Part shown: positions 1-64,000 of the stretch, in pieces
How the letters are laid out: each line of letters starts with the position of its first letter
Position numbering within the stretch: the stretch's first letter is position 1
DNA from: Devosia lacusdianchii
GTDB lineage: Bacteria; Pseudomonadota; Alphaproteobacteria; Rhizobiales; Devosiaceae
DNA: 64,000 bases
NCBI RefSeq assembly: GCF_022429625.1
Contig: NZ_CP092483.1
Coordinates: 3,707,501-3,771,500 of the forward strand
Direction: 5' to 3'
The notes under the pieces: model-generated
Databases searched by the model: none
Told to the model about the DNA's origin: nothing
The model's input: the letters and a program-made list of their open reading frames with translations, nothing else
Made by a program: the position numbers and the translations under genes

Positions 1-70
1 CTTGCTTCCGTGCCCGCCGCCGTTTGGCGCCGCGCTCTTCAGCGATGAGCGGGTTATAGGGGCGACCCAT
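1..70 (-). CDS. Start of an unidentified basic protein, cut by the window edge
   Basis: An ATG at 70 reading leftwards opens a frame that stays open to the window edge for 23 codons. The peptide begins MGRPYNPL and is rich in Arg and Lys (four Arg and two Lys in the last ten residues). A G-run about ten bases upstream could serve as ribosome binding site. The fragment is too short to assign to a family. It may be a real gene start or chance. Confidence 0.3.
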   Translation of the reverse strand, partial: MGRPYNPLIAEERGAKRRRARKQ

Positions 71-605
71 TTTGCTGTAAACCCCCCAAAACGACAAAAA
101 CGTCATTTTCTGATTTTGGGTGATTTGGCCGTGTGGAAAACTCGACTGAACCACCAGTGATTTCGGGGCTTTCCGGTCGAGACGACCAATATGGGAAATT
201 TCCGAGATATTTCAATGGCCCGGGCGAAAGCAGTGGCCGCGGTACCGAATCCGCACTGCAGCATGGCCGTTCCAGGCTGACTCGGCCGCAACGGACCCGA
301 TTGAACGCTTCCCATGCTCCGATGGTACCCAGTGCGAGAAAGATTTCTCTTCCTCTCTATACAGGGCAGCCCGCTACGACGGCTTGAAAGACGGTGAGCC
401 TAACGCGCGCAGCCGGCCCGTTTGCCAGGATGCGCTGGGCCACCCGGACCTCCCATACGCAGTTTCGCCGTATTTTCCTTAGATACGGCGGACGGATTGA
501 TATAGACTCCGCGCGCACATACGAGCGCGTTACGCGTAAGCGCGTGCCAAAACTGGCTAAGACCGGTTGCTGGGGACCTGCCGCAAGACACCAAAGGATG
601 GGGCG
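71..605. other. Intergenic region upstream of the M23 peptidase gene
   Basis: About 535 bases with no convincing gene. Short open frames exist on both strands but lack ribosome binding sites and recognisable domains. The region holds an 8-bp perfect hairpin (466-490) and a short palindrome TTACGCGTAA at 530-539. It probably carries the divergent promoters of the leftward gene at 70 and the rightward peptidase gene. Confidence 0.5.
466..490 (+). promoter_or_regulatory. Perfect hairpin in the leader of the M23 peptidase gene
   Basis: CGCCGTAT (466-473) is followed after nine bases by its exact complement ATACGGCG (483-490). It lies about 115 bases before the likely start and has no trailing T-run, so it is more likely an operator or leader structure than a terminator. 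Confidence 0.35.
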
Positions 606-2576
606 TTGAACGCAGCGCAAAGAAACCGCCACGCCGCATTGCTGAAGGCTACGGGCTTTGAAGACAGCCCGGCGCTCACGATGCAATCGACGGACGGTGA
701 AATCCCGCACGGTCGCGAACTCAGTTTTGCCTGGCTCACCGGTACGGTGATGACCGGCCTGACCAGCGTGCTGCTGATGGGCGCCGCGCTCTATGTTTCC
801 TTCCAGGGGCAGGACACCTTCTCGACCGCATACGAGGCGTTGCAGCTCTCGCGACCCGAACCCGAGGCGCTGGCCCCCACCGACATGTCGGCCAAGTCTT
901 CCCGCGTGCGCCCGGTAACAGCGACGCGCTCCGATCTCGAGATCATCGAAGCCTCCATCCGCGAAACGGTCGATGGCCGCGACATGATCCGCAACCAGCC
1001 CTTCGTGCGCATCCGCGCCACGCTGGCTACCGCGGCGACCTCATTGTCGGAAGACGCGCCAGATTACGATCCGGTGGCCATTCTCAATGCGACCCAGCCA
1101 ATAACCGCCAGCCCGGGCGCGCCCGAGATCAACACCGATGTCTATGGCGCCGAGGTCGAGGGCGAAGTCGCCGTACGCCTGGCCGCCATGCCGATGACCT
1201 TCGTGCCGCCCACCGCCATCTCCGACCAGTCCGCCGCCGAATATGTACGAAGTGCCGTCGAGGCGACATTCTATGATGACGCTGCTGCACCGACCCTGGC
1301 CTATGCCGCGCTCGGTCCGACGGTGCGCGACCTGGGCCTTGCCACCGAAAGCGGTACGCTTGGCGGCATCGCCGAGAACGTGACCGTCGTTCCCAAAACC
1401 ACCCGCGCCGCCGACGCCGCGCTTGGTCGGTCGGAACGCATTCTCACTATGAAGGAGCGCACGGCGCTTGACGACGTGCTGCGCCGCAACGGCTTTACCG
1501 AAGCCATGGTTGCCGCCATCGAGGGAACGCTGCAAAACGTCTTCCCGTCGACCGATCTGCCGACCGGCGCGCGCCTGCGCATTCTGTTCGGACCGTCGCG
1601 CACCTCGAATTCGCTCATTCCCTATCGCATGAGCATCTATCTGCATGACGATGCCGCCAATGTGGACGTGCATCGGGCCACGGTAGCCCTCACCGACAAG
1701 GGACAATATGTGCTCGGCCTAGCGCCGGCCGAAATCGAATTTCCCGACGAAGACACCGAAGAGGTCAACGTCGCCAACCTGCCCAGCGTCTACCGCTCCA
1801 TCTGGGAGACCGGCCGCAAGCATGACCTGGACGATGCCACCATCGAGCGCATCATCGGCATGTTCGCCTATGACGTGGATATGACCAAGAAGATCGCCGC
1901 CGGCGATTCCATCGAGATTCTGGAAACCGCGCCCGATGCCGAGGGCCGTACCGAACTGCTTTATGTCGGTCTCACGCTAGGCTCGACCACTCGGCAGCTC
2001 TACCGCTTCGGCACTGATGACGGCGTCGTCGATTTCTACGATCCCAACGGCGAGACCGGCAAGCGCTTCCTGACCCGCCGGCCGCTCGAAGGCGGCGGCA
2101 CCCTGCGCTCGCGCTTCGGCTATCGCATCCACCCCATCTTCAAGACGCGCAAGCTGCATACCGGCGTCGACCTTGCCGCACGCTCGGGCACGCCGATCTA
2201 TGCCGCCGGCGATGGCGTCATCGAATATTACAAGTGGCAGTCCGGCTACGGCAACAAGGTCGAGATCAGGCACGTCAACGGTTACGAAACTGCTTATGGC
2301 CACATGTCGCGCTATGTCGACGGCCTGGGCGTGGGCAGCACCGTGCGCCAGGGCCAGATCATCGGCTATGTCGGTTCAACGGGCCAATCCACCGGCCCGC
2401 ACTTGCATTTCGAGATCAAGATCAACGGCAACCTGGTCGATCCGCTCAGCGTCAAGCTGCCCAAGGACAATGTTCTGGCCCAACAGTATGAGCCGGCATT
2501 CCAGGAAACCATGGCCCAGATCAACGATCTGATGGCCCGCGATCCTGCGCCGGTGGCTGTGGCGACCGCCAACTAG
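606..2576 (+). CDS. M23 family membrane-anchored peptidoglycan metallopeptidase
   Basis: Predicted zinc endopeptidase (LytM/M23, lysostaphin type) cutting peptidoglycan cross-links in the periplasm. About 656 residues. A single hydrophobic segment near residues 37-62 would anchor it in the inner membrane. A long central region follows, then the C-terminal catalytic domain with HTGVD (His about 518) and HLHFE (about 599), the two zinc-binding motifs, both intact. The start is uncertain: TTG at 606 has an AAAGGA sequence seven bases upstream. An in-frame TTG at 567 and ATG at 681 are alternatives, and only the first keeps all residues before the membrane segment. The stop overlaps the stop of the convergent MFS gene within one CTAG. 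Family assignment is secure; whether it acts as an enzyme in division or elongation cannot be told. Confidence 0.9.
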   Translation: MNAAQRNRHAALLKATGFEDSPALTMQSTDGEIPHGRELSFAWLTGTVMTGLTSVLLMGAALYVSFQGQDTFSTAYEALQLSRPEPEALAPTDMSAKSSRVRPVTATRSDLEIIEASIRETVDGRDMIRNQPFVRIRATLATAATSLSEDAPDYDPVAILNATQPITASPGAPEINTDVYGAEVEGEVAVRLAAMPMTFVPPTAISDQSAAEYVRSAVEATFYDDAAAPTLAYAALGPTVRDLGLATESGTLGGIAENVTVVPKTTRAADAALGRSERILTMKERTALDDVLRRNGFTEAMVAAIEGTLQNVFPSTDLPTGARLRILFGPSRTSNSLIPYRMSIYLHDDAANVDVHRATVALTDKGQYVLGLAPAEIEFPDEDTEEVNVANLPSVYRSIWETGRKHDLDDATIERIIGMFAYDVDMTKKIAAGDSIEILETAPDAEGRTELLYVGLTLGSTTRQLYRFGTDDGVVDFYDPNGETGKRFLTRRPLEGGGTLRSRFGYRIHPIFKTRKLHTGVDLAARSGTPIYAAGDGVIEYYKWQSGYGNKVEIRHVNGYETAYGHMSRYVDGLGVGSTVRQGQIIGYVGSTGQSTGPHLHFEIKINGNLVDPLSVKLPKDNVLAQQYEPAFQETMAQINDLMARDPAPVAVATAN

Positions 2577-4045
2577 CCCAGCTTGCGCTCCAGCGTCACC
2601 CAGGCGATCCCCGCCGATATGACGCTCAAGGCGGCGGTCACATAGGCGACCGCAGCAAATGCCGCGTCGGTCGCACCGGTCCGCAACGCTTCCTGTTCCG
2701 CATCCAGCCCCTCGGCCGGAAGCCCGAAAAAGATAGGCAACTCAGCCGCGCTGCCAAGAGCCCGCTCGAACACCGAGGCAACAACGACGCCCAGAAGCGC
2801 CACGGCCACGAGGCCGGCCACGCGTGCCACCGCATTGTTGACACCCGAGGCGACGCCGGTGTCACTATCCTCGACAGAGGTCATGACCGCCGTCGAAAGC
2901 GGCGATACGACAAGACCCATGCCCAATCCCAGCAAGGCTACTGATGGCAACACCGCGATCCAGACGTTATGCATCGGCGCTGTCAGGCCCAATGCCATAA
3001 AGCCGGCGGCAACGATCAACGATCCCGCCGCGATCAAGGGCCCGGGTCCGTAGCGGTCGGCCCATCGGCCGCTGAACGAAGACAGCGCCGTCAGGATAAT
3101 GCCCAGCGGCAGGAAGGCCAGCGACACCGTGGCCGGCGACTCTCCCCAGCCGCCGATCATGGTCATGGGCAGGAAGAACATCGTGCCGCCCAAGGCGAAA
3201 TAGAGCGCAAAGGTCAGGCCATTGGCTCCCGAAAACCCCATATTGGCGAACAGGCGCAGTGGCAGCATCGGCGCCTTGGTCCGGGCCTCCCAGACGAGAA
3301 AGACCACTGCCAGCAAGAGGCCGGCGCCGGACCAGATGGCCGTATGGGACAACGGCGGCACACTTTCGCTGCCGTCGCCAGTGAGACCATAGGCGATGAG
3401 CATCAAGGAAAGCGTCGCCAGTACTGCCCCAACCGCATCCAGTCGCCGTCCCTCTTCCGGCTTGTCCGGCGCCACCTTGAACCAGAGCAGCGCCAGCGCC
3501 GCAGCACCCAGTGGCAGGTTGACCGCGAACACCAGCCGCCAGCTCCAGTCCCCCAAAGCCGTCAGCACGAACCCGCCGATGATCGGTCCCCCGATCGAGG
3601 TCAATGACGATGCTGTCGCCCAGATGCCGATGGCGCGGCCACGCTCCTCGCGGGGATAAGCCTTGGCGATGATGGCGAGACTCCCCGGCACCATGAAGGC
3701 CGCACCCGCGCCCTGAATGGCACGCGCCACCACCAGCACGAGAGGCGTCGGCGCCAGCGCGCAGACGATCGAGGCCACCACGAACACCACGATCCCGGCA
3801 CCAAAGGTCTTGCGCAGTCCGAACCGATCGCCGGCCGCGCCGCCCAGCAGGATCAATGCCGACAGGAACAGCAGGTAGCCATTGCTTACCCATTGCGCGT
3901 CGGCCAGCGTAGCGCCCAGATCGGCGCGAATGGCAGGGATAGCGATTGAAATCACCGAGCCGTCGATGAAGCCCATGCTCGAAGCGAGGATCGCCGCGAT
4001 CAGCACGAAACGGCGGTTCTGCGGCGCGGCAATATCCTGGGTCAT
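2573..4045 (-). CDS. MFS transporter, DHA2 (14-TM, EmrB/QacA-like) drug:proton antiporter
   Basis: 490-residue, strongly hydrophobic protein with about 14 predicted membrane spans, typical in length for the DHA2 branch of the major facilitator superfamily. The N-terminal half shows the MFS loop signature in the form GDRFGLRK after the second span and motif C-like Gly/Pro-rich sequence (GGPIIGG) in span 5. Expected role: proton-driven export of toxic organic compounds across the inner membrane. It lies 33 bases downstream of the VOC gene on the same strand, so the two are probably cotranscribed. The substrate is unknown. Confidence 0.9.
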   Translation of the reverse strand: MTQDIAAPQNRRFVLIAAILASSMGFIDGSVISIAIPAIRADLGATLADAQWVSNGYLLFLSALILLGGAAGDRFGLRKTFGAGIVVFVVASIVCALAPTPLVLVVARAIQGAGAAFMVPGSLAIIAKAYPREERGRAIGIWATASSLTSIGGPIIGGFVLTALGDWSWRLVFAVNLPLGAAALALLWFKVAPDKPEEGRRLDAVGAVLATLSLMLIAYGLTGDGSESVPPLSHTAIWSGAGLLLAVVFLVWEARTKAPMLPLRLFANMGFSGANGLTFALYFALGGTMFFLPMTMIGGWGESPATVSLAFLPLGIILTALSSFSGRWADRYGPGPLIAAGSLIVAAGFMALGLTAPMHNVWIAVLPSVALLGLGMGLVVSPLSTAVMTSVEDSDTGVASGVNNAVARVAGLVAVALLGVVVASVFERALGSAAELPIFFGLPAEGLDAEQEALRTGATDAAFAAVAYVTAALSVISAGIAWVTLERKLG

Positions 4046-4078
4046 GCCCGACTCGGGTTTCTGTTTATCCGCTGAAGA

Positions 4079-4417
4079 CTATTCGCGCGCCGTCCATACC
4101 GCCATCTCGTTTCCGCCTGGCTCGCGGAAGTGGAAGCGTCTCCCGCCGGGAAAGTCGAACTGCGCCTTGGTGATCGTTCCACCCGCCGCCAATACGCGCC
4201 GTTCCGCGCCATCAAGATCATCGGTGCGCACGATCGCCATCGTCGCCGCTACCTTGTTGGCAGCCTGGTCGATTCCGCCATCAATGCCGGCATTGTCTAG
4301 CCCGTCATAGTCGGGCCCATAGCTCACGATTCCCCAACCGAACGCCGCCCGAAAGAACGCGCTGGTCAGCCCGCGATTGGTCGAGGGGAACTCTACATAG
4401 TCAATCTTGTCGGTCAT
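4079..4417 (-). CDS. VOC family protein (glyoxalase/bleomycin-resistance fold)
   Basis: 112-residue single-domain VOC protein. It opens with DYVEFPSTN and closes with the typical beta-strand HFREPGGNEMAVW, where the Glu near the end is the usual metal ligand. VOC proteins act as lyases, dioxygenases or drug-binding resistance proteins; the partner cannot be named here. ATG at 4417 is preferred over an upstream in-frame start at 4465 because it gives the standard VOC N-terminus. It precedes the MFS pump gene by 33 bases, which hints at a joint detoxification role, but this is inference. Confidence 0.8.
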   Translation of the reverse strand: MTDKIDYVEFPSTNRGLTSAFFRAAFGWGIVSYGPDYDGLDNAGIDGGIDQAANKVAATMAIVRTDDLDGAERRVLAAGGTITKAQFDFPGGRRFHFREPGGNEMAVWTARE

Positions 4418-4556
4418 ATCAGTGATCCATATGTTCTCTATTTGTTCTACACCGTCATGGGTCAACGTGCAAGCCGGAATGAGCCAAACGTGCGGTGCAA
4501 GGCGATCGTTCCTGCGCTAGGCTGACCACGACGCCAACGCTAAGGAGCCCACCGGC

Positions 4557-5579
4557 ATGATCACGACACCTTCACCGACGCACCGGGCGCGCCGCGTTTT
4601 CGCCGCGGCACTGCTCTGCCTTGTGCCAGCAATTCCGGCATTGGCCGACGAAGTCGATGAATGCGGCGCGCTCGTTGCCAGCCCCTATGAAGCCGGCCAT
4701 CGCGACACCGGCGTCGATCTCGCCGATGCCCGTCTGGCGGAGGCCGAAGAAGTTTGTAATGATGCGATCTCAGCCAATCCCGATGCGACCGACGCCATGG
4801 CCTGGCTGGCGCGCATCCACTATTACTATGGTGAATACGAGGAGGCGCAGGCGCTACTGGAGCCGGCTGCCGAAGCGGGTAATGCGCTGGCTCAGCAATT
4901 GCTCGGCGATATCCTGATCGATGGCCTGGGTGGTATAGAGGTCGACGAGGCCCGCGCCATAGAACTGCTCAAGGCATCGGCCACGGCCGGGTTCGCGCCG
5001 GCTCAGAACAGCCTCGGCGTCAGCTATGAGCGTGGCCAGGGCGTGCCGGAGGACAAGGCGCGCGCCGCCAAATTCTATGCCGCGGCAAGCAAGCAGGGGT
5101 TGCCGGTGGCCGAGGTCAATCTCGGCATGCTCTATGCCGATGGCTTGGGCGTGCCGGAAAACGACGAACGCGCCACCCAGCTCTTCATGAGTGCGGCGGA
5201 AAAGGGCGATGCCGGCGGCATGAACAGCCTGGCCGTCAGCTACGAGATTGGCGAGGGCATCGACATGGACCTCGACCTGGCGATGGAATGGTACCGCAAG
5301 GCCGCCGCTGCCGGTTCGAGCATGGCCCAGGCCAATATCGGCAACCTCTACGCTCAGGGGCTGGGGGTCGAGCAGGACGACAGCCAGGCGCTGAAATGGA
5401 TCAGCAAATCGGCCAGCTCGGGCAATGCCTATGGCCAGTTCCTGCTCGGGGACCTCTATGAGAACGGCCAGGGCGTGACTGTCGATCTCGACCGGGCAAT
5501 CGAAATCTACCGGGAGGCGGCGGCGGGCGGCAACACCAAGGCCGAGGACGCGCTCATCCGGCTCGGCGAAGCCGAATAG
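4557..5579 (+). CDS. Secreted Sel1-like (TPR) repeat protein
   Basis: 340 residues. An N-terminal signal peptide ends near ALADE (about residue 31). The rest is a run of about seven Sel1 repeats of roughly 36 residues with the recurring pattern A..LG..Y..G.GV..D...A...Y..AA..G. Sel1 proteins are periplasmic or membrane-associated protein-protein adaptors; in rhizobia relatives such as ExoR act in signalling, but nothing here proves that role. The ATG at 4557 is preceded by AAGGAG with a nine-base spacing. A strong bidirectional hairpin follows the stop. Confidence 0.85.
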   Translation: MITTPSPTHRARRVFAAALLCLVPAIPALADEVDECGALVASPYEAGHRDTGVDLADARLAEAEEVCNDAISANPDATDAMAWLARIHYYYGEYEEAQALLEPAAEAGNALAQQLLGDILIDGLGGIEVDEARAIELLKASATAGFAPAQNSLGVSYERGQGVPEDKARAAKFYAAASKQGLPVAEVNLGMLYADGLGVPENDERATQLFMSAAEKGDAGGMNSLAVSYEIGEGIDMDLDLAMEWYRKAAAAGSSMAQANIGNLYAQGLGVEQDDSQALKWISKSASSGNAYGQFLLGDLYENGQGVTVDLDRAIEIYREAAAGGNTKAEDALIRLGEAE

Positions 5580-5581
5580 AC

Positions 5582-5607
5582 AAAGGCCGGTCGCGAGACC
5601 GGCCTTT
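5582..5607. terminator. Bidirectional terminator between the Sel1 gene and clpB
   Basis: AAAGGCCGGTC, a four-base loop GCGA, then GACCGGCCTTT form a perfect stem ending in TTT. Reversed, the same stem also ends in a T-tract. It lies just after the Sel1 stop (5579) and just before the clpB stop (5615), so it can serve both convergent genes. Confidence 0.85.
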
Positions 5608-5614
5608 ACGTTTG

Positions 5615-8230
<2,616 letters not shown>

Positions 8231-8340
8231 GCAACTCTCCTGGTCTCGCCCGCTGCCCGGCCCCGAAGGCACCAAAACATGCGGCGGAAGCGTCGTCTGA
8301 TGAAACGCCCGACACGCGGCGCTGCTCCATCACGAGAGCA

Positions 8341-8370
8341 TATATGGGGACCAAATGCCGAGCGAAAAGG
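8341..8370 (-). promoter_or_regulatory. Candidate sigma-32 (heat-shock) promoter of clpB
   Basis: On the minus strand a CCCCATATA -10 element (8350 down to 8341) is preceded, 14 bases away, by CTTTTC (8369-8364) in the -35 place. This resembles the RpoH consensus CTTGAAA-N11-15-CCCCATNT, the -10 part well and the -35 part only partly. Position, upstream of the heat-shock gene clpB, supports it. Confidence 0.5.
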
Positions 8371-8799
8371 GGCGCTCATGGCGAGAGTGGGATAGAGGCG
8401 CGTCGCGTCGTTCGAAACCACTCGTAGACCTCGGGGGCGGGGTGATCAAACGCGATACGCTCCAGTATGCGGACGTGCCGATGCACCGCCTGGATTGCGG
8501 TTATCAAGAACGGACGGCCCCCGAAGCGGCCATCGCCCCGTAAGTAATTTTATATGAGACGCTGGTCGCCTCGGGGTTGCCGGTTTTTGGAACAACACGC
8601 GGAGTCGCGGACCGGGAACGCTCGCCCCGACCGGCCGCTGCTCGGACCTAAGCATGCAGCGACGCACGCTCCCGGCACCACCCCGGCCGCAGGTCGCTGC
8701 AGCGCCGCCCGTCATTCCGGAATGATGGGAGGAGGATGGCACAGGTTTTGGGGGGTGGGGATAAGGGGCACAGTTTCGTGTGCTTGGCCCCCCTCCCGG

Positions 8800-8820
8800 C
8801 CTCCCCCATCAAGGGGGAGG
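8800..8820. repeat. Short C/G palindrome, family B intergenic repeat
   Basis: CCTCCCCC, a short ATCAA centre, then GGGGGAGG. Very similar sequences occur at 52.97-53.09 kb and, in variant form, inside prmC, so this is a dispersed element rather than a lone terminator. Confidence 0.6.
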
Positions 8821-8862
8821 TGTGGCCCTGTGGGCGGCGCGGGATGTTGCTTCATCCTCGAT

Positions 8863-8948
8863 CGTCACCCTCGGGCTTGACCCGAGGGGACTGCACTAGC
8901 TCGGCGCTCGGCAAGTGTAGAGCCCTCGGGTCAAGCCCTGACGTGACG
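8863..8948. repeat. Palindromic mosaic intergenic repeat, family A copy 1
   Basis: The element begins GTCACCCTCGGGCTTGACCC and ends with the inverted form GGGTCAAGCC then GTGAC. Each arm is itself partly palindromic. The first 25 bases are identical to a copy at 13139-13224, and a third copy with the same plan but diverged arms lies at 62417-62498. The layout resembles the RIME-type intergenic elements described in rhizobia. Confidence 0.75.
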
Positions 8949-9110
8949 GGCGGTGCTTGGGGATGCGGGCGTGTCGGCAGCGGGTGGTGGCTATGCCTCC
9001 CATCCACTGCCACTCCTTCGGGCGGGGATAAGACGAACACGTCGGCGCTTGTTGCCTCTCCAAAGCTGACCCATCATGAGCTACAACAATCCAGCCGGAG
9101 CAAATGGCCC

Positions 9111-9857
9111 ATGTCCGATAGTGTCGCGCTGCAAACCTATCTCGATCGCTACTTCGTGCAGTTGGACGACTTGGCCAGGCTCGGCGGCGTCTCTCCCGCC
9201 GAGGTGGCGGCGCTGATCGCCGCGCGCGCCATCCCCCAGCCGATCTATACGATCTGGCCCAATGGCGCATTCTCGAGCCCCATCGGCGGCCCCCATGGTG
9301 CCGCCCCGCATGGCGAGCCGACGCACTGGTACTCCCCTGCTGCCGCATGGTGGATCCGTCGCAGCCGCGGCCTGTCGCCCGTCGATGCGTCGGCGCGGTT
9401 CGAGGCCCGATTCGTGGCTGATTTCGTCACGCGCCTTCCATTGGAACCGCAGGCTCCACTGGGTTACGCCCAGGTCTTCGCGACCGGGCGGTTCGATGCA
9501 GCCGCCGCCCAGGCATCAGCTCGAGCCGAATGGAATGACTGGATCGACGGCGGCTATGGCGTCTGCCTGCGCTACGGCGACGCCCACCATGCCATTACCA
9601 AGACCTGTCGCCGCGCCGCTGTCCTCGTCATGACCGACGAAGGGCGCCGCCCCGAGCTCACGCCGACCGAGCGCGACGCCCTGCTCGATGTCATGGAAGA
9701 ACTGGAAGCCGTCATGCTGCCCTTCGCACCGCACCAGCGACCTCAGGGTACGCCGGGTCTGTGGCTCGACGCGGTGCTGGCGCGTTACGGCCTTGGCACG
9801 ACGCGTGACGCGCAGCAGGCCGTCGGACAGGCGATGCCCCCACGTCTCTGCGCTTAA
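9111..9857 (+). CDS. DUF6058-like protein of unknown function
   Basis: 248 residues, no signal peptide or membrane span. The N-terminal pattern YLDRYFVQLDDLARLGGVSP followed by a run ending AIPQPIYTI looks like the DUF6058 family, some members of which sit near natural-product genes; I recognise this by pattern only. The middle holds a Trp/Tyr-rich stretch (THWYSPAAAWWIRR) and the C-terminal half is mixed helical. ATG at 9111 follows GGAG at 9097-9100. In-frame codons upstream run through repeat DNA and are unlikely to be translated. It stands alone between a repeat-rich gap and a terminator, so there is no operon context. Confidence 0.6.
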   Translation: MSDSVALQTYLDRYFVQLDDLARLGGVSPAEVAALIAARAIPQPIYTIWPNGAFSSPIGGPHGAAPHGEPTHWYSPAAAWWIRRSRGLSPVDASARFEARFVADFVTRLPLEPQAPLGYAQVFATGRFDAAAAQASARAEWNDWIDGGYGVCLRYGDAHHAITKTCRRAAVLVMTDEGRRPELTPTERDALLDVMEELEAVMLPFAPHQRPQGTPGLWLDAVLARYGLGTTRDAQQAVGQAMPPRLCA

Positions 9858-9860
9858 AAC

Positions 9861-9890
9861 GAAAGGCCGGGCATTGCTGCCCGGCCTTTC
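9861..9890. terminator. Bidirectional terminator
   Basis: GAAAGGCCGGGCA, a short TTGC loop region and TGCCCGGCCTTTC form a long perfect stem with T-tracts on both sides. It separates the convergent DUF6058-like gene and the DUF4167 gene. Confidence 0.85.
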
Positions 9891-9906
9891 GCAATATCCG
9901 TTTCGC

Positions 9907-10665
9907 CTATTCCGCGGCGTTACTGGTTCCCGCGGTGAGGAAGGCAGGCAATTCGCCGACATCGGGCTGGTCGGCGCCAGCCAGATCGCCGGCATCGCCC
10001 CCCGCCGGGCGACGGCGGCGCGGACGACGCTCGCGGGGCTTACGGGTCTCGCCTTCGGCGGCCACGGCTTCAACGGCGGGAGCCGCTTCTTCACCCTGGG
10101 CGGCTGCCTGCGGTGCGGCCGCTGCTGCAACCTCACCCTCGACGGGCTGCGGCCGCTGACGGTCCTGCCGGTCCCGGCGGTCGCCACGATCCTGACGCTG
10201 CTGGCGATCGCCATCCTGGCGGTCCTGCCGCGGCGGACGATGCTCGCCCTGCTGACGAGGCTGCTCGCCATCGGGCTGCTCGTCGCCTTCAGGCTGCACA
10301 TATTGCTGCTGCGGCTGAGGCTGCGGCGAGGAAAAGCGCGAGTTCATCTCGGGCATATCATCGTCGAAATCGCCATCATCCTGGCCCTCGGGGCGCTGGC
10401 CGTTCTGGGCCTGCTGGGCGCTGGAAACGATGCGGAAATAATGCTCAGCATGCTGGAGATAATTCTCCGCCATGACCGAGTCGCCGCTCGATTGCGCGTC
10501 GCGGGCCAGTTGGAGATATTTCTCCGCGATATGGGCAGCGTTGCCGCGCACCTTCACATCGGGGCCATTGCTCTCAAAATTGCGCGACAGCGGATTGACG
10601 TGCTTGCGCCCGCCGTTCCGGCCCCGCTGACGGTTCTTGTTATTCTGATTGTTATTGGGTCTCAT
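9907..10665 (-). CDS. DUF4167 domain protein, probable RNA-binding
   Basis: 252 residues. The N-terminal 85 residues carry the DUF4167 signature conserved in Hyphomicrobiales: an Asn/Arg-rich start, the phrase NPLSRNFESNGPDVKVRG, then a helical pair around HIAEKYLQLARDA and the segment AENYLQHAEHYFRI. The remainder is low-complexity, rich in Gln, Arg, Asp and Pro, ending in basic blocks such as RRPRRRR. The composition suggests nucleic-acid binding; the function is not established. In this order it commonly follows prmC, as it does here (315 bases away). Confidence 0.9.
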   Translation of the reverse strand: MRPNNNQNNKNRQRGRNGGRKHVNPLSRNFESNGPDVKVRGNAAHIAEKYLQLARDAQSSGDSVMAENYLQHAEHYFRIVSSAQQAQNGQRPEGQDDGDFDDDMPEMNSRFSSPQPQPQQQYVQPEGDEQPDGEQPRQQGEHRPPRQDRQDGDRQQRQDRGDRRDRQDRQRPQPVEGEVAAAAAPQAAAQGEEAAPAVEAVAAEGETRKPRERRPRRRRPAGGDAGDLAGADQPDVGELPAFLTAGTSNAAE

Positions 10666-10980
10666 CTGGTCGCTTTATCTAACTCTAGAAAAATAAGCGT
10701 CACACTGGTGGCGGACCGGCACTGTGCCTGGTCGGGCCACTCCCCGCGAAGATCGCGTCCTCGCAAATGGGGCTCTATCTGGCTTCATGAAGACCGAAAC
10801 CGTCGGACGGCGCTCCGAACTTTTCCTGCGTCGTTTCAGCCTCGGCTGAAACCGCGCTGCGTCTGCAGCTTCCGGAAGTGTCGGGTGGCATTGTCGCCGT
10901 GGCGCTCATGAAGCGCCGTTGACAGCACGATCAAACTATATGGTTCGCGCCCGCTTTGCCAGCATTAAATGCGCGGCCCC
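10666..10980. other. Intergenic region between prmC and the DUF4167 gene
   Basis: 315 bases without a credible gene. It contains two hairpins: GTTTCAGCC/GGCTGAAAC (10833-10852) and GGCGCT/AGCGCC (10901-10917). Neither has a good T-run on the minus strand, so transcription may continue from prmC, or the DUF4167 gene may have its own promoter just upstream of 10665. A small RNA cannot be excluded. Confidence 0.4.
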
Positions 10981-11931
10981 TCAGGCCTGCGCGTGACTGT
11001 CCTCAACATGGTGCGCCGATACAACACGGTCAAGGCCGGCAAGATCTTTATGAACGTCGACGGCTTCGTAGCCGGCTTCGAGAAACAGCGCGCTCACCGC
11101 CGCACCCTGATCGTGGCCGATCTCCACCAGAATGCGTCCGTCGGGCTTCAGCCAGCCCACCGCTTGGGCCGCGATGACGCGGTAAGGCGCCAAGCCGTCA
11201 GGTCCACCATCAAGCGCAAGACGGGGATCGAAATCCTTGACCTCGGGAGCCAGCGTTTCAACCACGGCGGAGGTGATATAGGGCGGATTGGAGACGATAA
11301 GATCGAACCCTCCTTCACCTCTCCCTTCGGGGGCGAGGTCGGCGCGTAGCGACGGGTGAGGGGGCCTTTTCTCGGCTCGGCGCGTGGGGTAGACCCCCTC
11401 GCCCGACCCAAGGGGGTCTACCTCTCCCCCAAAGGGAGAGGTGAGCAGCGGTTCAAACCAACTACCCAGCAAGAACTCAATCCGTCCAGCAACACCGTGC
11501 CGTTGCGCGTTGCCTTTTGCTGCGGCTAGCGCTTTGGCGCTCAGATCCACCGCTGCGGCCGTTGCGTCGGGCTGGTTGGCCAGGATCGCGATCGGGATAC
11601 AGCCCGTTCCGGTTCCGAGATCGAGCAGCCGCCCGCCAGCAGGCAGGGCGCCGAGTGCCAGATCGACCAGCAATTCAGTCTCCGGACGCGGCTCAAGCGT
11701 TGCCGCGTTAAGCGCAAACGCGAGACCGTAGAATTCGCGTTCGCCGATGATCCGCGCCACCGACTCGCCGGTCATGCGCCGGCGCACCAGTTCGACGATC
11801 ATCACAGCTCCGGCCTCGTCGACGGGTTCATTCTCGCGCGTCGCCAGCTCCAGCGCGTTGAGGCCCAGAGCGTGCTGGGTCAGCAGCTTGGCGTCGAGTG
11901 CCGCCGTCTCGAAACCCTGCCGGCTCAGCAC
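10981..11931 (-). CDS. prmC: Peptide chain release factor N5-glutamine methyltransferase PrmC, with in-frame repeat insertion
   Basis: Methylates the GGQ glutamine of release factors RF1 and RF2 using S-adenosylmethionine. Counting from the GTG at 11931 (316 residues): N-terminal helical domain, SAM motif LLDLGTGTGCIP (102-113) and catalytic NPPY (215-218) are intact. Residues about 163-208 are extra compared with the family. They are encoded by a palindromic repeat (11308-11453) lying between WFEPL and FDLIVSNPPY, two segments that are normally nearly adjacent. The start is odd: PrmC-like sequence (APKLGALWRGWRDVL) continues upstream of the GTG, and a CTG at 11979 overlapping the prfA stop, with GGAG eight bases before it, would capture it. 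It follows prfA directly, the usual arrangement. Confidence 0.92.
   Translation of the reverse strand: MLSRQGFETAALDAKLLTQHALGLNALELATRENEPVDEAGAVMIVELVRRRMTGESVARIIGEREFYGLAFALNAATLEPRPETELLVDLALGALPAGGRLLDLGTGTGCIPIAILANQPDATAAAVDLSAKALAAAKGNAQRHGVAGRIEFLLGSWFEPLLTSPFGGEVDPLGSGEGVYPTRRAEKRPPHPSLRADLAPEGRGEGGFDLIVSNPPYITSAVVETLAPEVKDFDPRLALDGGPDGLAPYRVIAAQAVGWLKPDGRILVEIGHDQGAAVSALFLEAGYEAVDVHKDLAGLDRVVSAHHVEDSHAQA
11308..11453. repeat. Palindromic repeat element inserted in frame in prmC
   Basis: Starts near TCACCTCTCCCTTCGGGGG and ends near CCAAAGGGAGAGGTGA, forming large inverted arms, with a smaller inner palindrome (TAGACCCCC/GGGGGTCTA). It resembles the C/T-rich intergenic repeats at 8.8 and 53.0 kb. 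On the minus strand it is open in the prmC frame and translates to a Pro/Gly/Arg-rich stretch that includes SPFGGEV and SLRADLAPEGRGE. Confidence 0.8.
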
Positions 11932-11975
11932 ATCGCGCCAGCCGCGCCACAGCGCTCCAAGCTTTGGTGCCTCGC

Positions 11976-13052
11976 TCAGTTGGCCTGCTCCATCGCCGCC
12001 AATTGGCCGGCCTGGCTTTCGGTGATCAGCGCTTCGATCAGTTCATCCAGCGCTTCGCCTGATATGACCTTGTCGAGCTTATAGAGCGTGAGGTTGATGC
12101 GGTGGTCGGTGACACGGCCCTGCGGGAAATTGTAGGTGCGGATGCGCTCCGAGCGATCGCCCGACCCCACCTGCCCCTTGCGCTCGGCTGAGCGGGCACT
12201 GTCGCGTTCCTCGCGCTGCATTTCGTAGAGCCGCGAGCGCAGCACGATCATCGCCTGGGCCCGGTTCTGGTGCTGGCTCTTCATCGCCGAGGTCACCACC
12301 AGCCCGGTGGGCAGATGGGTGATGCGCACCGCCGAGTCGGTGGTGTTGACGTGCTGCCCGCCAGCGCCCGAGGCCCGCATCGTATCGATGCGGATATCCT
12401 CGTTGCGGATTTCGATGTCGATGTCTTCCACTTCCGGCAGCACGGCCACCGTCGCGGCCGACGTATGGATACGGCCTGAGCCTTCCGTGGCGGGCACCCG
12501 CTGCACGCGGTGCACGCCGCTTTCGAACTTCATCCGGGCATAGACGCCCTTGCCCGAAACATTGGCGATGATTTCCTTGAAGCCCCCCATTTCGCCGGGG
12601 CTTTCCTCCATCACGGTGACCTTCCAGCCGTGATTGGCGGCGTAGCGCTCATACATGCGGAACAGGTCGCCGGCGAACAGAGCCGCCTCGTCGCCGCCGG
12701 TGCCGCCACGGATTTCGAGGATGATCGATTTCTCGTCGGCTTCGTCCTTGGGCAGCAGCAGGATGCGCACGGCCTGGAACAGCCGCTCGATCGTCTCGTC
12801 CAGCTCGGCGATCTCGGCTTCGGCCATCTCGACCATGTCCTTGTCGCCGCTCTTGAGCAGCGCTTCGGCCTCGGCCCGATCGCTCAGCGCCTTGTTATAG
12901 GCGCGGATCTCGCCGACGATCGGCGCCAACTCGGCATGTTCCTTGGAGAACTTAACAAACTCATCCGGTCCGGCGCCACCAGACAGCGCCGCCTCGACAT
13001 ACTGAAACCGCGTCTCGAGCGCGTCGAGCTTGTCCTGGGGAAGAGATGGCAT
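11976..13052 (-). CDS. prfA: Peptide chain release factor 1
   Basis: 358 residues, the usual RF1 length. It recognises UAA and UAG and triggers release of the finished peptide at the ribosome. The catalytic GGQ is present in [18 protein letters not shown]. The first-domain coiled coil (residues about 1-110) contains many Glu/Ala/Leu. The stop codon overlaps the probable prmC start, so the methylase and its substrate are translationally coupled. It sits in the conserved lysC-ptsP-prfA-prmC run. Two convergent pairs here and one more elsewhere in the window end in TAG, so RF1 is clearly in use. Confidence 0.97.
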
Positions 13053-13138
13053 TGGTGTAACTTTCGTCGTTCAGGCACGGCTTTAGGGACAACGCAGCCG
13101 GATCGCAAGTGTAAGCGCAGTCTCGCAACACCCAGTGC

Positions 13139-13224
13139 GCGTCACCCTCGGGCTTGACCCGAGGGCTCTGTACTTGCCGGACGTCGCGTAAGCGTAACAC
13201 CCTCCGGTCAAGCCAAGGGTGACG
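13139..13224. repeat. Palindromic mosaic intergenic repeat, family A copy 2
   Basis: Shares the first 25 bases (GTCACCCTCGGGCTTGACCC plus GAGGG) exactly with the copy at 8863-8948, and its right arm (CCGGTCAAGCC, GGGTGAC) and centre are also recognisably related. It lies in the ptsP-prfA gap, inside an apparent operon. Confidence 0.75.
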
Positions 13225-13248
13225 TCCGGTGGGTGGGCAACACGCGCC

Positions 13249-15516
13249 CTAAACCGGCAGGTTCTGCTTTTCGATCCACTCCTGCAGCAATTGGCGGATG
13301 GTCACGCCATCGGCGCCATCGCTGAGCGCGGCGCCCACCGCCATCTGGATTGGCTTGAGGTCGACGTTGAGCACCAGTTCCTTGATCGGTCCGATCGAGG
13401 CCGGGCCCATAGAGAGCCGCGTCATCCCCACCGCCATCAGCGCCAGCGCCTCCAGCGGCTTGCCAGCCAGCTCGCCGCACATGGTGATCGGGATATTGTA
13501 GCGCCGCGCAGCGTCCACCACCATGCGGATGGCGCGCAGGCGCGGCATGCCGATCGGATCATAGGCCTTGGCCACTCGCGGATTGGCGCGATCGGATGCC
13601 GTGAGGAACTGCACCAGGTCGTTGGACCCGATGGAAACGAAATCCGCCTGCGGCAGCAATTGGTCGAGCTCGAACAGCAGACTGGGCACTTCAACCATCA
13701 CGCCCAGTTCGAGCCGGCTCGGCACCGGCTTGCCGGCGCGACGCAGCCGCTCGACTTCCTTTTGCACGACCATGCGGGTCTGGATGAACTCGAAAGTCTC
13801 GGTGACCATCGGCACGAGGATTTTGAGCGGCCGCCCATTCGCCGCCAGCAGCAGCGCTCTGATCTGCGTGCGTAACAGACCCGGCCGTTCCAGCCCCAGC
13901 CGGATCGAACGGAAGCCCATGGCCGGGTTTTCCTCGGCCATCGAGCGCTGATAGGGCAACACTTTATCGCCGCCGATATCGAGCAGACGGAACACCACCG
14001 GCCGCTCGCCGGCAATCGCCATGGCCTCGGCATAAAGCTCCTGCTGCTCATGCAGGCGCGGCAGCTTGCTGGCGATCATGAACTGCAATTCGGTGCGGAA
14101 CAGCCCGACACCAGCCGCGCCGGTATCGTCCAGCATCGGCAGGTCAGCGACCAGCCCGGAATTGTGCAGCAGCGTAATCTGCGTGCCATCCTTGGTGACG
14201 CTGGGCTTGTCCTTGAGCGCGGCATAGTGAGCCCGCCGCTTGGCCGTAACCTTGACCTTGTCGATATAGGCCTGCTCGATATCGGGCGTCGGCCGCAAAT
14301 GCACGATCCCGGCCGGACCATCGAGAATGATATCGTCGCCGGTCTCGCACATCGAGACGATCGACTGCGCCTGGCCGACGGCCACCATGCCGAGCGAGCG
14401 TGCCACGATCGCCACATGCGCGGTGGTGCCGCCTTCTTCGAGCACGATGCCGCGCAGTTTAGTGCGGTCGTATTCTAGCAGTTCCGCCGGACCCATATTG
14501 CGGGCAACGAGGATGGCATTGTCAGGCAGCGCCTTCCGCGCCAGCGCCTGGCCATCGCCGGTCAACACGCGCAACAGACGGTTGGCCAGATCGTCGAGAT
14601 CGTGCAGCCGATCGCGGATATAGGGGTCTGTCTGGCGCAGCATGCGGGCGCGGGTGTCGTTCTGGACCCGCTCGACCGCCGCTTCGGCCGAAAGGCCATT
14701 GTCGATCGCCTCGGTCAGCCGGTGTACCCAGCCCCGGTCATTGGCGAACATGCGGTAGGTTTCGAGAATTTCGCGGTGGTCGGTGCCGCCGACCATGTCG
14801 CCATGGTCGAGCATGGCATCGATCGAGACGCGCATCTTCTCGAGCGCCGTCTCCAGCCGCACCTTTTCGGCTTCGGTATCTTCGGCGATAAAATTGGACA
14901 CCACGACGCGCGGGTCGTGCAGCACGACGGTGCCGAGAGCGATGCCGTCGGTAAAACTGACGCCGGTATACATGCGGGGACGCCTGAGATCGATATCGGA
15001 CCCCGGCTTGATCAGATTGTCGAAATCCGAGGTGGCGATCATCTCGGCCAGGATTGTGGCCGTAGTCAGCATCGCTTCGGTTTCGTCTTCGCCATAATGG
15101 CGGCGTTCGGCATTCTGCACCACGAGCACGCCCAGCGTCTGGCCGGCCCGCAGCACAGGCACGCCAAGGAAGGCGTTATAACGCTCCTCACCGGTCTCCG
15201 GGCGATAGGCAAAGCTGGGATGGCTGGGGGCATCGTCGAGGCTGAGCGGCTCGGCTTCGGCGGCAATCAGACCGACCAGGCCCTCGCCAAGGCGAAGCGT
15301 GGTCATGTGCACCGATTCGGCAGCCAGGCCCTTGGTGGCGAACAGCTCCAGCGCGCCGTCATCACGCAGCACGTAGAACGAACACACATCGGCGCGCATA
15401 TTGTCGGCGATCAGGCCCACGATCTTGTCGAGCCGATCCTGCGAAGCCAGCGGCTCCGCCATCGTCTCGCGCAATTGCCGCAGCAGCACCCTCGGGCCGC
15501 CTATGGTCGTGACCAT
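13249..15516 (-). CDS. ptsP: Phosphoenolpyruvate-protein phosphotransferase PtsP (EI-Ntr)
   Basis: 755 residues. First enzyme of the nitrogen PTS: it takes phosphate from PEP and passes it to NPr, which feeds EIIA-Ntr in signalling on nitrogen and potassium status. An N-terminal GAF domain (about 1-160) is followed by the EI N-terminal domain, the phospho-histidine swivel domain with the active site in GGTTAHVAIVARSLG, and the PEP-binding TIM barrel with the signature around DFVSIGSNDLVQF. In other bacteria the GAF domain senses glutamine. The ATG at 15516 gives the family N-terminus. It lies between lysC and prfA on the same strand, the rhizobial order. Confidence 0.95.
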   Translation of the reverse strand: MVTTIGGPRVLLRQLRETMAEPLASQDRLDKIVGLIADNMRADVCSFYVLRDDGALELFATKGLAAESVHMTTLRLGEGLVGLIAAEAEPLSLDDAPSHPSFAYRPETGEERYNAFLGVPVLRAGQTLGVLVVQNAERRHYGEDETEAMLTTATILAEMIATSDFDNLIKPGSDIDLRRPRMYTGVSFTDGIALGTVVLHDPRVVVSNFIAEDTEAEKVRLETALEKMRVSIDAMLDHGDMVGGTDHREILETYRMFANDRGWVHRLTEAIDNGLSAEAAVERVQNDTRARMLRQTDPYIRDRLHDLDDLANRLLRVLTGDGQALARKALPDNAILVARNMGPAELLEYDRTKLRGIVLEEGGTTAHVAIVARSLGMVAVGQAQSIVSMCETGDDIILDGPAGIVHLRPTPDIEQAYIDKVKVTAKRRAHYAALKDKPSVTKDGTQITLLHNSGLVADLPMLDDTGAAGVGLFRTELQFMIASKLPRLHEQQELYAEAMAIAGERPVVFRLLDIGGDKVLPYQRSMAEENPAMGFRSIRLGLERPGLLRTQIRALLLAANGRPLKILVPMVTETFEFIQTRMVVQKEVERLRRAGKPVPSRLELGVMVEVPSLLFELDQLLPQADFVSIGSNDLVQFLTASDRANPRVAKAYDPIGMPRLRAIRMVVDAARRYNIPITMCGELAGKPLEALALMAVGMTRLSMGPASIGPIKELVLNVDLKPIQMAVGAALSDGADGVTIRQLLQEWIEKQNLPV

Positions 15517-15583
15517 TACCCCTATAGACGGCCCGCAAAGCCGCCCCCCTTTATCGGACGCGGCTCACTCCCCTCGACGGAGC

Positions 15584-16849
15584 TTATGCGTCCTTCTTGT
15601 CCAACCCGTAATAAGTATGGAGCGCGCGAACCGCAAGCTCAGCATATTGCTCATCGATCAACACCGAGGTCTTGATTTCCGACGTGGTGATCAGCTGTAT
15701 GTTGATGCCCTTGTCGGCCAATGCCTTGAACATCGAGGATGCAACGCCCGCGTGGCTACGCATGCCTACGCCCACGACCGAGACCTTTGCGCCGCCCTTG
15801 GAGCCGGAAATCCGCGCATATTCGATACGGTCACCCGCATCCTTGAGCGTCTTGATTGCCTTGTCGTACTCGCTATCCGGCACCGTGAACGTGATGTCGG
15901 TGGTCGCGCCATCGTCGGCGATGTTCTGCACGATCATGTCGACGATGATGCCTTGATCGGCCAGCGTGCCGAAAATGGCGGCGGCAACACCCGGATTGTC
16001 CTTGACGTCGCGCAGGGTGATCTTGGCTTCCGCCTTGGCGAGCGTCACGCCCGAAACGATCTGCTTTTCCATGATCTCATCCTCATCGCAAACCAATGTA
16101 CCGGGCACGCCGGGCGTTCCGTCCGGCGCCAGCTGCGGCGCATCAGGATCATCGAAAGTCGACCGCACCAAGAGGCGCACCTTATGCGCCATGGCCATCT
16201 CGACCGAGCGGATCATCAGCACCTTGGCGCCGAGCGAGGCCATTTCCAGCATTTCCTCGAAGGAAATCTTGGTCAGCCGCTGCGCCTTGGGCACGATCCG
16301 CGGGTCCGTGGTGTAAACACCGTCAACATCGGTATAGATATCGCAGCGATCGGCCTTGACCGCCGCTGCCACGGCAACGGCCGAAGTATCCGAGCCGCCG
16401 CGGCCCAGCGTCGTGACGCGGCCATGCGGCGACACGCCCTGGAAGCCGGTGATGACAGGCACCCAGCCGCTCGTCATCCGCTTGTCGAGTTCGGTCGGAT
16501 CGATTTCTGTAATGCGCGCCGCGCCGTGGGAATCGTCGGTATGGATCGGCACCTGCCAGCCGGCAAATGAGCGCGACTGGATACCCATCTCGGACAGCAC
16601 GATCGCCATAAGGCCGGCTGTCACCTGCTCGCCCGAAGCCACGACGGCGTCATATTCGCGCGCGTCGTGCAGTGGGCTGGCTTCATTGACCCAGCCGACC
16701 AGTTCATTGGTCTTGCCCGACATGGCGGAGACAACCACAGCCACTTCATTGCCGGCATCGACCTCGCGCTTCACATGGCGCGCTGCCTGGCGGATACGTT
16801 CGACGGTGGCAACGGACGTGCCACCGAACTTGACGACTATACGGGCCAA
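15584..16849 (-). CDS. lysC: Aspartate kinase
   Basis: About 421 residues. Phosphorylates aspartate, the first step towards lysine, threonine, methionine and diaminopimelate. The kinase domain begins ARIVVKFGGTSVA and includes the nucleotide-binding GRGGSDTSAVAVAAA. The C-terminal third holds two ACT domains for feedback control by lysine/threonine (around KITLRDVKDNPGVAAAIF and GVGMRSHAGVASSMFKALA). The start is the TTG at 16849, which gives the canonical M-ARIVVKFGG; GGGGA lies about six bases before it. Upstream in-frame codons to 16912 add unrelated sequence. In related genomes ubiG is the usual divergent neighbour; here it is 31 kb away. Confidence 0.95.
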   Translation of the reverse strand: MARIVVKFGGTSVATVERIRQAARHVKREVDAGNEVAVVVSAMSGKTNELVGWVNEASPLHDAREYDAVVASGEQVTAGLMAIVLSEMGIQSRSFAGWQVPIHTDDSHGAARITEIDPTELDKRMTSGWVPVITGFQGVSPHGRVTTLGRGGSDTSAVAVAAAVKADRCDIYTDVDGVYTTDPRIVPKAQRLTKISFEEMLEMASLGAKVLMIRSVEMAMAHKVRLLVRSTFDDPDAPQLAPDGTPGVPGTLVCDEDEIMEKQIVSGVTLAKAEAKITLRDVKDNPGVAAAIFGTLADQGIIVDMIVQNIADDGATTDITFTVPDSEYDKAIKTLKDAGDRIEYARISGSKGGAKVSVVGVGMRSHAGVASSMFKALADKGINIQLITTSEIKTSVLIDEQYAELAVRALHTYYGLDKKDA

Positions 16850-17051
16850 TTGCTTCCCCGACACTCCACCGAACCCGGCGGTACGCTCTTCTTGGCCGGG
16901 GACATGCCACAAAGGCCGCGGACGATCAATGGGAATGAGGTTTTTGGGCCGAGCGCCACGCTAAGATGTCGAGAACGGGGTGGGTTGCTGACAGTCTGCA
17001 TTTCGACAGACTGCTGGATAAGCGGCCATTTTGTCGGTTAGGATTATCGGC

Positions 17052-17245
17052 ATGGAAGATGCCACTCGATTCAATGTCCTGGACGGCGACGGGCACATGT
17101 TATGTCCCGTTTGCGGGTTCGCAGGTTTTGCCTACGGCCCGCTTATGATGAGGGTGGCAACGAGAAAGAACGACCTGAGTCTGTTCCCACTTGCACATGG
17201 GTTGGTAGAGCAAGACATCGTGTTAGGGAACGAGGCGCAGAATGG
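17052..17245 (+). pseudogene. Decayed CPCC-type cysteine-rich (possible immunity) gene
   Basis: One frame reads MEDATRFN... then HMLCPVCGFAGFAYGP, the beginning of a CPCC cysteine-rich domain. The expected continuation AYDEGGNE appears only in the next frame, and a later block PTCTW also sits out of frame. At least one and probably two frameshifts are needed. Intact CPCC proteins have two CPxC pairs and are often found as immunity proteins of polymorphic toxins. It lies immediately before the DUF4272 gene, another family linked to such systems. The call depends on pattern recognition of a short domain. Confidence 0.45.
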
Positions 17246-17859
17246 GCGACACCGCATCCAGAGCTAAAACGCGGAAAGCTCTGGACGAGCACGGCCTCGA
17301 ATTTCACCAGACCCTACCGCTCCTCGATTTTGCTGAGCCCCGACCTGTCGGCGACGTACTGGCGCGACTGTTCTGCCTAAATGCCGTTGCTGCTGCGGCG
17401 TACGGATTCCGCTCTGCAAGTTCTCTCGCTTGGCTCACGCGGGAGAACTTCGTCGACAGGCTCAGCATTAACGAACGGATTTTCTTAGAGCACGGCCAAG
17501 GAGACCCAGTCGTATTCAGGCTTCAGGTGGAGGGGATGTGGGCGCTCGCCTGGACGCTAGGCATCGTCTCCAGGCTGGATTTCTGGCGCCACTGCAGTTC
17601 CGATTTCGTCACACGATTGCCCGACCTAAAATCAGGTGAGGGAACTGCGCGGACAATCATGCAAATGAATGCGCGAGACGGAGACGAGGTACGCGCTGCC
17701 TGCGACCTGTACTACTGCCTAAACTGGGTCGTTCGAGAGACATCTCTCAGGGGTCAAACGCTCCCTCCGGGTTTGGAGCCTTATGTAATCACAGAGCGCG
17801 CCAGGGCTCTTGACTGGATACTCGGCGACGATTGGGGCGCCGGAGATTTAGACACCTGA
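17242..17859 (+). CDS. DUF4272-like protein
   Basis: 205 residues, soluble, no signal peptide. The pattern resembles DUF4272: an early RKALDEHGLEF, a central segment ...LSINERIFLEHG..., then a Trp-rich core LQVEGMWALAWTLGIV that aligns with the family's WxxEAlxxLxWALG motif, and a C-terminal helix AxDWILGDDW. Function is unknown; members occur near toxin-immunity loci and as lone genes. ATG at 17242 follows GAGG at 17232-17235. GC and codon use look slightly lower than in the neighbouring lysC. It overlaps the end of the decayed CPCC gene. Confidence 0.6.
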   Translation: MGDTASRAKTRKALDEHGLEFHQTLPLLDFAEPRPVGDVLARLFCLNAVAAAAYGFRSASSLAWLTRENFVDRLSINERIFLEHGQGDPVVFRLQVEGMWALAWTLGIVSRLDFWRHCSSDFVTRLPDLKSGEGTARTIMQMNARDGDEVRAACDLYYCLNWVVRETSLRGQTLPPGLEPYVITERARALDWILGDDWGAGDLDT

Positions 17860-17972
17860 CGGCGATCAGGATGTTCTGCTGTTGATTTGGACTACCTTTC
17901 GGCAATTGTCCGCTTATAGGCGCCCGCAATGCTCGCCAGAACGACCGAAATGGGGTCGGCACCCGCCTCTAG

Positions 17973-19655
17973 TCACCTTGCCGACCCAAATTTGGCTCCG
18001 CGCGACCGAGCGGCCAAGAGATGCTCAAAATCGTTCGCAGAAAGCGCCTTGCTGTACAGATACCCTTGCGCCTGAGGACAACGCCACTTCTTCAGCAAGT
18101 CCTCTTGCTCTTTGGTTTCCACGCCTTCCGCGATCACCGCCAAGCCGAACCTGCGGGCCAGCATGATTACGGTCTGAACGATCGCCGCATCGGCGCCGCG
18201 AGCGCGCATATTGCTCACAAAACCACGGTCGATCTTCAAGCGGGTGATGGGAAACTGCTTGAGAAAAGCCAGAGAGGCATAACCCGTGCCGAAGTCGTCA
18301 AACGCCAGGCCTATGCCCAGGTCATGAAGTGCCTGAAGCTGATCCCTCGAGCGCCCATCATCGTTGAGCATGATGTTTTCGGTGATCTCCAGCTCTAACT
18401 GGCTCCCGGGAAACCCAGACAGCTTCAAGGCCGATGCGACGATATCCGGCAAGGGACCCGACTTGAGTTGGGCGCTGAACAGGTTCACAGCCATTGTGAA
18501 TCCGCCGACCTGGGAAGCCCAGGCCGTTCCCTGCTGGCAGGCTGTCTCCAGCACCCACTGGCCCAGCGGGGCAGCAAGGCTGCTATTTTCCAGGGTGGAG
18601 AGAAAGGCGCTCGGTTGCAGCAAGCCGCGTGTGGGATGCCGCCATCGCAACAATGCTTCTGCGCCGACGATTTGACGGTCTGCCAAGCTGACTTGCGGTT
18701 GGTAGTGCAGCTCGAATTCTTGCGCTTCCCACGCCGCCCTAAGCTCAGTTTCCAGATGACGCCGCGCACTGGCAGCCGCCTTTAGAGTTGGGACAAACAG
18801 ACATTGGCGGTCTCCTCCCTCTGCCTTGGCTTTGTAGAGGGCCAAGTCGGCGCTTCCCATAAGCGTCGCTGCGTCGGTTCCGTGACACGGCGACGTCGCG
18901 ATCCCAAGGCTGCCACCCACCCACATCAGACTGCCGTCCAGATTGAACGGCCTTCCCAGCTCTTGGCGAATGCGAAGTGCCAAGGCATCGGCCTTCAGAA
19001 GGTCTGCGGTACCAGGTATCAGGATGGCAAACTCGTCTCCACCTAGCCGAGCAACTGTGGCTATCCCCACAGGCACGCACCGCCGAATTCGCAGGGCGGC
19101 CTCAATCAAAACGGAGTCGCCGGCGGCGTGCCCGAGTTGGTCATTGACCTCTTTGAACCGGTCCAGATCAACGAGCAGCACGGTGGAGGTCGATGCCGTC
19201 CCGAGCGCGCTTTCGATCTTCTCCAGGAACGAGGTCCTGTTTGGTAGCAGGGTGAGTTGGTCATAGTGGGCGAGATGATGCAGCCGATCATCGTTGGCCC
19301 TTCGCATCGATACGTCGCGAACCGTAGCTCCGAAACGCGCCTCCCCGTTTTCGCTCCACATGGACAGGGACATCTCGATGGGAAACTGTCGGCCGTCTAC
19401 GTGCTGCGCGGTCACCTCGACCACGGAGCCCACCACCCGTGGACGTCCACCAGCCGTGAGGCGGCGCATGCCGTCGGTATGGGCGCCACGCATCTGTTCG
19501 GGAATGATGACATCAAGCGAAGTGCCGACTGCCTGTTCTACCCGCAGGCCGAACATGCGCTCTGCTGCTGTGTTCCAATGCAAGATGAGCCCACCAGCGT
19601 CGGCGATGATCATGGCGTCAGGGGAGGCCGCAAGAAATTGGTCGAGAGATGACAT
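17973..19655 (-). CDS. PAS-GGDEF-EAL cyclic-di-GMP signalling protein
   Basis: 560 residues. Domains: N-terminal PAS (about 5-118, including WNTAAERMFG), GGDEF (about 130-290, motif intact at 205-209 in RLGGDEFAIL) and EAL (about 305-555, with EALLRW at 333-338 and the loop-6 DDFGTGYASL). Both catalytic motifs are kept, so it may be bifunctional: diguanylate cyclase and phosphodiesterase. No RxxD product-inhibition site precedes GGDEF. There is no membrane span, so it senses a cytoplasmic signal through PAS. It stands alone, with no partner gene nearby. Confidence 0.93.
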   Translation of the reverse strand: MSSLDQFLAASPDAMIIADAGGLILHWNTAAERMFGLRVEQAVGTSLDVIIPEQMRGAHTDGMRRLTAGGRPRVVGSVVEVTAQHVDGRQFPIEMSLSMWSENGEARFGATVRDVSMRRANDDRLHHLAHYDQLTLLPNRTSFLEKIESALGTASTSTVLLVDLDRFKEVNDQLGHAAGDSVLIEAALRIRRCVPVGIATVARLGGDEFAILIPGTADLLKADALALRIRQELGRPFNLDGSLMWVGGSLGIATSPCHGTDAATLMGSADLALYKAKAEGGDRQCLFVPTLKAAASARRHLETELRAAWEAQEFELHYQPQVSLADRQIVGAEALLRWRHPTRGLLQPSAFLSTLENSSLAAPLGQWVLETACQQGTAWASQVGGFTMAVNLFSAQLKSGPLPDIVASALKLSGFPGSQLELEITENIMLNDDGRSRDQLQALHDLGIGLAFDDFGTGYASLAFLKQFPITRLKIDRGFVSNMRARGADAAIVQTVIMLARRFGLAVIAEGVETKEQEDLLKKWRCPQAQGYLYSKALSANDFEHLLAARSRGAKFGSAR

Positions 19656-19887
19656 AAGGATCGCTTCCCAGGAGCGCCCAGTACAGCACTCACAAGCTTA
19701 CCGGCGTGTTAGCATCGGTTAACACCCTTAAATCGTGATGACTCTTGAGGGGACTGCGGGGCCCCGAAGGCCGGATGCGCCCGGATGGATGGCTGCGGAG
19801 GCTGAGCTGCGCGCTCAAATACTTGGGAGTCGTGCTTGAGGGCATCGCAATGTGCAACGTCAGCGTACCCAAGCCGTTGGACAGGCT

Positions 19888-20292
19888 TCATGGAAGGATA
19901 TTGTGATGATTGCCGCTTAGCCTGAGGGTGACGACAAGTCCATCGCTCGACCAGTCATAGTCTATGGTACCACCAAGTTGTCCTGACACGCTCCTTGTGA
20001 CCAGACGGCTTCCGTACCCGCCTTTGCCGTCCGGTGACGTGACCAGCAGTCCGCCTCTTTCAGTCCGGATGAGCTCAAGGTCTTCGCCGATCGAGGAGCC
20101 TGAAAGGTCGAGCGTTCCCGCTTCGGCGGACATCGACCGTACTTCAGCGAGTTGGTCGCCAGTTCATGAATGACCAAGGCAAAGCGACCTGGCAGATGCT
20201 TCGCCCACCCCCATACGCAGCACTGCGACACGGATGCGCCCGCTGAAGGCGCCCATGTCCTCGTAAGGAGAAAGCAGTATCGAAGTCGCGTG
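19888..20292 (-). pseudogene. Remnant of an HWE-family histidine kinase (ATPase domain)
   Basis: Read from right to left, three frames in turn give pieces of one HWE kinase C-terminus: LLSPYEDMG...RIRVAV (20280-20220), then ALVIHELATNSLKYG (the N-box, about 20190-20130), then SAEAGTLDLSG...ERGGLLVTSPDG followed by GSRLVTRSVSGQLGGTI (20133-19895). At least two frameshifts separate them. The HWE dimerisation domain and any sensor domain are missing or unrecognisable upstream. Each piece in isolation is short, but their order matches the family, so I am fairly sure of the call. Confidence 0.65.
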
Positions 20293-20504
20293 GGGTGCCG
20301 AGCCTCACCTTCGGACGATTGCTCGATCCAGCCGAGCCAATGCCCTGCTCACTGGTATTGCGGGAAGGCGAGCCGGTCGGCTTCTGGCTTAAGTCGACGG
20401 CCGAAAGGGGCAGCCAATGGCCCCGGCAAACTGTGATATCCCAACCATCGCCGGGCCAGGCGATGGGAAAGCAGCGACAAAGCGAAGTGGGCAAAGGGCG
20501 GGCG

Positions 20505-21497
20505 TTACTGACCGCCCAGTCCTGGAACAGCATCCAGCCTGTTGAGCAGCTTGAGAGTATTTTGATCCACATAGGCTAAACGCCTCGTGCTCTCATACGT
20601 ACCAAGCTGGACGTGCGGGTCTATCAGCCCCATCGGAAAGGGCCAGTCGGAGCCAAAGACGACGTTGGTCGCGCCGAAGGTCTTCTCGGCCGCTTCCGCC
20701 GCTGCTTCGCCGTGGCAGATGCAGTCGACGAAAATGCGCCCGAGAACCTGCTCGGGCGGCGCAGCGTTCAGCACCATGCCGGGCCGAGCCGTGTCGAAGC
20801 CGCGCTGCCAGCGCCCGGCGACCATCGGCGTCAATCCGCCGCCATGGGCAAAGCACGGTACCAGCCGCTGGTGGCGCTCGAGCACACCAGCCAGCACGAG
20901 ATGGGCGATGGCCACCGTGCTCTCATATGGATTGCCCAGCAGATTAGTCAGATAAAAGGCGCTCAAGCGAGCATCGGCACATTCGCCGGGGTGGAAGAAT
21001 ACGAAGGCTGCGATGTCATCAAGGGCCTGCCACAGTGGTTCGAATTCAGCCAGGCCAAGGGTGCGCTCATCCCCGGTCCCGGCCGGCATGGCGAAATGGC
21101 GATGCCCGGATGCCGCAGCCGCCCGCACGATTTCGGCGGCGATCAGCGGCTCCTCGGTCGGCAGATGCAGCAGCGCCGTGAGCCGGCCCTGCGCTTTCTC
21201 GACGATGCCTGCGAGACCGGCATTGAGATAATCGGCCCAACTTCTGGTCTCTTCGCCACGTAGGTGCTGTCGATAGGTCGGCGGGGGCACGGAGACGAAG
21301 GCATGCGCCACCGCGTTCTGCTCCATCCAGGTCAGGAGCTTGTCGGGCTGGTAAATGCTCTTCATGCCCACGACATGCCCGTCGAGACTCATCACCCCTG
21401 CCCCGGCATCCCACGTTACGCCCTCGAATGACGCGAGGCGGGCCTCATCCACGGGAATGAGATGGGTATGGACGTCAAGGGCGATGGTCTGGGTCAT
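20505..21497 (-). CDS. Amidohydrolase family protein, ACMSD-like decarboxylase
   Basis: 330 residues, amidohydrolase-2 fold as in aminocarboxymuconate-semialdehyde decarboxylase. Metal-binding motifs seen: DVHTH at 8-12, FFHPGE in the middle, CFAHGGG, and the Asp in FGSDWPFPMG near the C-terminus. Such enzymes decarboxylate ring-cleavage products or hydroxybenzoates. Last gene of the operon that starts with the cupin at 24400, separated by 96 bases from the FAH-family gene. With a RidA-type and an FAH-type enzyme alongside, a meta-cleavage-like pathway for an aromatic or N-heterocycle is the best guess. Confidence 0.85.
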   Translation of the reverse strand: MTQTIALDVHTHLIPVDEARLASFEGVTWDAGAGVMSLDGHVVGMKSIYQPDKLLTWMEQNAVAHAFVSVPPPTYRQHLRGEETRSWADYLNAGLAGIVEKAQGRLTALLHLPTEEPLIAAEIVRAAAASGHRHFAMPAGTGDERTLGLAEFEPLWQALDDIAAFVFFHPGECADARLSAFYLTNLLGNPYESTVAIAHLVLAGVLERHQRLVPCFAHGGGLTPMVAGRWQRGFDTARPGMVLNAAPPEQVLGRIFVDCICHGEAAAEAAEKTFGATNVVFGSDWPFPMGLIDPHVQLGTYESTRRLAYVDQNTLKLLNRLDAVPGLGGQ

Positions 21498-21593
21498 GAT
21501 GCATCCGGAAAAATGAGGCCAGCACCAGGGTGCCGACCTTGAAGCATTTCAGCGCGCGGTTGACGCACTAAAATACTCCAGGTCTTTGGCTGG

Positions 21594-22505
21594 TCAGGCA
21601 GCAGGCTGGCTCATCGAGGTGATGTCTGTCGAGCCATGCAGGTCTGCAGCGACGACGCGATTGCGCAATTCCCCCAGGCCTGTGGCCGAAATGACCATTT
21701 CGTCGCCCGGTTTGAGGAAGACCGCCGGCTCGCGGGCATTGCCGATGCCCTGCGGCGTGCCGGTAATGATTACATCGCCCACTTCGAGCGTCATGCCGAA
21801 GGAGAGTTCGGCGATCAGTTCGGCGATGGGGAAGGCCATCTGCTTGACCAGCGCATTCTGCATTTCCTCGCCATTGAGGGTCAGTTGCAGCCGGATTTCG
21901 GGCACGTCGAGTTCGTCGGGCGTGACGATCCAGGGCCCCATCGGCATGGTCTTGTCAATGCTCTTGCCCTTGAGCCACTGCCCGCCATGGCGGCGTTGCA
22001 GGTCACGCTGCGACACGTCATTGGCCAGGAAATAGCCGAACACATGGTCGAGCGCCTTAGCCTGCGACACCGAGCGGCAGCGCTTGCCGATGACGATGGC
22101 CACTTCGGCTTCATAGTCCCATTTGGCGGAGATATGGGGATCGAGCCCGATATCATCATTGGGACCGATGACCGTATTGGGCGCCTTGGTGAAGAAGGTC
22201 GGCGCGTTGGGCTTGTCGACGTCCTGCCCCTCGCGCTTGCCCTTGCTTTCCTCGAAATGCGCCCAATAGTTCCAGCCCGTGCACAGCACGTCGCGGGTGA
22301 AGCGCTGGATCGGGGCGGCGAGCGTCACGCCGGCCAGCGGCATGGCAACCACAGATGGTTCAGACAGCAGCGCCACGATGGCGGCGTGGCCCTTGCCAAT
22401 CAGCGTCACCATGTCTCCGGCTGCTTCGGGCAAAAGGCGAATGGTTTCGCTTTCGACGGCGCCGACGCGCGGCACGCCAGCGAGCAGAACAGTTGCGAGT
22501 TTCAT
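21594..22505 (-). CDS. Fumarylacetoacetate hydrolase (FAH) family protein
   Basis: 303 residues. The FAH fold is recognisable from the small N-terminal domain (MKLATVLL) and the catalytic domain with metal-binding acids in the EAEVAIVIGKRCR segment and the terminal motif DVIITGTPQGIG. FAH proteins cleave or decarboxylate oxo-acids (fumarylpyruvate, oxalocrotonate, diketo sugars). ATG at 22505 gives the standard N-terminus; an upstream in-frame start at 22562 overlaps the RidA gene. Only four bases separate it from the RidA stop, so the two are cotranscribed. Confidence 0.9.
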   Translation of the reverse strand: MKLATVLLAGVPRVGAVESETIRLLPEAAGDMVTLIGKGHAAIVALLSEPSVVAMPLAGVTLAAPIQRFTRDVLCTGWNYWAHFEESKGKREGQDVDKPNAPTFFTKAPNTVIGPNDDIGLDPHISAKWDYEAEVAIVIGKRCRSVSQAKALDHVFGYFLANDVSQRDLQRRHGGQWLKGKSIDKTMPMGPWIVTPDELDVPEIRLQLTLNGEEMQNALVKQMAFPIAELIAELSFGMTLEVGDVIITGTPQGIGNAREPAVFLKPGDEMVISATGLGELRNRVVAADLHGSTDITSMSQPAA

Positions 22506-22509
22506 GGCC

Positions 22510-22908
22510 TCACCCGTTCGGCAGCACGGCGATGGCGCTGATCTCGATGAGATATTCGGCATTCACCATCTTGGCGACCTCCACCATGGTCGAGGCGGGG
22601 ACTGGCGCCTTGAAATACTCGGCGCGCACTTTGTGGATGGTCTGGAAGTGCTCGATATTGCGCACATAGACGTCGACACGAACGATATCATCGAGCGAGC
22701 CACCGGCGGCCTCGACCGCGGCCTTGAGGTTTTCGCAGACCTGGCGGGTCTGCACTTCCACATTGCCGATGCCGGCAACCGAGCCATCGGCCGCGCGGGC
22801 CGTCATGCCCGAGATGAAGACCAGCTTGCCTTTAGCCTCGATAGTGGTCGCCTGGGAGAAATGGCCGTTCGGCTTGGCCAGGCGGTCGGTTTGGATCTGT
22901 TCTTTCAT
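22510..22908 (-). CDS. RidA/YjgF family protein, possible 2-aminomuconate deaminase type
   Basis: 132 residues. RidA proteins hydrolyse enamines and imines; some relatives are aminomuconate deaminases or pyrimidine pathway enzymes (RutC). Family features: early GHFSQATTIEAKGKLVFISG, the central GGSLDDIVRVDVYV, and the C-terminal VEIS/AIA region. The Arg that binds the carboxylate in true RidA lies in the SLDDIVRVDVYVR area. It sits between the FAH and Ldh-type genes, so it probably has a pathway role rather than general housekeeping. ATG at 22908. Confidence 0.9.
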   Translation of the reverse strand: MKEQIQTDRLAKPNGHFSQATTIEAKGKLVFISGMTARAADGSVAGIGNVEVQTRQVCENLKAAVEAAGGSLDDIVRVDVYVRNIEHFQTIHKVRAEYFKAPVPASTMVEVAKMVNAEYLIEISAIAVLPNG

Positions 22909-22922
22909 GGATATTCTCTTTG

Positions 22923-23984
22923 CTAGAAATAGGAGGGCAGGTCGACGCCCAGCGCGGCGCCGGCCTCAACGAGACTGTTGAGGGCGGGTGGCGCCACGCG
23001 GGCGCGTCCCTGGGCGCGGCTGCGGGCCACATGTGCCAATTCGCCCGGCGCATAGACGCGATCAACGCCCGGCGCCTTGCGCGAAGCGGCAACCCGCCCC
23101 AGCTCGGCGCCGGCCCGCTGAACGAACTCGGCCTGGTCAACGAAGTGATCGACATGGATGGCGATGAACAGGTTTGAACAGCGATAAGGCTTGGCCGGAT
23201 CACCATAGAGGCCGCTGACCTCGGGACCGATGGCGCCGCCCGACAGGCCACCCGCCAGAAGATCGATCATGAAGGCGAGGCCAAAGCCTTTGGGTCCGGC
23301 CGCCGGCAGGAGCATGCCTTCGATGGCCTTTTGCGGATCATTGGTGGGATTACCATCGCGATCAGCAGCCCAGCCATCGGGAATGTTGCGACCGGCTGCG
23401 GCCGCATTGCGGACCTTGCCCATAGCCGCGGCGCTCAGCGCCATGTCCACTTCGGGCGCGAAAGCGGCATCCGAGGGCACGGCGATGGCGAGCGGATTGT
23501 TGCCGGTCAGCGGCTCGGCGCCGCCAGTGGCCGGCATCAGCGGCCGCGTATTGGACATGACGATACCCACGACGCCCTGGTCGGCCATCATGCGGGCATA
23601 GCGGCCAGCCGTGCCAAAATGAAAGGCATTGCGCACCGAGACGGCGGCGAGGCCAAACCGGCGCGCCCGCTCGACGGCAAGCTCCACGGCCTGGCGGGCG
23701 GTCAGTTGGCCAAGCACATCACCGGCATCGAGCACGACCGACGCCTCGCGATCGGAGACCACCACGCCCTCTTCGGCCCGCGAGACCGAGCCGGCCTTGA
23801 GGCGCTGCAGATACATGGGCACCAACATCACACCATGGGAGGCAACGCCCTCGATATCGGCTGCCACCAGGTCTTCGGCGACCTGCTCGGACGCGTGAGG
23901 TGAAATGCCGGCTGCGGTGAACAGGGCCGCCACGCCGCGCTGCAGGCCCAGAGCGCTGACCGTTCCATTCTGGTCGGCCAGCAT
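22923..23984 (-). CDS. Ldh-family (malate/L-lactate-type) NAD(P)-dependent oxidoreductase
   Basis: 353 residues, the unusual NAD(P)-binding fold of the L-sulfolactate/malate/ureidoglycolate dehydrogenase family. Catalytic His in DIEGVASHGVMLVPMYLQRL (the conserved SHG), nucleotide-binding MSNTRPLMPATGG and TGNNPLAIAVP segments are present. It reduces a 2-oxo acid or oxidises a 2-hydroxy acid; the substrate is unknown. Its ATG shares one base with the stop of the cupin gene (TGATG), so translation is coupled. Confidence 0.92.
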   Translation of the reverse strand: MLADQNGTVSALGLQRGVAALFTAAGISPHASEQVAEDLVAADIEGVASHGVMLVPMYLQRLKAGSVSRAEEGVVVSDREASVVLDAGDVLGQLTARQAVELAVERARRFGLAAVSVRNAFHFGTAGRYARMMADQGVVGIVMSNTRPLMPATGGAEPLTGNNPLAIAVPSDAAFAPEVDMALSAAAMGKVRNAAAAGRNIPDGWAADRDGNPTNDPQKAIEGMLLPAAGPKGFGLAFMIDLLAGGLSGGAIGPEVSGLYGDPAKPYRCSNLFIAIHVDHFVDQAEFVQRAGAELGRVAASRKAPGVDRVYAPGELAHVARSRAQGRARVAPPALNSLVEAGAALGVDLPSYF

Positions 23985-24400
23985 CAGCGGGCATCCTCGT
24001 CATTGTCATACCAGTCGGGCCGCACCGGATAGTGCGGGCCGTCATAGATCTCGACAACGACAGTGTCCTCATGCGCCAGGGTCGGCCCATGCACATTGCC
24101 CTTGGGATTGCAGTAGAAGGAGCCTGGCTTCAGCGTCACGCCGGTGGCGGTATATTCGTAGTGCCCCGACAGGCAGAACATCATCTGGTTGGAGGCGTGC
24201 AGGTGCGGCGTCGGGATACTGGCCCCCTTGTCGAACTTGATCAGCGCCACAGAAGCACCGGTCTCCTCGTCCCGCCACAGCATCTTCTCATGCACGCCCT
24301 TCAGCGACTTGGCTCGCCAGGGCATGTCATTGGTCTGAAGCAAAATCTCTTCGAGTGAAGGCGCGCCCGGGGGCATGCCGATCTTTCCGTCCTGCGTCAT
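23984..24400 (-). CDS. Cupin-domain protein
   Basis: 138 residues, single small cupin barrel. Metal ligands are likely the His residues of PHLHASNQ together with the later ...GNVHGP. First gene of the catabolic operon that runs leftwards to 20505. Such cupins can be isomerases, dioxygenases or sensors; nothing defines the substrate. The promoter region between its start and the GntR stop contains one of the three shared operator-like sites (24481-24496), 80 bases upstream. Confidence 0.85.
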   Translation of the reverse strand: MTQDGKIGMPPGAPSLEEILLQTNDMPWRAKSLKGVHEKMLWRDEETGASVALIKFDKGASIPTPHLHASNQMMFCLSGHYEYTATGVTLKPGSFYCNPKGNVHGPTLAHEDTVVVEIYDGPHYPVRPDWYDNDEDAR

Positions 24401-24479
24401 CTGTCACCTGCATGTTGGGGAACAGGTCACCAGACCATCCCTCTCTACAGGCATAGAGACACTAAAAACGACAATCAAG

Positions 24480-24497
24480 AAGATAATCGAAAATCTT
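24480..24497. promoter_or_regulatory. Operator-like near-palindrome, site 1 of a proposed GntR regulon
   Basis: AAGATAATCGAAAATCTT is palindromic at 14 of 18 positions and lies upstream of the cupin operon. It contains GATAATCGAAAATC, found inverted at 31983-31996, and TCGAAAATCT, found again at 25285-25294. Confidence 0.6.
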
Positions 24498-25170
24498 ACA
24501 GGTTGGCTCCGGCTTCGAGCGCGGCGAGCAGCTTCTTGGTGGTGCGTTCGAGATGACGGCGGTTCAACGCCAGAGCCAGTTCAGTGTCCCGGCTCAACAC
24601 GGCCTCCATGAGGGCCTGATGCTCGGCGACATCGTCGCGCACCTCGCCCCCGGCCGTGATCGAGAGCGCTACATAGCGCTCGGCCTGGTCGAACAAACGG
24701 TTGCGAATGCCCAGCAAAACCGCTGAATCGCAGGCCGCCACGAGCGCCGCGTGGAATTCGCGGTGATAACGCAGCCAGTCGGCATTGTGTTCGTGCCCCG
24801 CCGCGTCGAGGTGCTTGGGTACGCTGGCAAGGCGATGCATCGAGGCGACAATGGAGGATTCCCAGTCCACACCGCCCTTTGCAATGGACCACTTGAGCGC
24901 CAGCGCTTCGATCTCGATGCGGGTGCGCGACAGGTCCTGCAGGTGTGCCACAGAGGCATCGGCGACGCGAAAGCCCTTGTTTTCCTCAAGCACGACAAAG
25001 CCTTCGGTCTCAAGGCGCATCAGGGCTTCACGCACGGGACTGCCGCCGACATCATAACGCTGGCGCAGGGTTTCTGCCCGCAACCGCTCGCCAGGACGCA
25101 GCCGACCGGTCAATATGTCCTGCCTCAACTGGCTGAATACCGAGGCATTCAGTGTCGCGTGTTCATTCAT
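24496..25170 (-). CDS. GntR-family transcriptional regulator, FCD (FadR) subfamily
   Basis: 224 residues. Winged helix-turn-helix at about 10-75 (typical LRQDILTGRLRPGERLRAETL, then GGSPVREALMRLETEGFV), followed by an all-helical FCD ligand-binding domain with the Asp/His metal or ligand-binding positions (RTRIEIEALAL, YHREFHAALVAA). Such regulators usually repress catabolic operons and respond to small organic acids. It lies between the minus catabolic operon and the plus ABC operon and likely controls both, given related palindromes at 24480, 25281 and 31983. Confidence 0.93.
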   Translation of the reverse strand: MNEHATLNASVFSQLRQDILTGRLRPGERLRAETLRQRYDVGGSPVREALMRLETEGFVVLEENKGFRVADASVAHLQDLSRTRIEIEALALKWSIAKGGVDWESSIVASMHRLASVPKHLDAAGHEHNADWLRYHREFHAALVAACDSAVLLGIRNRLFDQAERYVALSITAGGEVRDDVAEHQALMEAVLSRDTELALALNRRHLERTTKKLLAALEAGANL

Positions 25171-25274
25171 GGTCGATCGGCCCTGTTTTGCTGCTCACTC
25201 GCGTACCCATAATTAATCGGGGAGAAGGCGTCACGCAATGTGATTTTAGACAACCATATTGAAAACCGACAAAT

Positions 25275-25294
25275 AGATATATTTTCGAAAATCT
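25275..25294. promoter_or_regulatory. Operator-like palindrome, site 2 of a proposed GntR regulon
   Basis: The core ATTTTCGAAAAT (25281-25292) is a perfect 12-base palindrome, and TCGAAAATCT (25285-25294) matches site 1. It lies between the divergent GntR gene and the ABC operon starting at 25364, where it could act on both promoters. Confidence 0.6.
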
Positions 25295-25363
25295 CTTGAC
25301 GTGGATGCCCAGCGGTCTTTTAGTGATTGCCGGCCTTGGGAACGGGCCGTAGGAGATTTTGAC

Positions 25364-26326
25364 ATGACAAAGACGGGGCGCGCCACAGACATTGGCGCAA
25401 TGGTCATTGCATTGATGGCAACTTCGGCCTTGCCGACGATGGCAGCCGATGCGGTATTCGGGTTTTCGGGCTGGGCCGTGGGTTACCTGCCAACGGCCGT
25501 AGCGATCGATCGGCTGACCGAAATGGGTTACGAAATCGAGGTCGCCGAACTGGGAGGGAACAGCAATCAGCTGCAGGCGGCCGCGACCGGCGCAGTGCAG
25601 ATCACGGCCATTGCGCAGGTAATGGACGCCATCGATCAGGGCCTCGACAGCCGCTTCTTCATGGAAGCCAATACCAATGAATTCCTGCTGGTCTCCAAAG
25701 CCGAGTTCGAGACTTGCGAGTCGCTTGACGGGCGCACCGTCGGCATCCAGTCGACCGGCTCGTTTGTCGGCCAGCTCGCCATCCAGTGGCTGGCCCAGGC
25801 CTGCCCGGGCACCAATACAAACCTGACCGTCATCGAGGGGTCGGACAATCGCCTCGCGGCACTGCTCGCCAACCAGCTCGATTCCAGCGTGGTCGACCTG
25901 CAGGACTGGACCCTGCTGCAGCGCGCCAAGCCAGGAGAGTTCACCGTCACTGGCGATTTCACCAAGATGATGCCGATCATGCGTGCAGCCTTTGCCGCGC
26001 CGCAGAGTTTCATCGCGGAAAACCCGCAACTGATCGAAGACTGGATCCGCGTCCACCTCGACGTCTATCGCGAGGCCTATGACAATCCTGACCTGCTGGT
26101 CGATAAGGGTCGCGAACTGCTGGGTGAAATCGACCCAGAGGCGCTGCCCGCCATTGTCGAAGCCTTCCTCGCCGCGCAGGTCTGGCCGGTTGACGGGGGC
26201 CTCGGCAAGCAGGACGTGATGGACACGATCAACTTCTTCAACAATGACGGGGAGCCCTTCGTCAACATCAAGACTGCCGACGACGTTGCCGACCGCACCA
26301 TGCTGGACAAAGTGCTGTCGCAGTGA
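25364..26326 (+). CDS. ABC transporter substrate-binding protein (taurine/nitrate/NMT1 type)
   Basis: 320 residues with a signal peptide ending near TMAAD. The mature protein follows the periplasmic-binding type II fold of TauA/SsuA-like proteins (VGYLPTAVAIDRL, GRTVGIQSTGSF, then GDNRLAAL-like region). It delivers a small anionic or N-containing ligand to the two permeases downstream. AGGAG lies eight bases before the ATG at 25364. First gene of a plus-strand operon with one-base overlap (TGATG) to the first permease. The ligand is unknown; the neighbouring catabolic operon suggests it is a degradable organic acid or heterocycle. Confidence 0.88.
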   Translation: MTKTGRATDIGAMVIALMATSALPTMAADAVFGFSGWAVGYLPTAVAIDRLTEMGYEIEVAELGGNSNQLQAAATGAVQITAIAQVMDAIDQGLDSRFFMEANTNEFLLVSKAEFETCESLDGRTVGIQSTGSFVGQLAIQWLAQACPGTNTNLTVIEGSDNRLAALLANQLDSSVVDLQDWTLLQRAKPGEFTVTGDFTKMMPIMRAAFAAPQSFIAENPQLIEDWIRVHLDVYREAYDNPDLLVDKGRELLGEIDPEALPAIVEAFLAAQVWPVDGGLGKQDVMDTINFFNNDGEPFVNIKTADDVADRTMLDKVLSQ

Positions 26327-27141
26327 TGGGCTCCAAGGAAAGCAAACAAAGCGGAGCCCCCGGGCTCCGCTGGACACCCGACCACATCGTGGAAACGGCA
26401 CTGGGGCGAAATCTCGTCCGCGCCGGCATGCTGCTGGCCCTGATCGGGGTATGGCAGCTTGTCGGCAATGATACGATCGGCCTGCTCTTCCCCACCTTCG
26501 GGCGGACCCTCGCCGCATTCTGGACGCTGGTCAGCGACGGCACGCTGCAGATGGCGCTGTTCGTGACCAACCAGTCCTTGGCGGTTGGCTTCCTGGTCAT
26601 GCTGGTCATCGGTATTCCGCTGGGCATCGTCACCGCCCGCGTGTCGCTCCTGGACCGTATCGTCACGCCATACATAACCTTCCTCGTCGCCATTCCGGTG
26701 ATCGCACTGATCCCAGTGGTGCAGGCGCTGATGGGTCTCACCTTCGCCGCGCGCGTCACTGTCGTGGTGTTGTTCGGCATTCCCTACATCATCATCAACA
26801 CCGCTGTTGCCGTTCGGCGCGTCGACCCAATGCTGACCGAAATGGCCACCAGCTTTGGGGCCTCGCCCTGGGTTCGCCTGCGCGACGTGGTCCTGCCGGC
26901 CGCCGTGCCCGGAATCATGGCTGGCATCCGCATCGCCCTGGGTCAGGCGCTAATCGGCATGGTCGTGGCGGAGCTAACCATTGTCGGCGCCGGCATCGGC
27001 AGCCTCATCGCCGACCTGCAGGGTCGCTTCCGGGTTGCTCCGGTTCTGGCCATCGCCGTCACCATCGTGCTCGAGGGCGTGTTGCTGATGACCATCGTTG
27101 AATGGATCGAGCGTCGTCTCGGTCGTTGGAGTCAATCATGA
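26326..27141 (+). CDS. ABC transporter permease (SsuC/TauC type), first of two
   Basis: 271 residues, about six membrane spans with the BPD-transport cytoplasmic signature, here EMATSFGASPWVRLRDVVLP, which docks onto the ATPase. The ATG at 26326 overlaps the preceding stop by one base. A second permease lies two genes downstream, so the inner-membrane channel is probably a heterodimer, unlike the usual homodimeric TauC. Confidence 0.9.
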   Translation: MGSKESKQSGAPGLRWTPDHIVETALGRNLVRAGMLLALIGVWQLVGNDTIGLLFPTFGRTLAAFWTLVSDGTLQMALFVTNQSLAVGFLVMLVIGIPLGIVTARVSLLDRIVTPYITFLVAIPVIALIPVVQALMGLTFAARVTVVVLFGIPYIIINTAVAVRRVDPMLTEMATSFGASPWVRLRDVVLPAAVPGIMAGIRIALGQALIGMVVAELTIVGAGIGSLIADLQGRFRVAPVLAIAVTIVLEGVLLMTIVEWIERRLGRWSQS

Positions 27142-27935
27142 CCGACAATCTGGCCCCGGCCATTTCCATCAAGAATCTCACCAAATATTACGGCCCGACC
27201 AACGGCAACCGGATGAAGGCGCTGGAAAGCGTCAACCTCACCGTGGGTCGCGGGGAGTTCGTTTCCATCATCGGCCCCAGCGGCTGCGGCAAGACCACCA
27301 TGCTCAAGATGGTCGGCGGCATTCTCGGCTGGGACGAAGGGAGCGTCGAAGTGTTGGGCAAGGCCGTCACCGGCCCCGGCCCCGAACGCGCCACCGTGTT
27401 CCAGTCTTTTGCGCTGTTGCCCTGGATGACCATCATCGACAACGTCTCCTTCGGCCTCAAGGTTCGCGGCATGGCCAAGGCGGAGCGCTACGCCATCGCC
27501 CGGCGCCTGCTGGCTTCGGTGGGCCTGGCCGATTTCGAGTACTCCTATCCGCGCCAGCTGTCTGGCGGCATGCAGCAGCGCGTGGGCCTGGCCCGGGCCC
27601 TCGCCGTTTCGCCACAGCTGCTTTTAATGGACGAGCCTTTCTCAGCCATCGACGCGCAGACACGGCTGATCCTGCAGACCGACCTGCTCGACATATGGTC
27701 CAAGACGGACCTTTCGGTCCTTTTCATCACCCATGCCATGGATGAGGCCGTCTTCCTCTCCGACAAGGTGGTCATCATGGGGGCCCGGCCGGGCCATGTC
27801 ACCGATGTCATCGACGTCGACCTGCCGCGTCCCCGCACCGAGGAAACCCGCCGCGATCCGCGTTTCGTGGAGCTGACGGGCTTTGTCTGGGATCGCCTGC
27901 GCGGCATGATCCAGGCCGACGAACAGGCCGCATGA
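27138..27935 (+). CDS. ABC transporter ATP-binding protein (TauB/SsuB type)
   Basis: 265 residues. Walker A GPSGCGKTT, signature LSGGMQQRVGLARAL, Walker B LLLMDEPF and switch His in FITHAMDEAVFLSD are all intact. It powers the importer together with the two permeases. ATGA overlap with the upstream permease at 27138 and with the downstream permease at 27932. Confidence 0.95.
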   Translation: MTDNLAPAISIKNLTKYYGPTNGNRMKALESVNLTVGRGEFVSIIGPSGCGKTTMLKMVGGILGWDEGSVEVLGKAVTGPGPERATVFQSFALLPWMTIIDNVSFGLKVRGMAKAERYAIARRLLASVGLADFEYSYPRQLSGGMQQRVGLARALAVSPQLLLMDEPFSAIDAQTRLILQTDLLDIWSKTDLSVLFITHAMDEAVFLSDKVVIMGARPGHVTDVIDVDLPRPRTEETRRDPRFVELTGFVWDRLRGMIQADEQAA

Positions 27936-28693
27936 TGGAGGCACTGCAAGACACGGCCCGCCGCAAGGGGCCCTTCCTCATCTCCCTCGTCGCGCTGGCC
28001 GCCATCTGGGAGATCGGGGGCCGCAGTACCGACTTGATCACCCTGCCCCCGCTATCCGATGTGCTTGTGGCCTTCTACAAGCTCTGGGCCAGCGGGGACG
28101 TTACGGCACCGCTGCTCGACAGCACACTCGCCCTGATTTATGGCCTCGTCATCTCGCTGGTCTTTGGCAGCCTCATCGGAATCGGAATGGGCATGTCGCG
28201 CTTCGTCGAGGTGGCTGTCAGCCCCTATGTGAAGGCGGGCCTTTCGGCGCCCATGATCGCCTTCGTGCCGGTTTTTTTGATGATCTTCGGCATCGGCCCG
28301 GCCACGCGTATTGCCACTGTGGTCGCCTTCTCGATCTTCATCGTGGCGACCAATGCGGCCACGGCGATGCGCTCAAGCGATCCGCGGCTGATTGAAATGG
28401 CCCATTCCTTCGGCGCCAGCCGCTGGGCCATTTTCCGCGATGTCCGCCTGCCGGCCGGGGCGCCCTATTTCCTGGCCGGATTGCGGCTGGGCGTGGCGCG
28501 CGGTATCAAGGGGCTGATCAATGGTGAAGTGCTGATCGCCATCATCGGTCTCGGGGGTCTGGTCAAGAAATACGGCACGGTCTTCTCCATGGACCAGCTT
28601 TATGCGGTGATCCTGCTGATCGTGCTCTATGCGGCTATTGCCGTGGGCCTCGTATCGATGCTCAGCAAACTGATCGTGGCTGAAGAGAAATGA
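27932..28693 (+). CDS. ABC transporter permease, second of two
   Basis: 253 residues with about six membrane spans and the EAA-loop-like segment LIEMAHSFGASRWAIFRDVRLP. It probably pairs with the permease at 26326. It overlaps the ATPase gene (ATGA), and its own stop overlaps the start of the broken small gene at 28690. Confidence 0.9.
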   Translation: MMEALQDTARRKGPFLISLVALAAIWEIGGRSTDLITLPPLSDVLVAFYKLWASGDVTAPLLDSTLALIYGLVISLVFGSLIGIGMGMSRFVEVAVSPYVKAGLSAPMIAFVPVFLMIFGIGPATRIATVVAFSIFIVATNAATAMRSSDPRLIEMAHSFGASRWAIFRDVRLPAGAPYFLAGLRLGVARGIKGLINGEVLIAIIGLGGLVKKYGTVFSMDQLYAVILLIVLYAAIAVGLVSMLSKLIVAEEK

Positions 28694-28970
28694 TAGAGCC
28701 GCCCATCTTAGCGCCATTGCAAATGGTCCGGATGGGCGGCCGTTGGCATACCGAATTGGCGACGCCGATGTCCGTGGTGCGTGCCGCGACATCGGCTTTC
28801 GGCGACGAGCCGGAGGGCCTGACGCTCGAGCAATGGTTGAACGCGCGTTCGGCACCAGCTGGACGGTGGATACGGTCAGCGACGGCAAGCTCATCCTCCG
28901 TCTCATCGAACCGCTCGATATCTGCGAGATCGAGGAATTCGACGTCGATCCCCTGCTCTTCCTAACCTGA
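28690..28970 (+). pseudogene. Small frameshifted gene at the end of the ABC operon
   Basis: An ATG at 28690 overlaps the permease stop (ATGA). Its frame gives MIEPPILAPL... to GLTLEQWLNAR, then changes character. In the next frame an equally protein-like FGTSWTVDTVSDGKLIL... runs to a stop at 28970. A single-base change near 28848 would fuse them into a protein of about 93 residues. Either the gene is broken or the assembly has a one-base error. I do not recognise the family. Confidence 0.5.
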
Positions 28971-29159
28971 TCGGGCGCTCCGCGCCGTTTGCGAAGCCGA
29001 TGATGCAGTGGCTCTTTCGGGAGCAGAGCGAGCGGGTTGTGTGACCTCAATAGCGAGCGCGCCATCGACGATTTACAGTTTTATCGAATATCGTTCAGAT
29101 GCGGACCGATCCGTGGCGTTGTTGCGGTGTAGAATTCGTTCATCCAGCCTGACTGTGGA

Positions 29160-29184
29160 GCAGGGGCGGCCTGGCTGCCCCTGC
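29160..29184. terminator. Terminator between the two convergent ABC operons
   Basis: GCAGGGGC (29160-29167) and GCCCCTGC (29177-29184) form an eight-pair stem followed by TTTGCT on the plus strand. It lies between the end of the plus operon and the end of the minus operon. Confidence 0.6.
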
Positions 29185-29191
29185 TTTGCTA

Positions 29192-29956
29192 TCAGTGGTG
29201 GCCGGTTTTGGCCCAGGGCATGGTCAGGCGTTCGACCAGTGCCACTACGCCGAACAGCAGCACGCCCAGCATGCTGAGCCAGACCAGCGCCGCCCAGGCG
29301 AGAGGGCTGTTCAGCTGCGAATTGGCGGTCAGCAGCAGATTGCCCAGACCCTCGCTGGAGCCGACGAATTCGCCGATCACCGCACCGATCACCGTGAGCG
29401 TCACCGCCACCTTGGCGCCGGCGAAGACGAAGGGTAGAGCTGCCGGCAATTGGACCTTCCAGAAGATCTGAAAGGGCGAGGCGCGCAGTGACTTTGCCAG
29501 TTCGATCAACCCCTTGGGCGTCGCCCGCAGGCCCGTTGCCGTGTCCACCACCACTGGGAAGAAGGCCACGAGGAAGGCAATCGCCAGTTTGGATTCCATG
29601 CCAAGCCCGAACCAGACCAGGATAATGGGCGCCACGGCGACTTTGGGCACCGATTGCAGCGCGATCAGCCCCGGATAGAGCGTGAGGTTGAGCACGCGCG
29701 AATTGGCAACCGCCACCGCCACGGGAATGCCAACCAGGATGGCCAGGGCAAAGCCATAGACGCATTCCTGCAGGGTCGGCCAAAGGTGCCGGGCCAGGAG
29801 GCCAAAATTTACCGTACTGGCCCAGGCGACATCGGAGGGACTGGGCAGGATGATCGGGTTGATGTTGAACAGATCGGTATAGAGCTGCCAGGCGAGGATG
29901 ATGATGGCGAGGCCGGCAAAGGGATAGATGGCGTGCAGAACTCTGGTGTAATTCAT
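29192..29956 (-). CDS. ABC transporter permease (SsuC/TauC/ThiX type)
   Basis: 254 residues, about six spans, with the cytoplasmic loop LIELAKSLRASPFQIFWKVQLP matching the BPD-transport signature. It forms the channel for the second importer with the ATPase just upstream, whose gene overlaps this one by four bases (ATGA). Last gene of the minus-strand transporter operon. Confidence 0.9.
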   Translation of the reverse strand: MNYTRVLHAIYPFAGLAIIILAWQLYTDLFNINPIILPSPSDVAWASTVNFGLLARHLWPTLQECVYGFALAILVGIPVAVAVANSRVLNLTLYPGLIALQSVPKVAVAPIILVWFGLGMESKLAIAFLVAFFPVVVDTATGLRATPKGLIELAKSLRASPFQIFWKVQLPAALPFVFAGAKVAVTLTVIGAVIGEFVGSSEGLGNLLLTANSQLNSPLAWAALVWLSMLGVLLFGVVALVERLTMPWAKTGHH

Positions 29957-30765
29957 CGGGCGATCCCCAATGCGCGGCCGGCGCGGTGTTCGTAATCGGT
30001 GAATTGGGCGGTGTAGCGCATGGCCGTTTCCCGCGGATAGGGCAGGTCGATCTCGATAAATTCGGCGACGGTCGAGGGGCGCTTGGAAAAGACCGCCACA
30101 ACGTCAGAGAGATAGATGGCTTCGGAAATCGAATGGGTAACGAACATCACCGTGGCGCCGGTCCTTGCCCGAATGGCGAGCAGAAGATCGTGCATTTCCA
30201 TGCGCTTGAGCTCGTCGAGGGCGCCAAAGGGCTCATCCATCAGCAAGAGCTTGGCGTCATAGACCAGCGCCCGGCACAGCGCCACGCGCTGTTGCATGCC
30301 GCCGGACAGCTCGGACGGATAGCGGTTCTCGAAACCGGACAGCCCGACCAGATCGAGCAGTTCGCGCGCCCGGGCGATGCCGGCCTGGTTCAGTTCACCC
30401 CGGATCTCGAGCGGAAACAGCACGTTCTTGAGGACAGTGCGCCAGCTCATCAGATTGGGCTGCTGGAAGACGAAGGCGAAGTTGGGATGCGGCCCCGTTA
30501 CCGGCCGGCCGTCGATGGTGACCTGACCTGTCGTCGCGCGTTCGAGGCCGGCGACAATGCGCAGGAAGGTGGTCTTGCCGCAGCCGCTGGGGCCGAGCAG
30601 GCTGACCAGTTGCCCGCGTTTGAGGCCGAAACTGACCCGTTCGATCGCCGTGATATCTGCCTGGCCCGGCAGCGCGAAAACCTTGCCGACATTGTCGAAC
30701 TGCCCAAAGACCGGGGCTTCGTCGGCAGGGCCCGATGGGGCCTGTGCTGGTGAAGTGGACGTCAT
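29953..30765 (-). CDS. ABC transporter ATP-binding protein (SsuB/TauB/ThiZ type)
   Basis: 270 residues. Walker A GPSGCGKTT, signature LSGGMQQRVALCRAL, Walker B LLLMDEPFGALDEL and the His switch FVTHSISEAIYLSD are complete. Partner of the permease at 29192 and the binding protein at 30851. An 85-base gap holding a hairpin separates it from the binding-protein gene, while the permease gene overlaps it. Confidence 0.95.
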   Translation of the reverse strand: MTSTSPAQAPSGPADEAPVFGQFDNVGKVFALPGQADITAIERVSFGLKRGQLVSLLGPSGCGKTTFLRIVAGLERATTGQVTIDGRPVTGPHPNFAFVFQQPNLMSWRTVLKNVLFPLEIRGELNQAGIARARELLDLVGLSGFENRYPSELSGGMQQRVALCRALVYDAKLLLMDEPFGALDELKRMEMHDLLLAIRARTGATVMFVTHSISEAIYLSDVVAVFSKRPSTVAEFIEIDLPYPRETAMRYTAQFTDYEHRAGRALGIAR

Positions 30766-30783
30766 GAATGTTCCGATATGATT

Positions 30784-30821
30784 GGAGCCACCCTCACCCT
30801 TGCCAGGTGCGGGTGGCCTCC
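30784..30821 (-). promoter_or_regulatory. Intercistronic hairpin after the substrate-binding-protein gene
   Basis: GGAGCCACCCTCAC and GTGCGGGTGGCCTCC pair with one bulge and one mismatch around a short loop. There is no T-tract. Position directly behind a binding-protein gene and before its ATPase fits an mRNA-stabilising or partial-termination structure that raises binding-protein levels. Confidence 0.5.
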
Positions 30822-30850
30822 AGTGTTCAGGATGTTGGCTTGGCTAAGCC

Positions 30851-31879
30851 TCAGGGCTTGATGGCGTCTTCGGGCAGGAAGCCCGTCGCGAAGATCGCCG
30901 ATGCCTGCGGCGCCGTGCCCGTGACGCCGACATTGTCGAGCACGAAAGCGAGGCCGGTTTCCATCTTGCCGGCATCGAACCACCCAAGGCCATTGGCCGT
31001 GGTGTCGTCGGTCACCACCAGGCCGCGGACGATTTCGATCTCGGCAAGAATGGCCGTCTTGTCCAGACCATCGACATATTTCAGTTCGTGATCGGCCGCC
31101 GCCTCGGGATTGTCGAGAGTGAATTTCCAGCCTCGCAGAGCAGCATGAACGAACTTCCTGACCACATCTGGATTGGCTTCGATGAAGGCGCCGGTGGCAC
31201 CGATGCCATTTGAATAGAGCTCGAGACCGTGATCGGCGAGCAGGAAGGTGTTGAGCTCGGTGCCCGCCTCGGTCGCACCCTTTTCGAGGCCAGGCTTGGA
31301 CATGACGAAGAATTCGATGGCGGGGACCTGGCCGCTGAGCAGGGCACTGGCGCGCGCCGGCGGGGCGACATTGGCCACCTGAAGCGTCTGCGGATCGAGG
31401 CCCTGCTGCTTCATGTAGCCCTGGATGACCTGGGGTGTGATGCTGCCGGCGCCACTGCCGATGGTCAGCCCTTCAAGCTGGGCGGGTTCGGTGACATTGG
31501 CGCCATTGGCCAGCGAGAAGATGGCATAGGGCGCTTTCTGGTAATTGACGGCGACCATCTTGATGTCGTTGCCGGCCGCCTGTGCCAGGATAACGCCCGG
31601 CAGATCGACGAAGCCGAGCTGGGCGGTATCGGAGGCTATGGCCTGCATCACCTGAGCAGTGCCCTGCGCAGGAATGATCTCGACATCGAGCCCCACTTCC
31701 GCGAAATATCCTTCGCCCAGCGCGGCATACCAGGCTGCATGGCGGCCGAGCGGGATGAAGTCGAGCGAGAAGGTGACTTTGGTCAGTTGCTCCTGCGCCA
31801 TTGCTGGCGCCACCACGCTACTACCCATTATCGTGGCTGCAGCCAGCAGACACATTCCCAGTTGTTTCCAAGCTGTCAT
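30851..31879 (-). CDS. ABC transporter substrate-binding protein (NMT1/THI5-like)
   Basis: 342 residues, signal peptide ending near PAMAQ. The mature start TKVTFSLDFIPLGRHAAWYAALGEGYF is typical of NMT1/THI5-like binding proteins, which bind pyrimidine-like, riboflavin-like or other small ligands. ATG at 31879 follows a GGAG sequence. First gene of the minus operon; a shared operator-like site lies about 100 bases upstream at 31983-31996. The ligand cannot be named. Confidence 0.88.
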   Translation of the reverse strand: MTAWKQLGMCLLAAATIMGSSVVAPAMAQEQLTKVTFSLDFIPLGRHAAWYAALGEGYFAEVGLDVEIIPAQGTAQVMQAIASDTAQLGFVDLPGVILAQAAGNDIKMVAVNYQKAPYAIFSLANGANVTEPAQLEGLTIGSGAGSITPQVIQGYMKQQGLDPQTLQVANVAPPARASALLSGQVPAIEFFVMSKPGLEKGATEAGTELNTFLLADHGLELYSNGIGATGAFIEANPDVVRKFVHAALRGWKFTLDNPEAAADHELKYVDGLDKTAILAEIEIVRGLVVTDDTTANGLGWFDAGKMETGLAFVLDNVGVTGTAPQASAIFATGFLPEDAIKP

Positions 31880-31982
31880 TATAGTGCTCCCTGTATCGGC
31901 GACGCCCAGCCGAGCGCCGGCGTGACCAACCCCCTCGGTCACGAGACATCAAACACACGCCTAAAAAATCGACTCGTCAATT

Positions 31983-31996
31983 GATTTTCGATTATC
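31983..31996. promoter_or_regulatory. Operator-like site 3 of a proposed GntR regulon
   Basis: GATTTTCGATTATC is the exact reverse complement of GATAATCGAAAATC in site 1. It lies in the divergent promoter region between the second ABC operon (start 31879) and the small cupin gene (start 32093). Confidence 0.55.
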
Positions 31997-32092
31997 GTGT
32001 TGAATTTCGGCATTGTGAAGGCTAGGGTTGAAGTTGAAGCAAGGCTGTTTCGGCAGCGCTCAGGCCCGCCGGCAATCGACATGAGGGGTGGT

Positions 32093-32458
32093 ATGAACGA
32101 CGATCACGGTTTTATCCTCGCACGGGAACAGGGGATCACGCTGGGCGAGATCGGCCACCGCATTTTTTTCGAGAATGATCTCACGCGCGTCTGGGAGGTG
32201 CGGCTTGAGCCCGGGGAAACGCTGGGATTCCACATTCACCGCCATCCCTATCTGGTGGTGTCGCTGGAAGGTGGCGCCAACCGTATCGAAACGATTTTCG
32301 GCCAGACGATTGATGTTGACGAGCCATCGGGCCACACCGTCTTCATCAATGAAAAGCGCGCTATCCACCGTCTGACCAATACCTCCGGGGTGCTCTACCT
32401 GTCCCGCCTGGTCGAGTTCAAATCCGAAATCTGGATTTACGACGGTGAGAGCAACTGA
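32093..32458 (+). CDS. Small cupin-like protein
   Basis: 121 residues. One cupin barrel: LEPGETLGFHIHRHPYLVVSLEGG carries the usual His ligands, followed by GHTVFINEKRAIHRLTNTS. Function unknown. ATG at 32093 has GAGGGG-like sequence 8-12 bases before it; in-frame codons upstream (to 31997) would run through the promoter region. It is divergent from the NMT1-type transporter and lies next to operator-like site 3. Confidence 0.75.
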   Translation: MNDDHGFILAREQGITLGEIGHRIFFENDLTRVWEVRLEPGETLGFHIHRHPYLVVSLEGGANRIETIFGQTIDVDEPSGHTVFINEKRAIHRLTNTSGVLYLSRLVEFKSEIWIYDGESN

Positions 32459-32574
32459 CGTGGTGGCAATCGGTAGCGGACAAAATTGCATCGGCGGCGC
32501 GAGGCTTCTTCTGGAACAACAAGTCCCTCTTCCGCCACTGATGGCCATGACGTAGCGGCTTGCTGCCTTGGCTG

Positions 32575-33036
32575 GCCAAATCCGAATATGGATCTCAGAG
32601 CGGATCGACAGCTCTTGGAAAGCTACTTAAAGTTCGCGGACGCCCAGAGCAGCTGCTGGATATGGCTACCCTGGTGCGGCGCGCGTGGCTCTCGGGCCGG
32701 AATTGCCCGCGCTCTATTCGACCGACGATCATCTTGCGCGGGATCTGATGGCCGCCGGCATTAGGGTAGACGATCCACTCTGGCATTTGCCGCTGTGGTC
32801 ACCCTATGACGCGATGATGAACTCCAAGATTGCCGACGTGAACAACGCTGGCACCAGCGGCTTCGCCGGCTCAATCACGGCCGCGCTATTCCTATACGCT
32901 TTGTCGACCGGGCGAAACCTCACCTGGACATCATGGCGTGGGCACCCGAGGCCGCCCAGGTCGCCCCCTCGGCGGAACAGACCACGGAATTCGATCGGTT
33001 TATGACGTGCTGAGGCAGCGCTATCATAGGCGCTGA
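32575..33036 (+). pseudogene. C-terminal remnant of a leucyl aminopeptidase (M17)
   Basis: Pieces of the M17 catalytic domain appear in order but in different frames: NMDLRADRQLLESYLKFADAQ (compare NTDAEGRLVLADAL), PEQLLDMATL, then ALGPELPALYSTDD and SPYDAMMNSKIADVNNAG...GSITAALFL, then RFVDRAKPHLDIMAWAPEA, and finally YDVLRQRY. At least three frameshifts are needed, and the N-terminal domain and most metal ligands are gone. It is clearly a dead gene, a useful sign of turnover in this region. Confidence 0.8.
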
Positions 33037-33066
33037 CATCGTCCGGCCATTGGCTCGATGGACCAG

Positions 33067-33957
33067 TTACCTGAGCTGGTCCAGCACCCATTGCCTGAAC
33101 GCCATGACACGCGGCAGGCCGGCCTTCGTCTGCGGGGTGACCATATAGTATGCCCCCGGCCCCGCAATTCGCCCCGGAAAGGGCGATACGAGCTGGCCCC
33201 GCGCCATTTCCTCTTCGATGAGGAAGGTCGGCACCAGCGCCATTCCCAAACCGGCCTTAGCTGCCTCGATGATCATGAAGAAATGCTCCAACCTCGGGCC
33301 CCAGTTTATGTCAGGCAGGTCAGAGCCGATGGAGCGGAACCAGTATTCCCAACTGTCAGGGCGCGTCGAATGGTCGATTAGGCGATAGTCGGCCAGCTGA
33401 ATGGGTTTGATAAGCGGGGGCCGGCCCTCCAGCAGCACCGGGGAGCAGACGACCTGGATTTCCTCGCTCATCAGCGGATCGATCAGCGCCTCCGACCACT
33501 GGCCATTGCCAAAGCGAATGGCAATGTCGATGCGCTCGCGCGTGAAATCGAGCTCGCCGTCGCTGGACACCACATTGACGGAGACATCGGGATAGAGCGC
33601 CTGGAATGAGGGAAGTCGCGGCAGCAGCCAGCGCGTCCCGAAGGTCGGCAGCATGCCGACAGACAGCGTGCCCTTGCCGGCCTTGGACGACATCAGCTCC
33701 ACCGTTCCGGCTTCGATCAGGTCCAGGGAGCGGCTGATCAGGCGGCTGTAGTAGGAGCCCTGGTCGGTGAGCTGGATGCGCCGGCTACGCCGCGTGAAGA
33801 GCGGCACCTCGAGATATTCCTCGAGGCTGTGCACCAGGCGGCTAGCGGCGCTTTGGGTGACGTTCAATTCCTCGGCCGCGCGCGTGAAGGAATTGTGTCG
33901 CGCGACAGCTTCGAAGGTTCTTAATGCGTTGAGCGATGGGAGAACGCGTCGTTTCAC
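33067..33957 (-). CDS. LysR-family transcriptional regulator (GcvA-like)
   Basis: 296 residues. Winged HTH at about 1-65 (LNALRTFEAVARHNSFTRAAEELNVTQSAASRLVHSLEEYL), then a LysR substrate-binding domain. It is divergent from the 12-gene run starting at 34084, with 126 bases between starts, the usual place for an autoregulated activator of the divergent operon. The inducer is unknown. Confidence 0.93.
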   Translation of the reverse strand: MKRRVLPSLNALRTFEAVARHNSFTRAAEELNVTQSAASRLVHSLEEYLEVPLFTRRSRRIQLTDQGSYYSRLISRSLDLIEAGTVELMSSKAGKGTLSVGMLPTFGTRWLLPRLPSFQALYPDVSVNVVSSDGELDFTRERIDIAIRFGNGQWSEALIDPLMSEEIQVVCSPVLLEGRPPLIKPIQLADYRLIDHSTRPDSWEYWFRSIGSDLPDINWGPRLEHFFMIIEAAKAGLGMALVPTFLIEEEMARGQLVSPFPGRIAGPGAYYMVTPQTKAGLPRVMAFRQWVLDQLR

Positions 33958-34083
33958 CGATTATCATTCCATAGAGTCATGCAAGGGCGATCTTTATGCG
34001 CCTTGCGGCGAGACGCCAAGCAGATAGCATTTTCAACAGACACACATAACCCGCACCCATTTCTGACACTTTGGACGCATCAC

Positions 34084-34494
34084 ATGATCCCATTTCACAT
34101 GGCTTTCGCTGTTAAAGACAAGGAAAGCACCCGCCATTTTTACGGCGATGTCATCGGCTGCAAGGTGGGCCGCGAGGCAGAGAACTGGGTCGATTTCGAC
34201 TTTTTCGGGCACCAGCTGTCCGCGCATCTCAATACCGACCCAAAGCCGGTGGCCAAGTCCAAGGTGGGCAATGACATGGTACCGCTGCACCATTTCGGTG
34301 CGGTCCTGCCCTGGGACACCTGGAATGATCTGATCGATCGCCTGCGCGGCGCTTCCTATCCCTTCGTCATGGAGCCCAAGGTCCGCTTCGAAGGCGAGCC
34401 CGGCGAGCAAGGGACATTCTTCCTGCTCGACCCTTCGGGAAATGCGCTCGAATTCAAGTCCTTCCGCAATCCCGACGCCATTTTCGAGCACTGA
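34084..34494 (+). CDS. VOC family protein (glyoxalase/dioxygenase superfamily)
   Basis: 136 residues, one full VOC module: HMAFAVKDKESTRHFYGDVIGCKVG at the N-terminus, HHFGAVL in the middle and FFLLDPSGNALEFKSF at the end, so His and Glu metal ligands are present. First gene of the operon under the LysR regulator. Related proteins are annotated as glyoxalases or dioxygenases; the substrate is unknown. ATG at 34084 chosen because it gives the standard fold start. Confidence 0.85.
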   Translation: MIPFHMAFAVKDKESTRHFYGDVIGCKVGREAENWVDFDFFGHQLSAHLNTDPKPVAKSKVGNDMVPLHHFGAVLPWDTWNDLIDRLRGASYPFVMEPKVRFEGEPGEQGTFFLLDPSGNALEFKSFRNPDAIFEH

Positions 34495-34504
34495 GTTTAG
34501 TCCC

Positions 34505-35689
34505 ATGAATTCCTTCGAGATCGGTCGCGACCTCACCTCCATCACCATGGGTATCGATGCCTACGAGCGTCGCCAGCCTGCCGATCGCAGCCTGCTCGGC
34601 GGCGAGGGCCTAGTGCCGATCTATCTGGGAAGCGAAGACGTCCAACCCCGCCACTATGACGCCGTCGAAACCATCAGGGCCGATCTCGATACGCTGGCCA
34701 CCGCAGCGTCCGCTCTGCACGAAGGCCCTCGCAAGATGTTTCTTCAAGGCATGATCCGCTCGGTGTCCACCGCCACCAAGATGCTGGCCGGTGCGAGCCC
34801 GAGCTTTGAGGAAAAGGTGACTCACCTCGTCGGCGCGCCCGCCGGCCGCGAGGATGCTGCGCTGATCGAGGATGCACGCGCCAGGCTTGACGCCGTTCTC
34901 AAGCGCTCCGGCTTCGTTAATGGTTCGCTGGGCGAACGCATCGCCGCCTGGGAGGAAGCCCGCGCCATTCCCGCCGAACAGATCGAAACCGTGTTCCGCG
35001 AGCTAATGTTCCAGGCCAAAGCCAAGACCGACGAGATGATCTTCGACACCGGCGACTATGACATGGTGCTCAACCCGGTCCGTGGCATGTTCTACACCGC
35101 CCGTTGCTCGTTCAACGAAGGCAAGATGGACCTAAATTTCGACTTGAGCTTTACGCGCGCCGCGCTCAAGCATCTGGTCTGCCACGAAGTCTATCCCGGC
35201 CACTCGACCCAGCTCCTGTCGACCAAGGCTGCGGTAGATGCCGGAGAGGCGCCTGTCGACGCTCTGCTCATCACCACCGACGCCATTACCGGTTGCGTGC
35301 AGGAAGGCATCGGCGACCAGGGCGTGCACCTGATCGATTTCGTGGAGGACGACGACGACGAAATCCACATCGAGCTGCGCCGCGTGCGCTCTGCCGCCCA
35401 AACCAGCGCCGCCTGGATGCTGATGGTGGAAGGGGTGCCGCGCGAGGATGTCGCCAATTACCTACGCACCACTGCAATGGGCCAGGAAGCCTGGGTGCAG
35501 GGGCGCCTGCGCATGGCTGCCCATCCGTTCCGCGGACCGTTCATTTCTTCATACTGGGCCGGCAATGAGGTCGTCCGCAAGGTGCGCGAGCGCGTGACCG
35601 AGGCCGACCGGCCGGCTTTCATCAAGGCGCTCTACAGCTATGCCAATTCGCCCGAGAGCCTCTCGATGTTCCCCCAGGTTGCCAACTAA
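34505..35689 (+). CDS. DUF885-family metallopeptidase-like protein
   Basis: 394 residues, shorter than the usual 550-600 of DUF885 proteins. The gluzincin-like motif H227-E-V-Y-P-G-H233 is intact, and a second conserved block near EGIGDQGVHLIDFVEDD probably supplies the third ligand region. No signal peptide, so it acts in the cytoplasm. With a dipeptide importer in the same operon it likely cleaves an imported peptide or amide. It follows the VOC gene by ten bases. Confidence 0.8.
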   Translation: MNSFEIGRDLTSITMGIDAYERRQPADRSLLGGEGLVPIYLGSEDVQPRHYDAVETIRADLDTLATAASALHEGPRKMFLQGMIRSVSTATKMLAGASPSFEEKVTHLVGAPAGREDAALIEDARARLDAVLKRSGFVNGSLGERIAAWEEARAIPAEQIETVFRELMFQAKAKTDEMIFDTGDYDMVLNPVRGMFYTARCSFNEGKMDLNFDLSFTRAALKHLVCHEVYPGHSTQLLSTKAAVDAGEAPVDALLITTDAITGCVQEGIGDQGVHLIDFVEDDDDEIHIELRRVRSAAQTSAAWMLMVEGVPREDVANYLRTTAMGQEAWVQGRLRMAAHPFRGPFISSYWAGNEVVRKVRERVTEADRPAFIKALYSYANSPESLSMFPQVAN

Positions 35690-35704
35690 GAAAGTCATGG
35701 TCCC

Positions 35705-36787
35705 ATGAAGTTCACCATTATCGGTGCCGGCGCCATCGGCGGTCTGGCCGGCGCCTACATGACCAAAGCCGGCCATGACGTGCTCCTGGTCGATCGCTGG
35801 AAAGAGCATGTCGCCGCCCTCAATCAGAACGGCATGACCATTGATGGCGTGCGCGGCGATCTGACTGTCAAGGTCAAGGCGGCACCCCCCGATCAGCTTT
35901 CCGGCGATCTGGGCGTCGTACTCATCGCGACCAAGTCACAGCACACGCTCGAAGCTCTCAAGCAGATCATCCCACTCCTCACCACCGACAGCGCCGTGGT
36001 GTCCTATCAGAACGGCTTCAACGAGCCCGACATGATCGCGCTGCTTAACGATGCGGGCCTGCCCGGCGACAGGATGGTCATCGGCTCCATCCCCAATTAT
36101 GGCGGCGCGCTGGTTGATCCGGGCTATATCGAATTCGTGCATGAAGGCCCCATCCAGCTGGGCGAAATGAACGGCGAGACGTCGCCTCGCCTCAAGGAAA
36201 TCGGCGACGCCCTCTCGGCTCTGACCGAAGTGCAGTACTCGGATCGCATCTGGGGCCAGATCTGGGCCAAGGAAGTCTATTCCGCCCAAGTGGTTTTCTC
36301 CGCTCTCGCGGATGCCAATATCCGCGACACGCTTGGCGTCGAGCGCTATGCGCGCCTTGCCGGCGCGGTCGTCAAGGAAGCACTCGAGATTGCCGACGCC
36401 AACGATATCGACATCCAAGCGTTCGACTTTTTCGACCCCGCCAATTATCGGGTCAAGACTGCCGAGGACACCAAGAAACTCCTCGCCAATATCGACCACG
36501 CGATCTGGCTCCTCAAGAAGGACCAGGACAACAAGCCGACCCACAATTTCAAGAAGAAGGGCTCGGGCATCTGGTGGGATATCGTTTATCGCAAGCGCCC
36601 ATCGGAAACCCGCGCCTTTGCCGGCAAGCTGATTGAATTCGGCAAGAAGGCCGGCGCCGACACCCGCCTCAACGAGAAGATGGTGGGCATGATCTACGAG
36701 ATCGAGGACGGCAAGCGCCAGCTTGGCTTCCACAACTATGATGAACTCGAAGCCTATGCGGCCGAGATCGGAAAGACCCTGCCATGA
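35705..36787 (+). CDS. Ketopantoate reductase (PanE/ApbA)-family oxidoreductase
   Basis: 360 residues. N-terminal Rossmann motif GAGAIGG at 7-13, then the ATKSQHT cofactor region and the central helical domain with the conserved Lys in WAKEVYSAQ. About 60 residues longer than classical PanE, and the usual Asn partners are not obvious, so it probably reduces another oxo acid or oxidises a hydroxy acid. ATGA overlap with the next gene. Context points to a catabolic rather than pantothenate role. Confidence 0.85.
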   Translation: MKFTIIGAGAIGGLAGAYMTKAGHDVLLVDRWKEHVAALNQNGMTIDGVRGDLTVKVKAAPPDQLSGDLGVVLIATKSQHTLEALKQIIPLLTTDSAVVSYQNGFNEPDMIALLNDAGLPGDRMVIGSIPNYGGALVDPGYIEFVHEGPIQLGEMNGETSPRLKEIGDALSALTEVQYSDRIWGQIWAKEVYSAQVVFSALADANIRDTLGVERYARLAGAVVKEALEIADANDIDIQAFDFFDPANYRVKTAEDTKKLLANIDHAIWLLKKDQDNKPTHNFKKKGSGIWWDIVYRKRPSETRAFAGKLIEFGKKAGADTRLNEKMVGMIYEIEDGKRQLGFHNYDELEAYAAEIGKTLP

Positions 36788-37899
36788 CCACAAAGCTCGG
36801 CGTTGGCCTGATTGGCGCGCATACCTGGGCCGACAAGGCACACCTTCCCGGCTACCAGGCGCATGAGCGCGTCGACCTGATTGCAGTGTGTGATCTCGAT
36901 CCCGATCGCGCCAAGGCGATGGGCGAAAAGTACGGCGCGCGGAAAATCTATTCGGACCCCGAAAAGCTTATCGCGGATCCGGACGTGCAGATGGTCGACG
37001 TCTGCACTCCCACGCACACTCATTTGCCGCTGAGCCTTCTGGCCATCGACGCCGGCAAGCATGTGCTGAGCGAAAAGCCACTTCACACCGAAGCCGCCCC
37101 GGCTTTCGACGCGGCCGCCAAGGCCGATGCCAAGGGCGTGCGCACCAAGCTCGGCTTCACCTTCCGCTACTCGCCTGCCATTCGCCAGATCAAGGCGTGG
37201 ATCGATGACGGCACGCTTGGCGAAGTGTTCCACATCCACGGCTTCGAACAAAATTCGCAGTGGCTCGACCCGCAGGAGCCGCTGCGCCAGATCACCCCGG
37301 GCGTCGATCGCAATTCGCTGATCCCGGCCTCGATCGTCGGCTATGGGTCGCACCTAATCGACCTTATGCGCTGGTTGGGCGGCGAGTTCGGCTCGGTTGC
37401 CTCAACCATGAAAAACTTCATCCCCGAGCGCATCGTGCGCGGCGAAGTGGGCCGACAGAAGATCAAGGTCGAAGACGGCGCCGTGGCGCTGGTCGAATAT
37501 GCAAATGGCGCGCAGGGCCTGCTGCAGACCTCCTATGTCGCGGTCGGCAATTATCCCGGCGTCGAAATCCGCGTCTATGGCTCCAAGGGAGCGGCCGTCG
37601 CCCGCCTGATCTCGGAGTTCGGCACGGCCGAAACCCTCAGGATCGCCAAGGCGGAAGCCGTCGAATTCGTTCCCTATGATGTTGGCCCCGCGTCACTGCC
37701 GCCTGGCACGACGCTCAACACCCCTTGGCCCGAACTCTACTATCGCAATCTGGTGCGCCACTTCGTCGATGAAATCCTTGAGGACCGGCCGCAGGAATGC
37801 ACCTTCTTTGATGGCGCCAAGAGCCAAGAAATCGTCGACGCCATCATCAAGGCGCATTTCGAGCGCCGCTGGGTCGACCTGCCGGGCAGGCAGGCATGA
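36784..37899 (+). CDS. Gfo/Idh/MocA-family oxidoreductase
   Basis: 371 residues. N-terminal Rossmann fold (GVGLIGAHTWADKAHLPGY) and the EKP motif in HVLSEKPLHTE, whose Lys is catalytic in the family. The C-terminal alpha/beta domain is complete. It oxidises a sugar, polyol or hydroxylated side chain with NAD(P). The start overlaps the previous stop by four bases and its own stop overlaps the next start, so the three genes are tightly coupled. Confidence 0.92.
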   Translation: MTTKLGVGLIGAHTWADKAHLPGYQAHERVDLIAVCDLDPDRAKAMGEKYGARKIYSDPEKLIADPDVQMVDVCTPTHTHLPLSLLAIDAGKHVLSEKPLHTEAAPAFDAAAKADAKGVRTKLGFTFRYSPAIRQIKAWIDDGTLGEVFHIHGFEQNSQWLDPQEPLRQITPGVDRNSLIPASIVGYGSHLIDLMRWLGGEFGSVASTMKNFIPERIVRGEVGRQKIKVEDGAVALVEYANGAQGLLQTSYVAVGNYPGVEIRVYGSKGAAVARLISEFGTAETLRIAKAEAVEFVPYDVGPASLPPGTTLNTPWPELYYRNLVRHFVDEILEDRPQECTFFDGAKSQEIVDAIIKAHFERRWVDLPGRQA

Positions 37900-39515
37900 G
37901 CCAGGCCTACGATCCATCCCTGGTTGACGACTTCATGGCTCACCATTGGGGCTTCCGTCCTGTCGACGCGACCTTCATGGGCGACAGAAACCACGATGCC
38001 TTGCTGCCGCCGGCCGGGCCCGAAACGCTCGCCGACGAGGTAGAAGGCATCGATGCGCTGCGGCTCCGGCTTGAAAACAGCGCTGAGCCGGCCGATCTGG
38101 GCGATCGGCTTGACCGGCGCATGATGCTGGCCGAGTTGGGCATGCAGCGCCTGGCCGCCCAAACAAGGCCGCGCCTTAACAATCCGGCCTGGTATTCGGG
38201 CGAAGCCGCCTTCGCGATCATCTCGCTGCTCTTGCCCCAGTCTATGCCCATCCGCCACGAGGCCCTGGTGGCCCGGCTCAGCGGCATCGCGGCATTCCTC
38301 CAATCGGCCACCGAGCGTCTTGAAGGCGCGGCCGTGCCGCAAGGTTGGATCAAGCGCGCCCAAAAGGAAGCCCTGGCCATGGCCGAGTTCCTGCGCACCG
38401 ATATCAGGCTGCATGAAGAATTCGCCGACGACTGGGCTGAGCCGGCGCGCTGGGCAGCTGATGCGTTTGAGGCTTTCGCCGCGGCGCTCGATGGCCACCC
38501 CGATGCCGATCCGGCTTGTGGCGAAGCCTATCTCACCCGATTGATGGCCGAACTGCATGGCCTGCCCATGTCGCCGCGCGAAGCGGTCGAGAAGGCGGAA
38601 ACGGCCTACAGGCGGATGGGCGAGGAAATGGCCGAAATGGCCCGGGCCATCGATCCCAATCGCACGGCCGACCAGATTCTTGCTGGCCTTGCCGATATCC
38701 ACCCCGATGATCCCGAATCCGTCTTTAACAGCTACATGGATTGGGACGTCCAGGCCGTGGCCCAGGGCGCCGCGCTCGTCACCCCTGCCCAGGAATACGA
38801 TCTGGACTACCGCTGGATGGCCCCGTGCTTCCGCAAGATCAGCCAGCCGCTCTACTTCCTCTTCTACCGCTCGCCCCCCGGCCTTGATCCCGGTGCGGGC
38901 AGCGTCTACTGGGTCACCCCGCCCGGCGAAGACGAGACCGCGTTTCTTCGCGGCAACAATACTGCCATGGTGAAAACCATCCATTCCGTGCATCACGGCA
39001 GCGTTGGCCATCACACCCAGAACACCCGCGCCCGGGCCGCCGCCTCACGCCTTGCTCGCATCGCCGGTACGGACTGCGCGCTCGGCCTCGCCTTTCTGGG
39101 CTCAGGCACACTGATCGAAGGCTGGGCTTGCTACGTCGAAGACCTCCTGATGGAAGCCCCCGGTTTCTACACGCCCGAGGAAATCCTCCTTCTCAAGCAG
39201 TTCGAACGCCGCAACGCCGCCAGCGTACTGGTCGACATCAAGCTGCATCTGGCCGATTGGACACTTGAGCAAGCCATGGACTTCTACCGCTCGGCAGGGT
39301 TCGCTCCCGCCCGCGTCGAGGGCGAAGTGGTGCGCAATTCCATGCTGCCCGGCTCGCGCCTGATGTACTGGCTGGGTGTCGAAGGCATCAAGAGCCTGCG
39401 TCAGCGCTGGAAGGGTGATACGCTCAGCTTCCACGATGGGCTTCTGAGTTTCGGCCACATGCCGCTCGCGTGGATCGCCGAGGAAATGGAAAAGGCGGGG
39501 CAACTCCACCCATGA
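37896..39515 (+). CDS. DUF885-family protein with altered HExxPGHH motif
   Basis: 539 residues, the usual DUF885 length, no signal peptide. The zinc-site motif HExxPGHH reads H366-H-G-S-V-G-H-H373: the catalytic Glu is replaced by His and the Pro by Val. The later EGWACYVEDLL segment, which normally gives the third ligand, is present (GTLIEGWACYVE). The enzyme may use different chemistry, be a lyase, or be inactive and act with the intact paralogue at 34505. Coupled by ATGA to both neighbours. Confidence 0.85.
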   Translation: MSQAYDPSLVDDFMAHHWGFRPVDATFMGDRNHDALLPPAGPETLADEVEGIDALRLRLENSAEPADLGDRLDRRMMLAELGMQRLAAQTRPRLNNPAWYSGEAAFAIISLLLPQSMPIRHEALVARLSGIAAFLQSATERLEGAAVPQGWIKRAQKEALAMAEFLRTDIRLHEEFADDWAEPARWAADAFEAFAAALDGHPDADPACGEAYLTRLMAELHGLPMSPREAVEKAETAYRRMGEEMAEMARAIDPNRTADQILAGLADIHPDDPESVFNSYMDWDVQAVAQGAALVTPAQEYDLDYRWMAPCFRKISQPLYFLFYRSPPGLDPGAGSVYWVTPPGEDETAFLRGNNTAMVKTIHSVHHGSVGHHTQNTRARAAASRLARIAGTDCALGLAFLGSGTLIEGWACYVEDLLMEAPGFYTPEEILLLKQFERRNAASVLVDIKLHLADWTLEQAMDFYRSAGFAPARVEGEVVRNSMLPGSRLMYWLGVEGIKSLRQRWKGDTLSFHDGLLSFGHMPLAWIAEEMEKAGQLHP

Positions 39516-40534
39516 CCGACCAGACCACGCCGCTGCTCGACATCAAGGGGCTCGTCACCGAGTTCAGCACCGAAACCGGCCTCGTCCGCGCCGTCAAGGG
39601 CGTGGACCTGACCATCGGCCAGGGCGAAACCGTGGCCCTTGTGGGCGAGAGCGGCTCGGGCAAGTCTGTGACGAGCCTTTCGGTAATGCGCCTTATCCCA
39701 AAGGGCATTGGCGCCATCGCCGGCGGCGAAATGCTGTTCCGCACCCGCTCGGGCCAGGTCATCGATCTAGTCAAACAGCCCGAACACGCCATGCGCGCCA
39801 TTCGCGGCAACGAGATCGGCATGATCTTCCAAGAGCCGATGACCTCGCTCAACCCCACCCAGAAGGTCGGCGCCCAGATCGCCGAGGCGGCCCGCCTCCA
39901 TCAGGGCCTCACCCGCAAGCAGGCTTGGACGCGCGCCGTCGAAATGCTGGCGCTGGTGGAAATCCCCGATCCGGCCCGCCGTGCCGAGGTGTATCCCCAC
40001 CAGATGTCGGGCGGCATGCGCCAGCGGGTCATGATCGCCATGGCGCTCGCCTGCAATCCCGCTTTGCTGATCGCCGACGAACCCACCACTGCGCTCGACG
40101 TCACCGTGCAGCTGCAGATCCTCGAACTCATGCGGCGCCTCCAGCGCGAGATCGGCATGGGAATCCTCTTCATCACCCATAATCTGGGCGTCGTCGCCGA
40201 AGTCGCCGATAGCGTCGCTGTCATGTATGGCGGCCGCATAGTCGAAACCGCGCCGGTGCGCGAACTCTTCGCCCGGCCCAGCCATCCTTATACCCGCGGC
40301 CTTCTCGATAGCCTCCCGGTGGTCGATCGCGCCGCCCGCAGCCGTGGCGAAGAGCTTCGCCTGCGCGCCATTCCCGGCAGCGTCGTCGATCCGCGCAATC
40401 CGCCCCAGGGCTGCGATTTCAACCCGCGCTGCACCTGGGTGATCCCTGAGTGCCGCGCCGCCGTACCCGCTCTCTTGCCGGTCGTGCCCGGACACGGCGC
40501 GCGCTGCATTCGCTGGAGTGAAGTTCATGGCTGA
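39512..40534 (+). CDS. Dipeptide/oligopeptide ABC transporter ATP-binding protein (DppD/OppD)
   Basis: 340 residues. Walker A GESGSGKS, signature MSGGMRQRVMIAMAL, Walker B LIADEPTTALD and His switch FITHNLGVVAEVADSV, plus the C-terminal oligopeptide-transporter extension with Cys residues (CDFNPRCTWVIPEC) that binds a 4Fe-4S cluster in the family. Pairs with the ATPase at 40527. ATGA overlap with the upstream DUF885 gene. Confidence 0.95.
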   Translation: MTDQTTPLLDIKGLVTEFSTETGLVRAVKGVDLTIGQGETVALVGESGSGKSVTSLSVMRLIPKGIGAIAGGEMLFRTRSGQVIDLVKQPEHAMRAIRGNEIGMIFQEPMTSLNPTQKVGAQIAEAARLHQGLTRKQAWTRAVEMLALVEIPDPARRAEVYPHQMSGGMRQRVMIAMALACNPALLIADEPTTALDVTVQLQILELMRRLQREIGMGILFITHNLGVVAEVADSVAVMYGGRIVETAPVRELFARPSHPYTRGLLDSLPVVDRAARSRGEELRLRAIPGSVVDPRNPPQGCDFNPRCTWVIPECRAAVPALLPVVPGHGARCIRWSEVHG

Positions 40535-41519
40535 GCCGCTCCTCGTCGTCGACGACCTCAGGGTCCACTACCCACTGGGCAAGACTCTGTTCAAGCCGGG
40601 CCTCACCCTGCGCGCCCTCGATGGCGTCTCGTTTACCGTCAACCGTGGCGAAGTGGTCGGACTGGTCGGGGAATCGGGCTCGGGCAAGACCACGCTTGGC
40701 CGCGCCGTACTGCGCCTTGTCGAACCGACCTCCGGCAAGGTTCATCTCGATGGTCAGGACGTCACCGCCCTCTCTGCCAAGGCCCTCAAGACCCTGCGCT
40801 CGCGCATGCAGATCATCTTCCAAGATCCCTATGCGAGCCTTAATCCGCGCATGAGCGTCGGCCAGACGTTAGGCGAAGCACTGATGCTGCATGGCATCGG
40901 CACCCGCAAGGATCGCGATCAGCGCATCGGCGAGCTGCTCGAAAAGGTGGGGCTCCCCGCCAATGCCGCTGCCCGTTTCCCGCATGAGTTTTCCGGCGGG
41001 CAACGCCAGCGCATCGGCATCGCCCGCGCCCTGGCAGTCAATCCCGATTTCATCGTTGCCGACGAGCCGGTCTCGGCGCTCGACGTGTCGATCCAGGCCC
41101 AGATCATCAACCTCCTGCAGGATCTGCGCAAGGAATTGGGCCTATCGCTTCTCTTCATCGGGCACGATCTGTCGGTCATCGAATTCCTCTGCGATCGCGT
41201 CATCGTCCTTTATCTCGGCCGGGTCATGGAAATGGGCACCGCAACCGATCTTTATGCCAAGCCGCGCCACCCCTATACCCGCGCCCTCCTTGACGCGGCC
41301 CCGGTCCCCGATCCCACCATCCGCCGCGAGCGCATCACGCTGACGGGCGATCTGCCCAGCCCGGTCAATCCGCCCTCAGGCTGCGTCTTCCGTACCCGCT
41401 GTCCCTATGCCATCGCCCCTTGCGCCGAGGGCGTTCCGCCGCTCGAAGTCATGGAAAATGGCCACGCCGTTGCCTGTATCCGCAGCCACGAACTCGACCT
41501 TTCCGCCCCGCCCAACTGA
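40527..41519 (+). CDS. Dipeptide/oligopeptide ABC transporter ATP-binding protein (DppF/OppF)
   Basis: 330 residues. Walker [10 protein letters not shown], signature [15 protein letters not shown], Walker [12 protein letters not shown], switch [14 protein letters not shown], and the Cys-containing C-terminal extension ([15 protein letters not shown]). Its start lies eight bases inside the end of the partner ATPase gene. Note that the two ATPases come before the binding protein and permeases, with a dehydrogenase between them. Confidence 0.95.
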
Positions 41520-41683
41520 TCGGGCCTGCCCAACATTGCAGCACCCTGTCCAAGCACGCGTCACACCCGCCGCGTGCCTTCGCGTCTTGGCCCGAAAACG
41601 CCCATTGCATGATCTCAAGTGCAGGGAAATTGAATTTTTTCGGCCATTGCATGAGGACAGCTTCGCGCATCATGCTCACTGTC

Positions 41684-42613
41684 ATGAAACGGTTATTCAT
41701 TGCCTCGCGCGGAAATCCTGAACAATTGGCCCAGCTTTTCCGCACGGAATTGCCGGATTTCGAGGTACTCACCGACCAGCCTCAGGCCGGCGATGCCGAT
41801 GTGCCTTTTATCGTCGTCGGCCGTCCCCTTCCGGGCGTCATCCGCGCCGTCCCGGGCCTCAAGCTCGTCCTCAGCCTCAATGCCGGCATCGAGCATCTGC
41901 TCGCAAGCGGCGAGGTTCCCGAAGCACTGCCCATCGTGCGGCTTGTCGATGAAGGCCTGGCCTTGGGCATGGCCGAATGGGTGCTCGCCCAGACCCTGGC
42001 CTGGCATCGCAACCTCTTCCATTACACCGAGCTGCAGGCCAAGGGCGAATGGACCCCGCTCCCCGAAAAGCTCGCCAATGAGCGCAAGGTCACCGTTCTG
42101 GGTGCCGGCGCCCTAGGCCGTCCCGTTGCCGATCATCTGGTGCGCTTCGGCTTTGATACCCGCGTCTGGGCCCGTTCCAGGCACGACATTGCCGGCGCTA
42201 CCACCTTTGCCGGAGCCGATCAGCTGATCGCTTCCGTGCGCGGGTCCGACATTGTCATCAATCTGCTGCCCTTGACCGCACAGACCGCCGACATCATCGA
42301 CAAGGCCCTGTTTAATGCCATGGCCGATGGTGGTTTCTTCATCAATGGCGCCCGCGGCGGCCACGTGGTCGATGCCGACCTGATTGCCGCCCTCGATAGT
42401 CGCAAGCTCAGCGGCGCGGCGCTCGATGTCTTCCGCGTCGAACCGCTGCCGTCCGAAGATCCGATCTGGAAGCACCCCAAGATCCGGCTTTCGCCCCATG
42501 TCGCGGCACCGACCCACCAGCATATGGCCGTTAAGGAAATGGCCGCAAACATCCGGCGCTTCGAAAATGGCGAGCCCGTGCTGCACGCCGTCGATCGGAG
42601 CCTGGGCTACTAA
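41684..42613 (+). CDS. D-2-hydroxyacid dehydrogenase (glyoxylate/hydroxypyruvate reductase A type)
   Basis: 309 residues. Rossmann motif VLGAGALGRPVADHL with the hydroxyacid-dehydrogenase signature NLLPLTAQTADIID, and the catalytic Arg/His set in the C-terminal part (NGARGGHVVD, SPHVAAPTH). GhrA-like enzymes reduce glyoxylate or hydroxypyruvate. ATG at 41684 gives the normal N-terminus; an in-frame ATG at 41672 is an alternative. It lies between the ATPases and the binding protein of the peptide importer, so it is part of the pathway. Confidence 0.9.
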   Translation: MKRLFIASRGNPEQLAQLFRTELPDFEVLTDQPQAGDADVPFIVVGRPLPGVIRAVPGLKLVLSLNAGIEHLLASGEVPEALPIVRLVDEGLALGMAEWVLAQTLAWHRNLFHYTELQAKGEWTPLPEKLANERKVTVLGAGALGRPVADHLVRFGFDTRVWARSRHDIAGATTFAGADQLIASVRGSDIVINLLPLTAQTADIIDKALFNAMADGGFFINGARGGHVVDADLIAALDSRKLSGAALDVFRVEPLPSEDPIWKHPKIRLSPHVAAPTHQHMAVKEMAANIRRFENGEPVLHAVDRSLGY

Positions 42614-42667
42614 CAAGACCGGAAAATCGCCAGCGAAATCAAAAGTTTGCACAAAGGAAGGGACATC

Positions 42668-44281
42668 ATGAACGTCAAACTCTCACGCCGCGTCTTGCTT
42701 CAGGGCATTCTCGCCACCACCACCGCGCTCGCCACCATGCGGGCATTCCCTGTCATGGCCCAGCAGGCCGGCGGTACCCTGACTGTCGGGCTCACCTATG
42801 AGCTCGACACCATGAACACCTACTCCACCGGCTTCCTCGCCGATGCCCAGCACACCGTGATTGAAGGCCTGATTGCGCCCGACAAGGACGCCCGCTACGT
42901 GCCGGTTCTGGCCAAGGAAGTGCCGACCCTGGACAATGGCGGCATCGTCCTTTCGGAGGACCGCTCCAAGATGACGATCACCTACAAGCTACAGGAAAAC
43001 GTCAAGTGGCACGACGGCGCGCCCTTCACCTCCGCTGACGTCAAGTTCACCTGGGAAGCGGTCAAGGACCCCGCCTTCATCGCCGAATCCAAGGACGGCA
43101 CGCAGGATATCGACAGCATCGACCTGCCAGATGATTACACCGTCGTATGCAACTACAACACGGTGAAGCCGAACTTCGCCTCCACCCTGTTCACCTTCGG
43201 CATCATGCCCAAGCACCTGCTCGAAGGCACAGATCTCAATACCTCGTCCTACAACGAAACCCCGGTGGGCACCGGCCCGTTCAAGGTCGCTGAATTCGTG
43301 CGTGGCCAGTATGTCGTGCTCGACAAGAATACCGACTATTGGCAGACCGCTGAAAGTGGCGATGCCCTGCCCTATATTGATCGGCTGGTGTTCCGCATCG
43401 TCACAGACAGCAACACGCTGATCACCCAGCTGCAGAGCGGCGAACTCGACATGGCCGTTTCGGTCCCCTATGGCCGCGCCTCCCAGCTTGAGGGCGTCGA
43501 AGGCCTTGAAATCGTCGTCGGCCCGCAGCTGAGCTGGGGGCACCTCGACTTCAACTTCCGCAATCCAATCCTGGCCGACGGCACTGTCCGCAAGGCCGTG
43601 GCCCATGCCATCAACCGCGAAACGCTGATCCGCGTCCAGGGTGGTTTCCCCACCCCCATCAAATCGCTGGTCCTGCCCATTTTCGACCTCTACGATGACG
43701 CCACCCCCGAATACGCCTACGATCCGGCAGCGGCCAATGCCATGCTCGACGACGCCGGGTACACCAAGGGCGGCGACGGCATCCGTGAAAAGGATGGCGA
43801 CCGCCTCAGCTTTGCCTTCGTGGTCCAGTCAGGCCGTGCCGACGACGAAAACGTGCAGCAGGTGATCATCGCCCAGCTCAAGGAAATCGGCATCGAAGCC
43901 ACCGCCGACAACAAGACCGGCGTTGCCTACCGCGAAGCCCGTTACTCGGGCGGCTATGACTTGATCTACGGTCGCTGGATCACCTCTGCCGATCCGGTCT
44001 ACTCGATCTTTTACGGCACGGAAGGCGAGAACAACGGCCAGGGCTATTCGAACCCCGAGCTCGACGAAGTCTTCGCCCGCCTCGAAAACACGCTGGACCA
44101 GGACGTGCGCAAGGCCGCCGCTTCCGAAATGCAGCGCATTATTGCCGAAGACCTTCCGGCCATCGCCCTCACAGGCGGCGTCTCGGTCATCGCCAAGCCC
44201 GTCGAGCTCAAGAACTTCGTTCCCAACCCCACCAACATGACCAATTTCGTGGACACCAAGGAATGGTATCTTGAGAGCTGA
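42668..44281 (+). CDS. Peptide ABC transporter substrate-binding protein (SBP family 5)
   Basis: 537 residues. The N-terminus has a twin-arginine motif (S6-R-R-V-L-L), a hydrophobic stretch and a cleavage region near VMAQQ, so Tat export is likely, which is unusual but not rare for this family. The mature protein shows family 5 features: the N-terminal ...EGLIAPDK, the segment WHDGAPFTSADVKFTWEAV and the Asp/Gly-rich hinge. It captures a peptide-like ligand for the permeases at 44360 and 45306. AAAGGAAGGG lies just upstream of the ATG. Confidence 0.92.
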   Translation: MNVKLSRRVLLQGILATTTALATMRAFPVMAQQAGGTLTVGLTYELDTMNTYSTGFLADAQHTVIEGLIAPDKDARYVPVLAKEVPTLDNGGIVLSEDRSKMTITYKLQENVKWHDGAPFTSADVKFTWEAVKDPAFIAESKDGTQDIDSIDLPDDYTVVCNYNTVKPNFASTLFTFGIMPKHLLEGTDLNTSSYNETPVGTGPFKVAEFVRGQYVVLDKNTDYWQTAESGDALPYIDRLVFRIVTDSNTLITQLQSGELDMAVSVPYGRASQLEGVEGLEIVVGPQLSWGHLDFNFRNPILADGTVRKAVAHAINRETLIRVQGGFPTPIKSLVLPIFDLYDDATPEYAYDPAAANAMLDDAGYTKGGDGIREKDGDRLSFAFVVQSGRADDENVQQVIIAQLKEIGIEATADNKTGVAYREARYSGGYDLIYGRWITSADPVYSIFYGTEGENNGQGYSNPELDEVFARLENTLDQDVRKAAASEMQRIIAEDLPAIALTGGVSVIAKPVELKNFVPNPTNMTNFVDTKEWYLES

Positions 44282-44310
44282 GTGCTCGACAGACGCACTT
44301 GAATTGCGTG

Positions 44311-44334
44311 CCGGCCCTGTTTCGACAGGGCCGG
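44311..44334 (+). promoter_or_regulatory. Strong intercistronic hairpin after the family 5 binding-protein gene
   Basis: CCGGCCCTGT, loop TTCG, ACAGGGCCGG: ten perfect pairs around a stable UUCG tetraloop, without a T-run. It probably protects the binding-protein mRNA from 3' decay so that this subunit is made in excess over the permeases. Confidence 0.65.
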
Positions 44335-44359
44335 TGGCTCCGCAGCCCCAGGGAGCGAG

Positions 44360-45313
44360 ATGAGCCTAGGTTACGCCATTCGCCGGCTGCTCGGCGCCAT
44401 CCCGCTTCTATTGGGCATCTCCGTCATTCTGTTCGTCATCATCCAGTTGGCGCCGGGCGGACCGCTGGACATATACGCCGAGAATCCTTCCGTCAGTAAG
44501 GAGGCGCTGGCGCAGATCGCCGCCCGATATGGGCTCGACCAGCCCGTTCCCGTGCAGTATTTCCTTTGGCTCAAGGCCATCCTTGTCGGCGACTGGGGCT
44601 ATTCCATCCGCACCGGCCGTCCTGTGCTGGACGAAATCGTGCTGCGCCTGGGCCCCACCCTGCAATTGGGTGGCCTCGCCATGGTCATTTCGCTGCTGAT
44701 CGCCGTTCCGGTCGGCATTATCAGCGCCGCCCGCCGCGGCTCCAAGCTCGACGGCACCGTCACAGTGCTCAGCTTTGCCGGCATTTCCACCCCGGTCTTC
44801 TGGCTCGCGTTGCTGCTGCAGCTGCTGTTCAGCGTGCAACTGGGCTGGCTGCCTTCCGCCGGATATCAGTCGATCGGCGATGGATCTTTTGTTGACAGGC
44901 TCCGCCACATCATCATGCCGACCGCGGTTCTGTCCCTCGCAACAGTCGCGAGCTGGAGCCGTTTCATCCGGTCGGGCATGATCGACGTGCTCAACCAGGA
45001 CTATATCCGCACCGCCTATGCCAAGGGGCGCAGCGAGAAAGCCGTACTGTTCGTGCATGCTTTGCGCAATGCCATGATCCCCGCCGTCACCGTGATCGCC
45101 GTGGACTTCGTCACCATCATTTCGGGCGCCGTCATCACCGAGACGGTCTTTGCCTGGCCCGGCATAGGGCGGCTCTTCATGGAAAGCATGGATGGCCGCG
45201 ACTATCCGATGTTGATGGGCCTGATGATGATGGGTTCGCTCGCCATCGTCGTCGCAAACATCGTCGCCGACCTCTGCTATGCGGCGCTCGATCCGAGGAT
45301 CCGCTATGACTGA
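44360..45313 (+). CDS. Peptide ABC transporter permease (DppB/OppB)
   Basis: 317 residues, six predicted membrane spans with a periplasmic loop after span 1, as usual in DppB. The cytoplasmic signature is in YIRTAYAKGRSEKAVLFVHALRNAMIP. A complete channel needs the DppC-type partner downstream, whose gene overlaps this one by eight bases. Confidence 0.95.
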   Translation: MSLGYAIRRLLGAIPLLLGISVILFVIIQLAPGGPLDIYAENPSVSKEALAQIAARYGLDQPVPVQYFLWLKAILVGDWGYSIRTGRPVLDEIVLRLGPTLQLGGLAMVISLLIAVPVGIISAARRGSKLDGTVTVLSFAGISTPVFWLALLLQLLFSVQLGWLPSAGYQSIGDGSFVDRLRHIIMPTAVLSLATVASWSRFIRSGMIDVLNQDYIRTAYAKGRSEKAVLFVHALRNAMIPAVTVIAVDFVTIISGAVITETVFAWPGIGRLFMESMDGRDYPMLMGLMMMGSLAIVVANIVADLCYAALDPRIRYD

Positions 45314-46193
45314 TGCAACGGCGCAAGATGCCGTCATTGCCAAGACACCGCCGCAGAGCTATTGGCGTCGCGTCATCCGCCGCTTTCTGAAGCGCAGGCT
45401 CGCCGTCATCGGTGCGGTCTTCCTGGTGCTGCTGGGCATAGCTGTGACCATCGGGCCGATGATCTCCCCCTATAGCTACGACTACCAGGATTTCGACCTG
45501 CTCGGCATGCCCGGCCCGATGTCGCAGGAGCATTGGCTGGGTACCGACGAACTGGGCCGGGACGCGCTGACGCGCCTCCTCCATGGTGGCCGGGTGTCTC
45601 TCGCCGTGGGCCTGGCAGGCGCTATGATCGCCGGCATTGTCGGCACGCTGATCGGTGCCGTCTCGGGCTTTTATCGCGGTATTCCAGACATCATCCTGAT
45701 GCGCTTTACCGACGTTATGATGTCGATCCCCACCCTGCCCCTTGTGCTGCTGCTCTCCGGGCTCTTCCGTCCCAGTCCGCCTCTGCTCGTCGCTATCGTC
45801 GGCATCCTGATCTGGATGGGCACGGCGCGCCTGGTGCGCAGCCAGTTCCTGGCCCTGCGAGAACGCGAATTCGTCGAGGCAGCAAGGGCGCTCGGCGCGA
45901 GCGGACCACGGCTGATGTTCCGCCACATCCTGCCAAATGCCATCGGCCCGATCACCGTGGCGTCGACCCTCGCGGTGGGCAGCGCCATCATGCTGGAATC
46001 CGCGCTTTCCTTCCTCGGCTTCGGCATCCAGCCGCCCGTGCCCACCTGGGGAAATCTGCTCAACAGCGCATCGTCCTGGCTATCGCAAGCACCCTGGCTA
46101 GCCATTCCACCCGGCCTTCTGATCCTGTTCACCGTCCTTGCGGTGAATTTCCTCGGCGACGGATTGCGCGACGCCATGGAGCCCCGGGAGTAA
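45306..46193 (+). CDS. Peptide ABC transporter permease (DppC/OppC)
   Basis: 295 residues. N-terminal cytoplasmic tail, span 1 (AVIGAVFLVLLGIAV), the HWLGTDELGRD motif of the family, and the ATPase-contact segment FVEAARALGASGPRLMFRHILPN. Start at 45306 overlaps the DppB stop. Two bases separate its stop from the gamma-glutamyltransferase-like start at 46196. Confidence 0.95.
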   Translation: MTDATAQDAVIAKTPPQSYWRRVIRRFLKRRLAVIGAVFLVLLGIAVTIGPMISPYSYDYQDFDLLGMPGPMSQEHWLGTDELGRDALTRLLHGGRVSLAVGLAGAMIAGIVGTLIGAVSGFYRGIPDIILMRFTDVMMSIPTLPLVLLLSGLFRPSPPLLVAIVGILIWMGTARLVRSQFLALREREFVEAARALGASGPRLMFRHILPNAIGPITVASTLAVGSAIMLESALSFLGFGIQPPVPTWGNLLNSASSWLSQAPWLAIPPGLLILFTVLAVNFLGDGLRDAMEPRE

Positions 46194-46195
46194 GC

Positions 46196-47851
46196 ATGCG
46201 ACCGCTTGAGAGCTACATTGCCGACCAGGGTCCCAAACCCGTGGCCCAGGGCCGAGCCGTCGCCACCACGGGCAACCCGATCGTCACCGAGACTGCGATC
46301 GGCGTACTCGCCACGGGAGGCAATGCCGCCGATGCGGCCATTGCTGCTGCCCTTGTGCAGGCGGTGGTTGAACCGCACCTGACAAGCCATGCCGGCATGG
46401 TTTCCTGTCTCTACTGGGACGGGGAAAGCAAAGAGGCGCACCAGCTTAATGCCCTGGGCACACTGGCGCCCGATCTCGCGCCGTTCCGCCCGATCAACGG
46501 TGTCGGCGGATGGGCGCGCGAAGGGGCACCGGGACCCCAGGCCGCCATTCCCGGCTTCATGCCCGGCCTCAAGGCGCTGCATGAGCGCTATGGCAGCAGG
46601 AGCTGGGCGGACCTTTGTGCGCCCGCCGTGCATTGGGCCGAACTGGGCCACGCCGTCTCTTCATTCGAATATGGCGTCAACGTCTTTGCCGCGCCCTTCT
46701 GCAGCTATTTCGAATCCGGCCGTGCCGTTTTCATGCCGAGCGGCTACCTGACCCCTGTTGGAAAGGTGTTGCGCAACCCCGCCATGGCCGAAACCATGCA
46801 GCGGCTTTCTACCGAGGGTCCGGACTATTTCATCACCGGCGGCTGGGCAAAGGCTTTTGTGGCGGCGGGCAACGAGCTCGGCTGGCCGGTCCGCCTCGAT
46901 CATCTGACAGCCAATCCGCCGCGCTGGCAGGTGCCGTTGCGATTCATGCATCGCGGACATGAAATCGTCGGACTGGCGCCGCCTGAGCGCCAGGGCGCCT
47001 TCTGTGCCATGGTGCTGGGTATCCTCGATCATGCTGGCATCGCGGGGATGGAGCCGTTCGGTGCCGAGTATGTCTTCACCATGGCCCATGCACTGCGTCT
47101 CGCCGAACAGGCCTGCGGCTTCCTGCATGATCCCACGGTCACCGGCAACGCTGCCGCAGTGCTGATGGACCCAGTCTATCACGCGCAGCAGGCAAGGTTG
47201 ATTGCCGCGAGCCGCCCGCATGTCGACCTGACCGAGCATGTCCGCCTGACACGTGGCCGCGCCGCCCTTGCCGCCAGCGGCTGGAACAGCGCCAGCCGCA
47301 AGTCGCCAGTCGGGTCCTGCGAAATCTCAATTGTCGACGCCGATGGTAACTGGGTTCAAATGATGAACACCATCCAGTCCGGGGGCATTCCCGGAATGGC
47401 GGTCGATGGCGTCTTCATGATGGGGTCGCACGAGCAGACGTCGATGAGCGCCCATTTTTCGAACTTCCGCGTTCCCGGCGCCCGCATGCGCAACATCCTG
47501 GGCAATACGCTGGTGCTCAAGGACGGCGCGCCCTGGCTGGCATTGGGCACGCCCGGCAATGTCTACGCCACGGTTGCGCAGATGCTGGTCCACATCCTCG
47601 ACTTCGGCATGGATCCGCAATTGGCCTCAGACGCGCCGCGGATGCTGCCGCTCGAAGACGACTACACGCTCCATATCGAAAGCCGTCTTAAGCCCGAGGT
47701 CGTCACCGACCTTACGGCAATGGGCCTGCTTCTGGGCCCGATGCCGCAATGGGACTGGAACCAGGGTTCTTTCCAGATGTGCTGGCGTGATGGCGAACGT
47801 CTCAAAGCCAGCGCGGACTTCCGCCGCACCGGGTGCGCGGATTCCATCTGA
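46196..47851 (+). CDS. Gamma-glutamyltransferase-family protein with unusual nucleophile region
   Basis: 551 residues. N-terminal family pattern is clear (VTETAIGVLATGGNAADAAIAA, then VVEPH...GMVS). GGT proteins self-cleave before a Thr in TTHxSVVD and use it as nucleophile. Here the aligned segment is S374-C-E-I-S-I-V-D, so Ser or Cys would have to take the role of Thr. The C-terminal half continues normally (GTPGNVYATVAQML). No signal peptide, so it acts in the cytoplasm, on an imported substrate. Last gene of the operon. Possibly a related Ntn-hydrolase with other specificity. Confidence 0.85.
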   Translation: MRPLESYIADQGPKPVAQGRAVATTGNPIVTETAIGVLATGGNAADAAIAAALVQAVVEPHLTSHAGMVSCLYWDGESKEAHQLNALGTLAPDLAPFRPINGVGGWAREGAPGPQAAIPGFMPGLKALHERYGSRSWADLCAPAVHWAELGHAVSSFEYGVNVFAAPFCSYFESGRAVFMPSGYLTPVGKVLRNPAMAETMQRLSTEGPDYFITGGWAKAFVAAGNELGWPVRLDHLTANPPRWQVPLRFMHRGHEIVGLAPPERQGAFCAMVLGILDHAGIAGMEPFGAEYVFTMAHALRLAEQACGFLHDPTVTGNAAAVLMDPVYHAQQARLIAASRPHVDLTEHVRLTRGRAALAASGWNSASRKSPVGSCEISIVDADGNWVQMMNTIQSGGIPGMAVDGVFMMGSHEQTSMSAHFSNFRVPGARMRNILGNTLVLKDGAPWLALGTPGNVYATVAQMLVHILDFGMDPQLASDAPRMLPLEDDYTLHIESRLKPEVVTDLTAMGLLLGPMPQWDWNQGSFQMCWRDGERLKASADFRRTGCADSI

Positions 47852-48113
47852 CGAGTATAAACGGAGTGAGGGCACCTCGAGTCGGATTGGTATCCCTCGA
47901 GACAGGATGGCAGCTAGGTACTCGCCCCTCTCCGCGACCAAACGAATGACAAAGGAGACGGCTACCTCTGGTGTCCGCTTTCAAGTGACGAGCGTCGGTC
48001 GTTTGTCGACCGAAAAGGGGTCGCAAGCCGACCTCGCGTATTTGCCCTGCGACCGTTGCGCGGCTTGTCTCTTCCGCAGTCGCAGCGTCATATGGCGGAA
48101 ACGGAGCCGCGCC

Positions 48114-48854
48114 ATGACGTCAACCACCATCAACGATGCCGAAATCGCCAAGTTCACCGCGATGGCCGAGGAATGGTGGAGCCCCACCGGCAAGTTCAAG
48201 CCGCTGCATAAATTCAATCCGGTGCGGCTGGGCTATATCCGTGAGCATCTGCTCGCCCATTTCGGCCGTGACGGGTCGGCCATGCGGCCGTTCGAGGGCC
48301 TGACAATTCTCGATGTCGGTTGTGGTGGCGGCCTGCTCTGCGAGCCTCTTGCGCGACTTGGCGCAACGGTCACCGGCATCGATGCCGCCGAGCGCAACAT
48401 CGCCATAGCCCGGCTGCATGCCGAAAAATCCGGCCTCGCCATCGACTACCAGGCGACCACGAGCGAAGCAATCGCTGCCCAAGGCCAGAAATACGACATG
48501 GTGCTCAACATGGAAGTGGTCGAGCATGTCGACAATGTGCCGCTCTACATGAAGAGCTGCGCCGACCTGGTGAAGCCGGGCGGCCTGATGCTGACGGCCA
48601 CGCTCAACCGCACCGCCCGGGCCTACGCGCTCGCCATTGTCGGTGCCGAACGCGTGCTGCGCTGGCTGCCCAAGGGCACGCACGACTGGAACAAGTTCCT
48701 CACGCCAGATGAGATCAAGACGCTGCTGACACGCAACGGCCTGCGCGTGACGGGTGAAACCGGCGTCGTCTTCCACCCGCTGGCCGACGAATGGCGCCGC
48801 TCGCGCGACATGGGCGTCAACTACATGGTGATGGCCGAAAAACCCGTCCATTAG
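48114..48854 (+). CDS. ubiG: Bifunctional ubiquinone biosynthesis O-methyltransferase UbiG
   Basis: 246 residues. Performs both O-methylations in ubiquinone synthesis. N-terminal EWWSPTGKFKPLHKFNPVRLGYI is diagnostic, followed by SAM motif I LDVGCGGGLLCEPLA and the membrane-insertion region (RTARAYALAIVGAERVLRWLPKGTHDW). ATG at 48114 gives the usual N-terminus. In related genomes its gene is next to lysC and close to the DUF1178-nitrilase-grxC-comF block, which here begins 7 kb further on. Confidence 0.95.
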   Translation: MTSTTINDAEIAKFTAMAEEWWSPTGKFKPLHKFNPVRLGYIREHLLAHFGRDGSAMRPFEGLTILDVGCGGGLLCEPLARLGATVTGIDAAERNIAIARLHAEKSGLAIDYQATTSEAIAAQGQKYDMVLNMEVVEHVDNVPLYMKSCADLVKPGGLMLTATLNRTARAYALAIVGAERVLRWLPKGTHDWNKFLTPDEIKTLLTRNGLRVTGETGVVFHPLADEWRRSRDMGVNYMVMAEKPVH

Positions 48855-48930
48855 TCACGACTTGCGCTCGGCACTGTCGCTTTACGGTGTGACGGCCGGC
48901 TATAGTGCCGCGCAAACGCCCGGAGCCATT

Positions 48931-49377
48931 ATGCGCATCACCCTTGCCGCCGCCGCTTTGATTGCCTCCTCCCTCGCGATCGCGCCCGCCTTTGCCCAGA
49001 GCGAAGAGGAGGTCGTGAACCAGATCGAGTCCATCCACGGCGATTCCGTCGGCTTCGGCGAGGCCTTCGGTATGTTGCAGGACGGGTTCCTGTTTGGTGA
49101 CCTGGCCGTCACCATGGCCAATATGGCTTTCTATCCGCTGCCCATCGAGGCCAATGGCGAGGCCTACGACATTATTGAACCACAGGACCTCATCGATAAT
49201 TTCAGCGATCTGGTGACCCTGGATACGCAGGACGCGCTGGCCAGCCAGGATTTTTCCGACCTGATCGTGACCAGCGAAGGCGTCGGCTTTGCCAATGGCG
49301 CATTGTGGATGACCAATGTCTGCCTCGATGACGGCTGCGCCGAAACCCAATGGGGCATTCTCAGCATCAACAACTAG
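48931..49377 (+). CDS. Secreted protein of unknown function
   Basis: 148 residues. Signal peptide ending near APAFAQS (about 23). The mature protein is acidic and contains two Cys (NVCLDDGCAE) that could form a disulfide. The repeated Asp/Glu/Phe pattern and terminal GILSIN give no family match for me. Its stop shares CTAG with the stop of the convergent AlkD-like gene. No operon partner. Confidence 0.65.
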   Translation: MRITLAAAALIASSLAIAPAFAQSEEEVVNQIESIHGDSVGFGEAFGMLQDGFLFGDLAVTMANMAFYPLPIEANGEAYDIIEPQDLIDNFSDLVTLDTQDALASQDFSDLIVTSEGVGFANGALWMTNVCLDDGCAETQWGILSINN

Positions 49378-50099
49378 GCTGACGCCTTCCGCCCAAGCCA
49401 ATCCGCCCGCTCGCTAGGCGAGAAATGCTCGATACTGTAGCGCAGCATGACACGCGGCATGGTCGCCGCATGCCGAGCGAGAAAGGCTTCGACGCGCGGC
49501 TTGTCACGCATGGCCACGGTGCGCAGCATGCCGCCGACGACCTTGTGGATCAGGTCGTGCGGGTCATTCACCAGGATTTCGGCGATGGCCATGACGTCGT
49601 CGAACTGCCGCGGCTTGATGAAGGCCATGGTTGCGAACATGGCCGTCCGCCGCTCCCATAGATTGTCTGATCGCGCTAGCTCGTAGAGCACGGAACGGTC
49701 CTTGTCGCGCAGCCAAATGCCCAGCACCTGCCAGGCGCCAAGATCGACCAGGTCCCAGTTGTTGATGCGATCGTGCCGCCGCAGATAGAGCCGGGCCAGC
49801 TCGGCATGCCGCTCGGGCAAGGTTTTCTTGAGCGCGTATTGCTTGGCCATGATCGACACGGCCCCGGCCCGTGCCTCATGAATATCGCTTTCGAGCAGGC
49901 GCTCAATCTCGTCGGGCGGCATGCCGACGAACGCCTTGGCGAGCGCAAACACCGTGCCCATGCGCACGCCGATGAAGCGGTCGCCCTCGCCATAATCGCC
50001 CGCACCCGATTTGAAGTAGCGGCCGATCTTCTCCAGTTCCCGGTCGGACTGGTTTTCCCAGAGCGCGGTGATGAAGGCTTGGGCAGTTGGCTCGGCCAT
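49374..50099 (-). CDS. DNA alkylation repair (AlkD-like HEAT-repeat) protein
   Basis: 241 residues, all-helical HEAT-like repeats typical of AlkD glycosylases, which remove N3- and N7-alkylated bases without base flipping. Features: GVRMGTVFALAKAF, the INNWDLVDLGAW region holding the catalytic Asp and Trp, and WERRTAMFATMAFIK. ATG at 50099 chosen over an upstream in-frame start at 50138 on N-terminal fit. Isolated gene; function assignment is by family. Confidence 0.85.
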   Translation of the reverse strand: MAEPTAQAFITALWENQSDRELEKIGRYFKSGAGDYGEGDRFIGVRMGTVFALAKAFVGMPPDEIERLLESDIHEARAGAVSIMAKQYALKKTLPERHAELARLYLRRHDRINNWDLVDLGAWQVLGIWLRDKDRSVLYELARSDNLWERRTAMFATMAFIKPRQFDDVMAIAEILVNDPHDLIHKVVGGMLRTVAMRDKPRVEAFLARHAATMPRVMLRYSIEHFSPSERADWLGRKASA

Positions 50100-50333
50100 G
50101 GCAAATCCCCCGCACCAAGCTGCGAAACATAGCGGCACGCCGTCAAGTCACGGCGTCGCCATGATGAGGTCCAAGTTCGGTCCCATTGATTCTTTCATTC
50201 AGATTCGCGGTCACACGAACGGATTGGCCGCACCCTATTGATGGCGCTTGCGCCAAACGTGATCCGGCTAAGGCAACGCAATCGCCCTGGCCGGCGTTAA
50301 CCGTAGTATTTTTGCTTTAGAGGTTCTTGCGCA

Positions 50334-50942
50334 GTGAGATTACTGACGACCCGTCTTGCCCTGCTCGTCGCCATACTCGCCCTCCCCGCAACGTCTGCCT
50401 ATGCCGACCCTGCCGTCCCCGCGGAAGCGTCGAACAATCAGAACGTGTTCATCATGGGCGGTCCGTTCAGCAAGGACTTCTTCGGCGACACCATTGCCTT
50501 CTGGGACAATCGCTACGAGGACAACTTCTTCGGCGGCGTGGGCTACCAGTACTTTTTCTACAATCACCCCCGCGGCCTCAAATTCGGCGTCGAGGCCGGC
50601 GCCGGCCTGCGGCTGGGCCAGCGCGCGTCCGCTGAAGTCTGGGCTGGCGGCGTTGCCCGCGTCAATTTTGATATCGGCGACATCACCATCGCCCCGGCTT
50701 TGACCGCCGGCATATCTGTCGTGACCGACCTGATCGGCGCGGAGGCCGAACGCGCCGCCGAGGCCGGCTACAGCTCTTTGCCTGTTCTGTTCTACCTCGG
50801 ACCCGAAGTCTCGCTGTCGCACAAAGCCATGCCCAATCTCGAGCTCCTGGCACGTGTACAGCACCGCTCGGGTGGCTTTGGCACGATCGCCCCCGTCGAC
50901 GGCTCGAACGCCGCCGTCGTCGGCCTGCGCTACAAGTTCTAG
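50334..50942 (+). CDS. Putative outer-membrane beta-barrel protein
   Basis: 202 residues beginning with GTG. A signal peptide runs to about residue 24 (SAYADP). The rest is an alternating hydrophobic pattern of short strands (FGGVGYQYFFYN, LKFGVEAGAGLRLG, AEVWAGGVARVNF) and ends in Phe after GLRYK, the C-terminal signature of barrels inserted by BamA. It may be an acyloxyacyl-hydrolase-like or porin-like protein, but I cannot choose. GC-rich palindromes follow 45 bases later. Confidence 0.65.
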   Translation: MRLLTTRLALLVAILALPATSAYADPAVPAEASNNQNVFIMGGPFSKDFFGDTIAFWDNRYEDNFFGGVGYQYFFYNHPRGLKFGVEAGAGLRLGQRASAEVWAGGVARVNFDIGDITIAPALTAGISVVTDLIGAEAERAAEAGYSSLPVLFYLGPEVSLSHKAMPNLELLARVQHRSGGFGTIAPVDGSNAAVVGLRYKF

Positions 50943-50986
50943 CACCAAGGCCCGACACTGAGGCGGGTTTCACGGCATCGCAACCT

Positions 50987-51011
50987 GTACCGTACCGTAC
51001 CGTACGGTACG
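50987..51011. repeat. CGTAC tandem repeat with a 16-bp palindrome
   Basis: Four consecutive GTACC/CGTAC units end in CGTACCGTACGGTACG (50996-51011), a perfect 16-base palindrome, followed by CTTTTT. It could be a terminator for the barrel gene or an operator for ilvD, whose start is 89 bases away. Short tandem repeats like this may vary in number between strains. Confidence 0.6.
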
Positions 51012-51099
51012 CTTTTTGATTGATCCTCCCCTGGAATGGGTCTAAAGAAGATCAACCGCGCCTGTCTCAATCGGCGCAATGACTTCCGAGGATATTGCC

Positions 51100-52953
51100 A
51101 TGCCAGCCTATCGCTCCCGCACCACCACCCATGGCCGCAACATGGCCGGCGCGCGTGGCCTCTGGCGCGCGACGGGCATGAAGGATGGCGATTTCGGCAA
51201 GCCCATCATCGCCGTGGTGAACTCATTCACCCAGTTCGTACCCGGACACGTGCATCTCAAGGATCTTGGTCAGCTCGTGGCTCGCGAGATCGAGGCCGCT
51301 GGCGGCGTCGCTAAGGAATTCAACACCATCGCGGTCGACGATGGCATCGCGATGGGCCATGACGGCATGCTCTATTCGCTGCCCTCGCGCGACATCATCG
51401 CCGACTCGGTCGAATACATGGTCAACGCCCATACCGCCGACGCCATGGTCTGCATTTCCAACTGCGACAAGATCACCCCCGGCATGCTCAACGCGGCCAT
51501 GCGCCTCAATATCCCGGTGGTCTTCGTGTCGGGCGGGCCGATGGAAGCGGGCAAGGCCATGGTCAAGGGCAAGCTGCAGGCGCTCGACCTGGTTGACGCC
51601 ATGGTGATGGCAGCCGACGAGCACTATACCGACGAAGAAGTGCAGGCCGTCGAAGAAGCCGCCTGCCCGACTTGCGGTTCCTGCTCGGGCATGTTCACCG
51701 CCAATTCGATGAACTGCCTGACCGAAGCGCTCGGCCTGTCCCTGCCCGGCAATGGCTCGACCCTGGCCACCCATTCCGATCGCAAGCGCCTGTTCCAGGA
51801 GGCCGGCCATCTGATCGTCGACCTGGCCAAGCGCTGGTACGAGCAGGACGACGCCTCCGTGCTGCCGCGCTCCATCGCCACCAAAGCGGCGTTCGAGAAT
51901 GCCATGGCACTCGATATTTCCATGGGCGGCTCGACCAACACCGTGCTGCACATCCTGGCCGCTGCCTATGAAGGTGGCGTCGATTTCACCATGGACGACA
52001 TCAACCGCCTGAGCCTCAAGGTGCCGGTGCTGTCAAAGGTCGCGCCGGCCAAGAGCGACGTGCATATGGAAGACGTGCACCGCGCCGGCGGCATCTTCGC
52101 CATTCTCGGCCAACTCGACCGCGCCGGGCTGATCAACCGCAAGGAGCCTACGGTTCACGCCGCGACCATGGGCGACGCCATCGATAAATGGGACATTTCC
52201 CGCACCAATTCGGAATCAGTCCGCCAATTCTATATGGCCGCCCCCGGCGGCGTGCGCACCACGCAGGCGTTTTCGCAGTCCAACCGCTGGGCCGAACTCG
52301 ACCTCGATCGCCAGAATGGCGTCATTCGCTCGGCCGAGACCCCCTTCTCCAAGGATGGCGGCCTCGCCGTGCTGAAGGGCAATATCGCGCTCGATGGTTG
52401 CATCGTGAAGACGGCAGGCGTCGATGAGTCGATCCTCAAATTCACCGGCCCGGCGCGCGTGTTTGAAAGCCAGGACGCCACGGTCAAGGCCATCCTCTCC
52501 AACGAGATCAAGGAAGGCGACGTGCTCGTCATCCGCTATGAGGGCCCGCGCGGCGGCCCCGGCATGCAGGAAATGCTCTATCCGACGAGCTACCTGAAAT
52601 CGAAGGGTCTGGGCAAAGCCTGTGCATTGCTGACCGACGGACGGTTTTCGGGCGGCACGTCAGGCCTCTCCATCGGCCACGCTTCGCCGGAAGCCGCCGA
52701 GGGCGGCGCCATCGGCCTCGTGCGCGAAGGCGATATTGTCGAGATCGATATCCCCAATCGCACGGTCAACGTGCTGGTAAGCGATGCCGAACTGGCAACC
52801 CGCCGCGCTGAGCAGGACAAGCTGGGCTGGAAGCCGGCCCATCCGCGCAAGCGCAATGTAACCACCGCCCTCAAGGCCTATGCAGCGCTGGTGACCTCGG
52901 CCTCCAAGGGCGCCGTGCGCGATACCCAGGCGATCGACAAGCTCTGGAACTGA
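51100..52953 (+). CDS. ilvD: Dihydroxyacid dehydratase
   Basis: 617 residues, typical length. Dehydrates dihydroxy-isovalerate and dihydroxy-methylvalerate in valine, isoleucine and leucine synthesis. Cluster Cys residues lie in the [10 protein letters not shown] and [18 protein letters not shown] motifs. The N-terminal [17 protein letters not shown] is complete. ATG at 51100 has GAGGA seven bases upstream; an earlier ATG in frame at 51079 is less likely. Stands alone, followed by palindromic repeats. Confidence 0.97.
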
Positions 52954-52965
52954 GGCGACATAAGG

Positions 52966-53086
52966 GTACCCCCCCTCCTAACCTCCCCTGAAAAAGGGGG
53001 GAGGAATCCATCCCGTGTGTGGGAGCGGATCGCGCCACAAGCTCGATCAGTCCCTCCCCCTGTCAGGGGGAGGCTAAGGGGGGTAC
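52966..53086. repeat. Composite palindromic intergenic repeat, family B
   Basis: Outer arms GTACCCCCCCTCCTAACCTC and GAGGCTAAGGGGGGTAC enclose two inner palindromes, each CCTCCCC-type with a GGGGAGG partner. The C-rich/G-rich design matches the copy at 8800-8820 and is related to the insert in prmC. It separates ilvD from the IclR regulator. Confidence 0.7.
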
Positions 53087-53241
53087 TCCGCTGCCTGCTA
53101 CGTTCTGCGACAAACACGTGACAACGCCCCGACCCGGTGCTACACCCCCGCTCAGCCACCTGACGGCCTGCCAAGGCCTGTCTTCTGGTCAGGTTCGATA
53201 GCGGGGATTCCACCCTCCCTATCGAACCGACCGGGCTGGCT

Positions 53242-54006
53242 TCAGGCCCCGCGCAAGGCCACCGAAATGGCCGCCGCCGCTTCCCCCACAGCCGCAATCA
53301 CCTTGTCCATCGGCGTTTCGCTGTAGCTTGTCGACACATAGGGCACGGTCAGCGTTGCAATAGCCCGGCTATCGACCAGCACCGGAAATGCCAGATCGCT
53401 GACGCCAGCATGGAGCCCATCCTGGGTCTGCTCGTAACCGCGAGCCCGGACCTCAGCGAGGCGGCCCAATAAGCGTGCCCGGTCAGCCGCCTCCATCTCG
53501 GCCGCGTCTGAAACTGCCAACCATTCGGCTCGCTGAGTCTCGTCCTGAAACGCCAGGAGCGCCCTGCCGCTGGCGGCACCCAACAAGGCAAAATGCCCGC
53601 CCACCCGCACGCGGAAGCCAAACGGCGCCGGGCTTTCAGCCTCGGCGACGATGATCATGCGGCCGAAATCATAGACGCCGAGATTGCAGCTCTGCCGCAC
53701 CGCCTGCGCCAGTTCGCGCATGACCGGGATGGCCACCTGCACCAGCCCACGCGTCGGCGGGTGGCGGTGCGCCATTTCGAAGAGCTGCATGGAGAGGAAA
53801 TAGAGCCCCGATGGCCGCGCCTTCCACAGGTAACCGCGCTGCTCCAGCACGGCCAGCGTGCGGAAGATCTGACTGGCGGAACGGCCGACCGCCTCGCCGA
53901 TCTGGTTCTGCGTCAGCCCTTCCTGCCGGGCCGCCAGCAGTTCGAGAATGTCCAGCGCCTTTTCCAGCGCTGGAACCGCGTAATCGGGAGTGATGTCCTT
54001 GGCCAT
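53242..54006 (-). CDS. IclR-family transcriptional regulator
   Basis: 254 residues. N-terminal winged HTH (about 15-75: ALEKALDILELLAARQEGLTQ... and SASQIFRTLAVLEQRGYLWK), then the GAF-like IclR effector domain with the family's FxxR/GG features. ATG at 54006 preferred to an in-frame start at 54075, which would overlap the adenosylhomocysteinase-like gene. Ten bases behind that gene on the same strand, so probably cotranscribed with it and may regulate it. Confidence 0.93.
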   Translation of the reverse strand: MAKDITPDYAVPALEKALDILELLAARQEGLTQNQIGEAVGRSASQIFRTLAVLEQRGYLWKARPSGLYFLSMQLFEMAHRHPPTRGLVQVAIPVMRELAQAVRQSCNLGVYDFGRMIIVAEAESPAPFGFRVRVGGHFALLGAASGRALLAFQDETQRAEWLAVSDAAEMEAADRARLLGRLAEVRARGYEQTQDGLHAGVSDLAFPVLVDSRAIATLTVPYVSTSYSETPMDKVIAAVGEAAAAISVALRGA

Positions 54007-54016
54007 AGGGCCAGCT

Positions 54017-55192
54017 TTAGGCGTCGGGGGCGAAGTCGGCAACCATGGCGGCGGCAATGGTGCGGTTGATATCAACAGGCACAGCCTGCGGCCCCAGCGC
54101 CAGCGATTTGGGCCGCGTCGCCACCCGCTCGAGCGACAGCGACTGCAGCATGAAGCCCAGATCCATCGCCTCGATGGAGTTGCCCTTGGCCTCGACGCCG
54201 GCCAGTTCGATCATCCGGCCCTCGGTGAGGAGGATCAGCTTGCGGCCATCTTGCATGGTGAATTCCTCGATCATCGAGCCCAGCTTGCGGACGCTTTTGG
54301 CGTCACTGCGCAAGGCATCGGTGTCGATCTCGGTGGGGAAATGTCCCGAATTGGCGAGGATCGCCCCGTCAGGCATTTTAGCAAAAGCCGCGCTGCCGAC
54401 CACGCGCTCGCGCGCCGTCGCCGTGCAGAAGAATTGGCCCCAAGGCGCCAGCGCATCGAGCGTGCCGACGCGGAAGCCATCCATGACAGCTTCGAGCTGT
54501 TTGATCGGGTCTTTCTCGACCACCGCCACCTGCCCGCCAAAGCTGCGGATATATTGCGCCATGCCGCGCCCGCACCAGCCATAGCCAACCATGACGAAGC
54601 GGCGGCCATTGATCATCAGATTGGTCATCCGCATGATCGATTCGACATTGCCCTGCCCGACGGCATGCTTGTTCTCGACGATCTGCTTGAGCGGACTGTC
54701 ATTGATGACGATAACAGGGAACGGCACCTTGCCGGCGAAATCGGCCCGCAGCCGGTCATCGCCCGAGGTGGTCTCTTCAGTGCCACCAATAATCTTGTCG
54801 GCGACGCCCATCTCGACCGCCAGCGCGACGAGGTCGGCGCCGTTATCGAGCAGGATGTCAGGTTGGTGTTCCACCACTTTGCGGACATTGCCCAGATGCT
54901 CGTCCCAGCCGATTTCGCGCTGGCCATACATGGTCATGCCCCAGTGACGGAGCGCCGCCACCACATCGTCCTGGGTCGAGCCGTAATTGCCGGTGCCGAC
55001 GATCCTGGCACCACCGGCGGCGAGCGTCTCGATCAGCACGGCGGTCTTGGGCTCGAGATGCAGCGACACGCCAATGGTTTTGCCCTTGAACGGCTGGCTG
55101 GTGGCGAAATCCTTGCGCACCCGCGCCAGCAGCGCCATGCGGCTGCGGATCCAGTCAACGCGGTTGAGACCCTGTTCAAGCAATGCGCTCAT
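54017..55192 (-). CDS. Adenosylhomocysteinase-like protein
   Basis: 391 residues, shorter than bacterial SAH hydrolase (about 465). Family features are clear: SLHLEPKTAVLIETLAAGGA, the GNYGSTQDDVVAAL region, the NDSPLKQIVENKH segment aligning with VNDSVTKSKFDN, and an NAD motif GYGWCGRG where the canonical form is GYGDVGKG. The replaced Asp/Val and shorter length suggest a relative with a different substrate, perhaps another nucleoside-homocysteine or a thioether. ATG at 55192. The IclR regulator follows directly. Confidence 0.85.
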   Translation of the reverse strand: MSALLEQGLNRVDWIRSRMALLARVRKDFATSQPFKGKTIGVSLHLEPKTAVLIETLAAGGARIVGTGNYGSTQDDVVAALRHWGMTMYGQREIGWDEHLGNVRKVVEHQPDILLDNGADLVALAVEMGVADKIIGGTEETTSGDDRLRADFAGKVPFPVIVINDSPLKQIVENKHAVGQGNVESIMRMTNLMINGRRFVMVGYGWCGRGMAQYIRSFGGQVAVVEKDPIKQLEAVMDGFRVGTLDALAPWGQFFCTATARERVVGSAAFAKMPDGAILANSGHFPTEIDTDALRSDAKSVRKLGSMIEEFTMQDGRKLILLTEGRMIELAGVEAKGNSIEAMDLGFMLQSLSLERVATRPKSLALGPQAVPVDINRTIAAAMVADFAPDA

Positions 55193-55258
55193 ATTCGTAT
55201 CCCCTGTGACTGGGCACGATCATGAGCGCATCGATTTTGTATGTAAAATGTTTTTTTA

Positions 55259-56131
55259 CTAACGTTGCGATTTGCCAATGCGATCCAGCGTCGCGAAGTC
55301 CTCATCGCTGAGCTTGATCGCGGCAGCAGCGACGTTTTCTTCGAGATGCTTGACCTTGCCGGTGCCGGGGATGGGCAGCATGACCGGCGAGCGCTTCAGC
55401 ATCCAGGCTAGCGCCAATTGGCTGGGTGATGCCTCATGCTTTTCGGCAATGGCGCGGAACTCGGCGCTTACAGCGGCGAGGTTTCCGCCATCGATCGGTC
55501 GCCATGGAATGAAGCCGATGCCATTGGCCTCGCAATAGTCCAGAACGTCCTCGGCCTGGCGGGTTACGAGGTTATAGAGATTCTGCACGGTGGTGACCTT
55601 GAAGTACTTCTCGGCTTCCTTGATGTCGGCCACGCTGACTTCGCTCAGACCGACATGGCGGATGAGGCCGTCTTTCTGCATCTGCGCGATGGCGCCGAAC
55701 TGATCGGCGCGCGGCGTCTTGGCTTCGATGCGGTGCAATTGCCAGAGGTCGATGACCTCGAGCTTGAGCCGGCGCAGGCTCTGCGTTGCCGCCTGACGGA
55801 GGAATTCCGGCCGCGCCAGCTGTTGCCACTGGTCGGGGCCGCTGCGGGTCAGCCCGCTCTTGGTGGCGATGATGGTGCCATCGGCGTAGGGCGCCAGCAC
55901 CTCTCCGATCAGCTCTTCGCTGACATAGGGGCCATAGCTTTCGGCGGTGTCGACAAAATCGACATTGAGCTCGGCCAGGCGCCGCAGCGTCGCCTTGGCC
56001 TCATCGGGGTCCTCAGGCGGACCCCAGATGCCGGGGCCGGTAATGCGCATGGCGCCAAAACCGAGGCGGTTGACCCTGAGGTCGCCCCCAATGGCAAACG
56101 TGCCCGATAGGGCTGCGTCGAGTGTGGTCAT
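55259..56131 (-). CDS. Aldo/keto reductase
   Basis: 290 residues, (beta/alpha)8 fold. The catalytic Tyr-His-Lys-Asp set is visible as [16 protein letters not shown] (Asp and Tyr), IIATKSG (Lys) and WQLHRIE (His). The C-terminal [18 protein letters not shown] loop binds NADPH. It reduces an aldehyde or ketone of unknown identity. Independent transcription unit between the adenosylhomocysteinase-like gene and the DUF1178 gene, all on the minus strand. Confidence 0.93.
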
Positions 56132-56172
56132 AGTGATGTCTCCGCGGGTTGCGCCGGGAGTGGCGCTCGGAA

Positions 56173-56595
56173 CTAGTTGTCGTCCGTGACGTCAGGCAGG
56201 GGCAGAAACTCGACGCCTTCGTCGAGCAATGCGGCGACCTCGTCACGCGTCGCTTCGCCATAGATGCCGCGTTGCTCCACTTCCTCGAAATGGATCTTGC
56301 GGGCTTCCTCGGCAAACTTGTCGCCGACATAGTCGGCCTCGCTGGTGACCTTCTGGCGATAGGCCCGCAGCATTTCGCGGAATTTGGCGGATTCCGGATA
56401 GGATGAGCTCAGTGAAACCTTCTGCTGATCGGTACGCGCCACGGCCGGCGCCATCGGCGCCTTGCTCACGACACCATCCCCGCACACGGCGCAGGTCACG
56501 ATACCGCGCGCCTGCTGCTCGTCGAACGCCGCGGCATTCTTGAACCACGCATCGTATTGGTGGCCTTTGGAGCAATGGAGCGAATACTGGATCAC
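56173..56595 (-). CDS. DUF1178 family protein
   Basis: 140 residues. Family pattern: [17 protein letters not shown] at the start, a CxxC knuckle ([13 protein letters not shown]) and a C-terminal charged helix. Probably a zinc-ribbon protein; function unknown. The GTG at 56595 gives MIQYSLHC, the standard start; a TTG six bases upstream is possible. It belongs to a conserved rhizobial block with the next three genes (nitrilase-like, grxC, comF), read from right to left. Confidence 0.9.
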
Positions 56596-56652
56596 GTGCA
56601 AACGTCTCTCGGGCCACTTGGCCCTGCCTTCTTAAGGATATAGGTCGATGGG

Positions 56653-57483
56653 CTAGGGCTGCAATGCGCGGGGCAGGGCAAAGTTTCGCGCATTGGCCAG
56701 AGCCGGGACACGTTCACGTGCGTCCGCCACGAGCTCGGGAGAAATCTCAGCCACCAGCACGCCGGGCTCATCATGATCCAGCTCGGCGACAATCCGCCCC
56801 CAGGGATCGATGATGATGGAGTGGCCATAGGTCGCGCGCCCATTGGGATGCTGGCCACCTTGCGCGGCTGCGATCACATACGACCCAGTCTCGATGGCCC
56901 GCGCCCGCAGCAGGACATGCCAATGCGCCTGCCCGGTGGGCACGGTAAAGGCCGCCGGAACGGCGATCAGCGTCGCGCCGGCATTGGCCAGCGCGTTGTA
57001 GAGCTTAGGAAAGCGCATATCGTAGCAGATGCTAAGACCCAGGGTGAAATCACCCAGAGATGCCGTCACCGCCTGTTCGCCCCCGGCATAGGTGGCGCTT
57101 TCGCGATAGGCATTGAGCCCCGCAATAGTCGCATCGAACAGGTGGATCTTGTCATAGGTGGCGACGATCGCCCCGTCGGGCCCGAACAGCACCGATCGAT
57201 TGGCAAAGCGTCCATCGGCGAGCGGCACGGCTAGCGAGCCGATATGCACGTGGATGGCATATTGCCGGGCCAGTTCGCCCACGCGGCGCAATTGCGAATG
57301 ATCCTCGAATGGCGCTGCCACTTGCGCCAGCTGCTCACGATTCTCGGGGAAAATCACCGTGACTTCCGGCGTCAGCACATATTGAGCGCCCTGCGCCACA
57401 GCTTCGGCCAGCATGGGCTCGAGCGCGGCAATATTGGCATCGGGATCAAGCCCCGACCGCATCTGGATGGCGGCGATTTTCAT
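56653..57483 (-). CDS. Carbon-nitrogen hydrolase (nitrilase superfamily, Nit-like)
   Basis: 276 residues. Catalytic triad Glu-Lys-Cys present: TPEVTV (Glu), YDKIHLFD (Lys) and SICYDMRFP (Cys). The closest relatives are Nit/omega-amidase-like enzymes that repair deaminated glutathione or hydrolyse alpha-keto amides; the exact substrate is not certain. ATG at 57483 gives MKIAAIQMRSG. It starts 17 bases after the grxC stop, so the two are cotranscribed. Confidence 0.92.
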   Translation of the reverse strand: MKIAAIQMRSGLDPDANIAALEPMLAEAVAQGAQYVLTPEVTVIFPENREQLAQVAAPFEDHSQLRRVGELARQYAIHVHIGSLAVPLADGRFANRSVLFGPDGAIVATYDKIHLFDATIAGLNAYRESATYAGGEQAVTASLGDFTLGLSICYDMRFPKLYNALANAGATLIAVPAAFTVPTGQAHWHVLLRARAIETGSYVIAAAQGGQHPNGRATYGHSIIIDPWGRIVAELDHDEPGVLVAEISPELVADARERVPALANARNFALPRALQP

Positions 57484-57500
57484 GAGAAGAGTCCCGGCAA

Positions 57501-57764
57501 TCACTCGGCCTGCAGCAGCGGATCGAGCCCGCCGCGTCGATCCAGCGCCGCCATATCGTCATAGCCGCCAACATGCGTGTCGTCGATGAAGATTTGCGGC
57601 ACAGTGCGCCGGCCATGCGCCCGCTCGGTCATCGCGTCGCGCAGGGCCGGATCAAGCACGGTGATCTCGGTATAGTCGACGCCCTTGTCATGCAGCAACG
57701 ACTTGGCGGCGTGGCAATAGGGACAGGTGGGCGTGGTGTAGATTTCGATTCTGGCCAATGTCAT
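57501..57764 (-). CDS. grxC: Glutaredoxin 3
   Basis: 87 residues, one thioredoxin-fold domain with dithiol active site C14-P-Y-C17, the cis-Pro segment RTVPQIFIDD and the glutathione-binding GGYDDM. Reduces disulfides with glutathione in the cytoplasm. Start ATG at 57764 gives M-TLARIEIYTTPTCPYC; the GTG-like earlier start adds three residues only. Middle gene of the comF-grxC-nitrilase-DUF1178 run. Confidence 0.94.
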   Translation of the reverse strand: MTLARIEIYTTPTCPYCHAAKSLLHDKGVDYTEITVLDPALRDAMTERAHGRRTVPQIFIDDTHVGGYDDMAALDRRGGLDPLLQAE

Positions 57765-57790
57765 CTCTCCCAACGGGCGGGCGTTAATCC

Positions 57791-58588
57791 TTATATGGGC
57801 AAGTCCGCGCCGATGACAACGCGAGCGAAGGTCACGACGTCGACAGCCTCGATGCCCGCCTTGAGCAAGGTTCGCGTCACCGCCTTGGTCGTCGCGCCGG
57901 TCGTATAGACATCGTCGACCAGAACGACACGGCGGCCCTTGGCCCGTAGCAGGATATCGGGGTGAACGGCGAAGGCGCCCGCGACGTTCCGCTCCCGACC
58001 ATCGCCGCTCAACCCCACCTGCTGGCGCGTCTGGCGCGTGCGCCGCACCAGATCGGGATCAACAGCCAGGCCGATGAGCCTGCCCAACGCCAGCGCCAGT
58101 TCGCCCGATTGATTGTAACGCCGCTCGCGTTGCCGGGCCGGATGCAGCGGCACCGGCACCAGCAGCGGCGCGCCCTCCCACAATTCATGGCCGGCGCCCG
58201 CCATCAGTCGCGCGCAAAACCGCGCCAGCTCCGGCCGGTCGCCGTATTTGAGACGCGACACGATGGTCCGCGCCACCTCGTCATAGACGAGCGCCGCCCG
58301 GGCCCGCCCGAAGGGTGGCGGATCGGCCAGGGCCTCAGCCGATACCGCGTCCGGCCCGATCGCCACCTCGAATGGCAGGCCAAGCCGTGGACAGAGCGGC
58401 GCGGTGATCGGCCGTAGGGCCGCAAAGCAGTTGGGACAGAGGGCATCGGGCGTTGCCGTAGGCACTTCGCATTTGAGGCAGACAGGTGGATAGGCCAGGT
58501 CGAGCAGCATGCCACCCAGCCGCCGCGCACCCTTGCCCAGGCGGCGGTGCCATCCATCGCTTTTGACAAGCTCTTCGACGCTCTCCAT
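57791..58588 (-). CDS. ComF-family phosphoribosyltransferase-like protein
   Basis: 265 residues. N-terminal double-zinc-ribbon-like segment with Cys pairs (CLKCEVP... LCPNCF), then the PRTase domain with the PRPP-binding motif VVLVDDVYTTGAT and the RRYNQSGELA region. ComF is needed for DNA uptake in some bacteria, but in alphaproteobacteria its role is unclear. ATG at 58588; longer in-frame codons upstream overlap the divergent methyltransferase gene. Divergent from that gene with 43 bases between starts. Confidence 0.92.
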   Translation of the reverse strand: MESVEELVKSDGWHRRLGKGARRLGGMLLDLAYPPVCLKCEVPTATPDALCPNCFAALRPITAPLCPRLGLPFEVAIGPDAVSAEALADPPPFGRARAALVYDEVARTIVSRLKYGDRPELARFCARLMAGAGHELWEGAPLLVPVPLHPARQRERRYNQSGELALALGRLIGLAVDPDLVRRTRQTRQQVGLSGDGRERNVAGAFAVHPDILLRAKGRRVVLVDDVYTTGATTKAVTRTLLKAGIEAVDVVTFARVVIGADLPI

Positions 58589-58631
58589 AAGCGGTGATAG
58601 TGACACGTCCCCAAACGGCCGCAAGACCATC

Positions 58632-59465
58632 ATGAGCCAGCCGCCCCGGATTTTCGACACCGCGCTCATCGCCCGCCACCTGGCGCGCCGTTCCGGCGCG
58701 GGCGATTTCGTCACCGACCTCGTTCTGGCCGATCTCGAGGACCGCCTGGGCGCACTGATCCGCGAATTTCCCAAGGCGCTGATTATCGGTCCCGACGTCG
58801 ACAGGCTCCCCGCCGAGGGCCAGACGGCGAGCAACCGCTTCGCCTTCGAGCGTTTGCCGGCCTTTGCCGGCGCCGACGATCTGCCCGACATTGGGGGTCG
58901 CGGCTACAATCTCATCGTCTCGCTGCTGCATCTGCAGGCCGTCAACGACGTGCCCGGATATCTGGCGCGCCTGCGGGCCCGGCTGGCCCCCGATGGCCTG
59001 CTAATGATCGCCGCGCTCGGCGGCGATACGCTGACCGAATTGCGCGAGGCGTTCCTGTCGGCTGATGCCCTGGTCTTTGGCGGCGCCTCCGCCCGGGTGG
59101 CGCCGATGATCCAGGTGCGAGACGCTGGAGCCCTGCTGCAGCGCGCCGGCCTCGCCCTGCCGGTGGCGGATGTCGAAACGCACGTGGTGCGCTATTCAAC
59201 GCCCTTTGCCCTGATGAGCGAATTGAAGGCGCTGGGCGCATCCAACCCGCTGCTCGACCGGCCGCGGCGACTGGCCAGCCCAGCTTTGCTGGCGGCCGCC
59301 GCCAATGCCTATGCCGCGCAAGACAGCGATCCCGACGGTCGCATCAGGGCGACGCTGGAAATCATCTGGCTCTCCGGCTGGGTTCCGCATGAAAGCCAGC
59401 AGCAGCCTTTGCGACCGGGCAGCGCCAAGGTCAGCATGAAAGACATGCTGACCAAGAAGGACTAG
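58632..59465 (+). CDS. SAM-dependent methyltransferase, NDUFAF5-like
   Basis: 277 residues. N-terminal ...PRIFDTALIARHLARR resembles the NDUFAF5/BioC-like family whose human member hydroxylates complex I. The SAM motif is poor (ALIIGPDVDRL) but the motif-III-like LLHLQAVND and LLMIAALGG are typical. Role here unproven; a function in complex I assembly or biotin-like pathway is inference. Divergent from comF as in other Hyphomicrobiales. The stop shares CTAG with the stop of the convergent MDR gene. Confidence 0.85.
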   Translation: MSQPPRIFDTALIARHLARRSGAGDFVTDLVLADLEDRLGALIREFPKALIIGPDVDRLPAEGQTASNRFAFERLPAFAGADDLPDIGGRGYNLIVSLLHLQAVNDVPGYLARLRARLAPDGLLMIAALGGDTLTELREAFLSADALVFGGASARVAPMIQVRDAGALLQRAGLALPVADVETHVVRYSTPFALMSELKALGASNPLLDRPRRLASPALLAAAANAYAAQDSDPDGRIRATLEIIWLSGWVPHESQQQPLRPGSAKVSMKDMLTKKD

Positions 59466-60370
59466 CCGATCTCGACCACGACCTTGCCCGCGCCATGCCC
59501 GGCCTCGACGATCCGGTGGGCCTCGGCGATCTGGTCGAGCGGGAAGACCTGCCGGATATTGGCCTTGACCACGCCGCTCGCCGCCAAGGCCAGCAGGTTT
59601 GCCAGCCGCGCACCGTTGCGAGCACCGGTGGGCCATTGCACGCCCAGTTCCTTGTAACGTTCATCGGCAATGGTCGCGATGCGCCCTTTGTCGATACCGA
59701 GGGCAATGGAGATGTCGAGGCTCTCGCCGCCGGCGCAATCGAGCACCACTGTCACGCCCTCGGGCGCTGCCGCCTCGATGCGCTGGCGCAGTCCTTCGCC
59801 ATAGATGATAGGCGTCGCGCCGAGCCCGCGCAGATAGTCCTGATTGGCGGCGCTGCCGGTGGCGACCACCTTGGCCCCGGCCGCGACAGCGAGCTGAATC
59901 GCGACCGATCCGACGCCACCAGAGCCGCCATGGACGAGGAACACGTCGCCCTTGGTGACACCAAGCCACTCGACCACCATGTGGCCGGTTTGCCCGGAGC
60001 CACCGAGATAGGCGGCCTCGGCGAAGCTGAGCTTTTCCGGCACGACGGCGATGTCCACCATCGGCACCGCCAGAAATTCCGCAGCACTGCCAAAGGTGTG
60101 GCGCCCGGCGACCCGATCGCCGACGGCGAAGCCCATCGCATCGGGACCCAGCGCGGCGATGACGCCGGAAAATTCGTTGCCGGTAATGATTGGCAGCTTG
60201 ACCTCGGCTGTGGTCGGCATCCAGCCAGACCGCACGGCCGTGTCGAACTGCTGCACGGCCGTTACATGGACCCGCACCAGAACCTCGCCCGGCGCGGGGA
60301 CAGGCGCTGGAACATCAGCGATTTCAAGAACCTCGGGGCCGCCAGTCCGGCGAAAAATTGCTGCGCGCAT
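59462..60370 (-). CDS. Zinc-binding-type (MDR) alcohol dehydrogenase, quinone-oxidoreductase-like
   Basis: 302 residues. GroES-like N-domain (PGEVLVRVHVTAV, GNEFSGVIAALG) and Rossmann domain with the nucleotide motif GGSGGVGSVAIQLA. The Cys ligands of true zinc enzymes are absent, so it belongs with NADPH:quinone reductases. ATG at 60370 has AGGAG at the right distance. It and the LysR gene upstream (start 61371) read in the same direction, so the regulator may be its partner. Confidence 0.93.
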   Translation of the reverse strand: MRAAIFRRTGGPEVLEIADVPAPVPAPGEVLVRVHVTAVQQFDTAVRSGWMPTTAEVKLPIITGNEFSGVIAALGPDAMGFAVGDRVAGRHTFGSAAEFLAVPMVDIAVVPEKLSFAEAAYLGGSGQTGHMVVEWLGVTKGDVFLVHGGSGGVGSVAIQLAVAAGAKVVATGSAANQDYLRGLGATPIIYGEGLRQRIEAAAPEGVTVVLDCAGGESLDISIALGIDKGRIATIADERYKELGVQWPTGARNGARLANLLALAASGVVKANIRQVFPLDQIAEAHRIVEAGHGAGKVVVEIG

Positions 60371-60459
60371 GATCATCTCCTGTTTGCCAAGGAGATAATT
60401 CGCCCTTCGATTGTCTACCAGCACGCTATTATGGATTGACTGTCTAGCCAGATGGACAA

Positions 60460-61371
60460 TTAGCCCTTGAGCGCGGCGACCAGGAAATCGATGAAAACAC
60501 GCGCTCGGGACGGTAGATGTCCTTGTCGCGGATAGACCACATGCACGGGTGAGCTAGTGGTGCGCCACTCGGTGAGGAACGGCACCAGCGCCCGCCCCAC
60601 GCTATCCGTGGTGAAGGCGGTAGGCAGCAGGGCCACACCGAGCCCCTTGAGGGCCTGATGCCGGATCGCCGTCATGCGGTTGGCGCGCAGGCGCCCGCGG
60701 CTATCAAGCATATGCACCATGCCCGTTGCATGATGCAGCGCCACCTCCGGCTCGCCAGAAAACCCGATCACATCCGCAGCAGGAATATCGCGCGGATGCG
60801 AAAACCGATGCCGTTCGAGATAGGCCGGAGCTGCCATCAGCACGCGCGAGACATCGCCGATATGGCGCGCCATGAGGCTGGCGCTATCCTCGAGCGGCCC
60901 GATCCGCAGCGCCAGGTCGATATTCTCGGCGAACAGATCCACGCGCCGCTGCCCCAGCACCAGCTCGACCGAGATATTGGGAAAGGCCATGACAAAGTCG
61001 GCGATGATGTCGCCAATGCTGCCTTCGCCCATATTGGTGGCACCGGCAATGCGCAGCAGGCCGGAGGGTTCGGCCTGCCCGTCACGCAGCATGGCCTCCG
61101 TCGCCGCAAGGTCGGCAAGGCTGCGCTTTGCCGTTTCGAAATAGCGCTGGCCCTCGTCAGTCAGCTGCAACCGCCGGGTCGTTCGCTTGATCAGCGTCAC
61201 GCCCAACCGGGCCTCAAGCTGCGCAATCCGCAGGCTGACCGTCGATTTGGGCATGCCCAAGCGTTTGCCCGCGGCCGTGAAGCTTCCAGCCTCGGCCACT
61301 CTGACGAAAACTTCGGCTGCATCGAGAGACATTCGCCCTACCGCGGCGTTTCGCGTTAACACATCGGACAT
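60460..61371 (-). CDS. LysR-family transcriptional regulator
   Basis: 303 residues. HTH domain about 14-75 (AEVFVRVAEAGSFTAAGKRLGMPKSTVSLRIAQLEARLGV), then the LysR effector domain of the LTTR type. ATG at 61371 or, equally, the in-frame Met 13 codons later at 61332, which begins at the usual LysR start. It lies 89 bases upstream of the MDR gene in the same orientation, so a joint unit is likely. Confidence 0.92.
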   Translation of the reverse strand: MSDVLTRNAAVGRMSLDAAEVFVRVAEAGSFTAAGKRLGMPKSTVSLRIAQLEARLGVTLIKRTTRRLQLTDEGQRYFETAKRSLADLAATEAMLRDGQAEPSGLLRIAGATNMGEGSIGDIIADFVMAFPNISVELVLGQRRVDLFAENIDLALRIGPLEDSASLMARHIGDVSRVLMAAPAYLERHRFSHPRDIPAADVIGFSGEPEVALHHATGMVHMLDSRGRLRANRMTAIRHQALKGLGVALLPTAFTTDSVGRALVPFLTEWRTTSSPVHVVYPRQGHLPSRARVFIDFLVAALKG

Positions 61372-61426
61372 TCACTGCGATTTGGTGCCAATTGGCTAGC
61401 AGGCTGTGCAGCTTGAGCGTACGAAA

Positions 61427-61453
61427 AAAGGCCGGTGTTGCCACCGGCCCTTT
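61427..61453 (-). terminator. Terminator behind carD
   Basis: AAAGGCCGGTG, loop TTGC, CACCGGCCCTTT: a strong stem just downstream of the carD stop at 61477. On the minus strand it is followed by TTTTTCG, a rho-independent form. Confidence 0.8.
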
Positions 61454-61476
61454 GTAATTCTGCTGAAGCTCTACGC

Positions 61477-62043
61477 TTATGCGGCTTCTTCGTCGCTTTC
61501 GGCGGCATCGGCCTTGGTGCGCTTGGGCGACTTGGCCAGGTTCTTTTCGATCAGTTGCACGGCTTCGGTCAGCGTCAACTTGTTGACGGCGCCGATTTCG
61601 CGGCTCATGCGATCCATCGCCTGCTCGAACAGCTGGCGTTCCGAATAGGACTGCTCTGGCTGCTCTTCCGAGCGATAGAGATCGCGCACGACTTCGGAGA
61701 TGGCGATCAGATCGCCGGAATTGATCTTGGCTTCGTATTCCTGGGCGCGGCGCGACCACATGGTGCGCTTGACGCGGGCACGACCGGTGACGGTGGTCAG
61801 CGCCTGGGTGACCATGTCTTCCTCGGCCAGCTTGCGCATGCCGACTGATTTGATCTTAGCGACGGGCACGCGCAGGGTCAGCTTGTCCTGTTCGAAGCTG
61901 ATGACGAACAACTCAAGGGTCAGGCCGGCGACTTCTTGTTCCTCGATCGAGACGATCACACCGACGCCATGCGCCGGATAGACGACATACTCGCCGGTCT
62001 TGAACCCAAGCCGTGTCTGTACCTTCTTGGCTACCATATTCAT
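61477..62043 (-). CDS. CarD-family transcriptional regulator
   Basis: 188 residues. N-terminal RNA-polymerase-interacting Tudor-like domain (about 12-70: FKTGEYVVYPAHGVGVI) and C-terminal helical DNA-binding domain (about 80-165: MWSRRAQEYEAKINSGDLIAISEVVRDL). CarD stabilises open promoter complexes, mainly at rRNA and stress promoters. AAGGAG lies just before the ATG at 62043. In rhizobia it commonly sits next to fdxA, as here. Confidence 0.95.
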   Translation of the reverse strand: MNMVAKKVQTRLGFKTGEYVVYPAHGVGVIVSIEEQEVAGLTLELFVISFEQDKLTLRVPVAKIKSVGMRKLAEEDMVTQALTTVTGRARVKRTMWSRRAQEYEAKINSGDLIAISEVVRDLYRSEEQPEQSYSERQLFEQAMDRMSREIGAVNKLTLTEAVQLIEKNLAKSPKRTKADAAESDEEAA

Positions 62044-62416
62044 GGAACTCCTTGTTGACGCCCCAAATGGACAATTCCCGCGGGAAGGATCGTCCATTCC
62101 TACTCTCTACTTGCGTCCGAACGGGACGCCGCGCGCAGCAAAAACCCCATGGGCGTCCGGGTCCGCTTTCCCCGGAGCACATGCATCCAACGATGTTGTC
62201 AAAAAAATCGTGCCTTAAGGCACGGGCTGGGTGAAGGGCTCAACTGCATATGGTGAGACCATAGCACAAAAATTCAGCAAAATCAAAAACTACGAATCAA
62301 GTCGTAAATAGAGCGCCGCCAGACCCGCGCAATGGGGCGAGGATGTGGCTGGGCGCCAGTTTCGTGCGTGTCGGCGGACAACATCAACCGCGCGCAACTT
62401 TCCCGCAGCCACGGTC

Positions 62417-62498
62417 GCTTCCCACGGACTTGATCCGTGGGTCTCTCGCCCGCTCGTGCGGTGTTGAGAGTGGCCCGCGGATCAAGTCCGCGGGAAGC
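62417..62498. repeat. Palindromic mosaic intergenic repeat, family A copy 3 (diverged)
   Basis: GCTTCCCACGGACTTGATCC at the left and GGATCAAGTCCGCGGGAAGC at the right are inverted copies around a spacer with a second small palindrome. The plan equals the copies at 8863 and 13139, with a different arm sequence (CTTGATCCG instead of CTTGACCCG). Confidence 0.7.
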
Positions 62499-62545
62499 GG
62501 CGGAGAATGGGTAAGATCGGCGCTCCAATCCGGAAGCGCTGAACC

Positions 62546-62884
62546 TCAGTCGCCCTCGCCCGGCGCTTCGGAGAAATACTTCTCGAGCTTGCCGGTTTCC
62601 CCGTCCCGTTCCTTGGCTTCGGGTAGCGGATCGCGTCGCTCGGTCAGGTTCGGCCAGATCGAGGCATATTTGGTATTGAGCGCCAGCCATTCATCAAGCC
62701 CGCTCTCGGTATCGGGCTTGATGGCTTCGGCCGGGCATTCGGGTTCGCACACGCCACAGTCGATGCACTCGTCCGGATGGATCACCAGCATGTTCTCGCC
62801 TTCGTAGAAACAGTCCACCGGACACACTTCCACGCAGTCGGTATATTTGCAGACGATGCAATTGTCGGTGACGATGTAGGTCAT
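62546..62884 (-). CDS. fdxA: Ferredoxin FdxA (7Fe-8S type)
   Basis: 112 residues. Cys pattern C9xxCxxxxC17xxxCP followed by [12 protein letters not shown], the 3Fe-4S/4Fe-4S set of Azotobacter-type FdI, with the usual C-terminal extension of about 50 residues. Electron carrier in the cytoplasm, exact partner unknown. ATG at 62884 has AGGAG-like sequence upstream (CGCCTCCTAG inverted). Same strand as carD, with the family A repeat in the gap between them. Confidence 0.95.
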
Positions 62885-63082
62885 CTAGGAGGCGATCCCG
62901 AACGAAGGCACGGGCGCGGGAGGGGACGCGGCCCGGCAAGTCTCAACGGGACCGGTGCTAAACCGTTTTCACCGGCGCTGCAAGGGCGGTTCGGGGGACG
63001 GTTTGGCGCAGGTTTGAGCCACACGCGAAATGTTTGCCCCAGCCGCGCGCCAGGCCGGTACCGCCATCTAGCCGCCAATCTG

Positions 63083-63100
63083 TGTCAAGGAAACTTGACA
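63083..63100. promoter_or_regulatory. Operator 1, perfect inverted repeat
   Basis: TGTCAAG-GAAA-CTTGACA: seven-base arms, four-base spacer, no mismatch. Upstream of the membrane-protein/XRE pair. The right arm contains CTTGACA, which could also be a -35 element. Confidence 0.75.
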
Positions 63101-63119
63101 AAAAGCAGTGTCATCTCTA

Positions 63120-63137
63120 TGTAAAGGACGCTTGACA
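63120..63137. promoter_or_regulatory. Operator 2, near-perfect inverted repeat
   Basis: TGTAAAG-GACG-CTTGACA: same spacing as operator 1 and one changed base, centred 37 bases downstream. It lies just before GGAGG and the ATG at 63153, so repressor binding would block transcription or initiation. Confidence 0.75.
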
Positions 63138-63152
63138 TTCCTGGAGGTCGAA

Positions 63153-63554
63153 ATGACCAACGAGACCGCGAACCGCCGCTATCTGGCAACCATCATCCCA
63201 GCAAGCCTGGTCTTTGTCGGGGCGAGTTCCGCTATCAAGATGGCCGACGAGTCTGCCATGCTGCCGACATGGGCACTCTACGCGGCAGCCATCCTGCCGG
63301 TCGCCGCCATGGTCGGCATGTTCTGGGCCCATTGGCGATATGTGAGCGAGATCGACGAGTTCCTGCGCTCCATCCAGGTCAAAGCAGCGTTCGCCGCACT
63401 TGCCCTGGTCATGGTCATCGCCACCGGTTGGGGTTACCTCGAATTCTACGCCGGGGCGGCGGCTCTCTCCATCTACTGGCTGAATCCACTCTACTGGATC
63501 GCCTATAGCGTCGCAGTCATGGCGCTCAACCTTCGCTCCGGCGCTGCGTCTTGA
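63153..63554 (+). CDS. Small four-TM membrane protein, partner of the XRE regulator
   Basis: 133 residues with four predicted membrane spans (about 10-30, 42-65, 78-98, 108-128), separated by short loops; a conserved-looking Trp/His segment WAHWRYVSEIDEF lies on one side. Function unknown. GGAGG lies six bases before the ATG. Stop overlaps the TTG start of the XRE gene, the standard layout of small membrane-protein/XRE cassettes, and two operators precede it. Confidence 0.7.
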   Translation: MTNETANRRYLATIIPASLVFVGASSAIKMADESAMLPTWALYAAAILPVAAMVGMFWAHWRYVSEIDEFLRSIQVKAAFAALALVMVIATGWGYLEFYAGAAALSIYWLNPLYWIAYSVAVMALNLRSGAAS

Positions 63555-63748
63555 AGAACGCGATCCGACAATTGCGCGGCGAGCGCGGCTGGTCCCAGGC
63601 CGTGATCGCCGAGAAGCTGGATGTATCGCGGCAATCGATCAACGCCATAGAGACGGGACGTTACGACCCATCCCTGCCCCTGGCATTTCGCATTGCCCGC
63701 CTGTTCGGCGTGCCGATCGAAGCGGTCTTCGATGACAGCGAAAACTAG
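63551..63748 (+). CDS. XRE-family (HTH_3) transcriptional regulator
   Basis: 65 residues, almost only the HTH: IRQLRGERGWSQAVIAEKLDVSRQSINAIETGRYDPS is a typical phage-Cro-like helix-turn-helix. TTG start overlaps the upstream stop (TTGA). It probably binds the TGTMAAG-N4-CTTGACA operators before the membrane-protein gene, an autoregulated unit like YozG-type small regulators. Confidence 0.9.
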   Translation: MKNAIRQLRGERGWSQAVIAEKLDVSRQSINAIETGRYDPSLPLAFRIARLFGVPIEAVFDDSEN

Positions 63749-63750
63749 TG

Positions 63751-64000
63751 TCAGGGGCGTGGGTGGCGAAACACCAGGTCCTCGGGATCCTGCCTGGGGG
63801 CCAGGGGATCGTGCACGGCGCCCAGCCGTGTCGCCACACCGAGCGAGCGGCTATTGGCAGGGTCGAAATAGCTGACCAGCGTGGTCAATCCGCGGACGTC
63901 AAAGGCCCAGTCGCGCAGCGCCCTTGCCGTCTCGACGGCATAGCCATGCCCCTCATTGCCCTCGTAAAGCAGCCAGCCCAGTTCCTTCTCCGGAAACAGC
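63751..64000 (-). CDS. GNAT-family N-acetyltransferase, C-terminal part (truncated by window end)
   Basis: The reading frame enters at the right edge and ends with TGA at 63753-63751, giving 83 residues. The pattern LGWLLYEGNEGHGYAVETARAL followed by WAFDVRGLTTLVSYFDPANSRSLGVATRLG is the acetyl-CoA-binding and C-terminal region of RimJ/RimL-type GNATs. The N-terminal half lies outside the window. Three bases from the XRE stop, convergent. Confidence 0.88.
   Translation of the reverse strand, partial: LFPEKELGWLLYEGNEGHGYAVETARALRDWAFDVRGLTTLVSYFDPANSRSLGVATRLGAVHDPLAPRQDPEDLVFRHPRP

Follow-up and report, generated by a model that had tools for sequence, protein, structure and literature searches.

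Rickettsia palindromic elements (RPEs) are about 150 bp long and fall into several families, and many copies are read in frame as part of genes that are unrelated to one another, whose predicted folds can accommodate them (Ogata 2000, 2002, as cited in the available part of PMC10969869); open reading frames (ORFs) hold nearly half of the RPE copies of R. conorii. Intragenic REPs of the GTAG and CGTC superfamilies occur mostly between genes or near gene ends, with some copies within genes that are read as protein, and in the recB genes of X. campestris and X. oryzae, REPs that differ from each other occupy roughly the same position (PMC3733652, in the sections available). Perfect coding palindromes, which appear to be actively maintained, are described in the mitochondrial genes of Nematomorpha (PMC6649704, in its available sections).

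Here, we focus on a palindromic repeat that is read in frame within the gene prmC of Devosia lacusdianchii. The element is a palindrome of about 134 bp and resembles RPEs by description; whereas nearly half of the R. conorii copies lie in ORFs, 76 of the 84 listed places in the D. lacusdianchii genome are intergenic, and in Devosia it is one loop of one gene that is struck by several families across the genus. Like REPs, the Devosia palindromes are mostly intergenic, with some intragenic and translated, but the recB precedent concerns one gene in two species, whereas in Devosia long inserts occur in 24 of the 69 prmC genes read; one of these inserts (family C, in genome G010) holds CGTCCTTCGACAAGCTCAGGATGAGG and is CGTC-like by inspection only. 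The element shares with MITEs, as defined partly in the available text of PMC10969869 and partly from general usage, its short length, multiple copies and terminal inverted repeats, and no gene of its own is seen; it differs in that no obvious target duplication is seen by eye and no parent transposase is identified. As in Nematomorpha, long inverted repeats within reading frames are gained and lost between species, but the Nematomorpha repeats are perfect and, in the text available, are not described as a dispersed family, whereas the Devosia family is dispersed. An earlier report of a palindromic insert in Devosia PrmC/HemK was not found in the accessible portions of the open-licence literature, and the term 'palindromic repeat' is used for CRISPR only in the available part of a paper on Devosia (PMC6981132). 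Palindromes within genes are already known; the Devosia case is an event of this kind, extended to the recurrent capture of several families by a single loop throughout a genus.

D. lacusdianchii is a soil bacterium with a genome of 4.36 Mb in one contig (G000). The window is the whole stretch of 64,000 nucleotides of this contig that was analysed; its features are collected in table 1, together with the repeat families that occupy the prmC loop in other genomes of the genus. The prmC product contains a PrmC_N domain, matches the TIGR03534 equivalog model at 254.8 bits (cut-off 199.1) and carries NPPY at residues 215–218, which shows no variation across 67 sequences, and prfA adjoins the gene. 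With all of these features of PrmC/HemK present, the product is identified from its sequence as PrmC, the predicted methyltransferase of release factors (RF1/RF2 at GGQ). The reading frame remains open beyond the listed GTG, through 11932–12040, to give a whole open frame of 353 aa, and the true start is probably earlier than GTG 11931, overlapping or abutting prfA.

Table 1. Features of the prmC locus in the window and palindromic repeats found in the prmC loop of Devosia genomes.
Feature	Position	Strand	Details
prmC (peptide chain release factor N5-glutamine methyltransferase)	10981..11931	(-)	316 aa, GTG at 11931; TIGR03534, PrmC_N domain, ORF list
prfA (release factor 1)	11976..13052	(-)	directly upstream of prmC; NF001859 505.1 bits, TIGR00019 500.7 bits
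Family-A nested palindromic element, in frame in prmC	11313..11446	(-)	~134 bp; ends CTTCACC...GGTGAAG-like in aligned copies; ends placed by eye
Outer palindrome arm 1	11315..11339	(+)	25 nt
Outer palindrome arm 2	11420..11444	(+)	25 nt
Inner inverted repeat	11388..11422	(+)	12-nt arms, 100% complementary
Family A in prmC loop			full in G000, G036, G031, G003, G088; shorter pieces in G093, G075
Family B in prmC loop			G008, G061, G094
Family C in prmC loop			G010
Family D in prmC loop			G015, G002, G001; halves in G080, G092
Family E in prmC loop			G018, G006, G004
G023 prmC loop			another repeat joined to family-A arm
G078 prmC loop			D/E-like piece
G087 prmC loop (L163)			118-residue linker; complete palindromes X and Y, of two further families, in tandem
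G068 prmC insert			matches no family
G069 prmC insert			20-nt match only

In the D. lacusdianchii protein, 46 residues (163–208) separate L162 of WFEPL from F209 of FDLIV, most of them encoded by the family-A element, and uninserted Devosia PrmC proteins have about 4 residues at the same place, giving a net gain of about 42. The outer arms of the palindrome are 92% complementary. As RNA, the insert has a predicted fold of −92.5 kcal/mol (z −6.8), and none of 200 shuffles is as stable; the prmC reading frame runs across it uninterrupted. A sequence-only reading of this DNA had proposed a palindromic repeat in prmC that adds about 46 residues and is itself a large palindrome open in frame, and both points are borne out, the first by the residue count (46 between L162 and F209, net about 42) and the second by the arms, the RNA fold and the open frame. 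A known RNA family was considered for the insert and rejected: an Rfam search gave two matches, mir-2545 and whalefall-1, both below the gathering score, which are taken as chance matches of a strong hairpin.

The same reading had placed the insert next to the active site and had suggested that it may change release-factor binding. The first of these holds along the sequence, where the insert is followed by strand 209–214 and then by NPPY, but fails in space on the predicted model. In an AlphaFold prediction, run as a check, the PrmC fold is kept and the insert is disordered; the insert joins the start of strand 209–214, NPPY follows the strand's end, so that in this model insert and NPPY are separated by the length of the strand. 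A position spatially beside the active site is not supported, as the six-residue strand intervenes, over a distance that would be about 20 Å. Nor is a change in release-factor binding supported, given a disordered insert at the far strand end whose insertion point corresponds to about residues 175–177 of E. coli PrmC. These residues fall outside all eight RF1-contact segments tabulated in the available part of PMC3098086; the segments hold 33 of the 42 RF1-contact residues, and nine further contacts lie elsewhere.

Copies of the repeat are dispersed throughout the D. lacusdianchii genome. With 40 of 60 candidates scored, the prmC insert matches at least 79 pieces (query included, with many places counted on both strands), and family A occupies at least 38 places, prmC among them. 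In an alignment of 26 family-A copies, prmC included, CTTCACCTCTCCC and GGGAGAGGTGAAG-like ends surround a variable centre, and these ends, some of which are not intact, provide the terminal inverted repeats by which MITEs are recognized; 21 of the 26 copies span 110–143 bp from ACC to GGT, mostly 124–127 bp. The parallel drawn by the sequence-only reading with RPEs, namely a repeat turned into protein, holds in kind, the element being a dispersed multicopy palindrome that is read in frame. For a census, places were chosen among the matches listed by their likeness to family A and to families B–D (for the latter, 40 of 160 candidates scored), and genes around them were called by a simple codon-usage script on fetched stretches. 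Outside prmC, 76 of 84 places are intergenic among the matches listed, often a few bases from a called gene boundary, while four overlap a gene end and four lie within a called gene; two of the gene ends in the census (L180, L280) have no family match. Of the four within genes, those in L197 (a DUF559 gene) and L276 make up C-terminal tails, and only those in the genes for CydD and CobN are truly interior, so that with prmC three of 85 places are interior among the matches listed. In the CydD gene, a family-A palindrome (L185:2094–2230) lies in frame in the linker between the membrane and ATPase domains.

Some further sites were observed alongside the census. The CobN (cobaltochelatase) gene contains a family-D palindrome in frame (L269:2038–2146), with a repeat-like stretch directly before it. 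Repeat-derived C-terminal tails are seen in SelO (L184:2030–2169), the DUF559 protein (L197:2417–2483) and a short ORF (L276:2431–2471).

Across the 21 family-A copies, 63 of 126 readings are open in the six readings, with 6 to 16 open per reading, and the reading used by prmC is the most open of the six (16 of 21 copies); the length is divisible by three in 5 of 21. As half of the readings are open and 5 of 21 lengths are divisible by three, in-frame entry is not improbable.

The same loop was compared across 75 genomes of the genus, of which 71 have a prmC match at E 1e-15 and four do not. The loop was read in 69 PrmC genes, leaving out G084, which has a frame break, and G079, whose contig ends within an E-like element in prmC. 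The length from W to NPPY is at least 30 residues in 24 genes, 18–23 in 19 and 15–17 in 26. Families were assigned by BLAST against reference inserts and by reading, and inserts of all families at the loop are in frame. One arm is shared by families A and B and another by D and E, the family C insert has no match to any other family, and X/Y has only a weak match to F; judged by these comparisons, at least four unrelated palindrome groups (A/B, C, D/E and X/Y) are found at the loop. Each of the families A to E has multiple copies in Devosia genomes, and for X/Y, with copies counted in D. lacusdianchii only, the nearest places number six in fetched stretches plus one in the window. This second palindromic repeat in the window, at 8788–8831, is 93–95% identical to the X/Y elements of G087. 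Alignment with relatives, which was run as a check on the insert, reveals many species without the residues and others with different repeats at the same point; the same residues without repeat-like DNA, which would have spoken against a repeat origin, were not seen in these relatives. Assembly or annotation error is the other circumstance that could undo this picture, since repeats are error-prone, the contig of G079 stops within an element and the frame break of G084 is located just upstream of the loop. However, the D. lacusdianchii genome is one contig, and because 24 of the 69 genes, each assembled separately and some of them from single-contig genomes (G010, G004 and G088), have intact in-frame inserts, such an error is extremely improbable.

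The history of the inserts was followed on a tree of the 69 PrmC proteins and three outgroups, built with the linker excluded. When all states are distinguished, the tree requires a minimum of 23 changes, and when only insert and no insert are, a minimum of 14. Both counts are rough, since only 26 of the 69 inner branches have strong support, 24 are weak, and the labels are hand-assigned (for G082 by reading alone, without a BLAST match). Sister species on strongly supported branches (100/99) differ at the loop, namely G006 and G096 (E versus none, flank DNA identity 92.8%) and G003 and G018 (A versus E, 83.0%), as do G010 and G015 on a weaker branch (92/65; C versus D, 88.2%). The five full family-A inserts are 81–91% identical among themselves, compared with 74–80% for the conserved flanks, and their best matches among 25 other family-A copies of D. 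lacusdianchii reach 91–93% (medians 84–89%), values that count as support and not as proof, since taking the best of 25 among similar G+C-rich palindromes favours high identities. An ancestral disordered loop should diverge more than the enzyme that surrounds it, and the full family-A inserts are therefore probably recent or homogenized with genomic copies. A dN/dS test would need a close pair with the same insert, and none was found among the 69 genes.

These data bear on the alternative that family A inserted only once, in the genus ancestor, and was inherited vertically, with other families inserted later or replacing it, and with uninserted species having lost it. Consistent with this, the starts of the full family-A inserts in five species differ by no more than one codon and share the same frame, the short linkers of G033 and G071, which keep one hairpin, and perhaps that of G028, look like what is left of A when a single hairpin persists, and in G023 an A arm is fused to another repeat. 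Yet the A inserts agree with one another and with genomic copies better than their flanks do, such that conversion or recent arrival would be needed in any case, the C, D, E and X/Y inserts contain no A remnant, and 26 of 69 genes have a clean linker of 15–17 aa. We consider an ancient insertion unlikely.

Within 279 core PrmC columns, 26 of the 69 rows have an insert of at least five residues, always at this loop. To look beyond the genus, 140 genomes of the order and 133 of the class were searched with a profile built from uninserted PrmC, with no match at the cut-off in 5 and 9, respectively, and the site is spanned in 132 order genomes outside Devosia and 122 further class genomes. The net PrmC excess is at most 16 residues in the order and 9 in the class, these lengths being net, so that an insert balanced by deletions elsewhere would escape. 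Nine outliers, including most of the largest, were read, while others of +8 or less stayed unread; the distance from motif I to NPPY is 68–82 residues in the nine and in G147, compared with 69 in uninserted Devosia and 111 in D. lacusdianchii. G147 (model positions 1–186) is outside the 132 but reads as uninserted. No insert comparable to that of Devosia prmC was seen in these 254 genomes outside the genus. Apart from prmC, only CydD was surveyed throughout the genus. It was matched in 57 of the 75 genomes and read in 54, of which six have an A-like peptide in the linker, and A-like peptides only. All six carriers belong to one 19-species clade of the PrmC tree, a pattern compatible with far fewer events.

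With interior places so few in D. lacusdianchii (3 of 85 listed) and the CydD linker occupied in only 6 of 54 genes by one type, tolerance alone does not explain the frequency at the PrmC loop, where about a third of the species read (24 of 69) carry an insert. It is possible, but doubtful, that the loop before strand beta-4 is a genus-wide landing pad that captures unrelated palindromes beyond mere tolerance, either by attraction at the DNA level, for instance if a palindrome already in place draws others, or by an advantage of the disordered loop or mRNA hairpin, such as the tuning of PrmC output or release-factor methylation. If so, release-factor modification would be tuned by repeat DNA. 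The contrast between several families in prmC and one type in CydD, the scarcity of interior places and the two complete tandem palindromes of G087 all point this way. In the opposite direction, inspection of the flanks by eye shows no conserved target motif, the peptides encoded by the inserts vary from family to family, many species have no insert, and the loop lies at the far strand end from NPPY in the model. This alternative overlaps with the explanation preferred below, and the likelihoods of the readings are not to be summed to certainty.

The means of movement was also considered. In the flanks of the 26 aligned family-A copies, neither an obvious target-site duplication nor a target motif is seen by eye. 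A search for the Y1 (REP-type) transposase (PF01797 at E 0.001) gave no match in D. lacusdianchii or in 72 of the 75 genus genomes, the three exceptions being G083, G074 and G062; in a control search, 5 of 14 known genomes matched. Mobilization by a RAYT of the present host was rejected on this basis, although the mover may have been lost or be of another type.

We consider it likely that palindromes land repeatedly in the genus, survive in a permissive loop of PrmC and are later lost. A selfish, non-autonomous palindrome would land widely, and arrivals within genes would mostly be purged by selection since they break the protein. In D. lacusdianchii, a copy of family A has entered prmC in frame at the short loop before strand beta-4, which appears to be the only aligned place in PrmC that tolerates longer insertions in the genus. 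In-frame copies at this loop, which unrelated palindrome families have struck repeatedly in the genus, may persist as a disordered bulge of little, nearly neutral effect. Copies could then be shortened or lost through deletion between their repeated arms, and one-hairpin linkers such as those of G033 and G071 are as expected from deletion between two arms; others could be replaced or homogenized by recombination with other copies.

On this account, the prmC loop across the genus is a natural record of repeat DNA becoming protein, in which nature has carried out about two dozen insertion experiments at the same position of a conserved translation enzyme, and sister species that lack the insert can serve as controls (G096 for G006, for instance). 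It becomes directly testable whether repeat-derived protein segments are neutral passengers or gain a use, by what routes repeats get into coding sequence and out of it, and which loops can accommodate them.

Two records encountered in these comparisons have peculiarities of their own. The frame break in prmC of G084 (L144) falls between RIDF and GSWF, upstream of a loop that looks uninserted, and is either a sequencing error or real. A record titled Bacillus subtilis SK6B4 (L076) contains a prmC that is, by eye, close to those of Pseudochrobactrum records, and is mislabelled or contaminated.
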